39,075 nucleotides of DNA from Acetobacteraceae bacterium (GTDB lineage Bacteria; Pseudomonadota; Alphaproteobacteria; Acetobacterales; Acetobacteraceae). The notes below the pieces were generated by a model. It worked only from the letters and a program-made list of their open reading frames with translations, did not search any database and had not been told where the DNA came from. The stretch's first letter is position 1. Each line of letters starts with the position of its first letter. The DNA lies in contig PLSD01000082.1 in NCBI GenBank assembly GCA_003164135.1, positions 1-39,075 of the forward strand. The letters are read 5' to 3'. Shown here one piece after another: positions 1 to 39,075 of this stretch. The translations under genes and the position numbers were made by a program.

Positions 1-12
1 CAAAGTCAATGA

Positions 13-198
13 CGCGACACACTAGACGAAATCGAAGGTATTTTAATTGAAGTTCTAGAGCCTCGTCTAAACAAACAGGGGGCTAAGTGGAAAAAAACGG
101 CTGACGAGTATGTTCAAGACGGCCTCCCTCCTGAGGCAGAACGTATGTCTAGGATTGAACTTCAACTTAGTAAAATTCAAAAAATTCTTGAAAAATAA
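13..198 (+). pseudogene. C-terminal remnant of a GIY-YIG nuclease-family protein
   Basis: The reading frame ending at the TAA at 196-198 encodes a tail with LDEIEGILIEVLEPRLNKQG followed by a Trp/Lys-rich stretch. This resembles the end of GIY-YIG endonuclease domains, where the conserved Glu and an LNxQG motif occur. The frame is closed upstream by TGA at 10-12 and no ATG, GTG or TTG begins it in a sensible place. Frame 2 is open just before (positions 2-22) and reads toward the same region, so a frameshift near 17-24 is possible. The catalytic GIY and YIG parts lie outside the window or are lost. The DNA is AT-rich compared with the following operon. It could also be a sequencing error in an intact gene that starts left of the window. 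Family recognition is moderate; the broken state is inferred. Confidence 0.45.
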
Positions 199-281
199 AG
201 GAGCAATGAGTTACTCGCGGAGGCAGTAAGGTGGAAAGGCGTATTTCGTCATTTTTCGCTGTGGCATTAGTTTTCAGGAAG

Positions 282-307
282 GGCGGATAAGTATACCGCA
301 ATCCGCC
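282..307. terminator. Hairpin between the GIY-YIG remnant and the secreted protein gene
   Basis: GGCGGAT at 282-288 and ATCCGCC at 301-307 form a perfect 7-bp stem around a 12-base loop. It lies between a plus-strand fragment and a minus-strand gene that converge here, so it could end transcription from either side. There is no clear run of T on either strand, so it is only a possible terminator. Confidence 0.3.
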
Positions 308-323
308 TTGAATGTGCTATGCT

Positions 324-1109
324 CTACGTTTCCAGGACGCCGGTTTGCCTTTTTTCTGATATCAGAGCAGTCTCTGAATCGCGTCCTAGTACCATTGTTG
401 ACGTCCATGCCAGTGTTCCACCAATTGCGCGTCGGTGAACCGCCACCAGCATTTCTTCCAATCCATCGTTATCAAGATCAGCACGAAAAATCTCCTGGAT
501 ATATGTGCGAAAATTTCTTTCGACAGTAAGTGAATAGGGGGAACTTAGGTCAAGACGAAACCCTTTATCTGAGACAATATCCTGGATAGTCCCTGTAAGC
601 GCCTCGTCGCGCAACTCTCTGGCCAAATCGGCAGAGAGTGTGCTCGCATCATGTAATGCTTCACTACCAGGACAAAAATGACTTTGCCTTGCAGGTTTGG
701 CGGTAGCTAGCGCTTTGAAAACGTCCGATGTCAAAACGAACCATCCTTGAAGCTTCATATCCTTGCCTGTCCGTGCAAAAAAACCTTGACTGATCGCAGC
801 GTCATATTCTCGAACGGTCTTTATGGCTCGCCGTTCTGTCTCGTCCTTTGAAGTAAGGATTAAATCAGGAACGTAGTCACCGGAGGCGATTGTTAAATCC
901 TTTAGTGATTCAACCATCGTTTGGTCGATTTCATCTAGTTCGGCTCCACCAAGAAATGTAAGTTTCCTCGAAAGCAAAAACTTGGCTGCATCGTTCTCAC
1001 TAAGCTCATGTATGTACCCAGCGTCGGCCTGAGTTAGTTTTCCTGAAAAAACGGCGAGAGCAGCGGCGCATGCCAATAAAGCTCGGCGGCCTATTTTTTG
1101 AGGTTTCAT
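324..1109 (-). CDS. Secreted protein of unknown function with a C-terminal Asp-rich loop
   Basis: This 261-residue protein starts with a signal peptide: KIGRR, then a hydrophobic Ala/Leu stretch, then an ADA-like cleavage site near residue 30. The twin Arg is probably an ordinary Sec n-region, because no Tat SRRxFLK consensus follows. The mature part is mixed alpha/beta with no enzyme motif I recognise. Near the C terminus (about residues 211-221) ADLDNDGLEEMLV resembles the calcium-binding-like loops of FG-GAP/VCBS or EF-hand-like exported proteins. A ribosome binding site (GGAG) lies 8 bases before the ATG, which supports this start. The gene is more AT-rich than the folP-glmM-thiD operon beside it and sits next to a nuclease remnant, so it probably belongs to an acquired stretch. 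No function is proposed. Confidence 0.7.
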   Translation of the reverse strand: MKPQKIGRRALLACAAALAVFSGKLTQADAGYIHELSENDAAKFLLSRKLTFLGGAELDEIDQTMVESLKDLTIASGDYVPDLILTSKDETERRAIKTVREYDAAISQGFFARTGKDMKLQGWFVLTSDVFKALATAKPARQSHFCPGSEALHDASTLSADLARELRDEALTGTIQDIVSDKGFRLDLSSPYSLTVERNFRTYIQEIFRADLDNDGLEEMLVAVHRRAIGGTLAWTSTMVLGRDSETALISEKRQTGVLET

Positions 1110-1253
1110 GGTCTAATCTCCATAACGATTGGTGCAAATAATAATTGCATTCTGTCTGTAGTCTTCGATTGGCATATATAATGTTCAGAGGCTTTTTGCC
1201 GCGGCCGCTTCTCGCGCTCGCCATGACGGTGGGAGCGCCGTGAGGTGGGCGGT

Positions 1254-2030
1254 TTATGCACGTACCAGATGATTCACCGGCCCGTGCCCGGCGCCGAAAC
1301 CCGGCGCGGTGGCGATGGCTTGTTGCAAATAGTTGCGGGCGCGGTGGACGGCGGCGGAGAGGGGCAGGCCTTGGGCGAGGCCGGTGGCGATGGCGGAGGC
1401 TAGGGTGCAGCCGGTGCCGTGGGTGTTTTTGGTGTGCAGGCGGGGGAGGGAGATGGTTTCCACCGCGCCGGGGGTGATGAGGTAGTCGGTTAGAATTTCC
1501 CCGGTGGCGTGGCCGCCTTTGATGAGGGCGGCTTGCGCGCCCATCGCCAGCAGGGCGCGGCCGGCGGCGATTTGTTCGGCCTGCCTGCCCACCGGCAGGC
1601 CGGTGAGTTTGGCGGCTTCGGGCAGGTTGGGGGTGACCAGCGTGGCGCGGGGGAGCAGCAGTTCGCGCAGGGCGGCGATGGCTGCATCGGGCAGCAGCAC
1701 GGCGCCGGAGGTGGCGACCATCACCGGGTCCAGCACCACGGGCACACCGGCGGGCAGGCAGGCGGCGACGGCGCGGATGATGTCCTCATTGGCCAGCATG
1801 CCGAGTTTGATGGCGTCGGCGCCGATGTCGGAGAGCACGGTCTCGATGGAGAGGCGCACGAACTCAGCGGGCAGGGCATGCACGCCAAACACGCCAAGGG
1901 TGTTCTGCGCGGTGACCGCCGTGATGCTGGTGCAGGCGTAGCCGCCCAAAGCGGAGATGGTTTTGATGTCGGCTTCAATGCCGGCGCCGCCGCCGGAATC
2001 CGACCCGGCAATCGTCAACACACGGAACAT
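1254..2030 (-). CDS. thiD: Hydroxymethylpyrimidine/phosphomethylpyrimidine kinase ThiD
   Basis: This cytosolic thiamine-pathway enzyme phosphorylates 4-amino-5-hydroxymethyl-2-methylpyrimidine and then its monophosphate to give HMP-PP, the pyrimidine half of thiamine. The 258 residues match the usual family length. The N terminus carries the ribokinase-fold substrate motif GSDSGGGAGIEADIKT (about residues 9-24). The C-terminal part holds NTHGTGCTLASAIA with the anion hole and catalytic Asp/Cys region of ThiD. The ATG at 2028-2030 directly abuts the glmM stop at 2031-2033, so the gene is the last of a folP-glmM-thiD run and is probably translated by reinitiation. No TPP riboswitch could precede it because there is no intergenic space. 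This order is known in several alphaproteobacteria, where folP-glmM follow ftsH. Confidence 0.95.
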   Translation of the reverse strand: MFRVLTIAGSDSGGGAGIEADIKTISALGGYACTSITAVTAQNTLGVFGVHALPAEFVRLSIETVLSDIGADAIKLGMLANEDIIRAVAACLPAGVPVVLDPVMVATSGAVLLPDAAIAALRELLLPRATLVTPNLPEAAKLTGLPVGRQAEQIAAGRALLAMGAQAALIKGGHATGEILTDYLITPGAVETISLPRLHTKNTHGTGCTLASAIATGLAQGLPLSAAVHRARNYLQQAIATAPGFGAGHGPVNHLVRA

Positions 2031-3401
2031 TTATTCAGCCGCTTGCGTGGTGGCCAGCGCGATGGTGTCGCAGAGTTCACCGACGATCTGGTGGATCAGC
2101 ACGTCATCCTCGCCCTCGGCCATGACGCGGATCAGCGGCTCGGTGCCCGAGGGGCGGATGAGCACGCGGCCGGTGTTGCCGAGTTTTTCCGCCGCCGCCG
2201 CGATGGCGGCTTTGATCTCCGGCAGGCGCAGGGGGGAGGCGCCGGAAAAACGCACGTTGCGCAGCAGTTGCGGCAAGGGGGCGAAGACGCGGCATGCTTC
2301 CGAGGCGCGTTGGCCGGAGCGGACCAGCACGGCGAGCACTTGGAGTGCGGCGATCAGGCCGTCGCCGGTGGTGGCGAAGTCGGACAAAATGACGTGGCCG
2401 GACTGCTCGCCGCCGAGGTTTTTTTGCTCCTCGCGCATCGCCTCGGCGACGTAGCGGTCGCCGACCTTGGTGCGGGTGAGGGTAAGGCCGAGGCTGGCGA
2501 GAAACCGCTCCAGCCCGAGGTTGGACATGACGGTGGCGACGATGCCGCCGCCGGTCAGGCGGCCGGCGGCGTGCATGTCGCGGGCGATGAGGCCGAGGAT
2601 TTGGTCGCCGTCGATGATTTCGCCGTGCTCGTCGGCGAGGATGACGCGGTCGGCGTCGCCGTCGAGGGCGATGCCGATGTCGGCGCCATGTTCCAGCACC
2701 GCGGCGCAGAGGTTTTTGGGCACGGTGGAGCCGACGTCTCGGTTGATGTTGAAGCCGTCGGGCTCGACGCCGATGGAAATGACGGTGGCGCCGAGTTCCC
2801 ACAGCGCGGCGGGGGCGACTTTATAGGCGGCGCCGTTGGCGCAATCCAGCACGATGCGCAGGCCGTCCAGGCGCAGGCCGCGTTCCAGGGAGCTTTTGGC
2901 GGCCTCGATGTAGCGCCCGGCGGCGTCCACCAGGCGGGAGGCGCGGCCGAGTTTGTTGGAGGTGGCGAGGCGGCCGGACAGATCCATGTCCATCAGGGCC
3001 TCGATTTCCAGCTCCGTCTCGTCGGAGAGCTTGGCTCCGTCCGGGCCGAAGAGTTTTATCCCATTGTCCTCGTAAGGGTTGTGCGAGGCGGAGATGACCA
3101 CGCCGAGGTCCAGCCGCAGGGAGCGGGTGAGCATGGCGATGGCGGGGGTGGGCAGGGGGCCGGCGAGGGTGACGTTCATGCCAGCACTGATGAAGCCCGC
3201 GGTGAGGGCGGGTTCCAGCATGTAGCCGGAGAGCCGTGTGTCCTTGCCGATGATGACGCGGTGGCGGTGGTTGCCGCGCGTGAACAGCAGCCCGGCCGCC
3301 TGGCCGAGTTTCAGGGCCATTTCGGCCGTCATGGGGGCGGTGTTCGCGGTGCCGCGAATGCCGTCCGTGCCAAAAAGGCGGCGTTTAGAAATTTGGTCCA
3401 T
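2031..3401 (-). CDS. glmM: Phosphoglucosamine mutase GlmM
   Basis: GlmM interconverts glucosamine 6-phosphate and glucosamine 1-phosphate, the cytosolic step leading to UDP-GlcNAc for peptidoglycan and lipopolysaccharide. The 456 residues are of standard length. Visible signatures are FGTDGIRG (residues 10-17), the phosphoserine loop SASHNP (active Ser106), the metal-binding DGDADR (248-253), and the C-terminal phosphate-binding [14 protein letters not shown]. The active residue is Ser within ASHNP, as in GlmM, and the protein lacks features typical of phosphomannomutase/phosphoglucomutase subfamilies. The start at 3401 lies inside the end of folP (17-base overlap), which suggests translational coupling. 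All catalytic residues I can check are present. Confidence 0.96.
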
Positions 3402-4239
3402 GCTTACTCGCGGTTAGGTTTTGCCACATGCGCAAGGCCTGCACCGTCTCCGGTACGTCGTGCACGCGCAATATATGCGCCCCTTGTGTCACCGCATAAA
3501 GCCCGGCGGCAATGGACCCTGGGCCGCGTTTGGCCGGGTTGGGCTCGCCGCCGAACTCGCCGATGAATTTTTTGCGGGAGAGGCCGATGAGGAGCGGGTG
3601 GCCGAGGGCGGCGAACTGCGCGGTGGCCTGCAGGAGCGTGAGGTTCTGCGCGCCGAGCTTGGCGAAGCCGAGGCCGGGGTCCAGGGCGATGTTCTCGGGC
3701 TTTATGCCGGCGGCCAGGGCGGCGTCGCGCACGGCGGTGAGTTCTGCCAGCACGTCGGCCGCCACGTTGGCGTAATGCGCCTGGGCGTTCATGTTTGCCG
3801 GGGTGCCGCGCGTGTGCATCAGCACCACCGGGCAGCCGCGTTGGGCCGCCAGGGTGCTGGCGCCGGGGGCATGGGTCAGGCCGGAAACGTCGTTGATAAT
3901 CCGCGCACCGGCGTCCAGCGCCGCCGCCATGGTGGCCGCGTTGCGGGTGTCCACGGAGATGATGGCACCTTGCGCGGCCAGCGCCTCGATGGCGGGGAGA
4001 ATCCGGTCCATCTCCTGCGCGGAGGACACCGGCTCCGCACCTGGGCGCGTGCTCTCGCCGCCGATGTCGATAATATCCGCGCCGGCCTCCAGCATGGCCT
4101 CCCCGGCGGCGATCGCGGCCTCGGGTGTGTCGTACCAGCCGCCGTCGGAGAAGGAATCCGGCGTGACGTTGAGGATGCCCATAACAAGGGGGCGGTCCAG
4201 CCGGAGTCCGGCCCAGGTGAGGGGGGGCGTTTGGTGCAT
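3385..4239 (-). CDS. folP: Dihydropteroate synthase FolP
   Basis: FolP condenses 6-hydroxymethyl-7,8-dihydropterin pyrophosphate with p-aminobenzoate to make dihydropteroate and is the sulfonamide target. The 284-residue TIM-barrel protein shows the family signatures in order: [15 protein letters not shown] (about 20-34), [14 protein letters not shown] (about 58-71), [13 protein letters not shown] (about 187-199), [10 protein letters not shown] (about 219-228), and the C-terminal RVHDV. It is the first gene of the minus-strand operon and its end overlaps glmM. The divergent GST gene begins only 74 bases away, so promoters for both directions must share that short space. No truncation is seen. 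Confidence 0.96.
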
Positions 4240-4313
4240 GAAAGCTGGTTATCATAGGCTGCCGCGACGGCCAAAATATGCTACGCCGCAGCGGCCAAGC
4301 GGAGAGACGAATT

Positions 4314-4970
4314 ATGGACGCAAAACTTTATCTGGGCACCAGGCGCTATTCTTCCTGGTCGTTACGCGGCTGGCTCATGGTGAAACTGGCGGGGCTCGAG
4401 GCCGAGGAGATTGTCATTCCGCTTGCCGGGGGGAACACGCCGGGGGTGAAGGCGGCGTCGCCCAGCGGCATGGTGCCCTACCTGGAGCATAACGGCGCGC
4501 GGATATGGGAGAGCCTGGCGATCGCGGAATATTGCGCGGAATTTGCGCCCAGCCTGTGGCCGGCGGAGCAGAAAACCCGGGCCCATGCCCGCTCCATCGC
4601 GGCGGAAATGCATGGCGGGTTCCGCGGGCTGCGCTTGGCCATGCCGATGAACCTCGGCCGCAGCTACCCCGGTTTGGGCCAGAACCCCGAGAGTCTGGCC
4701 GATGTTGCCCGCATTGACGCCATCTGGTCGCACACACGGGAAACTTTTGGCGCCGGCGGCCCGTATCTTTTTGGCGCCACCTTCAACGCCGCGGATGCCA
4801 TGTTTGCCCCGGTGGCGGCGCGCTTCCTCACCTACCGGCCGCCGCTCAGCGCCACCGCCACCGCCTATTGCGCCGCCGTGCGCGCGCATTTGCTGGTTGC
4901 CAACTGGTACGATCTGGCGGCAAAAGAACCCGTCTCGTGGCAACTTGAAAAATATGAAAGCCTAGCATGA
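4314..4970 (+). CDS. Glutathione S-transferase family protein
   Basis: This is a 218-residue soluble GST-fold protein. The N-terminal thioredoxin-like domain begins LYLGTRRYSSWSLRGWLM, with Tyr/Ser-Ser-Trp-Ser at the position where GSTs activate glutathione. It continues with a SPSGMVPYLEHNG motif (the cis-Pro loop) and WESLAIAEY, where Glu and Ser bind the gamma-glutamyl group. The C-terminal half is the helical domain. The frame is open further upstream, but GGAGAG at 4301-4306 and the alignment of the GST N terminus favour the ATG at 4314. Its stop overlaps the next start (ATGA at 4967-4970), so the two genes are coupled. Substrate is not predictable; similar proteins are annotated as GST or as maleylacetoacetate isomerase-like. 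Confidence 0.88.
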   Translation: MDAKLYLGTRRYSSWSLRGWLMVKLAGLEAEEIVIPLAGGNTPGVKAASPSGMVPYLEHNGARIWESLAIAEYCAEFAPSLWPAEQKTRAHARSIAAEMHGGFRGLRLAMPMNLGRSYPGLGQNPESLADVARIDAIWSHTRETFGAGGPYLFGATFNAADAMFAPVAARFLTYRPPLSATATAYCAAVRAHLLVANWYDLAAKEPVSWQLEKYESLA

Positions 4971-5392
4971 AGATTAATCTGGGTTCCGCCTTGCTGACTG
5001 CATTATTGCTCGCAACACCCGCCGCCGCCCTGGCCGAGCAGGATATCACCACGGATCACGGCGCCGTCTGGCAGGTAAAAAAGCTGGGCGGTTCAACGCA
5101 GGCGTTTCTGCAAATCCACAATACCGGGAGCACCGACGATGTGCTCACGGCTTGGAGCTGTGGCGTCGCGGATACCACCACGTTGATGGGTGCCGACGGC
5201 AAACCGTTGCAGAGCCTCACCATTCCGGCCGGGCAAACCGTGACGCTGGCGCCCAAGGGCCCGCATTTGGTGTTGCAGAACACGCATTTCGCGATTGCCA
5301 TGGGCAGTATTCTGCCCTGCGCGTTCACGTTCCAGAATGCCGGCGCTCTGGCCGTCTACTTCAATGACGCACCCACCCCGGCCGGCAATTAA
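4967..5392 (+). CDS. Exported PCu(A)C-like copper chaperone domain protein
   Basis: This 141-residue protein has a signal peptide (LLTALLLATPAAALA, cleavage near residue 24) and a single beta-sandwich-like domain. The order AFLQIHNTGSTDDVL, then IPAGQTVTLAPKGPHLVLQ is that of the periplasmic PCu(A)C/DUF461 copper chaperones that feed Cu(I) to cytochrome oxidase. In that family the copper ligands are an early His or His-Met, a Met and a later HxM. Here GPHLVL keeps the His but has Val where Met is expected, and the early His is not evident (VADTTTLMG). Copper binding may therefore be weak or lost. Two Cys residues (in WSCG and LPCAF) could form a disulfide. It is translationally coupled to the GST. 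Confidence 0.65.
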   Translation: MKINLGSALLTALLLATPAAALAEQDITTDHGAVWQVKKLGGSTQAFLQIHNTGSTDDVLTAWSCGVADTTTLMGADGKPLQSLTIPAGQTVTLAPKGPHLVLQNTHFAIAMGSILPCAFTFQNAGALAVYFNDAPTPAGN

Positions 5393-5496
5393 CGTACCGC
5401 GCGCGCGGGCTCGGCCCATTAGGCGTATCATCCTTGTAACATGAGGGGATATAAGTAATCTGAGTTTATGCGCCGCCGCGCGGAACGGCGCCAGTT

Positions 5497-7164
5497 ATGG
5501 ATGAGGCTTCGATGGCAGATATCGACGATCCGGCCGCAACGGCGGAGGAGGCAGCCAGCCACGGAGAAGTTGCGGCAAATCCTACGGTGGCATTTGACGA
5601 GGAGACTTATCTTCGCCTGAACCCTGACGTGCGCTTGGCCGTGGCCAGCGGCGGCTTCCGCTCCGGCCGCGACCATTATGAAAGATACGGGTGCGCCGAG
5701 GGCCGGCCTTATCTTATGCCGCAAGGCGTGGTGCGCGGGCGGGTCAACATGAACGCCAACCCCGATATGCGCCGCGAAAAACTCAAGCCGCCCGCCGCCG
5801 CGGTGGACGCCGTCAAGCTCTCGCATGCCGGCGGCATATATGTGGCCGGTTGGGTCAACGATAGTACCGACCCGCTCGACAGCCTGGACCTGTACTTCTC
5901 CAACTGGTCGGTCTCGCTGGATGGGCGCAACCTGGCCCGCCAGCGCCGCCCGGATACCGAGGAGGCGCTGGCCACCGCCGCGCGCCATCCGTATGGATTT
6001 ATCGCTTTCCTGTTCGCCGCGCGGCGGCTGCCCGGCGGGGTGTGCAGCGTGGTGGCGCGGCTGAAATCGGGTGCTGAAATCAGCTTCATGGTCACGGCCG
6101 AGATGGTCGAGGACCACGACATGCGCAAGCTCATGCTCAGCCAGTTCGCGCGGGCCAAATATTACGGCAACCCGTATTTTGAGGCCGTGGCCGCGATCGA
6201 TGCTTCGATCGGCGAGCAAATGGTCGACTTCAACAAAATGCTCAGCCGCCGCGCGGTGAATGACCCTTATGTTGAACGCTTCGGCGGCGCCGGCCAGCGC
6301 TGTAAAGGCTCGATCATTGTCTGCCTCTACGGCAAGGTGGAATACATGTTCCTGCAACAGGCAATGTTTTCCAAACTGCCGGGCATGCGCGACTATGAGT
6401 TCATTTACGTGGTCAACAGTCCCTGGATCTCCGAGAGGGTGCTCCAAGAGGCAAAGCTGTGCAGCCTTATCTACGGGCTGCGCATGACCGTTGTGATCCT
6501 CAACAGCAATGCAGGGTTCGGCGCCGCCAACAACGCCGCCGCGGAACACGCGAACTCGGACCGATTGCTGCTAATGAACCCGGATGTGTTTCCCAAGGAC
6601 GTCGCCTGGGCGCAAAAGCACACCAGCCTGATTGAAACCCTGCCCCCCGCGCAAACCGCCCTGTTCGGCGCCCCGCTGTATTACGACGACGGCTCGCTGA
6701 TGCACGCGGGCATGTATTTCCAGGCCGACACGCTGCCCGGTTTTCCCGGCCGGCGCAAACATGAGACCAGCATTCTGCGCGTCGAACATTACGGCAGGGG
6801 CGCCCCGCCCGATACGGCAAAATACCTCAAGTCCCGCCCGGTTCCCGCGGTCACCGGCGCTTTCATATCGGTGGAGCGCGCCTGGTTCGAGCAGCTCGGC
6901 GGTTTCACCCAGGACTATGTATTCGGCCATTACGAGGACGCGGATTTGTGCCTGAAAAGCATCGAGGCCGGGCGCCTGCCCTGGCTGCATGATAACCGGC
7001 TCTGGCATGTGGAGGGTGCCGGCTCCGATCGCCGCCCGCAGCATGAGGGTGGATTGGCCGTCAACCGCTGGCTGTTCACCAGAAACTGGAGCGAGATGGT
7101 GCATAACGGCCTGCTGGGGCCTGAGCCAAGCTACCCCGGCTTTGGTGGTGAGGTGTCGCGATGA
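5497..7164 (+). CDS. Glycosyltransferase family 2 protein with N-terminal YLxxNPDV module
   Basis: This 555-residue protein transfers sugar from a nucleotide donor, probably to a cell-surface polysaccharide. Residues 38-70 form the motif YLRLNPDV...HYERYGCAEGR, found before glycosyltransferase domains in exopolysaccharide clusters of alphaproteobacteria. From about residue 272 a GT-A fold begins (SIIVCLYGKVEYM). It contains SNAGFGAANNAAAEHA and the metal-site segment LLMNPDVFP near residue 359. FGHYEDADLCLKS near 480 supplies the acidic ED motif. No signal peptide or membrane helix is seen, so it is probably cytosolic. A second ATG at 5512, preceded by GAGG, may be the true start. The stop overlaps the GT4 start by ATGA, so the two enzymes are co-translated. 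Confidence 0.85.
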   Translation: MDEASMADIDDPAATAEEAASHGEVAANPTVAFDEETYLRLNPDVRLAVASGGFRSGRDHYERYGCAEGRPYLMPQGVVRGRVNMNANPDMRREKLKPPAAAVDAVKLSHAGGIYVAGWVNDSTDPLDSLDLYFSNWSVSLDGRNLARQRRPDTEEALATAARHPYGFIAFLFAARRLPGGVCSVVARLKSGAEISFMVTAEMVEDHDMRKLMLSQFARAKYYGNPYFEAVAAIDASIGEQMVDFNKMLSRRAVNDPYVERFGGAGQRCKGSIIVCLYGKVEYMFLQQAMFSKLPGMRDYEFIYVVNSPWISERVLQEAKLCSLIYGLRMTVVILNSNAGFGAANNAAAEHANSDRLLLMNPDVFPKDVAWAQKHTSLIETLPPAQTALFGAPLYYDDGSLMHAGMYFQADTLPGFPGRRKHETSILRVEHYGRGAPPDTAKYLKSRPVPAVTGAFISVERAWFEQLGGFTQDYVFGHYEDADLCLKSIEAGRLPWLHDNRLWHVEGAGSDRRPQHEGGLAVNRWLFTRNWSEMVHNGLLGPEPSYPGFGGEVSR

Positions 7165-8450
7165 AGGTGCTGATAATCTGCATGTACCACCCCGAACTGG
7201 TGCGCGGCGGCAGCCAGCAGGTGGCCTACGAGCTGTTTCAGGGCCTGCGTCAGGTGCCGGATGTGGAGCCGGTTCTGCTCGCTTCCATCACCGGGATGTC
7301 GCCAACCTTGTACAAAAGCGGCGCGCGGATCACCGGCTTCGACGGCCGGCCCGATGAATATGTCTTCCTCAGCCAGGAATATGACTACCCCTGGCAAAAG
7401 AGCGGCAATGTGCAGCTGGCGGAGGCCTTCGCGGATTTCTTGGCGCTCATCAATCCGGATGTGGTGCATTTCCACCATTTCATGACACTCGGCATCGACT
7501 ACCTGACACTCACCCGCACGGTGCTGCCGTCGGCCAAAATAGTCTTTACGGCGCATGAGTTTCTGACCATCTGCGTGGCCGACGGCCATATGCGCCGCTT
7601 CACCGATCAGTCGCTATGTACCAGCGCCTCCGCCGTGCGTTGCAATCAATGCCGGCCGGAACGCCCGCCGGAGCATTACTTCATGCGCGAAATGTGGATG
7701 AAGCGGCACCTGGAAGCCGTGGACGTGTTCACCACCCCCAGCCGCTTCATGGTCGAGCCCTTTGTTAACTGGGGCCTGCCGCGCGAGAAATTCATGCAGG
7801 TGGCCAACGGGTTGGATCCGCGCCGCACTCCGGCGCTGGCAGCACCAGCGCGCACGCACCGCAACCGCTTCGGCTTCTTCGGCCAGTTGGTGGATGCCAA
7901 GGGTGTGCAGGTGATCCTGGACGCCGTTACCCTGCTGCGCGCCGAGGGGTTCACCGATTTCAGCGTCGAGATCAACGGCGGCAACATCCAATTCGCCACC
8001 CCGGAATGCCGCGCCGGGATCGAGGCATTTCTGGCCGCCGAGGCAGCATTGCCCCCACTGGAACGCAATGTCGTGTTGAACGGCGGCTATCATCCGGACC
8101 AGTTGCAGGCGCTCATGGCGCGGATCGACTGGTGCCTGGTGCCCTCGCTCTGGTGGGAGATTTTCTGCCTGGTGATCTCCGAAGCCTGGAGCTTTGGCCG
8201 CCCGGTCATTGCTTCCAACGTCGGCGGCCCGGCCGAGCGCATTACCAATGGGGTGGACGGCCTGCTGTTCGAACTCGGCGATGCGCGCGCTCTGGCCGAG
8301 ATCATGCGCCGCGCCGCTACCGAGGAAGGCCTGTGGGAACGCCTGGCGGCGGAAATTACGCCCCCCGCTTCGCGGGCGGCGATGGCGGCGGGCTTTCTCG
8401 ATGTTTACCGGGCCCCCGCCGGGGCCGCGAGCGCGGCGGCGGCGGGGTAG
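7161..8450 (+). CDS. Glycosyltransferase family 4 protein
   Basis: This 429-residue GT-B enzyme has an N-terminal acceptor domain (MKVLIICMYHPELVRGGSQQ, with the glycine-rich acceptor loop) and a C-terminal donor domain from about residue 237 (GFFGQLVDAKGV). The donor domain ends in the retaining GT4 EX7E motif, with Glu333 and Glu341 in WEIFCLVISEAW, followed by GRPVIASNVGGPAE. A CNQC segment with a further upstream Cys lies between the domains (near residue 160) and could be a small metal or disulfide site, which is not general for GT4. It overlaps the preceding GT2 by 4 bases and converges on the exporter gene with only 3 bases between the stops. The donor and product cannot be read from sequence; a surface polysaccharide role is inferred from the partner. 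Confidence 0.88.
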   Translation: MKVLIICMYHPELVRGGSQQVAYELFQGLRQVPDVEPVLLASITGMSPTLYKSGARITGFDGRPDEYVFLSQEYDYPWQKSGNVQLAEAFADFLALINPDVVHFHHFMTLGIDYLTLTRTVLPSAKIVFTAHEFLTICVADGHMRRFTDQSLCTSASAVRCNQCRPERPPEHYFMREMWMKRHLEAVDVFTTPSRFMVEPFVNWGLPREKFMQVANGLDPRRTPALAAPARTHRNRFGFFGQLVDAKGVQVILDAVTLLRAEGFTDFSVEINGGNIQFATPECRAGIEAFLAAEAALPPLERNVVLNGGYHPDQLQALMARIDWCLVPSLWWEIFCLVISEAWSFGRPVIASNVGGPAERITNGVDGLLFELGDARALAEIMRRAATEEGLWERLAAEITPPASRAAMAAGFLDVYRAPAGAASAAAAG

Positions 8451-8453
8451 TCG

Positions 8454-9686
8454 TCAGGTAGTAACCGGCGGCCGTGCGTGGAACAGTTTTCCGCGCTCGG
8501 CCCAGGTGACCACGCCCAGCCCCAGCACGCCGCACACGCAGAACCCGATGGACAGCGGCGCCAGCGTGCCATTGAAATTCTGGCCGATATACAGCCCGAT
8601 GAGCGCGCCGCCGAACATCACCATGAACCCCTGCACGGAGGCCGCCGTGCCCGCGATATGCCCCAGCGGCTCCATGGAAATGGCGCCGCAGTTGCCCCCG
8701 AGCAGGCCAAACCAGAACATCATGGCCGATTGCAGCAGGGCAAAGCGCAGCAGGGTGTCGTGCCCGCTTACCCCCAACGCCGCCTGCGCCAGCGCCACCA
8801 GAATGTAGCCAACTAGCGCCAGATGCGCCAAGGGCCGCATGCCGATGCGCTCCACCAGCCGCGCGTTGGTGAGTGCCGCCACCGCCATGCAGATGGAACA
8901 GGCGGCGAAAATCAATGGAAACAGTTTGGGCACATGGAATACCCCGGCGAACACCTGCTGCGCCGAATTGATGAAGCCGAGCCAGCCGCCCAGCAGCAGG
9001 GTTGAGGCGAGGGTGTAGCCGAGCGAGAAGCGGTTGCTCAGCGTCAGCCGCAGCGCCGCCGCTGCTTCGTGCCAGACGATCGGGCGGCGGTCTTCCGGGT
9101 GCTGCGTTTCGGGCAGCCGCAGCCCGGCCCAAATGGCGATCAGCAGGGCATACACGCCGAGGCCGATAAATATCACCGGCCAGGGGGCGACCAGCAGCAC
9201 CAGTTGGCCGAGCGAGGGGGCAAAAATAGGCGCCGCGAGGAAGACCATGAAGGAGAGCGAGTTCACCTGCGCCATGCGGCGGCCGGAATAGCAGTCGCGC
9301 ACGATGGAAACGGTGGCCACTTGTGCCCCCGCGGCGCCGAACCCCTGCGCCACGCGCGCGGCCAGCAGCCAGTGGAACCCGGGCGCCGCCGCCGCCGCGA
9401 AAGCGCATAATGCGTACAGGCCCAGGGCGAACAGTAGAATCGGCCGCCGGCCAAAGCGGTCCGCCGCCACGCCGTACAGCAACTGCGCCGCGCCGAACCC
9501 CAGTACGAAGGCGGTGATGACCCATTGGCGGTGATTGGCCACGGTCAGATGCATCGCGGCACCTATTTGCGCCAGCCCCGGCACCATCATGTCGATGGCC
9601 AGCGCCACCGTCGCCTGGATCAGCGCGATGCATGCCACGAACTCGCGGAAACTCATGCCGGGATGCGGCACGGTGGCTTCGTTCAA
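8454..9686 (-). CDS. Bcr/CflA-family MFS multidrug exporter
   Basis: This is a 12-helix major facilitator inner-membrane transporter of the drug:H+ antiporter type. MVPGLAQIG in helix 1, the loop motif GVAADRFGRRPIL between helices 2 and 3, and RVAQGFGAAGAQVA in helix 4 are the Bcr/CflA signatures. Such proteins export bicyclomycin, chloramphenicol or sulfonamide-like compounds, or sometimes cysteine. The longest open frame starts at 9779, but that would overlap the upstream gene by 74 bases and add an unlikely Pro/Ala-rich tail. A TTG at 9684-9686 preceded by GGAAG fits better (410 residues), and an ATG at 9656 (MSFREF) is the other candidate. It lies 20 bases after the TVP38-like gene and may share its transcript. 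Confidence 0.88.
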   Translation of the reverse strand: MNEATVPHPGMSFREFVACIALIQATVALAIDMMVPGLAQIGAAMHLTVANHRQWVITAFVLGFGAAQLLYGVAADRFGRRPILLFALGLYALCAFAAAAAPGFHWLLAARVAQGFGAAGAQVATVSIVRDCYSGRRMAQVNSLSFMVFLAAPIFAPSLGQLVLLVAPWPVIFIGLGVYALLIAIWAGLRLPETQHPEDRRPIVWHEAAAALRLTLSNRFSLGYTLASTLLLGGWLGFINSAQQVFAGVFHVPKLFPLIFAACSICMAVAALTNARLVERIGMRPLAHLALVGYILVALAQAALGVSGHDTLLRFALLQSAMMFWFGLLGGNCGAISMEPLGHIAGTAASVQGFMVMFGGALIGLYIGQNFNGTLAPLSIGFCVCGVLGLGVVTWAERGKLFHARPPVTT

Positions 9687-9705
9687 CAGTGGTTCTTCCG
9701 GGAGA

Positions 9706-10389
9706 CTAGGCGGCAATGCGGCGCGAGCGGCGGAGCAGGAGCATGCCCAGGGTCGCGGAGGCGATGAACATGGCGCCACCGAGCATCAGCATATGGGCGT
9801 GTGTTGGCGCGCTGCCCTGGCCGAACACGGCGAAGATGAGGGTTTGCGGAATAAACCCGATGGCCGAGGCGGCGAGGAAGGGCACGGCAGGGATGGAGGA
9901 CAGCCCGGCGGCGAGGTTGAGCAGGATATTGCTGCCCACCGGCATCAACCGCAGTGTCAGCGTCGCGATGAAGGGCTGCGCTGCCAAAGTGGTGTCGATC
10001 TGCCGGAGCACCTTGCCGAAATAGCGGCTGATAAAGTTCCGCCCGACGGCGCGCGCCCATATAAAGGTGAGGCTGCACGCCATAACCTGGCTGACCAGTG
10101 CGATGACGGTGCCGTACCAGGGGCCAAAGGCATAACCGGCGATGAAGGCTGGCACCTGGCGCGGCAGGCCGATGGCAGTAAGGAAGGTTGCCGCCAGCAG
10201 GAACATTGCCGGACCGCGGAACCCACCTTGCGCCAGGAGGTTCGCCAGCGTCGCCTGTGCCGAGGCGGCACCCAGCAGCGGCAGCGCGGCCGCCACCGCG
10301 ACCATGCCACACGCCATCAGTGCGGGTTTTATCGCCTTGGTCGCGGCAATGGCGGTAGGAGACCTCGCGCGGTTCATGCTGTCACTCAT
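9706..10389 (-). CDS. TVP38/TMEM64 (VTT/DedA) family membrane protein
   Basis: This 227-residue polytopic inner-membrane protein has about five hydrophobic segments. The VTT-domain signature is visible: TAIGLPRQVPAFIAGYAFG with the reentrant-loop Pro/Gly pattern (about 70-88), then RLMPVGSNILLNLAAGLSS (about 146-164) and GFIPQTL. DedA/VTT proteins act as lipid scramblases or flippases, including recycling of the undecaprenyl-phosphate carrier. That role is attractive here because the upstream gene is a polyprenyl-phosphate-type glycosyltransferase whose end it overlaps (10386-10389). Which lipid it moves cannot be told from sequence. The first residues are cytoplasmic and basic, with no signal peptide. 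Confidence 0.85.
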   Translation of the reverse strand: MSDSMNRARSPTAIAATKAIKPALMACGMVAVAAALPLLGAASAQATLANLLAQGGFRGPAMFLLAATFLTAIGLPRQVPAFIAGYAFGPWYGTVIALVSQVMACSLTFIWARAVGRNFISRYFGKVLRQIDTTLAAQPFIATLTLRLMPVGSNILLNLAAGLSSIPAVPFLAASAIGFIPQTLIFAVFGQGSAPTHAHMLMLGGAMFIASATLGMLLLRRSRRIAA

Positions 10390-11159
10390 GGTGTGGGATC
10401 AATATGTGGCAGTTTCCAGCGGCGTTGCAACCAGGCGACGCCGAACAGGTCGACAATGCCGACTTTCAGGCGGTCCCAGGTGCCGTAATGCGAGGCGCCG
10501 TGCGTGCGCTGGTGGTGGCGCACCGGTACCGAGACGACATGCCCGCCGGCGCGAATGAACAGTGCCGGCAGAAACCGGTGGATATGGTCGAAATGCGGCA
10601 GTTCCAGAAACGCCGCGCGGCGGAATAGTTTCAGGCCGCAGCCGGTGTCGGGGGTGCCGTCCTTCAGCAGGTAGCCGCGCACCGTATTGGCAATGCGCGA
10701 GCCCCAGCGCTTGGCTTCGTTGTCCTTGCGGGTGACGCGGTGCCCGGCGATGAGTACCGGCTTTGGCCCGGTGGCTTCGGCTTTCAATGCCGCGTCCAGC
10801 ATGGCGGGAATATCCGCCGGGTCGTTCTGGCCGTCACCGTCCAGCGTGGCGATGAACACGCCGCGCGCGGTTTTGACGCCGGTAATCACCGCGGCGCTCT
10901 GGCCGCAGCTTTGGCGGTGGCGCACCCGCACAAGCGTGGACAGCTTGGCGGCGATATCGGCCAGGATTTTCGGGCTGGCGTCGGAGCTGCCGTCATCGAC
11001 GTAGATGATTTCGTGCTCAATCCCCGCCAGCGCGGCGGTGATCGCGGCGATCAGAGGCGGGATATTCTCCGCCTCGTTATGCACGGGCACCACCACGGAA
11101 ATAAGTGGCGTACCCGGAACGGTTTCAGGCAGGGTGAGGAATTTGGGTTCGATGTTCAT
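10386..11159 (-). CDS. GT2 glycosyltransferase, dolichyl/undecaprenyl-phosphate mannosyltransferase type
   Basis: This 257-residue GT-A enzyme begins its catalytic domain with ISVVVPVHNEAENI. It then shows EIIYVDDGSSDAS (nucleotide-binding Asp), a Gly-rich GQSAAVITGVKTARG and the metal-binding LDGDGQNDP motif. This pattern is that of DPM1-like enzymes that load a sugar on a polyprenyl phosphate carrier. No C-terminal GtrA-type or other transmembrane helices are present, so it would act at the membrane as a peripheral protein. A longer start at 11168 exists, but the ATG at 11157-11159 forms an ATGA overlap with the stop of the upstream kinase homologue and is preferred. It is the middle gene of a minus-strand operon (kinase homologue, GT2, VTT protein), which suggests lipid-linked sugar modification. 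Confidence 0.87.
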   Translation of the reverse strand: MNIEPKFLTLPETVPGTPLISVVVPVHNEAENIPPLIAAITAALAGIEHEIIYVDDGSSDASPKILADIAAKLSTLVRVRHRQSCGQSAAVITGVKTARGVFIATLDGDGQNDPADIPAMLDAALKAEATGPKPVLIAGHRVTRKDNEAKRWGSRIANTVRGYLLKDGTPDTGCGLKLFRRAAFLELPHFDHIHRFLPALFIRAGGHVVSVPVRHHQRTHGASHYGTWDRLKVGIVDLFGVAWLQRRWKLPHIDPTP

Positions 11160-12256
11160 GGGGACCATTCAGCCGTGGCATTAAGGCGTATATGTGGCTC
11201 AAATCCGTCAAGAAGCAGATCGCGCCCGCCGAATCCGCCTGGTTTCAGTAAAAAATTGTAATCGCCGGCGCCGAGCCAGCGGAGCCCCACCACGGCGGCC
11301 CCGGTGGTCAGGTGCGTTACCCCCAGCCGGTCCAGCACGGCGCTGGCGGTATCGTTGCCGGTGACCACAAACCTCCGCACCCCGGCCGCGGCCAGCCCGG
11401 CGGCGATTTCCGCCAGCAGCGCCGCCACCGGCAGATCCCGGCGCAACCGGTCCGGTGCGCCGGACGCGGCGATAATCATTGGCGCCCCGCTTTGCGCGGC
11501 GGCCCAGGCCAGCGCCTCCGCCACCGGATCGGCCCCGGCGAAATCCAGTTGCAGAAACGGCAGCACATGCCGCGCGGCGCCAAGCTGGAACAGGGTCTGC
11601 CGGTCCACGGCGCCAGAGAGGATCGCCAGCCGCCCGCCAGGTGCCGCCGGCTCGTCACCGCCCTCGCCAGGGCACAGCCAGGCGGGACCGCCGGTTAGCG
11701 CCTGCGACTCCACCGCCATGGCAATGGCGGCGCATTGCGCCATGTCCACCGCATCCAGCAGCGCCAGCGCCGCGCCTTGCTCTTTGAACGCCGCCAGCTT
11801 GCGCCGGATCGCGGGTACCCCGGCCGCCGCCACCTCATGCGGCACAATCCCCACACGTCCGGAAAGTGCTGCGCGCAACGCATGGTGCAAATTCACCACC
11901 AGCCGGCCGTCCTGGAACAAATGCCCCTGGTATACGGTGCGCCCCTGCGCCGGGGCGGCAAAACTCGCCGCCATGAAGCCGGTACCCGCCTGTTCAATGA
12001 GACAATCCAGCACCGGCGCCAGCGCATCAATCGCGGGAGCGGACTCCTGATTGCCGAAGCTGAAAAACCGCCGTCCGGTGTCCGTCCGCAACGCCGCCGC
12101 CGCCTCGCGCGCCGTCAACGTCAAACCAACCGGCGCCAGAACCCCGCCCGGCGAATGGCTGCCACGCGCTACCGCGCAGCCCGCCCCCCAGGCGCAAGCC
12201 AGCGCAACGGCGTCCTGCAACGTCCAAGCCAGGGAAGACGGACTTATTTGCGGCAT
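11156..12256 (-). CDS. Divergent four-carbon acid sugar kinase (OtnK/DUF1537) homologue
   Basis: OtnK-type kinases phosphorylate 3-dehydrotetronate and related acids with ATP. This 366-residue protein keeps much of the fold. It has GRTVYQGHLF (about 108-117), a VGIVPHEVAAAGVPAIRRKL-type segment near residue 135, a TGGPAWLC version of the TGGSGL motif, the nucleotide-binding RRFVVTGNDTASAVL (about 301-315) and the KPGGFGGRDLL end. What is missing is notable: the family N terminus normally starts with an ADDxTGA substrate motif and a KxDST-like motif, and neither is recognisable here. The protein is also shorter than the usual roughly 420 residues. It may be inactive or have a new substrate. 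It overlaps the GT2 start by 4 bases, so its role is probably linked to that glycosyltransferase. Confidence 0.72.
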   Translation of the reverse strand: MPQISPSSLAWTLQDAVALACAWGAGCAVARGSHSPGGVLAPVGLTLTAREAAAALRTDTGRRFFSFGNQESAPAIDALAPVLDCLIEQAGTGFMAASFAAPAQGRTVYQGHLFQDGRLVVNLHHALRAALSGRVGIVPHEVAAAGVPAIRRKLAAFKEQGAALALLDAVDMAQCAAIAMAVESQALTGGPAWLCPGEGGDEPAAPGGRLAILSGAVDRQTLFQLGAARHVLPFLQLDFAGADPVAEALAWAAAQSGAPMIIAASGAPDRLRRDLPVAALLAEIAAGLAAAGVRRFVVTGNDTASAVLDRLGVTHLTTGAAVVGLRWLGAGDYNFLLKPGGFGGRDLLLDGFEPHIRLNATAEWSP

Positions 12257-12466
12257 TTTGTCATCGTCCGGTCATCAACATACGCAATAAATGGCACGGC
12301 CCACGCCGCGCATCCAGATCGCGCGGTGCAAAAAAGTTTCAACGCCGTAAACCCTGGCTTTAATTGTTTTCCGGCCTTGGCTTGGCTAAGGGGCGTCGCT
12401 ATAAGCCCGCTCAACCACGGGGGTCAGTTGCGGCCCGCCTGAATAGAATTGAAGGACACGGACGGC
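12257..12466. promoter_or_regulatory. Divergent promoter region between the kinase homologue operon and dksA
   Basis: About 210 bases separate the divergent starts at 12256 and 12467, and no gene is seen inside. The middle is locally AT-richer (AAAAAAGTTTCAA near 12330 and TTTAATTGTTTTCC near 12360), which suits promoters in both directions, but I cannot assign a specific -35/-10 pair. GAAGGA at 12451-12456 is the ribosome binding site of dksA. Confidence 0.4.
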
Positions 12467-12883
12467 ATGCTAATTTCGTTGCCACCGGACTACCGGCCCT
12501 CGGATACCGAGGAGTTCATGAACCCCATGCAAACCGAGTACTTCCGCCAGAAACTGCTGCGCTGGCGGGCGGAGCTGGTGAAGGAAGCCAATGGAACCCT
12601 CGCCTCGCTGGGTGAAGGCGGCATCCTGGAAGCAGACATCGCCGACCGCGCCAGCGTGGAAACCGACCGCGCCCTCGAACTGCGCACCCGCGACCGGGCT
12701 CGCAAACTCATCGGCAAAATCGACCAGGCCCTCGCGCGCATCGAAAACGGCAGCTACGGCTACTGCGAGGAAACCGGCGAACACATCGGCCTGCGCCGCC
12801 TGGAAGCCAGACCTATCGCTACCCTCTCCATCGAAGCTCAGGAACGCCACGAACGCATGGAACGCGTCCACCGGGACGACTAG
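12467..12883 (+). CDS. dksA: RNA polymerase-binding transcription factor DksA, single-Cys form
   Basis: DksA enters the secondary channel of RNA polymerase and, with ppGpp, resets transcription of rRNA and amino-acid genes. The 138-residue protein has the coiled coil with the tip motif DIADRA (Asp57, Asp60, Ala62), matching the DxxDxA of E. coli DksA. The globular end reads YGYCEETGEHIGLRRLEARP and then LSIEAQERHE. Only Cys100 of the usual four zinc-binding Cys residues remains; Thr, Ser and Ala replace the others. Cys-poor DksA proteins are common in alphaproteobacteria, so this is a lineage trait rather than damage. The frame could start at a TTG at 12449, but GAAGGA 10 bases before the ATG at 12467 favours the shorter form. 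A large hairpin follows the stop directly. Confidence 0.9.
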   Translation: MLISLPPDYRPSDTEEFMNPMQTEYFRQKLLRWRAELVKEANGTLASLGEGGILEADIADRASVETDRALELRTRDRARKLIGKIDQALARIENGSYGYCEETGEHIGLRRLEARPIATLSIEAQERHERMERVHRDD

Positions 12884-13024
12884 AGACTATTCCAGAAGCC
12901 ACTCTGGCGGCCGTCTTGCGGCGATTTTTTGCGCTCCGGTGCTCACGTACTGAAGTACGCTGCGCTCCGGTGCTCAAAAATCCCCGCTATACGACTCACC
13001 AGAGCGACTTCTGAAACAGTCTCT
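12882..13024. repeat. Long imperfect inverted repeat after dksA
   Basis: Outer arms of 26 bases at 12882-12907 and 12999-13024 pair at about 22 positions (AGAGACT..TTCCAGAAG..CTCTGG against its complement). Inside, GCGCTCCGGTGCTC occurs twice, at about 12930-12943 and 12962-12975, flanking CGTACTGAAGTACG. That allows a nested cruciform. The left arm starts inside the dksA stop codon. The element lies between convergent genes (dksA plus, CBS protein minus) and may end transcription from both sides. It could also be a mobile palindromic repeat. Confidence 0.7.
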
Positions 13025-13038
13025 ACCCCCGGACCGGG

Positions 13039-14325
13039 CTATGTTGCGTCCCGGGCGATGCGGACGCGTTCCACGCGGCGGCCGTCCATGAGGAGGACGT
13101 CGAATTTCCAGTTGCCGAACACGATGGCGTCGCCTTTGCGTGGGGGGCGTTGCAGCAGGGCGAGGATGAGGCCGCCGAGGGTGTGGTAGGAGCCTTCCGA
13201 GGGCAGGCCGGGCAGATGCAGGCGGGCTTTTATTTCGTCGACGGGGGTGAGGCCGTCGAATTCGTAGAAGTCGGCTTCGGGCGAGTCGGTGCCTTCCTTG
13301 GGGCCGGTGTCGTCGGCGTCGCCGACGATGGCTTCGAGCACGTCGGCGGCGGTGACCATGCCCTCAAAACTGCCGTATTCGTCGAGCACGATGGCGATGC
13401 CCAGGCGGTCGGATTTGAGGCGCTCCAAGGCTTCCAGAGCAGAAACTGAATCAGGTATGGCCATGGGCTGGCGCAGGGCGGCGGCGAGGGAGAAGTCCTT
13501 GCCGTCGAGCACGCGGTCGAGGATGTCTTTGGCTTGGACAATGCCGGCGACGTTATCGATGGCGCCGTCGCAGACCACGAAGCGTGAGTGCGGGGCGGCG
13601 CGCAGGGTGGCGATAATGGCGGCGCGGGGCGCGGTGCGGTCGATCCAGGTGATTTCCGTGCGTGGGGTCATGATGGCGCGGACGGGTTTGTCGGCCAGGC
13701 GCAGCACGCGTTCGATGATGTCGCGTTCCTCGTTTTCCAGCACGCCGGTTTCCGCACCTTCGACCAGCATGGCTTTGAGTTCTTCCTCGCTCATGGCGCG
13801 GCGGTCCTCGCCGGGCGGGCCGAACAGGCGCAGCACCAGCGTGGTGGTGGCGCCCAGCAGCCAGACCACCGGCGTTGTCACCGCCGCCAGAATTGACAGC
13901 GGCTGCGCGATGACGGCCGCCACGCGCTCCGGGTGGCGCAGCGCCAGTTGTTTGGGCACCAGCTCGCCGAACACCAGGGTGAAGAAGGTAATCGCCAGCA
14001 CGGTCAGCCCCAGCGCCAGCGGATCCGCGTAAGGCGCGATCATCCGCACCTGTGCCAAGTGCAGCGACAGATGGCTGGCCAGTTGCGCGCCGCCGAACAC
14101 GCCGATGAGAATGCCGATGAGCGTGATGCCGAATTGCGAGGCCGGCAGAAAGCTCTGCGGGTTATCCGCCAGCACCCTTGCCCGCGCCGCGCCGCGCAGG
14201 CCCTGGCGTTCCATCAGCGTGAGCATGGCCCGCCGGGCGGAGACCAGCGCCAGCTCGCTTAGGGCAAAAGCACCGTTGAGCAATATGAGAATGGCCAGAA
14301 TGAGCAGTTGCAACGCGAGAGTCAT
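13039..14325 (-). CDS. CorC/HlyC-type membrane protein with DUF21 and CBS domains
   Basis: This 428-residue inner-membrane protein has three domains. The N-terminal DUF21/CNNM transmembrane domain covers about residues 1-180: four hydrophobic segments, NGAFALSELALVSAR in helix 1 and FGELVPKQLALRHPE in the third. A CBS pair follows (about 205-330), with MTPRTEITWID and DRLGIAIVLDEYGSFEGMVTAADVLEAIVGD. The C-terminal CorC_HlyC domain (about 345-425) contains FDGLTPVDEIKARL, YHTLGGLIL and the final RVERVRI. Such proteins bind ATP-Mg through the CBS pair and are linked to Mg2+/Co2+ efflux; the old hemolysin name is historical. AAGAGGG just before the ATG supports the start. It converges on dksA across the long inverted repeat. 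Confidence 0.92.
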   Translation of the reverse strand: MTLALQLLILAILILLNGAFALSELALVSARRAMLTLMERQGLRGAARARVLADNPQSFLPASQFGITLIGILIGVFGGAQLASHLSLHLAQVRMIAPYADPLALGLTVLAITFFTLVFGELVPKQLALRHPERVAAVIAQPLSILAAVTTPVVWLLGATTTLVLRLFGPPGEDRRAMSEEELKAMLVEGAETGVLENEERDIIERVLRLADKPVRAIMTPRTEITWIDRTAPRAAIIATLRAAPHSRFVVCDGAIDNVAGIVQAKDILDRVLDGKDFSLAAALRQPMAIPDSVSALEALERLKSDRLGIAIVLDEYGSFEGMVTAADVLEAIVGDADDTGPKEGTDSPEADFYEFDGLTPVDEIKARLHLPGLPSEGSYHTLGGLILALLQRPPRKGDAIVFGNWKFDVLLMDGRRVERVRIARDAT

Positions 14326-14486
14326 GCCCTCTTTGTACGCGCATTTTGCAAAAATTGCAGCTTCGCAATCCTACGAAAATTTCACTTTGCCACAATCACG
14401 ACACATTCGTGCCCAGACCCCGCCGCTTTAGGTAACCATACATTGCGGCGTGCGAGGCTTGTCTCGCTCATATCCGGACCAGCACC
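14326..14486. promoter_or_regulatory. Divergent promoter region of the CorC-like and GH17-GT2 genes
   Basis: The 161 bases between the divergent starts include an AT-rich part around 14340-14400, with TTGCAAAAATTGCAGCTTCG (TTGCA half-sites) and TCCTACGAAAATTTCAC. The half-site pair TTGCA..TTGCA could bind a regulator, but no family-specific operator is recognised. No gene is seen. Confidence 0.35.
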
Positions 14487-17192
14487 ATGACGTTTCAGTC
14501 GCAAATCCTCCGCCAGTCGCCGCAGGTTTCCACCCGCAAAGCCCGCAAGGGCTGGACCAATCCCAGCTCCTGGGCCGCGTCCCTGGGTGTTGGCGTCATT
14601 GCGCTCGGCCTCTGGGCTGGGCTCAACCGGCCGGTCACGGATATCGCACCCTATAAAGGCGACATTGGCGGCTTTGCCTTCTCGCCCTTCCACGCGGGTG
14701 AGAACCCGGCGACCAATAATTACCCCACCGCGGCCGAGATCAAGTCTGACCTCGTGCTTGCCGCGCAGCATACCCACAACATCCGCACCTACACGGTCGA
14801 GGGCGATCTCGGCACCATCCCGGCCCTGGCCGAGGGCATGAACCTTAACGTCACGCTCGGCGCCTGGCTGGACCGCCACCCGGACGCCAACGCCGCCGAG
14901 CTGGCGAAAGTGGTGCAGGTCGCCAACGCCAACCCGGACGTCAAGCAGATCATGGTCGGCAACGAGACCGTGCTGCGTGGCGACCTTCCCGTGCCCGAGC
15001 TGATGGCCGACATCGCGCTGGTGAAATCCGAGACCCATGTCCCGGTTTCCACCGCTGAGCCCTGGCATGTCTGGCTGAAGCACCCCGAACTCGCCAACCG
15101 CGTCGACTTCATCACCGTGCATCTGCTGCCCTACTGGGAAGGCGTGCCGGAAAACATCGCCGTGCAGGACGCCATGAACCGCTTGACCGCGGTGCATGAC
15201 CGTTTCCCCAACAAGCGCATCGTCATTGGTGAAATCGGCTGGCCGTCGGATGGTATCGACATCGGCGCCGCCCGCGCCAGCACGGTCAACCAGGCCCGCT
15301 TCATGCGCGACTTCTTCAACCTCGCGCAGAAGGACCACATCCAGTATTTCGTGATGGAAGCCTTCGACCAGCCCTGGAAGACCAGCTTTGAAGGCCGTGC
15401 CGCCGGTTACTGGGGCATGTTCACGGAAGGCCGTCAGGCCAAATGGTCGCTCACCGGCCCGGTTGAGAACAACCCCGCCTGGGCCTTCTACGCCCTCGGC
15501 GCCGCGCTGCTCAGCCTCGCCGCCACCATGGCGCTGCTGTCCCGCCGCCCGGACATCCGCTTCTCCGGCAAACTGATCTTCGCGGCACTGGTTGAAGGCT
15601 TCACCGCCACCCTGGCGCTGTTGTTCATGACCATGAGCGAGACCTACCTTTCCCTGGGTGCCGCCACCGTGTGGGGCGTGCTCGCCATGGGCCAGGCCAT
15701 GCTGCTCTTCCTGCTCATCGCCGACAGCTTCGACCTGGTGGAAACCATCTACGGCCGCGTCTCCAAGCGCCACTTCGAGCCGATCCCGGCCCCGGCCGGC
15801 GCGCATCTGCCAAAAGTCTCCATCCATCTGCCGATCTGCAACGAGCCGCCGCACATGGTGTGCCAGACGCTCGATGCCCTGGCAGCACTCGACTACGACC
15901 GCTTCGAAGTTCTGGTCATCGACAACAACACCATGGACCCGCTTGTCTGGGAGCCGGTGGCTGAACATTGCGCCCGCCTTGGTCCCAAATTCCGCTTCTT
16001 CACCCTGGGCAAATACAAAGGCTTCAAGGCCGGCGCGCTGAACTTCGCGCTGCGCGAGACCGCCCCGGATGCCGAGATCATCGGCGTGATCGACAGTGAC
16101 TACATCGTCGACCCGGACTGGCTGCGCTGCATGGCGCCCGCCTTCGACAACCCGAAGGTCGGCTTCACCCAGTCGCCGCAGGATTACCGTGACAACGACG
16201 GCAGCCTGTTCAAGCGCCTGATGTTCTGGGAGTACGCCGGCTTCTTCCATGCCGGCATGGTCGCCCGCAACGAGCGTAACGCCATCATCCAGCATGGCAC
16301 CATGACTCTGGTGCGCAAAGCCGCCCTCATTAACGAGAACGGCTGGGCCGAGTGGTGCATCACCGAGGACAGCCAGCTTGGTCTGCGCCTGTTCCGCGCC
16401 GGCTACGAGGCGATCTATTCCAAGAAGAGCTTTGGCAAGGGCGTGATGCCTGATGACTACAACGCCTTCCGCAAGCAGCGCTACCGCTGGGCCTACGGCG
16501 CCATGCGCATCGTACGTGCCAACTGGCGCGCCCTGTTCTCGCCCTTTAACCACGAGCTGACCCTGGGCCAACGCTGGCACTTCATCACCGGCTGGGTGCC
16601 GTGGTTCGGCGATGCGCTGGGTCTGGTGTTCCTCGGCTTCGGCCTCGTCTGGTCCGCCGGCCTCATCCTGGACCCGGTGCGCTTCGAGTTCCCGATCGCC
16701 CTGTTCATGCTGCCCTCGATCGGTCTGTTCTTCTTCAAAATCGCGCAGATACTGGCCCTGTATAAGGACAAGGTTCCCTGCGGCCTGGGCGACCGTATCG
16801 GCGCCGCCATTGCCGGCCTTGCTCTCTCGCACAGCATCGGCAAAGCGGTCTGGAAAGGCCTGTTCTCCAACAGCCTGCCCTTCCTGCGCACCCCGAAGAT
16901 GAAGAACGCTCCGGCCCTGGTGCAGGGCCTGGTGATGTCCCGCGAGGAACTCGTCCTCCTGGTCCTCACCTGGGGCGCGCTGCTCGGTGTCGGTTTTGGC
17001 CACCACTGGGCGACGCTGGAAACCAAGCTCTGGTGCGCCGTGCTGTTCACCCAGTCGCTGCCCTACCTGGCCTCGGTCTCCGTCGCCATCCTGGCCGCCA
17101 TGCCCGCCCCGGCGCCCAAGCTGGTGCAGGCCCCGGCGAAGCAAGCCGCCCCGGCGCGTATCGGCAACATGCACCCCGCCGCCGGCGACTAA
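14487..17192 (+). CDS. GH17-GT2 fusion, NdvC-like membrane beta-glucan synthase
   Basis: This 901-residue inner-membrane protein joins a glucanase-like and a synthase domain. After one anchor helix (about 28-46), a GH17-type domain spans about 58-325, with both expected catalytic glutamates: Glu160 in MVGNETVLRG and Glu249 in IGEIGWPSDG. Two to three helices (about 333-415) lead into a processive GT2 domain. That domain has KVSIHLPICNEPP (443-455), DSD at 536-538, TED at 626-628 and QRYRW at 664-668, followed by C-terminal transmembrane helices. The architecture is that of rhizobial NdvC, needed for cyclic beta-1,6/1,3-glucans, and related transglycosylating synthases. Codon use is strongly GC-ending. 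It stands alone between its own promoter region and a strong terminator at 17213. Confidence 0.9.
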   Translation: MTFQSQILRQSPQVSTRKARKGWTNPSSWAASLGVGVIALGLWAGLNRPVTDIAPYKGDIGGFAFSPFHAGENPATNNYPTAAEIKSDLVLAAQHTHNIRTYTVEGDLGTIPALAEGMNLNVTLGAWLDRHPDANAAELAKVVQVANANPDVKQIMVGNETVLRGDLPVPELMADIALVKSETHVPVSTAEPWHVWLKHPELANRVDFITVHLLPYWEGVPENIAVQDAMNRLTAVHDRFPNKRIVIGEIGWPSDGIDIGAARASTVNQARFMRDFFNLAQKDHIQYFVMEAFDQPWKTSFEGRAAGYWGMFTEGRQAKWSLTGPVENNPAWAFYALGAALLSLAATMALLSRRPDIRFSGKLIFAALVEGFTATLALLFMTMSETYLSLGAATVWGVLAMGQAMLLFLLIADSFDLVETIYGRVSKRHFEPIPAPAGAHLPKVSIHLPICNEPPHMVCQTLDALAALDYDRFEVLVIDNNTMDPLVWEPVAEHCARLGPKFRFFTLGKYKGFKAGALNFALRETAPDAEIIGVIDSDYIVDPDWLRCMAPAFDNPKVGFTQSPQDYRDNDGSLFKRLMFWEYAGFFHAGMVARNERNAIIQHGTMTLVRKAALINENGWAEWCITEDSQLGLRLFRAGYEAIYSKKSFGKGVMPDDYNAFRKQRYRWAYGAMRIVRANWRALFSPFNHELTLGQRWHFITGWVPWFGDALGLVFLGFGLVWSAGLILDPVRFEFPIALFMLPSIGLFFFKIAQILALYKDKVPCGLGDRIGAAIAGLALSHSIGKAVWKGLFSNSLPFLRTPKMKNAPALVQGLVMSREELVLLVLTWGALLGVGFGHHWATLETKLWCAVLFTQSLPYLASVSVAILAAMPAPAPKLVQAPAKQAAPARIGNMHPAAGD

Positions 17193-17212
17193 CCGCCCGC
17201 GCCGCGCCGCCT

Positions 17213-17255
17213 AAAAAATCCCCGGCCGCATTCCGCGCGCCGGGGATTTTCTTTT
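17213..17255 (+). terminator. Rho-independent terminator of the GH17-GT2 gene
   Basis: AAAATCCCCGGC at 17215-17226 pairs perfectly with GCCGGGGATTTT at 17239-17250 around a 12-base loop, followed by TTTTCTTTT. It lies 20 bases after the stop at 17192. The A-run before the stem makes it potentially bidirectional. Confidence 0.9.
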
Positions 17256-17302
17256 GCACGCCATTGCCGCCATAACCGTAAAAACCAAGGGGGAGCCGCG
17301 CA

Positions 17303-17659
17303 ATGTTCAAAGTCGTCATGCCGATCAAAAAGCGCCCGGACATCACGCGTGAAGAGTTCATGGACTATTATACCAACCACCACGTCCCCTACATTCACAA
17401 GCTGCTGCCCAAAGGTGCCGCCGTGCACCGGCGCAACTTCGTGGCCGCCCCCAGCCCGCTCGGGCCGGATGATTACGATGTGATCTCCGAGGTGTTCTAC
17501 GAGGACCGCGCCACCGCCGAGGGCGCCATGAAGGCGTTCGCCGACCCGGATATCCACCGCCTCGCGCAAGAGGACGAGGACCAGTTCATCCTGCCCGGCT
17601 CGATCAAGCGCTATATCGTGGAGGTCCACGAGACCGTCTACCGCCCGCTGCCGGTTTAA
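17303..17659 (+). CDS. EthD-domain dimeric alpha/beta-barrel protein
   Basis: This 118-residue cytosolic protein starts FKVVMPIKKRPDITREEFMDYYTNHHVPYI. That is the EthD signature, with the Arg-Glu-Phe helix and the conserved His-His pair (residues 30-31). EthD-like proteins form ferredoxin-like dimers. Some are needed for ethyl tert-butyl ether breakdown or act as small oxygenases or decarboxylases, but most have no known job. The C-terminal FILPGSIKRYIVEVHET would be the last strand. AAGGGGGAG 7-10 bases before the ATG is a strong ribosome binding site. It sits alone between a terminator and the helicase leader, so its function cannot be inferred from neighbours. Confidence 0.85.
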   Translation: MFKVVMPIKKRPDITREEFMDYYTNHHVPYIHKLLPKGAAVHRRNFVAAPSPLGPDDYDVISEVFYEDRATAEGAMKAFADPDIHRLAQEDEDQFILPGSIKRYIVEVHETVYRPLPV

Positions 17660-17915
17660 CAAACCGTTAGACCGGCCCCGCGCACCCCAGCCCTGCAAAT
17701 GATTTCTTGCGTTTTGCAGCGCAACATGCGCATAAGCCCCTCGTCGACCGCGAATGCGCGACCGGATCATTGATTCGGCCTTGGCGGTTGATTTGTCTAT
17801 TGGGGCGGGAACGCCCTTCCCGGGCATTCCTTTACCCGTCCAATCCAAAATCGCGCGTGGAAACCGGACATTATCGCTGCAAACCAATTGGTTGCGGCGC
17901 CGGAGACGTATATTT
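17660..17915 (+). promoter_or_regulatory. Long leader upstream of the DEAD-box helicase
   Basis: The 256 bases before the helicase ATG contain no credible gene, although the helicase frame stays open back to 17754. Local hairpins are visible, for example CGGGAA at 17806-17811 with TTCCCG at 17817-17822, and an alternative GGGCG/CGCCC pairing at the same place. RNA helicase genes often have long structured leaders that allow feedback or cold control. That is an analogy, not something shown here. Confidence 0.4.
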
Positions 17916-19157
17916 ATGACTGAAGTTACCTTTGAATCCTTTGGCTTTGCCACGCCGATTCTTCAGGCCCTGACCAACAGCGGCTTCCACAAACCTACCC
18001 CCATTCAGGCTGGCGCATTGCCGGCTGGCCTTGCCGGCCGCGACGTTCTGGGCACCGCCCAGACCGGCACCGGCAAAACCGCCGCCTTCGCGCTGCCAAT
18101 TTTGCAGCAGATGGCAGCCAACCCGCTGCGCCCGCGGCGTTTTGCGACCCGCGCGCTCATCCTCTCACCTACCCGCGAACTCGCGGTGCAGATTGAGCAG
18201 GAGTTCAAGAAATTCGGCACCGGCCTGGCGCTGAACACCGTCCTCGTCGTCGGCGGCGTCGGCCGCACCGGCCAGGTTAACCGCATGTCCCGCGGCGCGG
18301 ACATTGTTGTTGGCACCCCAGGGCGCATCTGCGACCTTATGAGCACCCGCAACCTGATCATCGACCAGTGCCAGTTCTTCGTGCTGGACGAAGCCGACCG
18401 CATGCTCGACCTCGGCTTCATGCCCGACATCCGCCGTGTCGTGGCGCAACTGCCGGCCCGCCGCCAGTCAGCCCTTTTCTCGGCCACCATGCCGAAGGAA
18501 ATTCTCTCCCTGGCCGAAGGCCTGCTGCGCGAGCCGGTGCGCGTTTCCATCGAGCCCGTGGCTTCCACCCCGGTGCTGGTCGAACAGCACGTGCATTTCG
18601 TCGAAGGCTCGGGCAAGCGCCATCTGCTCAGCACCCTGCTGCGTGATTCCTCACTGACCCGCGCCATCGTCTTCACCCGCACCAAGCGCGGCGCGGACCG
18701 TGTCGCTTTGCAGCTCACGCAGGAGAAAATTTCCGCCACCGCCATGCACGGCAACCTCGGCCAGAACGCACGTCAGCGCGCGCTGGAAGACTTCCGTGCC
18801 GGCAACGTGCGGGTGCTGGTCGCAACTGATCTCGCGGCGCGCGGCATCGATGTCATGGGCGTCTCCCACGTCATCAACTACGAGCTGCCCAACGAGCCGG
18901 AAAGCTACGTGCATCGCATCGGCCGTACCGCGCGTAACGGCGCCACCGGCATTGCCGTTGCCTTCTGCGATGCCACCGAGCTGGCGTTCCTCAACTCCAT
19001 CGAGAAACTCACCGGCGTTAAAATGGTCATCGCCAGCGGCACCCGCCCAGCCCACGCCGCCGCGACCAAAAAGCCGGCCCGTCACCCCGAGTTGGTGGTG
19101 CGCAAGCCCAAGCGCGTGCAGTACGGCGAGAAGAAGAACTTTTCTCGCGCAGCGTAA
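17916..19157 (+). CDS. DEAD-box ATP-dependent RNA helicase (RhlE/CsdA-like)
   Basis: This 413-residue helicase remodels RNA secondary structure, typically in ribosome assembly or mRNA decay. All core motifs are present: Q motif FGFATPILQAL...KPTPIQ, motif I AQTGTGKT (48-55), Ia PTRELA, GG, TPGR, motif II DEAD (158-161), motif III SAT (189-191), IVFTRTKRGADRV, VLVATDLAARGID and HRIGRTAR. The tail after about residue 370 is short and basic (Lys/Arg-rich, ending KKNFSRAA), as in RhlE-type proteins, with no DbpA or CsdA RNA-binding domain. Although the frame is open from 17754, the Q motif begins right after MTEVTFES, and CGGAGACG precedes the ATG at 17916, so this start is chosen. A hairpin pair and a terminator follow. 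Confidence 0.94.
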   Translation: MTEVTFESFGFATPILQALTNSGFHKPTPIQAGALPAGLAGRDVLGTAQTGTGKTAAFALPILQQMAANPLRPRRFATRALILSPTRELAVQIEQEFKKFGTGLALNTVLVVGGVGRTGQVNRMSRGADIVVGTPGRICDLMSTRNLIIDQCQFFVLDEADRMLDLGFMPDIRRVVAQLPARRQSALFSATMPKEILSLAEGLLREPVRVSIEPVASTPVLVEQHVHFVEGSGKRHLLSTLLRDSSLTRAIVFTRTKRGADRVALQLTQEKISATAMHGNLGQNARQRALEDFRAGNVRVLVATDLAARGIDVMGVSHVINYELPNEPESYVHRIGRTARNGATGIAVAFCDATELAFLNSIEKLTGVKMVIASGTRPAHAAATKKPARHPELVVRKPKRVQYGEKKNFSRAA

Positions 19158-19166
19158 GTGAAAGGC

Positions 19167-19209
19167 GAGGGGCTCTGCCCCTCGACCCCGCGAAGGGCCG
19201 CGCCCTTCG
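19167..19209. repeat. Double hairpin, GGGGCTCTGCCCC family
   Basis: GAGGGGC (19167-19173) pairs with GCCCCTC (19177-19183) around TCT. CGAAGGG (19191-19197) pairs with CCCTTCG (19203-19209). The order, a GGGGCTCTGCCCC hairpin then GACCCCGC then an AAGGG/CCCTT hairpin, recurs in the arms of the element at 24747-24965, so this is one copy of a dispersed intergenic repeat. Confidence 0.7.
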
Positions 19210-19225
19210 ATCGGCAATAATTTAG

Positions 19226-19254
19226 AACGGCGCCCTCAACAGGCGCCGTTTTTT
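19226..19254 (+). terminator. Rho-independent terminator after the RNA helicase
   Basis: AACGGCGCC at 19226-19234 pairs with GGCGCCGTT at 19242-19250 around a 7-base loop, followed by a T run. It is a strong terminator 68 bases after the helicase stop, past the double hairpin. Confidence 0.9.
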
Positions 19255-19285
19255 ATGCGTGGAAAAAACGCCGCGCCCCACCCAC

Positions 19286-19315
19286 ACCGTCATGCCGGCG
19301 AACGCCGGTATCCAC
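19286..19315. repeat. REP-like palindrome CCGTCATGCCGGCGAACGCCGG
   Basis: CCGGCG (19295-19300) and CGCCGG (19303-19308) form a stem, preceded by CCGTCATG and followed by TATCC. The same 20-plus bases occur inverted at 33163-33184. The rest of 19255-19510 holds a C/A-rich stretch and the AT-rich leader of the Sel1 gene, with no other gene seen. Confidence 0.7.
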
Positions 19316-19510
19316 GACTTAACCTTCTGTTTTTTGAAACCGCTGCTTTTCAGTTTGGCCAAGAGGCCCGATTATCCGCCCCGGCCCCACCCCCAAAAAA
19401 AGCGCCACACGCAGGCTGGACCAAGGCCGCGCGTAGCGCGATGATGGGGGGTGGGTAGCGCTTATTTATTCCGACTAGTAAATGGTGGTTACCTATGCCT
19501 ATATTTTGGA

Positions 19511-20347
19511 ATGAACAGATGTATGAAGTCATCGCTAGCAATAACCACTCTGGTTGGCTGGTTGATAGGTTTTATTGATGGCTCCTGTCATCGTGCTATG
19601 GCCCAAAATGTCGGTCCTAAAGACCCTTTTTCGGAAGGATTGAACGACATAATTTCCCACAACTATCTAAAGGCCATAGACGACTTTACGGTTGCGGCGA
19701 ATAACGGGAATTCAGATGCATCGTTCAACCTTGGTCTTATTTATTTTTATGGTGAAGGGACTCCTGTGTCCTATAAAAATAGTGCGTATTGGATGATCAA
19801 GTCTGCCGATGAAGGAAACGTAAGAGCCGAATTCAATTTGATTTGGTCGTATCAGGATGGCAACGGCGTTCCGAAGGATTATGACCAAGCTGCTTTTTGG
19901 CAGCAGAAGGTTACTGACCAGGGGTATGACGACGAGTACAATTTAAGTGAAATGTTTTCGAATGGAAGTGACCGGCCGAACAATCATATTTCGGCTATAA
20001 TGTGGACGCGGAACGCAGCTGAGCACGGGGATGCTATTTCCGAAGAGGCTCTCGCTTTAAATTATGGAGCTCAAGGAAGTTTTCCTAACGATGTTGTTGA
20101 AGCATTTCATTGGCATAAGAAGGCGGCTCTACAGGGAATAGAAGATGCTCAAGTCAATCTTGCGTCTGCGTATTGGAATGCGCAAGGAACACCTGAGAGC
20201 CTTGTCTTAGCCTATGAATGGGAAGATATTGCGGCATCGCAGGGTGACGATACTGCGGCATATAGTTGCGCTGAAATAGCGAAAAAATTAACGCCGCAAC
20301 AATTGATTCAAGCCAAGACTTTGGCTGATAATTTTAAACCACAATAG
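19511..20347 (+). CDS. Exported Sel1-like repeat protein
   Basis: This protein of about 278 residues has an N-terminal hydrophobic signal (SLAITTLVGWLIGFIDG, then AMAQ as a likely cleavage site) and five or so Sel1-type TPR repeats. Visible repeat units include ASFNLGLIYFYGEGTPVSYK, the AEFNLIWSYQDGNGVPKDYD unit and AQVNLASAYWNAQGTPESL, each with the A.xxLGxxYxxGxGxxxD pattern and about 36 residues apart. Such repeats bind other proteins and often occur in exported or host-interaction factors. A GTG at 19451 is a longer possible start, but the signal peptide fits the ATG at 19511 or 19523. The gene is clearly AT-rich, with codon use unlike its neighbours, so it was probably acquired. No partner is adjacent. 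Confidence 0.8.
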   Translation: MNRCMKSSLAITTLVGWLIGFIDGSCHRAMAQNVGPKDPFSEGLNDIISHNYLKAIDDFTVAANNGNSDASFNLGLIYFYGEGTPVSYKNSAYWMIKSADEGNVRAEFNLIWSYQDGNGVPKDYDQAAFWQQKVTDQGYDDEYNLSEMFSNGSDRPNNHISAIMWTRNAAEHGDAISEEALALNYGAQGSFPNDVVEAFHWHKKAALQGIEDAQVNLASAYWNAQGTPESLVLAYEWEDIAASQGDDTAAYSCAEIAKKLTPQQLIQAKTLADNFKPQ

Positions 20348-20409
20348 TGCTAGCTTTTTTGGTACTCTGAGTACGACTTGATGTTTTGTTTTCAATTAAA
20401 TTAAAAAAT

Positions 20410-20979
20410 TTAATGGGCAAGGTGCCTAACCTCCACCTCGGTCGCCACCGCCTGCAACCGCAAATCCCGCTCCCCCACCGGCACCTCCGCAACCTCCTGC
20501 GCCGCAAACGCACACCCCAACCGGAACGCCCCCGGCAGCGCCGCCAGCGTACGGTCATAATACCCGCCGCCATACCCCAACCGGTTGCCTTTCGCATCAA
20601 ACGCCAGCAGCGGCATCAGCACGAAATCCGGGCGTAAAATCTCGCCGGTCGGGTGCTCCGTGCCAAACCTGCCGGGAACCATTTCAGCCCCCGGCTCCCA
20701 TTTCCTGAACACCAGCTTTTGCCCGCGTGGCGGCGTCTCCGGTAGGCAGATCACAAATCCCCTTTCCGCCAGCGCATACAACAACGGCCGGATATCTATC
20801 TCATCGCCCATCGGCCAGTACCCGGCCATCACCGCGCCGGGCGGCGGCGGGAAACCTTCCAGCACATGCCGGGCAAGTTCCGTCCCCAGCGCCGGATCGT
20901 ACTCCGCGCGGATGCGCAGGGCCCGCTCCCGTAGCTGGGCTTTCGCCTCGGCTAACGCAGCGGCGCCATCCTCCGTCAC
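20410..20979 (-). CDS. 5-formyltetrahydrofolate cyclo-ligase
   Basis: This enzyme uses ATP to convert 5-formyl-THF to 5,10-methenyl-THF, keeping the folate pool usable. The 189 residues are standard. YWPMGDEIDIRPLL (the substrate loop) is followed by DFVLMPLLAFDAKGNRLGYGGGYYDR, the hallmark C-terminal motif in which GYGGGYYDR binds phosphate and Mg. The start is a GTG (20977-20979) that overlaps the stop of the MotB-like gene (GTGA), so it is translated by coupling as the last gene of the suhB operon. Residues about 43-46 are four consecutive prolines (GFPPPPGAV), a ribosome-stalling motif normally relieved by EF-P, whose gene lies 4 kb away. Confidence 0.93.
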   Translation of the reverse strand: MTEDGAAALAEAKAQLRERALRIRAEYDPALGTELARHVLEGFPPPPGAVMAGYWPMGDEIDIRPLLYALAERGFVICLPETPPRGQKLVFRKWEPGAEMVPGRFGTEHPTGEILRPDFVLMPLLAFDAKGNRLGYGGGYYDRTLAALPGAFRLGCAFAAQEVAEVPVGERDLRLQAVATEVEVRHLAH

Positions 20980-22136
20980 GGCGTCGTCAGCCGGAATTCA
21001 ATCCGGCGGTTCTGCGCGTAATCAGCCTCCGTATCGCCTGGCGCCAGCGGATTGTTCGACCCCATGCCGGACGTCACCAGCCGGCCCTCCGGCACGCCGT
21101 CGGCAATCAGCAAATCCAGCACCGATAGCGCCCGCGCCGAAGACAAATCAAAGTTTGACTTGAACGGCCCGCCCTTGATCGGCTGCGCATCGGCATAGCC
21201 ATCCACCGAAAGCACCCAGTTCACATTCGGCGGAATTTTCGCGGAAATTTCCTTCACCGCGTCAGCCACTTGCGCAATTTCCACCGCACCCGCCGGCGTA
21301 ATCGTCGCGTCATCCACCGGGAACAGCACGTCGCTCTCAAACACAAAGCGGTCACCGACAACTTTTATGTTCTTCTCGCCCTTCAGGCTCTCGCTCAGCG
21401 CGCGGAAGAAAACGCTCTGGTATTGCTGCAACTCTTCCACCTTGCGCGCCAGCGCCTCATTCAGCTGCTTGCCCAAATCGGCGATCTGCACATTCTCTTT
21501 CACATCCGCCGCCTGCGCCGCATCCAGTGCCTGTGCCAGCGCCGCCAGTTGCGTGCGCATCGCCGCGATCTGCTGGTTCAGCAACGCCACCTGCGCCAGC
21601 GCATCGTTGGAAATTTTCGTCTGCGCCGCAAGCTTGCCCTGCGTATCGGTCAACTGTTCCTGCAACCCCGGCCCCGCATTCGCGTCAGCCTGCGCCTGCG
21701 CATCCATCTGCGCCTGCAACGCGGAAATCCGCCCGGCCGAAGCCGCCGCCTGCGCTTGCGCGTCCGAGAGCTGCGCCTGCAAACCCTGGCCCTGGCTCTG
21801 CAAACTCGTAATCGTCGCCGCATCTGCGCTCAACTGCTGCGTCAGCCCCGCATTGGCCGCCTGCGCGCTCGCCAACTGCGCATTCAGCGCGGAAAGCTCC
21901 TGCGCCAGTGTGGTATCTTTCGAGGTCTCCATCGAAAGACTTTGCGTCAGCTGTGCAATCTGGTCGCGCAACCGCGAAATCGTGTTGTCGCTGCCGCTAA
22001 GTGCCGAGGATAAAAACGCCTCCGCCAGCACGAACACCAGCAGCACGAAAATGGTGACCATAAGCAGCGTGGAAAGCGCGTCCACATACCCCGGCCACGC
22101 ATCCAGCCCGTTACTGCCGCCGCGCTTCCGGCTCAT
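20976..22136 (-). CDS. MotB/OmpA-like peptidoglycan-binding protein with coiled coil
   Basis: This 386-residue protein has one N-terminal helix (about 20-42) that contains Asp19 in WPGYVDALSTLLMV. The position corresponds to the proton-carrying Asp of MotB. A long Ala/Gln-rich coiled coil follows (about 48-230). The OmpA-like domain that grips peptidoglycan (about 255-386) shows FESDVLFPVDDATITPAG, SVDGYADAQP, LSSARALSVLDLL and NRRIEFRL. It is paired with a MotA-like gene by ATGA overlap, so together they should form an ion-driven stator-like complex in the inner membrane. No flagellar genes are nearby. Similar pairs are widespread in alphaproteobacteria with little known about their task. 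The coiled coil is unusually long for MotB. Confidence 0.85.
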   Translation of the reverse strand: MSRKRGGSNGLDAWPGYVDALSTLLMVTIFVLLVFVLAEAFLSSALSGSDNTISRLRDQIAQLTQSLSMETSKDTTLAQELSALNAQLASAQAANAGLTQQLSADAATITSLQSQGQGLQAQLSDAQAQAAASAGRISALQAQMDAQAQADANAGPGLQEQLTDTQGKLAAQTKISNDALAQVALLNQQIAAMRTQLAALAQALDAAQAADVKENVQIADLGKQLNEALARKVEELQQYQSVFFRALSESLKGEKNIKVVGDRFVFESDVLFPVDDATITPAGAVEIAQVADAVKEISAKIPPNVNWVLSVDGYADAQPIKGGPFKSNFDLSSARALSVLDLLIADGVPEGRLVTSGMGSNNPLAPGDTEADYAQNRRIEFRLTTP

Positions 22137-23275
22137 GCCCGTGCGTCATCCGCAAGGGCGGCGATGGTGCGGGTGAGAATCTTCAAATCGCTGCGCAGCT
22201 CGTTGGTGGTTTGCATCCGGCCTTGTTCGGTCTCGGTCAGCATCCGGGTCAGCAGCAGTTCGATGTTGCGCAGGTGCGAGCGCGTCGCATCATCGCCCAC
22301 CGGCTGTCGTGCGCTCCCCAGCCGGTCCAGCGCCGGGCCAAGTGCGGCGTGGGCATCCGCCAGCTTGGCCATCAACTGCTGGTTCAGCCGCAGCGTGTCG
22401 GCCAGATTGCCCATGCGCTCGCTCAACGCCAGTAGTGCTACGTTGCCCTGCGCGCGGCTGTCCTCGCCACGGCTCAGCACGCGCTGCAACGAGTCCATAT
22501 TCTCCGCGGTCTGTTCCAGCAGCGCCTGCACGTACACGGGCACGCTGGCCTCGCCATCGCCGCCAATTGCCCCCGTGGAAAGCCGCGTCAGCCCCGCCAG
22601 CCATTCTTCCACTTCGTTGAAAAACCGGTTCTGCGCCTGGCCGGCGGTGAGGTCCAAAAACCCCAGAATCAGCGCGCCGGAGAGGCCGAACATCGAGGAG
22701 GAAAACGCCGTGCCCATGCCGGCCAGCGGCCCCGCCAGCCCGCCTTTAAGCTGCGCGAACATCGCATTCACATCGCCGCCCGAAAGGTTCATGCCGTTGA
22801 TAACGGCGGCGACGGACGACACCGTATGCAGCAGCCCCCAGAAGGTGCCGAGCAGGCCGAGGAAAATCATCACCCCGGTCACATAGCGCGACAGCTCCCG
22901 GCTCTCATCCAACCGGCTGGAAATGCCGTCCAGAATGGTGCGCATCGCCGGGCCAGAGAGCGTGATCCGCCGCTCGCCATCGGCGCGGCCCTGCAGCATG
23001 CGCGCCATCGGCGCCAGCAGCACCGGCGGGGTGGCCTGCGCCAGCGTGTGCCGGGCGCGGCGGAAATGCTCCACCCACACCACCTCGGGGTTCAGCCGTT
23101 GCACTTGCCGCAAGTTCCAGAACACGCCAAATATCTCGACCGCGACAATGACCGAGTTGATAACCGGATTGGCCATGTAGAACTTCGCCAGCGCCGGCGA
23201 GATCACCGCCGCCACCCCGTACACCACCACGCAGAACACGATCATGCGGATGAGATAACTGGTCGGGCGGGTCAT
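22133..23275 (-). CDS. MotA/TolQ/ExbB-like proton channel protein
   Basis: This 380-residue inner-membrane protein has two N-terminal helices (about 8-30 and 36-55), a cytoplasmic stretch, then two longer helices around 135-160 and 180-210. The second pair contains FLGLLGTFWGLLHTVSSVAAVI and GPLAGMGTAFSSSMFGLSGALILGF. The latter, with its small residues and Thr/Ser, is the conserved MotA/TolQ pore helix pattern. The C-terminal 170 residues are helical (LLEQTAENMDSLQRVLSRGED and later leucine-rich heptads). It overlaps both neighbours by 4 bases (OmpA-like gene upstream, MotB-like downstream), so the three are made together. It is shorter than Zorya ZorA and lacks ZorC/D/E partners. Confidence 0.85.
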   Translation of the reverse strand: MTRPTSYLIRMIVFCVVVYGVAAVISPALAKFYMANPVINSVIVAVEIFGVFWNLRQVQRLNPEVVWVEHFRRARHTLAQATPPVLLAPMARMLQGRADGERRITLSGPAMRTILDGISSRLDESRELSRYVTGVMIFLGLLGTFWGLLHTVSSVAAVINGMNLSGGDVNAMFAQLKGGLAGPLAGMGTAFSSSMFGLSGALILGFLDLTAGQAQNRFFNEVEEWLAGLTRLSTGAIGGDGEASVPVYVQALLEQTAENMDSLQRVLSRGEDSRAQGNVALLALSERMGNLADTLRLNQQLMAKLADAHAALGPALDRLGSARQPVGDDATRSHLRNIELLLTRMLTETEQGRMQTTNELRSDLKILTRTIAALADDARA

Positions 23276-23877
23276 TTTTGCACTCCCAGCACGGTTTCAT
23301 CCTCGTTCTGCCCCGCCACGGCGCCCAGCGCGCGGGGCAGGATGTTCTGCGAGGGCACGCCGCAAGACGTCAGCGCATCGCGCAACGCCAGTGCCCGCTC
23401 CAGGGAGAGCCGCATGGCAATGGATGGATCGTTCGGGTCGGCCGGGGCGCGCGCATCGATGCCGATGACCCCGCCGCTCTCACAGAAAGGTTTTAGTGCT
23501 GCCCGGGTGCTGGCGGGCAAGGCCGCGCTGCCGGGGGCAAAATCAACCGTCAGCCCATGCGGCGGTGCTACGGGTTTGGGGGCAGGAGCGGCCAGGGAGG
23601 GCGCGGGGGGCACGACCACCGCCGCCGCGATTGGTGCGGGCTTGGCCACCGCCGGTATCGCTTTCGTCACCGGTACGGGTTTCACAACGGCCACCACCAC
23701 ACGGTGATGATGCACCACATGGCGCACCGGCGGCGGCATCGGGGCCACCACCTGCGCCGGTGGCGGCGGGGCAATGCCCGCCAGTTGCGCCAAAGCCGCG
23801 GAATTCACCGTAACCTGCGCCTGCGCGAGGGACGGGAGCAAAGCCGCCAGAATCAGAGGAATTTGATATGGTTTCAC
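23272..23877 (-). CDS. Exported Pro/His-rich protein with an OmpA-like C-terminal domain
   Basis: This 201-residue protein has a signal peptide (LILAALLPSLAQA, cleavage near residue 20) and a low-complexity Pro/Ala/Val linker (about 35-110). The linker includes APPPPAQ, MPPPVRHVVHHHR and several KPxP repeats, and could span part of the periplasm. The C-terminal 90 residues resemble an OmpA/MotB fold: LTVDFAPGSAALPASTRAAL, RLSLERALALRDAL and LPRALGAV. The usual peptidoglycan-binding Asp and Arg are only partly evident. Its stop overlaps the MotA-like start, so it probably works as a third, periplasmic part of that complex. The PPPP run predicts dependence on EF-P. Confidence 0.7.
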   Translation of the reverse strand: MKPYQIPLILAALLPSLAQAQVTVNSAALAQLAGIAPPPPAQVVAPMPPPVRHVVHHHRVVVAVVKPVPVTKAIPAVAKPAPIAAAVVVPPAPSLAAPAPKPVAPPHGLTVDFAPGSAALPASTRAALKPFCESGGVIGIDARAPADPNDPSIAMRLSLERALALRDALTSCGVPSQNILPRALGAVAGQNEDETVLGVQK

Positions 23878-23892
23878 ATGGAAACCATATCC

Positions 23893-24720
23893 TTAACCTT
23901 TCGCTGCCGCCAGACCGTCCTGCACAACTTCCAGCAGCTTGGGGTGCATATGCGGGTTCGCGGCCACCACGGTGTCAGCCACCACGTCCTTGCCCTCGCT
24001 ATCGGTGGCATAACCACCAGCCTCACGCACAATCAACATGCCGGCCGCAATGTCCCACGGCTTGATGCCGGTCTCCCAGTAGCCATCGTACCGCCCCGCC
24101 GCGACCCACGCCAAATCCAGCGCCGCCGAACCAAACCGGCGAATACCCGCCACCTGCGGGATCAGCGTGCTCAACGTGCGGGCAAACGACAGCCGGTTCG
24201 CCCCGGAACTCACCGCAAAAGGAATCCCCGTGGCAAACACCGCATCCTTCAACTCCCGCCGAGCGGAAACCCGCAGCCGCTTGTCGTTCAGGTAAGCGCC
24301 CACGCCCTTCTCGGCCCAGAACATCTCGTTGTTCACCGGGCAATACACCACCGCGGCCGCAACCTCCGAACTGCCATCCGGCAGCCGCTTCTCCAGCGCT
24401 ATGGAAATCGCCCAATGCGGAATCCCGTGCAGAAAATTCGTGGTGCCATCCAGAGGATCAACAACCCAGCGCCACGCCCACTTCTCGGACCCGCTCGCAC
24501 CCGACTCCTCCATCAGCAACGCATAACCCGGACGCGCCTTCTCCAAATCCTCGCGCAAACTAGCCTCCGCGCGCAAATCCGCCTGGCTGACAAAATCCCC
24601 AGGACCCTTCACGGATACCTGTAAATTCTCAACCTCATTGAAATCGCGCAGCAACCGCTTGGCCGCCTTCTGCGCCGCCGTATGCATCACCGTCATATGC
24701 GCGGAAAGACGTGGCATCAT
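23893..24720 (-). CDS. suhB: Inositol-1-monophosphatase family protein SuhB
   Basis: This 275-residue Mg-dependent phosphatase has all three metal-site motifs: MEESG (about residues 68-72), WVVDPLDGTTNFLHGIPHWA (about 83-102) and WDIAAGMLIVREAGG (about 220-234). Members dephosphorylate inositol 1-phosphate and sometimes other sugar phosphates; E. coli SuhB also joins the rRNA antitermination complex. The family does not allow these to be told apart here. AGGAG 9 bases before the first ATG supports the start at 24720. It leads an operon of five genes toward 20410; the next gene begins 15 bases after its stop. A huge inverted repeat lies just upstream. Confidence 0.92.
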   Translation of the reverse strand: MMPRLSAHMTVMHTAAQKAAKRLLRDFNEVENLQVSVKGPGDFVSQADLRAEASLREDLEKARPGYALLMEESGASGSEKWAWRWVVDPLDGTTNFLHGIPHWAISIALEKRLPDGSSEVAAAVVYCPVNNEMFWAEKGVGAYLNDKRLRVSARRELKDAVFATGIPFAVSSGANRLSFARTLSTLIPQVAGIRRFGSAALDLAWVAAGRYDGYWETGIKPWDIAAGMLIVREAGGYATDSEGKDVVADTVVAANPHMHPKLLEVVQDGLAAAKG

Positions 24721-24746
24721 GGAAATGGGCTCCTAGAGGTTTAAGT

Positions 24747-24965
24747 AAGGCCAAGGGGCTCTGCCCCCTGGACCCCCGCCAAAGGCTAGCCTTTGGAATC
24801 CGCTAATTAGGGTCTTGGGCGGGAGGGGGAGTTCGCCCGCTAAGGCCATAGTATAACTGTATTGATCTAAGCAGGCGAATTCCCCCTCCCGCCCAAGACC
24901 CTGAACTAATGGGTTCTAAGGGCGAGCCCTTAGTGGGGATCCAAGGGGCAAAGCCCCTTGGCCTT
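24747..24965. repeat. Roughly 220-bp inverted repeat element with 91-base arms
   Basis: The left arm (24747-24837) and the right arm (24874-24965) are inverted copies of about 85 percent identity around a 36-base AT-rich centre. Each arm runs AAGGCCAAGGGGCT.TGCCCC, a GGA.CCCC spacer, an AAAGG/CCTTT hairpin, then GGGTCTTGGGCGGGAGGGGG and TTCGCC. It fills nearly the whole gap between efp and suhB, both on the minus strand. The first 60 bases of each arm are the same family as 19167-19209, and the outer end matches 36822-36921. No ORF is inside; it looks like a non-autonomous palindromic element that can also fold into strong hairpins. Confidence 0.85.
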
Positions 24966-24967
24966 GC

Positions 24968-25534
24968 TTACCCCTTGGCCCGTTCCACGTAGCTACCGTC
25001 TTCCGTGCGCACGACGACGCGTTCGCCGGCTTCGATGAAGGGGGGGACGAGGGTTTTGACGCCGTTGGAGAGTTTGGCGGGTTTGTAGGAGGAGGAGGCG
25101 GTTTGGCCTTTGACGACCGGGTCCGCTTCGACGATCTCTAAGGTGACGTGTGGGGGCAGGGTGATGGAGACGGGGTCACCTTCGACCAGGCCGACGGAGA
25201 CGGCCATGTTGTCCTGCAGGAAGGGTGCGGAGTCGCCGAGGATGGTGGCGGGGACGATAAACTGTTCGAAGGTATCGCCGTCCATCAGCACGAGGTTATC
25301 GCCGTCGGTATAGGAGTAGGTATAGTCCCGGTCTTCGGTGGTCAGGCGTTCCACGGTATCGGCGGTGCGCCAGCGTTCGTTGGTTTTGTTGCCGGTTTTA
25401 AGGTTGCGCATTTCCACCTGGATAAAGGCGCCGCCTTTGCCGGGGGTGATGATCTGCTGTTTCAGCACGGTCCAGCGGTTGCCTTCGTGTTCGATGACCT
25501 GACCGGCGCGGATTAGGTTTGCCTGCTGTTTCAT
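24968..25534 (-). CDS. efp: Translation elongation factor P
   Basis: EF-P enters the ribosomal E site and helps form peptide bonds at consecutive prolines. The 188-residue protein has the three beta-barrel domains expected. The N-terminal KOW-like domain carries the modified loop IITPGKGGAF, where Lys33 is the residue that receives beta-lysine. The middle domain includes RDYTYSYTDGDNLVLMD, and the C-terminal OB domain ends in ERVVVRTEDGSYVERAKG. The epmA and epmB genes at 28375-30326 provide the modifying enzymes; no epmC was seen. The stop lies 3 bases from the inverted repeat at 24747. Upstream is a 249-base divergent region shared with the autotransporter gene. Confidence 0.96.
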   Translation of the reverse strand: MKQQANLIRAGQVIEHEGNRWTVLKQQIITPGKGGAFIQVEMRNLKTGNKTNERWRTADTVERLTTEDRDYTYSYTDGDNLVLMDGDTFEQFIVPATILGDSAPFLQDNMAVSVGLVEGDPVSITLPPHVTLEIVEADPVVKGQTASSSYKPAKLSNGVKTLVPPFIEAGERVVVRTEDGSYVERAKG

Positions 25535-25783
25535 AAAAGAGCTCTGCCTGAATAATTCTTAAAGTGGATTGCGATGCGGGGGCTTACGCCGGTGCAGGGC
25601 TTTCGGCAAGGCGTGGCGGAATTTTTGGGGTGGGTTCCAGGGAGAAAGATTACAAAGATAAAATCTTTTGCCCGTTTTTCAGGGGGTTTGGTTAACGCTC
25701 GATTCACGACCTGAGCCGTAACTTTACACTACTTCAGGTAGTGCAAGGGTCGCCGAGGCGGCCCGGTTAAAGGATCAGGTTCT
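25535..25783. promoter_or_regulatory. Divergent regulatory region of efp and the autotransporter
   Basis: No gene is seen in these 249 bases. Two inverted repeats stand out: AAAGATT (25645-25651) with AATCTTT (25662-25668), and CACTAC (25727-25732) with GTAGTG (25738-25743) around TTCAG. The second lies about 40 bases before the autotransporter start and could be an operator or leader hairpin. AAAGGA near 25770 is the probable ribosome binding site for the autotransporter. No regulator family can be named. Confidence 0.45.
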
Positions 25784-28378
25784 ATGGTTTGCCATCAGGA
25801 TACAGCCCGGCTCCGGCGGAAAATTGCCCTCATGGGCGGGTGCGCCGTGCTTGCATTGGGGGTGGCGCTCGCCGCCCCGGCACGGGCGCAGAGTGTGGTC
25901 CAGAGTGTGGCCCAGAGTGTGATCAGTGGCGACATTTACGCCTCGCTTGATCTTGGCGGTTACGGTCCTGGGCAGGTGAGCGTAACCGCCGGGTCCAGCG
26001 TTACCAGCAACGGTCTCGCGGCACTGAGCGATAGTACCGGCGGAGTCACGCTAGAGAACGCGGGCAGCATCAGCGCGGCGGACGGGGTGGGCATTTTCCT
26101 GGGGGCCAGCGGCGCTGTGGATAACCAAAGTGGCGGCGCCGTTTCCGGTATGGATGCCATCCGGTTGAACGCCGGGGGGAACGTGCAGAACGAGGCCGGT
26201 GGCGCCATCCGCGCCACGCGCTACGGCGTGCTGGCGCGCAACGCCGCCGGCAGTGTGAGCAATGCGGGTGTGATTGCCGCGGGGTATGATGGTGTCAGCC
26301 TCGATGCCGGCGGCAGTGTCACCAACGCGGCGGGCGGCAGTGTTTTTGGCGCGCATATCGGCGTTTACACCGGCAACGGGGTGGGTGTTGTGGCCAATAG
26401 CGGGGTGATTTCCGCACGCACCGGCGATGCGGTGTCGCTGTATTCCGGCGGCAGTTTGAGCAATACGGCGAGCGGCCAGCTGCTTGGCGGCTATTCCGGG
26501 GTTTATGAGGGTGGGCGCGGCGCCTCCGTGCAGAATGCGGGGCTGATCAGCGGGCCGGCGTTCGGCGTGTACATTGCCGGGGCGGGTAGCCTGGTGAACA
26601 GCGGAACTATTGTGGGCGGCATCGACGGCGTGATCGCCGTGGCGCCGGAGGCGGTGGTCACCAATACGGGCATCATCAAAGGCAACAGCGCCGGGGTGCG
26701 GTTGGGCCGGGGGGATACGCTGGACAACAGCGGCGGCATCACCGGCGGCACGGGCGTGCTGGTGAAGGGGGCCGGGGCGAGCATTGTCGACGCCGGGCTG
26801 ATCGCTGGCAGTAACGGCGAAGCGGTTCAGTTCGAGGGCGGGGCGAGCAGCCTGACTTTGGGCACCGGGGCGGTGATTCAGGGCGGCATTGATGGCGGCG
26901 GCACGGATAGCAGCCTTGCCCTCACCGGCAGTGGCGTCCTGGGCAGCGATATCAGGAATTTTGGCGCGGATAGCGTTTTGAATGTGGCTTCGGGGGCGAA
27001 TTGGACGGCCTCGGGCAACTGGATGGTGGGTACGGTCTTAAATTCCGGCACCCTCCAACCCGGAATTGTGGGTTCCCCGTTGAAAATTACGGGGAGTTTT
27101 GTGCAGCTTTCCAGCGGCACATTGCGGATTGTGGTGACGCCCGCGGGGGCTTCGCAGATGTCCGTCACCGGCACCGCGACGTTGGGCGGCGCGCTGGTGT
27201 ATGTGCTGGCGCCGGGCAATTACGTGCCGGTGGAAGGTGCGTTCTTGACCGCGGGTGGCGGGTTGATCGGCAGCTTTGCCAGTGTCACCACGCAGTTGGC
27301 GGCCGGTGAGACGGCCTCCGCGGGGGCTTCGGTGCAGGCGATTGATCCGCCGGGGGTGTTTAACTACCGGCTTGGTGCTTTTGCGGTGGCGCCGGCGGAT
27401 GACGGGCTGTTCGCCCGGACGCGCCAGGCGATGACGCTGGATGCCGACCATGCCGGTGACACGCTGCTGGGCCACGCGATGGATGCGCCGGCACCTGCCT
27501 GCTCTCGGGCGGGGGCTTTGCCGGGAGGAAGCAGCGCGCAGGCGGGGATTGCCCAGGCGCTGGCCAGTACTTTTTGCGGCGCGGGTGGCTGGGTGGAGGC
27601 TGCGGGCACCGCGATGAACCAGCCCGGCACCTATGACGCGCAGACCGCCGGGTTTTTGGCCGGGGTGGGCCGCGAAGTGAATGCGGCGGGCACGCGGCTG
27701 GGGCTGGCGGTGGGGTATGATGCGACCTCGCTGACCGACGCGCAGAGCGGCAAGGCGAGTGCTGATACCATGCGCCTGGGTGTGTACGGCGCGCAGCCGC
27801 TGGGGCGGTTTGTGCTTTCGGGGGATGTGATGGGTGGGTTTATTTCGGCCAACACGACGCGGGCGACCGGGGCGGGGGCGGCTGCCGCCGCGCCGGGGGG
27901 GAGTGTGGTTTCTGGCGTGGTGCAGTTGGCGATGCCGATGCGGTTGGCGAGGTTTTCGCTGTCGCCGTCGATGGGGGTGGGGGTGGCGCATGTCAGCCTC
28001 GGGCGGTTCAGTGAGAGCGCGCGGCAGACTGCGTTTGCGCTGAGCGGTGCGGAGTCATCTGGCACCAGCGTTAGGCCGTATTTGCGGCTGGCGGTGAGCC
28101 GGGCATTTGTGACCGCCGCGCGGGTGGTGTGGACGCCGCAGCTTGGGCTGGGGGTGGATTATGAGGCGGGGAATCCGGGCGGTGCGGTGAATGTGACCGC
28201 TGCCGATGGCACGGGATATGTGGCCGGGACGAAGCGGTTGGACCCGCTGGCCGGGGAGATGACGGCGGGGCTGACGGCGAGCCGGGGCAATGTGTCGCTA
28301 GTGGTGAGCTACGGTGCGCAGGTGGCCGGCAACTGGACCTCGCAGAGTGCCGAGGCGGCGGTGCGGGTGGTTTTTTAA
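25784..28378 (+). CDS. Type V autotransporter with beta-helical repeat passenger
   Basis: This 864-residue protein has a signal peptide (RRKIALMGGCAVLALGVALAAPARAQ). The passenger (about 40-480) is built of short repeats such as VSNAGVIAAGYDGVSLDAGGSVTN, with alternating NAG/NSG-(I/V)I and GVYxGxG units every 20-30 residues, typical of right-handed beta-helix passengers of autotransporters. The last 270 residues (from about 590) form the outer-membrane beta-barrel: amphipathic strands such as AGVGREVNAAGTRLGLAVGY and RFVLSGDVMGGF, ending in VRVVF with the terminal Phe needed for BAM recognition. Such proteins act as adhesins or in autoaggregation. No protease or RGD motif was noticed. It is inserted between efp and epmB, and its stop overlaps the epmB stop. 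Confidence 0.9.
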   Translation: MVCHQDTARLRRKIALMGGCAVLALGVALAAPARAQSVVQSVAQSVISGDIYASLDLGGYGPGQVSVTAGSSVTSNGLAALSDSTGGVTLENAGSISAADGVGIFLGASGAVDNQSGGAVSGMDAIRLNAGGNVQNEAGGAIRATRYGVLARNAAGSVSNAGVIAAGYDGVSLDAGGSVTNAAGGSVFGAHIGVYTGNGVGVVANSGVISARTGDAVSLYSGGSLSNTASGQLLGGYSGVYEGGRGASVQNAGLISGPAFGVYIAGAGSLVNSGTIVGGIDGVIAVAPEAVVTNTGIIKGNSAGVRLGRGDTLDNSGGITGGTGVLVKGAGASIVDAGLIAGSNGEAVQFEGGASSLTLGTGAVIQGGIDGGGTDSSLALTGSGVLGSDIRNFGADSVLNVASGANWTASGNWMVGTVLNSGTLQPGIVGSPLKITGSFVQLSSGTLRIVVTPAGASQMSVTGTATLGGALVYVLAPGNYVPVEGAFLTAGGGLIGSFASVTTQLAAGETASAGASVQAIDPPGVFNYRLGAFAVAPADDGLFARTRQAMTLDADHAGDTLLGHAMDAPAPACSRAGALPGGSSAQAGIAQALASTFCGAGGWVEAAGTAMNQPGTYDAQTAGFLAGVGREVNAAGTRLGLAVGYDATSLTDAQSGKASADTMRLGVYGAQPLGRFVLSGDVMGGFISANTTRATGAGAAAAAPGGSVVSGVVQLAMPMRLARFSLSPSMGVGVAHVSLGRFSESARQTAFALSGAESSGTSVRPYLRLAVSRAFVTAARVVWTPQLGLGVDYEAGNPGGAVNVTAADGTGYVAGTKRLDPLAGEMTAGLTASRGNVSLVVSYGAQVAGNWTSQSAEAAVRVVF

Positions 28379-29343
28379 AGCGGGATTTTACCGAGGCCGC
28401 CGGGGCGGTCAAAAATGTAGGTTGGCAGGGCGGTGCCGCTGATTTTGCCGCGCAGGTTGGCTAAAATTTCCCGGCCGCGTTCGGGCGGGACGTGGAAGCG
28501 GGCGGTGCCGGGGGCGGCGTCTAGCTGGTGCAGGTAATAGGGTTTTATGCGGGCGCGGAGCATGGCGCGGAAAAGGTCGCCCAAAGCTTCCTCAGAGTCG
28601 TTGACGCCGGCGAGCAGGACGGTCTGGCCGAGGATGGGGATGCCGAGGCGTTGCAGTTTGCGCAAAGCGGCGCTGGCGGCGGGGGTGAGTTCGGCCGCGT
28701 GGTTGATGTGGGCGGCAATGAACAGGGGTTTTTCGATGTCCAGGGCCGTTAGTAGGGCGTTGGTGATGAGGGCGGGGTCCGCCACTGGGACGCGGGTGTG
28801 GATGCGCAAGACCTCGATGTGCGGGATGGCGCTGAGGTTGTGCAGGATTTCCGCAAGGCGGCGGGGCGAGAGGATGAGCGGGTCGCCGCCGGTGATGATG
28901 ACTTCTTTTATTTCCTTGTGGGATTGTAAGTAGGCGTAGGCGGCGGTTAGCTCGGCGTCAGTGAGCAGGCCGCCGTCGGGGCCCACTTGCTCGCGGCGGA
29001 AGCAGAAGCGGCAATAGACGGGGCAGGCGAGCAAAGGTTTGAGCAGCGCGCGGTCTGGGTAGCGGTGGACGATGCCGGGGACGGGGGAGAGGGCTTCGTC
29101 GGCGATGGGGTCGGCGCTCTCATGCGGCGCGGTGATGAGTTCGGCGGCGTGGGGGATGAACTGCAGGCCGATGGGGTCGTCTGGCGTGGTGATGAGGGCG
29201 CGCAGGGCGGGGGGGATGGCGATGGCGTAGCGGGCGGCGACTTGGCTGAGTGCGACGCGTGCGGACTCGCTTGCCAGGCCGGACTGGATCATGTCTTCAA
29301 CGGAGCGCAGCGTGCGTTTGGCGGGGAGAATACCGTCGGGCAT
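28375..29343 (-). CDS. epmB: EF-P beta-lysylation protein EpmB (lysine 2,3-aminomutase-like)
   Basis: EpmB is a radical SAM, PLP-dependent mutase that turns (S)-alpha-lysine into (R)-beta-lysine, the substrate EpmA attaches to EF-P. With the start at 29343 it has 322 residues, close to E. coli EpmB and shorter than catabolic lysine 2,3-aminomutases (over 400 residues). The [4Fe-4S] motif CPVYCRFCFR has Cys107, Cys111 and Cys114. The SAM-binding VIITGGDPL follows, and the PLP-binding Lys is in the last residues (DRPGGLGKIPL). The C-terminal zinc-binding tail of true KamA is absent, which supports EpmB. The frame extends to 29412, but that would overlap the divergent epmA start. Its TAA and the autotransporter TAA share TTAA (28375-28378). 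Confidence 0.93.
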   Translation of the reverse strand: MPDGILPAKRTLRSVEDMIQSGLASESARVALSQVAARYAIAIPPALRALITTPDDPIGLQFIPHAAELITAPHESADPIADEALSPVPGIVHRYPDRALLKPLLACPVYCRFCFRREQVGPDGGLLTDAELTAAYAYLQSHKEIKEVIITGGDPLILSPRRLAEILHNLSAIPHIEVLRIHTRVPVADPALITNALLTALDIEKPLFIAAHINHAAELTPAASAALRKLQRLGIPILGQTVLLAGVNDSEEALGDLFRAMLRARIKPYYLHQLDAAPGTARFHVPPERGREILANLRGKISGTALPTYIFDRPGGLGKIPL

Positions 29344-29369
29344 GGGTGGGATGTAGAGTGGGAGCGCAA

Positions 29370-30326
29370 ATGTCTCAAGCTTGGGAGCGGTTGGAAGACC
29401 GCATGGCGGCACTGCGGCGGCGCAATTTGCTGAGCGCCGGGGTGCGGGCGTTTTTTGGGGCGCGGGGGTTTTGTGAGGTGGAGACGCCTTATGTGGTGGT
29501 GGCGCCGGGGGAAGAAGTGCATTTGCGCGCGGTGCCGGCGGGACGGGGGTATTTGAATACCAGCCCGGAGTTTGCCATGAAAAAGCTGCTGGCCGGGGGC
29601 TCGGGGCCGATTTTTCAGCTGGCGCGGGTGTGGCGCGATGAGCCGTGGAGCGACACGCATGCGCCGGAGTTTACCATGCTGGAGTGGTACTCGCTGCGCG
29701 CGGATATGGGCGTGTTGATGGATGAAACCGAGGCGCTGTTGCGGGCGGTGCTGCCGCCGGTGGTGGAGTGCCGGGGGGTGCGGACCAGTTTGGAGACCTT
29801 TGAGCGGATTACGGTGGCGGAGGCGTTTGCGCGCTACGTGGGGGCGGACGTGCTGGGGACCGAGGGCGATGCGGTAGCGTTAGCGGCACAGGCAGGGGTG
29901 GTGTTGCGTGAAGGTGAGGACTGGGAGGATTTGTTTTTCCGGTTGTTGCTGGAGCGGGTGGAGCCGCATTTGGGGCGGGAGTGCCCGACGTTTTTAACGC
30001 ATTTTCCCGCGGCGCAGGCGGCGTTGGCGCGGCGGGACCCGGCGGATACGCGGGTGGCGGAACGGTTTGAGCTGTTTGTGTGCGGGATTGAGCTGGCCAA
30101 TGCGTTCGTCGAGTTGACCGATGCGGATGAGCAGCGGGCGCGATTTGTGGCGGACCGGGCGCGGCGGCATGCGATGTATGGGCCGGATTGGGAAATGGAT
30201 GAGGCGTTTTTGAACGCCGTGGCGAAGTTGCCGCCGTGCGCGGGGATTGCGCTGGGATTTGACCGGCTGGCGATGCTGGCGACGGGGGCGCTGCGGATTT
30301 GTGACGTTTTGTGGTTGCCGTCGTGA
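29370..30326 (+). CDS. epmA: EF-P--lysine lysyltransferase EpmA (GenX/PoxA)
   Basis: EpmA is a truncated class II lysyl-tRNA synthetase paralogue that activates beta-lysine with ATP and transfers it to the EF-P loop lysine. The 318 residues lack the N-terminal anticodon-binding domain, as in all EpmA. Motif 2 is seen as IFQLARVWRDEPW...APEFTMLEWY (about 81-107), motif 3 as GIALGFDRLAMLATGA (about 295-310), and NTSPEFAMKKLL (63-74) precedes motif 2. GGAG 5 bases before the ATG at 29370 sets the start, although the frame is open to 29250. It is divergent from epmB with only 26 bases between starts. Confidence 0.94.
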   Translation: MSQAWERLEDRMAALRRRNLLSAGVRAFFGARGFCEVETPYVVVAPGEEVHLRAVPAGRGYLNTSPEFAMKKLLAGGSGPIFQLARVWRDEPWSDTHAPEFTMLEWYSLRADMGVLMDETEALLRAVLPPVVECRGVRTSLETFERITVAEAFARYVGADVLGTEGDAVALAAQAGVVLREGEDWEDLFFRLLLERVEPHLGRECPTFLTHFPAAQAALARRDPADTRVAERFELFVCGIELANAFVELTDADEQRARFVADRARRHAMYGPDWEMDEAFLNAVAKLPPCAGIALGFDRLAMLATGALRICDVLWLPS

Positions 30327-30381
30327 AAATGGGTGGGCTGTGCTTATGTTAGGGTGAGTTTTTGCGGTGAGTGAGGTGGAT

Positions 30382-30759
30382 ATGCGGTACGGTGTTTTGG
30401 CGGTTTTGCTGCTGGCGGGGTGTGCCACGGGGCCTAGCGTGCAGACGCGGATGGCTGCGTATATCGGCGCGGATGAACAGACGCTGGTGAACAAATTGGG
30501 CGTGCCGGATAAGCAGATTACGGTGAATGGGACGGAGTATTTGGCGTATGACGCGCGGCGGGTGGTGAGCGAGCCGGGGGTGTATCTGGGCGGGGGGTAT
30601 GGGCCGTATGCGGGGCCTTGGTTTGGCGGGGGATTTTATCCGGATGTGTTTGATGCGGCGGTGCCGCCGCGGGTGGTGGTTTATGAATGTGAGACGACGT
30701 TTTTGCTAAAGAGTGGCAAGGTGGTGGACTTTACGCTGCGGGGGAATGATTGCGGGTGA
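30382..30759 (+). CDS. Small lipoprotein of unknown function
   Basis: This 125-residue protein begins MRYGVLAVLLLAGCATG, a lipoprotein signal with lipobox LLAGC (Cys14), so it is lipid-anchored in the envelope. The mature part has an N-terminal segment MAAYIGADEQTLVNKLGVPDKQITVNGTEYLAYD that resembles the SmpA/BamE-like fold of small outer-membrane lipoproteins (helix, G.P, then strands). A Gly/Tyr-rich stretch (GGGYGPYAGPWFGGGFYPD) and a C-terminal strand pair with two Cys (YECETTF and NDCG) follow. A GTG at 30367 is a longer start, but GAGG 5 bases before the ATG at 30382 is better. Family assignment beyond lipoprotein is a guess. Confidence 0.75.
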   Translation: MRYGVLAVLLLAGCATGPSVQTRMAAYIGADEQTLVNKLGVPDKQITVNGTEYLAYDARRVVSEPGVYLGGGYGPYAGPWFGGGFYPDVFDAAVPPRVVVYECETTFLLKSGKVVDFTLRGNDCG

Positions 30760-30764
30760 GGGGG

Positions 30765-30780
30765 TGTTTCACGTGAAGCT
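30765..30780. promoter_or_regulatory. parS-like ParB-binding site
   Basis: TGTTTCACGTGAAGCT matches the widely conserved chromosomal parS consensus TGTTTCACGTGAAACA at 14 of 16 positions, with an intact TTTCACGTGAA core and a perfect TTCACGTGAA palindrome. It lies between genes, 6 bases after the lipoprotein stop. Functional parS sites bind ParB for chromosome segregation and usually lie near oriC; no parAB is in the window. A core this long is unlikely by chance in 39 kb, but binding is not shown. Confidence 0.6.
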
Positions 30781-30984
30781 ATTGTGAGGTTTTTGCTATA
30801 ACGCGTTGTTAGTATGGCTTAATTTTTTGCTTGCACCCCAATTTGTGCGGGTTTGTGTCGGAAAAGGAATGAGTTGGAGGTAAAGCTGGCGGAATGCGCT
30901 TTGCCAATCCGCCCTTGCGGCTATTAGTTGTAATGACTACCCTATCGGGGTTTGTATCATTTTTACGCCTAGGCAAGAGAGCTA

Positions 30985-33129
30985 ATGGACCTTTCAACAT
31001 TTTGCCATCTTGTCGATGAAACTAGTGGGGTCATCGACCAATGGCCAAACGAGCTTTTCGGGAATTATCGATATTTAGGTCTACCCGAGACAGGTAATTT
31101 TACGTCGACGACTATAAGCGATGAGCTGGATAGTCGAATCCGAAATGCCTTTGTTCCCGGAGATAAGAGAATTGCCGAGCAATGCAGACAGTTGCTAGGC
31201 GAACTTATCCATGAGCACATTTTGGAAAATCATCCTTTAAACCCGTATTGTGAAATTCTAGCGAAGATAAAAGACGCTACTCAGTTTCAGCAGACAGTCG
31301 GAAATGATACCTGCCAGGAATGGCGTCAAGCAGTCGAATACGGGCATCTAAGTGTCAAACAAATGAGTCTGAACACTATAGAGCGTTTGGATCACATTTA
31401 CCCTGAATATTATGCAGTAGGCCATGCGGCAGCGCGTCTAAAGCGTTATGGCTATCCGATTGAACGTGCAGGGGATAAAATTTCCCTAAACGAGGCGATG
31501 CAAATACGATTAGTAGCTAAGATAGAAACACTACTCGCAGAACTTGGTGGACTTTTTGTCGCACGACAAATTTTCAACCGCATGAGTGTCGGATATGACT
31601 TACAGCAAGAGCGATACCACCTTGTCGCTCCCAAACCTAACGCACAAATCGTCCAGCAACCATTGATTCCCTTTGGATACCTATTTCAATTAGCAGTCAA
31701 GCATTACAATAATGGAAAGGCAAGCGGCACTGCCGATCACAACAATTTTGGAAAAGCAGTGTCACTGATCCTAGATTATTCCACGCTTCTTGATGTGCAA
31801 GATTTTAGCCATTTCCCGCACTTTCCGTTCGTACCAGAAAAAATGCTTCAAGCACTGCAAAGAATGGCATTAGCAGACACGTTGTATAAAATTCCCCAAG
31901 TTCGCGGAAGTGATATCACAAAGATTCTTCGTGGCCTACTTAATATTGAGACCGTTGATGAACCTTTTGAAAAAGGTTGGACGATAAAACAAGCTATTGA
32001 AGTGATAGATGTTATCTTAAATCAATCAAAAGAAAAGCGCGGTCCGATCCGTGTTCGCGCGCGCGAAGTTAGAAAATTATGCCCGTCAATCGACGGGCAT
32101 ATTGTAGATATAATCTTGAGCGACGTTTTGTCGCATCCACACGCGGGCGCCAACCAAAATTTTTCTAGACCGACTGATGCGCCAACTACGCCAATGGGCA
32201 ACAGCAACACTTCTGGTGCTGATTTTTCCCAGTTTCCCTTGCTGAAATATAGCGATCAAAGCTACATCCTTATGGATCGGTCAGCTTGCTCAGGGGCATT
32301 CCTAGAAGCAATTTTCTCACAGATGCGGAAAAAAGATGATCACTTTGATCGCGACCTAGGCAAACCAATAGAACGTCTCGTCAAAGGCATTTTGCTTCAA
32401 CATAATATTCCCTCACGTAGTGGCAATTACAAAATCGGGTCAGAAGAGGGAGAATGCGATATCGTCATCGAAATGGATGAGATCGTAATTCTGATTGAAG
32501 TGAAAAAGAAACCTTTAACTCGTCGCGCTCGCGCAGGATCTGACTTGTCTTTGGTTTTAGACCTCGCACAAAGCCTACTAGAAGCTCAGGAACAAGCCGG
32601 AAATCACGAGATGCGACTTCTACGGGAAGGCTATTTAGATTTAAACGAAAATGGAGAGACTTATCGCGTTCAGCTCAACGGACGAAGCATTGAACGCATA
32701 GCACTATCTTTCACGGATTTCGGCAGCTTCCACGATCGTTTGTTTCTTGAGAAGTTTTTGAACGCGATCATCCGACTAAAATTTGGTGTCGCAGACTCGC
32801 GATATGAAAGACAATTCACAGCGATTAATCAGGCTATTACTGCTCTTCAAGAGCAGAGCCGCTTCTTGTATCCTGCGGATGGACCGCGAAAACGCCCATA
32901 TTTCAATTGCTGGTTCTTCAGCTTGCCTCAACTACTGATCCTTCTCGATGGAGTTGACAGCCCAGAATCTTTTCGCGATGCGCTTTGGGCAACGAGAAAC
33001 TTAGGCAATGGAAGCGGCGATCTTTGCTTTGATATACATCACGCTGAGCACATAAGAAAGACACAACCTGCTATGTGGGAAATGCTGTTAACATTGAAAG
33101 ACCGCGAGGTGACATTCCTAACTGGATAG
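30985..33129 (+). CDS. Orphan 714-residue protein with a PD-(D/E)XK nuclease-like domain
   Basis: I do not recognise the full protein. Residues 1-440 are mostly helical with no known motif. Residues about 455-540 look like a PD-(D/E)XK nuclease core: Glu463 in a helix (PIERLVKGIL), Asp492 in GECDIVIEMDEI, then Glu505 and Lys507 in VILIEVKKKP, and a helix with Gln529. This is the spacing of the catalytic D..ExK site. The C-terminal 170 residues are again helical and unknown. No helicase or ATPase motif and no signal peptide is present. The gene is AT-rich, unlike its neighbours, and is followed by a REP-like cluster, so horizontal gain is likely. It could be a single-gene anti-phage or mobile-element nuclease, but that is inference only. 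Confidence 0.75.
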   Translation: MDLSTFCHLVDETSGVIDQWPNELFGNYRYLGLPETGNFTSTTISDELDSRIRNAFVPGDKRIAEQCRQLLGELIHEHILENHPLNPYCEILAKIKDATQFQQTVGNDTCQEWRQAVEYGHLSVKQMSLNTIERLDHIYPEYYAVGHAAARLKRYGYPIERAGDKISLNEAMQIRLVAKIETLLAELGGLFVARQIFNRMSVGYDLQQERYHLVAPKPNAQIVQQPLIPFGYLFQLAVKHYNNGKASGTADHNNFGKAVSLILDYSTLLDVQDFSHFPHFPFVPEKMLQALQRMALADTLYKIPQVRGSDITKILRGLLNIETVDEPFEKGWTIKQAIEVIDVILNQSKEKRGPIRVRAREVRKLCPSIDGHIVDIILSDVLSHPHAGANQNFSRPTDAPTTPMGNSNTSGADFSQFPLLKYSDQSYILMDRSACSGAFLEAIFSQMRKKDDHFDRDLGKPIERLVKGILLQHNIPSRSGNYKIGSEEGECDIVIEMDEIVILIEVKKKPLTRRARAGSDLSLVLDLAQSLLEAQEQAGNHEMRLLREGYLDLNENGETYRVQLNGRSIERIALSFTDFGSFHDRLFLEKFLNAIIRLKFGVADSRYERQFTAINQAITALQEQSRFLYPADGPRKRPYFNCWFFSLPQLLILLDGVDSPESFRDALWATRNLGNGSGDLCFDIHHAEHIRKTQPAMWEMLLTLKDREVTFLTG

Positions 33130-33156
33130 CATAGCTGAAAAACGGAAGCCTTGGAT

Positions 33157-33465
33157 ACGTCTACCGGCGTTCGCCGGCATGACGGGTGGGGAAGGTGGGG
33201 GTTGGGCGGCGGCTGTTTTGGGATTTGTTGAGGGTTGGTTCTGGATTGCCGACCCCGGCCTTCGCCGGGGTCGCAATGAGCTTGGGGGCGGGTTTTGGGT
33301 TAGATTGATGGGGCGGGAAGATGGATCGCCACGGCCGCGTCGTGCGAATGCACGCATTCGCGTGACGCGGCCTCGCGATGACGTTGGGGGGCAGGCTGGT
33401 TCGGGAAGTGTTGAGGCTGGTTAAGGAAGACGTGGATGCCGGCGTGCGCCGGCATGACGATGGGG
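33157..33465. repeat. Cluster of four REP-like palindromes
   Basis: Between the orphan nuclease-like gene and the Lrp gene, no ORF is credible, but four stem-loops occur: ACCGGCGTTCGCCGGCATGA (33163-33182, the inverse of the copy at 19286); ATTGC.GACCCCGGC with its complement (33245-33277); a 25-base imperfect inverted repeat at 33325-33380 with ATCGC, GGCCGCGTC and GCGAATG blocks; and GATGCCGGCGTGCGCCGGCA (about 33435-33454, followed by TGACG). TGCCGGCG..CGCCGGCA is the common core. Confidence 0.75.
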
Positions 33466-33467
33466 GG

Positions 33468-33923
33468 TTAGATGGGCAGGGGGCCTTCCTTCATGCGTTC
33501 CATGGCGAAGCGGGAGGAGACGTTGCGGAGGGGGACGGCGGCGATGAGTTTGCGGTAGAAGGAGTCGTAGGCGGCGATGTCGGGGACGATGACGTGGAGG
33601 AGGTAGTCGACGTCGCCGGACATGCGCCAGGCGCCGACGATCTCCGGCGTGGTGGCGATGGTTTGGGCGAAACGTTCGAGCCAGGCGGCGGAGTGGTCGG
33701 CGGTTTCAACCGAGACGAAGACGGAGACGGGGAGGCCTAGTTTGTCGGCGTCCAGCACGGCGATGCGGGCGCGGATGATGCCGGTTTCCTCCATGCGCTT
33801 GATGCGCTTCCAGCAGGGGGTGGCGGTGAGGCCGACTTTGTCGGCGATTTCGTTGAGGGAGAGCGATGCGTCCTGGGCGATGAGGCGGAGGATGGCGCGG
33901 TCTATGTTGTCGAGGTCTGACAT
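33468..33923 (-). CDS. Lrp/AsnC family transcriptional regulator
   Basis: This 151-residue DNA-binding protein has the N-terminal winged helix (LDNIDRAILRLIAQDASLSL, then NEIADKVGLTATPCWKRIKRME, the recognition helix near 33-42) and the C-terminal RAM effector domain, which senses amino acids. The domain shows the family signature DYLLHVIVPDIAAYDSF, and the end MERMKEGPLPI is characteristic of this Lrp subgroup. It is divergent from serC-serA with 122 bases between starts, so it could control serine synthesis or itself; that link is inferred from position only. The gene follows the REP-like cluster directly. Confidence 0.92.
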   Translation of the reverse strand: MSDLDNIDRAILRLIAQDASLSLNEIADKVGLTATPCWKRIKRMEETGIIRARIAVLDADKLGLPVSVFVSVETADHSAAWLERFAQTIATTPEIVGAWRMSGDVDYLLHVIVPDIAAYDSFYRKLIAAVPLRNVSSRFAMERMKEGPLPI

Positions 33924-34045
33924 GCGGCTTGTACTGCCTTGCGTTGCGGTGAAGGACTATTGCGGCGGGTTGGGAAACGGGCTAGGAGGCTGGCTGGGTC
34001 ACGCCCCCCCAATGGGGCGCTTTTCTTCTGTAAGGGAGAGTTATT
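33924..34045 (+). ncRNA. Candidate serC-type leader RNA / attenuator upstream of serC
   Basis: The leader contains GGGTCACGCCCCCCCAATGG followed by GGCGCTTTTCTTCT. CGCCCC pairs with GGGGCG around a short loop (about 34001-34019) and a T-rich tract follows, like an attenuator, 25 bases before the serC ATG. Alphaproteobacteria are known to carry a conserved serC RNA motif in the 5-prime leader of serC-serA operons, and this position matches. I could not compare it with the covariance model. AAGGGAGAG before the ATG is the ribosome binding site. Confidence 0.45.
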
Positions 34046-35218
34046 ATGGCAGATTTTTCTGTTGCCGCAATGCCGGTGACACGTCCACAGAATCCTAATT
34101 TTTCATCGGGGCCTTGCGCCAAGCGGCCGGGCTTTACGCTTGAGGCACTTAGCGGTGCCGCGCTGGGGCGTAGCCATCGGGCGAAAGGGCCCAAGGCGAA
34201 GCTGGCCGAGGTGATTACCCTTTCCAAACAGATACTTGGCATGCCGGAAGACTGGCGGCTGGGGATTGTGCCGGGCTCGGACACCGGGGCGGTGGAGATG
34301 GCGTTGTGGTCGATGCTGGGCGCGCGGCCGGTGGATGTGCTGGCGCATGAGAGTTTTTCCGAGGCCTGGGCGACGGATGTGGTCAAGCAGTTGAAGCTGG
34401 CCGATGCGCGGGTGTTGAAGGCCGATTACGGCAAGCTGCCGGATGTGGCGGCGATTGATTTCAGCCATGACGTGGTGCTGGCGTGGAATGGCACGACCTC
34501 TGGCGTGCGGTTTCCGAACGGGGATTTTATTCCGGATGACCGCGAAGGGTTGGTGATTGCCGACTCGACCTCCGCCGCGTTTGCGATGGATTTGCCGTGG
34601 GCGAAACTGGATGTGGTGACCTGGAGCTGGCAGAAAGTGCTCGGCGGGGAAGGCGGGCATGGGATGCTTGCACTGAGCCCGCGGGCGGTGGAGCGGTTGC
34701 TGACGTATAAGCCGGCGTGGCCATTGCCGAAGGTTTTCCGGCTGACTTCGGGGGGCAAGCTGACCGAGGGTATTTTTGTGGGCGAGACGATCAACACGCC
34801 TTCCATGCTGTGCGTGGAAGATGCGCTGGATGGGTTGCGCTGGGCGCAGAGTGCCGGTGGGTTGCCGGGGCTGATTGCGCGCTCCGAAGGTAATTTGAAG
34901 GCGATTGCCGATTGGGTTGAGGGCAATGAGCGGGTGAAGTTTTTGGCGGAGAAGCCGGAGACAAGGTCCTGCACCTCGATTTGTTTGGTGATTGCGGCAC
35001 CCTGGTTTGTGAAACTGGATGCCGAGGGGCAGGCCAAGGCGGCGAAAGCCGTGGCGGCGCTGCTGGAGAAAGAGAAAGTGGCGCTGGATGCGGGGGCGTA
35101 TCGTGATGCGCCGCCGGGCTTGCGGATTTGGGGCGGGGCGACGGTGGAGACATCGGACATTGCCGCGCTGCTGCCGTGGATTGATTACGCGATCGACGCT
35201 GTTTCCACTGAATTTTAA
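34046..35218 (+). CDS. serC: Phosphoserine transaminase SerC
   Basis: SerC converts 3-phosphohydroxypyruvate and glutamate to phosphoserine with PLP, the second step of serine synthesis. The 390-residue protein is of the alphaproteobacterial/archaeal type (as in Methanosarcina), not the shorter E. coli type. It begins [20 protein letters not shown], and has [40 protein letters not shown] and [16 protein letters not shown] with the PLP-pairing Asp. The Schiff-base Lys197 is in [13 protein letters not shown]. It is 12 bases from serA and clearly in one operon. Both enzymes together feed serine, glycine and one-carbon units. Confidence 0.96.
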
Positions 35219-35230
35219 GAGGTTTGCAAA

Positions 35231-36817
35231 ATGGTTAAGGTTTTGATCAGCGACAAACTGTCGCCGGCTGCGATTGCGATTTTTAAAGAACGCGGCGTTG
35301 ATGTGGATGTGAAGACGGGGCTGACGCCCGCGGAGTTGCGGGCGATTATCGGCGAGTATGATGGGTTGGCGATAAGGTCTGCCACCAAGGTGACGAAAGA
35401 GGTTTTGGATGTTGCCACGAAGCTGAAAGTTATTGGCCGGGCCGGGATCGGTGTGGATAATGTGGATGTGAAGTCCGCGACGTCGCGCGGTGTGGTGGTG
35501 ATGAACACGCCGTTCGGCAATGCGATTACGACGGCGGAACATGCGATTGCGCTGATGTTTGCGTTGGCGCGGCAGTTGCCGGAGGCTTCGGCTTCGACGA
35601 AAGCTGGCAAGTGGGAGAAGAACCGCTTTATGGGCGTGGAGCTGACCGCGAAGACGCTGGGGCTGATCGGGTGCGGGAATATTGGCTCGATCGTGGCCGA
35701 CCGCGCCGTTGGCTTGAAGATGAAGGTGCTGGCGTATGATCCGTATTTGACGGAAGCGCGGGCGGTGCAGCTGGGCGTGGAGAAGGTGGATCTGGATACC
35801 GCGCTGGCGAAGGCGGATTTCATTACGATCCATACGCCGCTGACCGATGCGACGCGCAATATTTTGTCGCGCGAGGCGATTGCGAAGACGAAGAAGGGCG
35901 TGCGGATTGTGAACTGCGCGCGCGGCGGGTTGCTCGATGAGGCGGCGCTGTATGATGCGCTGGTGAGCGGGCATGTGGCGGGGGCGGCGCTGGATGTGTT
36001 CGAGGTTGAGCCTGCTACCGATAGTCCGTTATTCGCTTTGGAAAACGTGATCGCGACGCCGCATTTGGGTGCGGCGACGACGGAAGCGCAGGAAAATGTG
36101 GCGTTGCAGGTGGCCGAGCAGATCAGCGATTTTTTGCTGACGGGCGCGGTGGTGAACGCGCTGAACATGCCGAGCGTGAGTGCCGAGGAAGCCCCGCGGC
36201 TGCGCCCGTATATGGAGCTGAGCCGGTTGCTGGGCGCGTTTGCCGGGCAGCTGACGCAAGCGAAGGATGGTGTCATCAAACGGGTGCTGGTTGAGTACGA
36301 AGGCGCCGCGGCGCCGCTGAACCACCGGCCGCTGACCGCCGCCGCGCTGGCGGGGCTGCTGGGGCCGGTGATGGAAGGGGTGAACATGGTCTCGGCGCCG
36401 GTGTTTGCGCGGGACCATGGGATCGAAGTCTCCGAAGGCAGCAGCGAAAGGGTTGGCGACTACCAGAGCCTGGTGCGCATTTCGGTGACCACCGGCGATC
36501 AGACCCGCGCGGTGACCGGCACTTTGATCGGCAACGGCAAGCCGCGCCTAGTGGAGATCAAGGGTATTAAAGTGGAGGCCGATTTCGCGCCGCATATGCT
36601 TTATGTGACCAACAAGGATAAGCCCGGCTTTATCGGCCGGTTCGGCATGCTGCTGGCGGAAGCGGGGGTGAATATCGCCACCTTCCACCTCGGCCGTGCG
36701 GCGGAAGGCGAAGATGCCATCTGCCTGGTGTCCACCGACGGCACCACGCCCGCCAACGTGCTGGCCCAGGTGCGCGCGCTGCCGCTGGTCATGCAGGCTA
36801 CGACACTGACGTTCTGA
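35231..36817 (+). CDS. serA: D-3-phosphoglycerate dehydrogenase SerA (long form)
   Basis: SerA oxidises 3-phosphoglycerate with NAD+, the first and regulated step of serine synthesis. The 528 residues are the long type-I form. There is a split substrate domain and a Rossmann domain (LGLIGCGNIGSIVADRAVG), with catalytic Arg231 (NCARGG), Glu260 (DVFEVEP) and His278 (TPHLGAAT). An intervening ASB domain (about 320-450) and a C-terminal ACT domain (about 455-525; MLYVTNKDKPGFIGRFGMLL) complete it and may bind serine as feedback inhibitor. It is the second gene of the serC-serA operon. A repeat element begins 5 bases after its stop. Confidence 0.97.
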   Translation: MVKVLISDKLSPAAIAIFKERGVDVDVKTGLTPAELRAIIGEYDGLAIRSATKVTKEVLDVATKLKVIGRAGIGVDNVDVKSATSRGVVVMNTPFGNAITTAEHAIALMFALARQLPEASASTKAGKWEKNRFMGVELTAKTLGLIGCGNIGSIVADRAVGLKMKVLAYDPYLTEARAVQLGVEKVDLDTALAKADFITIHTPLTDATRNILSREAIAKTKKGVRIVNCARGGLLDEAALYDALVSGHVAGAALDVFEVEPATDSPLFALENVIATPHLGAATTEAQENVALQVAEQISDFLLTGAVVNALNMPSVSAEEAPRLRPYMELSRLLGAFAGQLTQAKDGVIKRVLVEYEGAAAPLNHRPLTAAALAGLLGPVMEGVNMVSAPVFARDHGIEVSEGSSERVGDYQSLVRISVTTGDQTRAVTGTLIGNGKPRLVEIKGIKVEADFAPHMLYVTNKDKPGFIGRFGMLLAEAGVNIATFHLGRAAEGEDAICLVSTDGTTPANVLAQVRALPLVMQATTLTF

Positions 36818-36821
36818 GCGT

Positions 36822-36921
36822 GAGCAAGGCCAGGGGGCGTCGCGCCGGAGGCGCGCCTGTTAGCTAATAGGCGCCCCTTCGCTGGGGGGCCAGGGGGACA
36901 GCGTCCCCTTGGCCTTGCTTA
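36822..36921. repeat. GC-rich inverted repeat between serA and the membrane protein
   Basis: Outer arms GAGCAAGGCCAGGGGG (36822-36837) and CCCCTTGGCCTTGCTT (about 36905-36920) are inverted copies. The centre TTAGCTAA (36860-36867) is flanked by GGCGCGCCT and AGGCGCC. The outer arm AAGGCCAAGGGG is the same as in the element at 24747. It separates convergent genes and can act as a terminator on both strands. Its left-central part includes the stop codon and last codons of the minus-strand gene. Confidence 0.8.
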
Positions 36922-39075
36922 CGCGCGGAAAGCCAGCATCCTAGCCAGAGTGACAGGGCCAGCAGGGCGAGGGTGCAGGAGAGGCGGGTGTGGGGGGGGA
37001 GGTAGGAGAAGCGGATGATGCTGGTGCCCTCGGGTAGGGGGATTTGCTGGAAGATTTCGGTGATGGGTTGGATGGGGGTTGGGGTGCCGTTGACGGTGGC
37101 GTGCCAGCCGGCGTCGACCATTTCACGGCGGATGAGGGTGGCGGGGGTGGTGCAGGTGGTTTGCATTTTTTGGCGCGACAGGATGGCCAGGGTGCAGGTG
37201 CCGTTGGTGATTTGCGCGTAGGGGGCGGGGTTGGGGAGTTGGTAAATGTCCATTGCGGGGCTGTGGAAGGCCAACGTGGGCATGGGGCTGGGCGCGGGGC
37301 TGGGGCCGGTTGGTTGGAAGGGGTTCGTGCCGGGGTGGGCGCCGACGTATTTGATGCCGATGGCCTCATAGGCGGCGAGGTTTTTTTGCAGGGCGGCGAT
37401 TTGTCCGGGTTGGCCGCCGACGAAGATGCGGATGTGGCCGCCGGGGAAAAGGTGGTTCCCCACGTAGCGGGTGAAGATTTTCGGTGCGGGAATTTGCACG
37501 AAGTTTAGCGAGGCGATGCCGTACATGGCTGGAAAATTAGGGGTGAACGGGCCGGTGGTGTAGAAGCGCGACAGGCCGATGTTCTGTTGCAGGAAGGTGA
37601 TGCCTTGGCGGTCTACCTGGCAGCCGCGCAGGCCGGCGAACTGGGGCAGCAGGAAGATGATGATGCCGCCGGCGATTATGCAGGTTTGCGCGGCGAGAAG
37701 GCCGCGGCCGCGGAACATGACATAGAGCAATGTGAGGGTGGTGAGGGCGGCGCCGGCGAAGCTGAGCAGGGCGTAGAGGCGCAGCTGCGGGTAAGTGTTG
37801 AACCAGAGCGTGGCGAGGTGAAGGACGGGCATGATTGAGAGGGCGAGACAGGCGAGGAAACCCGCAACGGCATAGAGCAGGTGGGAGCGGCGGAAGGGCA
37901 GGCGGCGGGCGAGGTCGTCGAACCCGCAGGCCGCCAGGGCGAAGATGGCGAATTCCTGGGAAAGTCCCGAATAGCGGATGAGATCGACACGGACCATGCC
38001 GGGGATGAGGTTGAAGGCGGTGGTGAGGCCGGGGGTGCCGAAGTAGCGGGCTTCCCACAGGAGTATCCAGCCGGCGAGGAGGGCGCGGGCGGGGAGGCGC
38101 CAGACGGGGGCGGTGTTGGACGCGGTTTTGGGTATCAGGGCGTAGCAGGCAAGTAGGACTGGGGCGCAGCCGAACCAGCCGCCGATGCGGACCCACATCC
38201 AGTCCTGAAAAATGTCCGAGCCTGGGCCGGAGGCGAGCGGGCCAATGGCGCCGTAGAACAGCGGGAACATCTGTAAGGGCGCGGCGGCGGGCGGCAGGGT
38301 GGTGTGTGCCAGGAAGCCGAAGTCATGCGCCCCGGTATCACCAACGCCCAGGTAGGCGAGGAAGGGCAGCACGAGCGGGAGCGTGAGGGTGACGCCGATG
38401 CTGGTGCCGAGCAGCATTTTGCCGAGGAAGCGGGCGCGGGCCTGGCCGGGGCTTTGGGCGAGGCGCAGCAGGGTCCAGCAGGCGCAGAGCAGGCCGTTGA
38501 GATAGGCTGTTTCGGGGAAGCCGGCATAGATGGAACCGGCGAGAGCGAGGGGCACCAGTGACCAGCCCATGCGGCGGTGGGCGCGTGCGGCGTGCCAGGT
38601 TTGCTCGATGCCGAGCAGTAGCAGCGGCAGAAACATGATGGGTGCGGTGACGGTGCCGGCGGTGAGGATGAAGGTGCCGTTGAGGGCGAACAGCGCGCCG
38701 CCGAGCAGGGCGGCGGCGGCGGTGAGGTTGAGCCGGATGAGGAAGGCGTAGGTGAAAATGGCGCTGAGGAGCTGGAACAGCATGCGCTGGAGGAACCAGC
38801 CGTTATGGAAATGCAGCAGCAGCACGAAAGGCAGGAAGAAGGATTCGTTCTGCATTTCCGCAGCGAGCGGCATGCCGACGCCGCTGTAGGGATTCCACCA
38901 GGGGATGATGCCGTGCAGCCAGTCCTGCGCGCTGAGGTGGCCCATGGGCTGGGTGAGGAGGGCGACCGCGGGGTCGACATAGCAGGCGGAGCCGGGAAAG
39001 ATGCCGAGTGTACCGCTGGTGGCGAGGGTGGCGTGGAGGGTTTCGGGGTCGCAGTTGAACTGGCCGCTGAGGATG
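36864..39075 (-). CDS. Large polytopic membrane protein (YfhO-like), cut by the window edge
   Basis: The frame stays open to the right end, so at least 737 residues are visible and the N terminus is missing. The N-terminal visible part reads GIFPGSACYVDPAVALLTQP, then AAQDWLHGIIPWWNPYSGVG, which resembles the early luminal loop of YfhO/GT-C-like membrane proteins. About ten to twelve hydrophobic segments follow, then a soluble C-terminal domain (about 440 on) and one last helix (LALLALSLWLGCWLS). Such proteins are linked to lipid-linked sugar transfer or teichoic-acid/LPS glycosylation, without a defined reaction here. The final residues KQGQGDAVPLAPQRRGAY are encoded by the intergenic repeat, so the tail may be recent. 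It converges on serA. Confidence 0.8.
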   Translation of the reverse strand, partial: ILSGQFNCDPETLHATLATSGTLGIFPGSACYVDPAVALLTQPMGHLSAQDWLHGIIPWWNPYSGVGMPLAAEMQNESFFLPFVLLLHFHNGWFLQRMLFQLLSAIFTYAFLIRLNLTAAAALLGGALFALNGTFILTAGTVTAPIMFLPLLLLGIEQTWHAARAHRRMGWSLVPLALAGSIYAGFPETAYLNGLLCACWTLLRLAQSPGQARARFLGKMLLGTSIGVTLTLPLVLPFLAYLGVGDTGAHDFGFLAHTTLPPAAAPLQMFPLFYGAIGPLASGPGSDIFQDWMWVRIGGWFGCAPVLLACYALIPKTASNTAPVWRLPARALLAGWILLWEARYFGTPGLTTAFNLIPGMVRVDLIRYSGLSQEFAIFALAACGFDDLARRLPFRRSHLLYAVAGFLACLALSIMPVLHLATLWFNTYPQLRLYALLSFAGAALTTLTLLYVMFRGRGLLAAQTCIIAGGIIIFLLPQFAGLRGCQVDRQGITFLQQNIGLSRFYTTGPFTPNFPAMYGIASLNFVQIPAPKIFTRYVGNHLFPGGHIRIFVGGQPGQIAALQKNLAAYEAIGIKYVGAHPGTNPFQPTGPSPAPSPMPTLAFHSPAMDIYQLPNPAPYAQITNGTCTLAILSRQKMQTTCTTPATLIRREMVDAGWHATVNGTPTPIQPITEIFQQIPLPEGTSIIRFSYLPPHTRLSCTLALLALSLWLGCWLSARKQGQGDAVPLAPQRRGAY

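What the first reader, a model, noticed from the sequence alone, without database searches (positions are those of the whole stretch)
30985..33129. Orphan AT-rich gene with a PD-(D/E)XK nuclease-like core and large unknown flanking domains
Glu463, Asp492, Glu505 and Lys507 have the order and spacing of a PD-(D/E)XK active site, embedded in about 440 N-terminal and 170 C-terminal residues of no family I recognise. The base composition differs sharply from the neighbours. The gene is flanked by a parS-like site and a REP cluster and has no partner genes. A single-protein defence or mobile-element nuclease is one reading; a degradation or repair enzyme is another.
Basis: partly seen in the sequence, partly recalled or inferred. 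Interest (0 to 1): 0.72.

Follow-up and report, generated by a model that had tools for sequence, protein, structure and literature searches.

The report
Solitary plasmid-hopping putative defence nuclease
A foreign-looking bacterial gene encodes a predicted DNA-cutting enzyme from an unnamed family that turns up on plasmids, islands and sometimes next to known anti-virus systems, so it is probably a single-gene defence against phages or other invading DNA, though it has not been tested here.

Summary
The 714-aa ORF at 30985-33129 is intact, 44.5% G+C against 63.2% for the rest of the window. The four residues named blind (E463, D492, E505, K507) are among 17 invariant columns in 15 divergent sequences. 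Predicted structures suggest a helical N-terminal part, a winged-helix-like domain (~308-430) and a PD-(D/E)XK core (~454-580). The protein has no Pfam or PADLOC match; its best NCBIfam hit is the antiphage family GapS1, far below cut-off. The gene is rare and scattered: 1 of 38 genomes of its genus (the window's own), 15 plasmid records (12 predicted conjugative), 0 of 50,697 phage records. Known defence genes lie within 9 kb in 5 of 13 scanned homologue loci, against 1 of 10 control regions: suggestive, not significant. Two Pseudomonas genomes share a 2.57-kb, 99.65%-identical stretch holding only this gene, in surroundings 75-84% identical. Best reading: a stand-alone, horizontally moving defence or inter-element-conflict nuclease, distantly GapS1-like. 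Activity, target and trigger are untested.

The parts
30985..33129 (+). 714-aa protein, the putative single-gene nuclease
   Evidence: homologues
30985..31899 (+). residues 1-305: mostly helical N-terminal part, proposed sensor/regulatory; G156, G188, P229, D298 and Q305 invariant
   Evidence: model (residues 188-252 and 270-304 below pLDDT 50); invariants; the sensor role is inference
31906..32277 (+). residues 308-431: winged-helix-like domain with a low-confidence insert (387-413)
32344..32724 (+). residues 454-580: PD-(D/E)XK nuclease core
32371..32373 (+). codon of E463 (first-helix Glu)
   Evidence: invariant in 15 of 15 sequences
32458..32460 (+). codon of D492 (proposed metal-binding Asp)
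   Evidence: invariant in 15 of 15 sequences
32497..32505 (+). codons of E505-V506-K507 (E-x-K motif)
   Evidence: E505 and K507 invariant in 15 of 15 sequences
32797..33054 (+). residues 605-690: C-terminal extension with a conserved FxCWFxSxPQLLxLLD-like stretch in the close subfamily
30763..33458 (.). segment without DNA similarity to the relatives' stretches examined
   Evidence: left similarity reaches 30760 and 30762 in the two relatives that reach furthest; right similarity starts at 33459-33490 in those that cover it
30765..30780 (+). parS-like 16-mer, 2 mismatches; relation to the gene unknown
33164..33452 (.). cluster of short GC-rich repeats (REP-like)

Best explanation
A stand-alone defence (anti-phage or anti-element) nuclease carried as a one-gene cassette. 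Inferred mechanism: the helical N-terminal half senses an infection or a feature of incoming DNA and keeps the enzyme quiet otherwise; the winged-helix-like domain places it on DNA; the PD-(D/E)XK core, using E463/D492/E505/K507 and a divalent metal, cuts DNA, so that the invader (or the infected cell) is lost. Supported here: the family, the nuclease motif and predicted fold, horizontal movement of the gene alone in one pair of genomes, and residence on plasmids and, in some loci, beside defence systems. Inferred: DNA as substrate, sensing by the N-terminus, and the protective effect.
Confidence: 0.7

Rival explanations
1. A nuclease that serves the mobile elements themselves: a plasmid- or island-borne enzyme for replication, repair, exclusion of competing elements or element mobility, rather than for protecting the host from phage.
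For: 15 plasmid records, 12 predicted conjugative; integrase, resolvase or transposase genes near L002, L003, L004, L006, L007, L039, L040, L041 and L044; core sequence resembles YraN and, weakly, PDB 2eo0 (E 1.5; an Hjc-type resolvase as I recall).
Against: No consistent partner gene or position in transfer or replication modules seen in the fetched loci; in L098 and L045 no element gene was recognised among the neighbours scanned or read. None of the 10 window proteins scanned with Pfam is an integrase or transposase. Neighbours in some loci are dedicated anti-phage systems.
Confidence: 0.2
2. A repair or nucleic-acid degradation enzyme of the host (housekeeping YraN/EndoMS/Hjc-like role).
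For: The core motif is closest in sequence to YraN/UPF0102 (96.8%, 63 columns; one YraN model hits 5 of 14 members).
Against: No match in 37 of 38 genomes of the genus or 298 of 299 sampled from the family; 3 of 385 genomes of the class match at E<=1e-9, the window's own included; foreign base composition; class-mixing clade.
Confidence: 0.06
3. A decayed or inactive remnant, or an assembly join.
For: The two flanks are on different contigs in the 14 relatives compared, and the gene sits at a synteny break; the assembly has 5.43% estimated contamination. Interrupted copies exist elsewhere (Shewanella plasmid copy split by an IS3-like element; one Xanthomonas record covered in two pieces).
Against: The window copy is open over 714 codons with the four catalytic residues in place; both flanks match genomes of the same genus at about 73-89% DNA identity.
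Confidence: 0.04

Closest known systems
GapS1 (GAPS1) antiphage family, NCBIfam NF047931
   Same: Shared region upstream of and including a D...(D/E)xK core: hmmscan E 8e-7 over residues 362-560; hhalign 94.4% over 237 columns. That GAPS1 is a single-protein system is recalled.
   Different: 28.3 bits against a cut-off of 320; 2 of 14 family members hit it at E 0.01; the GapS1 model has 455 positions, this protein 714 residues. Its N-terminal ~300 residues were not aligned in the 5-sequence comparison; with 3 sequences the alignment began at column 174.
YraN/UPF0102 and Hjc-type PD-(D/E)XK proteins
   Same: Gly-x3-Glu ... Asp ... Glu-x-Lys motif aligns with 3fov and a 15-sequence YraN-like profile.
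   Different: YraN models are about 120 positions and YraN-like frames were common in the phylum's genomes; here the core is embedded in 714 aa and the family is rare.
Upx, an anti-phage protein with a 2026 cryo-EM entry (9wuf)
Shedu SduA, Cdn1/Can2/Card1 and McrC nucleases
   Different: No sequence hit by phmmer or profile; no CARF-type sensor or AAA partner recognised.
FokI / N.BspD6I restriction and nicking enzymes
   Same: Best VIA-align Z (up to 8.3), DNA-binding part before the cleavage part.
   Different: No sequence similarity found; Z barely above the usual background of 7-8.

Membership tests
PD-(D/E)XK nuclease superfamily | Conserved D...(D/E)xK (with first-helix Glu) in homologues | tested here: met
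   E463, D492, E505, K507 invariant in 15 of 15 sequences
PD-(D/E)XK nuclease superfamily | alpha-beta-beta-beta-alpha-beta core with the motif on adjacent strands | tested here: met
   Predicted helix 454-472, strands 478-484, 487-496, 500-506/507, helix 520-548, strand 550-555; many of the nearest solved folds are of this superfamily. A prediction; inter-residue distances not measured
PD-(D/E)XK nuclease superfamily | Metal-dependent nucleic-acid cleavage | not testable with these tools
   needs purified protein
GapS1 family (NF047931) | Score above the curated cut-off of 320 bits | tested here: not met
   28.3 bits, residues 362-560 only; the GapS1 search of 299 genomes lists no match in the window's genome
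GapS1 family (NF047931) | Homologous nuclease half | tested here: met
   hhalign 94.4%, 237 columns; 20 column shuffles at most 0.4%, reversed 0.5%; part of the signal is the common core
Known PADLOC defence protein families (5027 models) | A model match at E<=10 | tested here: not met
   0 families
YraN/UPF0102 | Above the curated cut-off (81 or 109 bits for the two models hit) | tested here: not met
   14 and 16.2 bits
Upx | Sequence or full-length fold match to 9wuf | tested here: inconclusive
   Foldseek E 1.0e-3, prob 0.98, but rmsd 12-13 A; no profile match
Shedu SduA | Fold of the nuclease half | tested here: inconclusive

The most novel reading that the evidence does not exclude
An undescribed family of one-gene defence nucleases, spread across Alpha- and Gammaproteobacteria, often on plasmids, in which a new ~300-residue helical N-terminal sensor controls a winged-helix plus PD-(D/E)XK DNA cutter. 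It can move as a bare ~2.5-kb cassette and sometimes settles next to CBASS, SIR2-Argonaute or Dsr1-like systems, where it may act as an additional layer. GapS1 and perhaps Upx would be distant cousins of its catalytic half.
Probability: 0.5. Interest if true: 0.6.

Novelty: new variant of a known kind. Interest (0 to 1): 0.5.

Why it matters
If true, it adds an unnamed family to the single-gene anti-phage or anti-plasmid nucleases, with an apparently unstudied N-terminal domain, and gives annotators a model for proteins now filed as 'hypothetical protein' or, in one case, 'YraN family protein'. The 99.65%-identical one-gene stretch in two Pseudomonas genomes suggests that the gene is useful without partners, which would make a direct plating test simple.

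Tried and rejected
Housekeeping repair enzyme: rejected as main reading because of patchy distribution and foreign composition. Membership of GapS1: rejected on the curated cut-off, kept as distant kinship. Upx kinship: not settled; no profile match. Common phage gene: no match in 50,697 phage records at E 0.1 and one match in viral contigs; viral scans found none; these pattern scans find close relatives only. Insertion repeats at the gene's ends: no shared 10-mers, direct or inverted, between the flank stretches compared in the window or in L039/L045; no tRNA gene in the window. Empty site: not shown. In 13 of 14 relatives' stretches DNA beyond Lrp was available (L066 ends there) and no match to the lipoprotein-like ORF or EpmA was found in it; the SerC and EpmA matches lie on different contigs in all 14; the DNA that adjoins Lrp in G697 matches another contig (C90) of the window's genome. 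So the site is a synteny break and not shown to be a simple insert.

The phylum search listed 70 of 398 genomes. I count only the window's own, G628 (full length; the same sequence and position as L044), G512 (partial, at a contig end) and G568 (profile positions 348-515) as possible relatives; the other 66 are mostly short matches over the core and were dropped from distribution statements. Of the 26 of these that were fetched (L013-L038), 15 hold a YraN-like frame by my pattern; the rest were not identified. VIA-align: families not listed are not excluded. Literature: the GAPS1 paper (Mahata et al. 2024) is not held; what I say of it beyond the NCBIfam model is recalled or from passages of PMC12774648. 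Of PMC12629846 I saw passages only. All other papers were seen as search listings only. A search for five family accessions and the GapS1 model name found 0 papers.

The defence-neighbour comparison is small. Focal set: 139 proteins from 13 loci (L002, L008, L043, L099, L117 and L118 were fetched but not scanned with PADLOC). Control: 138 proteins from 10 regions of 14 fetched (L103 and L101 only in part; L100, L109, L111, L113 unused). Matches at E 1e-10: 244 families focal, 57 control; many families are redundant models, and only the first 25 of each were listed. Control matches include type IV CRISPR and AbiE models, which I place in region L102 from its annotation, and a mad3 model in 5 proteins and a mad8 model in 2. 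The focal list also holds generic matches, such as sigma-54-type regulators hitting RtcR models. Calling a locus 'with a defence system' is my judgement; the loci of HmaB/HmaC, HamB and the CBASS models are inferred from annotation or Pfam. A GajB-type helicase in L003 and an annotated AbiEii gene in L004 were not counted. L041 and L043 (92.7% identical over 14.9 kb) count once; L039 and L045 share the gene but count as two.

Full report
What was checked. The ORF at 30985-33129 (+) is intact and 714 codons long. Its G+C is 0.445 (by codon position 0.561, 0.364, 0.410) against 0.632 for the rest of the window. A parS-like 16-mer with two mismatches lies at 30765-30780 (0.10 expected by chance; 8 of 100 shuffles have one or more), and a cluster of short GC-rich repeats at 33164-33452. 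Both flanking blocks match genomes of the host genus at about 73-89% DNA identity. DNA similarity stops at 30760-30762 in the two relatives that reach furthest and resumes at 33459-33490.

Family and distribution. No Pfam or PADLOC family matches at E<=10. NCBIfam gives GapS1 at E 8e-7 over residues 362-560 (28.3 bits; cut-off 320) and YraN at 0.008. tblastn finds 15 plasmid records, all under 60% identity, 12 predicted conjugative (other members as queries reach two more), and no phage record of 50,697. The gene is in 1 of 299 genomes sampled from its family and 1 of 38 of its genus, in both cases the window's own. In the class, 3 of 385 sampled genomes match the 14-sequence profile at E<=1e-9, the window's own and one partial match included. 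A scan of the species-genome collection with two short peptide patterns gave seven loci: Pseudomonas (2), Afipia (2), Gluconobacter, Defluviimonas and an unclassified proteobacterium; one viral contig matched. The pattern method finds close relatives only.

Catalytic residues. In 15 aligned sequences (the 14 homologues are 19-40% identical to the window protein) 17 columns are invariant, including E463, D492, E505 and K507; four random positions would all fall in that set with probability 2e-7 if positions were independent.

Kinship to GapS1. Profile-profile comparison gives 94.4% over 237 columns (329-576) with five GapS1-like sequences, of which two pass the curated cut-off, and 92.8% with three; 20 column-shuffled controls reach at most 0.4% and the reversed alignment 0.5%. 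A YraN-like profile gives 96.8% but over 63 columns, so the GapS1 alignment extends beyond the common core, although the core contributes. Only 2 of 14 family members hit the GapS1 model at E 0.01. The protein is therefore, at most, a distant relative in its catalytic half and not a GapS1.

Neighbourhoods. Next upstream in Afipia (L041): a ThiF-SMODS fusion and a Cap4-SAVED protein, CBASS-type (type II as I recall the classes). Next downstream in a Defluviimonas MAG (L044): a SIR2-type Argonaute-associated protein and a short Argonaute. In Rhizobium jaguaris (L006): a Dsr1-like SIR2 protein next upstream and LmuB nearby. In Pseudomonas graminis (L039): a PIN protein, HamA and an integrase. In Bradyrhizobium (L005): genes annotated DUF499/DUF1156, which I equate with the HmaB/HmaC matches. 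So 5 of 13 scanned loci carry such a system within 9 kb, against 1 of 10 control regions taken from the same records or genomes; one-sided Fisher by hand is 0.14. Counter-examples: L045 and L098 look like core chromosome (L098 between two-component regulator genes of the NtrB/C/Y/X type as I read the translations; L045 by six Pfam-scanned neighbours), and the Phaeobacter plasmid locus L117 shows no defence gene in its annotation. The Xanthomonas plasmid locus L002, not scanned, has MPN/ThiF and UvrD-type genes upstream.

Mobility as a single gene. P. graminis (L039) and Pseudomonas sp. RIT-PI-S (L045) share 2568 bp at 99.65% identity, spanning the gene and little else, with an identical protein (5 nucleotide and 0 amino-acid differences in the reading frame); the other shared stretches of over 100 bp are 75-84% identical. 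The gene's G+C is below that of its own flanks in 15 of 15 homologue loci, narrowly in some and strongly in L098 (0.325 against 0.632); the window is a further case. The tree groups Pseudomonas, Xanthomonas, Gluconobacter and one unclassified copy with 96/98 support, mixing classes (several long branches elsewhere in the tree are unsure).

Conclusion. The evidence supports a real, horizontally moving, single-gene PD-(D/E)XK nuclease family with a winged-helix-like domain and an uncharacterised N-terminal half. Defence against phage or other elements is the best-supported role (0.7). Substrate, trigger and effect are inferred.

Noticed in passing
L039:9789-12356 and L045:9790-12356: A 2.57-kb stretch, 99.65% identical, holding only the nuclease gene, sits near the same aldehyde-dehydrogenase gene in two Pseudomonas genomes whose other shared DNA is 75-84% identical; L039 also carries HamA and an integrase to the right.
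   Followed up: partly
window 20976-23275 (-): Two adjacent ORFs give PADLOC matches to ZorB (E 1.8e-19) and ZorA (E 1.6e-12) models; these may be ordinary MotA/MotB-type proteins.
   Followed up: no
window 324-1109 (-) and 19451-20347 (+): ORFs in the two other low-G+C stretches (about 0.45): one with no Pfam or PADLOC hit, and a Sel1-repeat protein.
   Followed up: partly
window 30326-30367; L087:2078-4123; L090:1558-3690: In two close relatives a frame for a ~680-710-aa TadG-like protein (my reading of the translation) lies between the EpmA-like and lipoprotein-like genes; it is missing in the window.
   Followed up: no
L118:8001-11329 (Shewanella plasmid pS18501); Xanthomonas record NZ_CP018463.1: Interrupted copies of the family: one split by an IS3-like element, one covered in two pieces.
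   Followed up: no
L012:1486-2634 (-): A 382-aa frame with a similar nuclease motif beside a frame ending in a CPCGSGKKFKRCC (SEC-C-like, recalled) motif; possibly another small nuclease family.
   Followed up: no
G000:C90:162312 onward: DNA that adjoins Lrp in relative G697 matches another contig of the window's genome, so the nuclease gene sits at a synteny break.
   Followed up: partly
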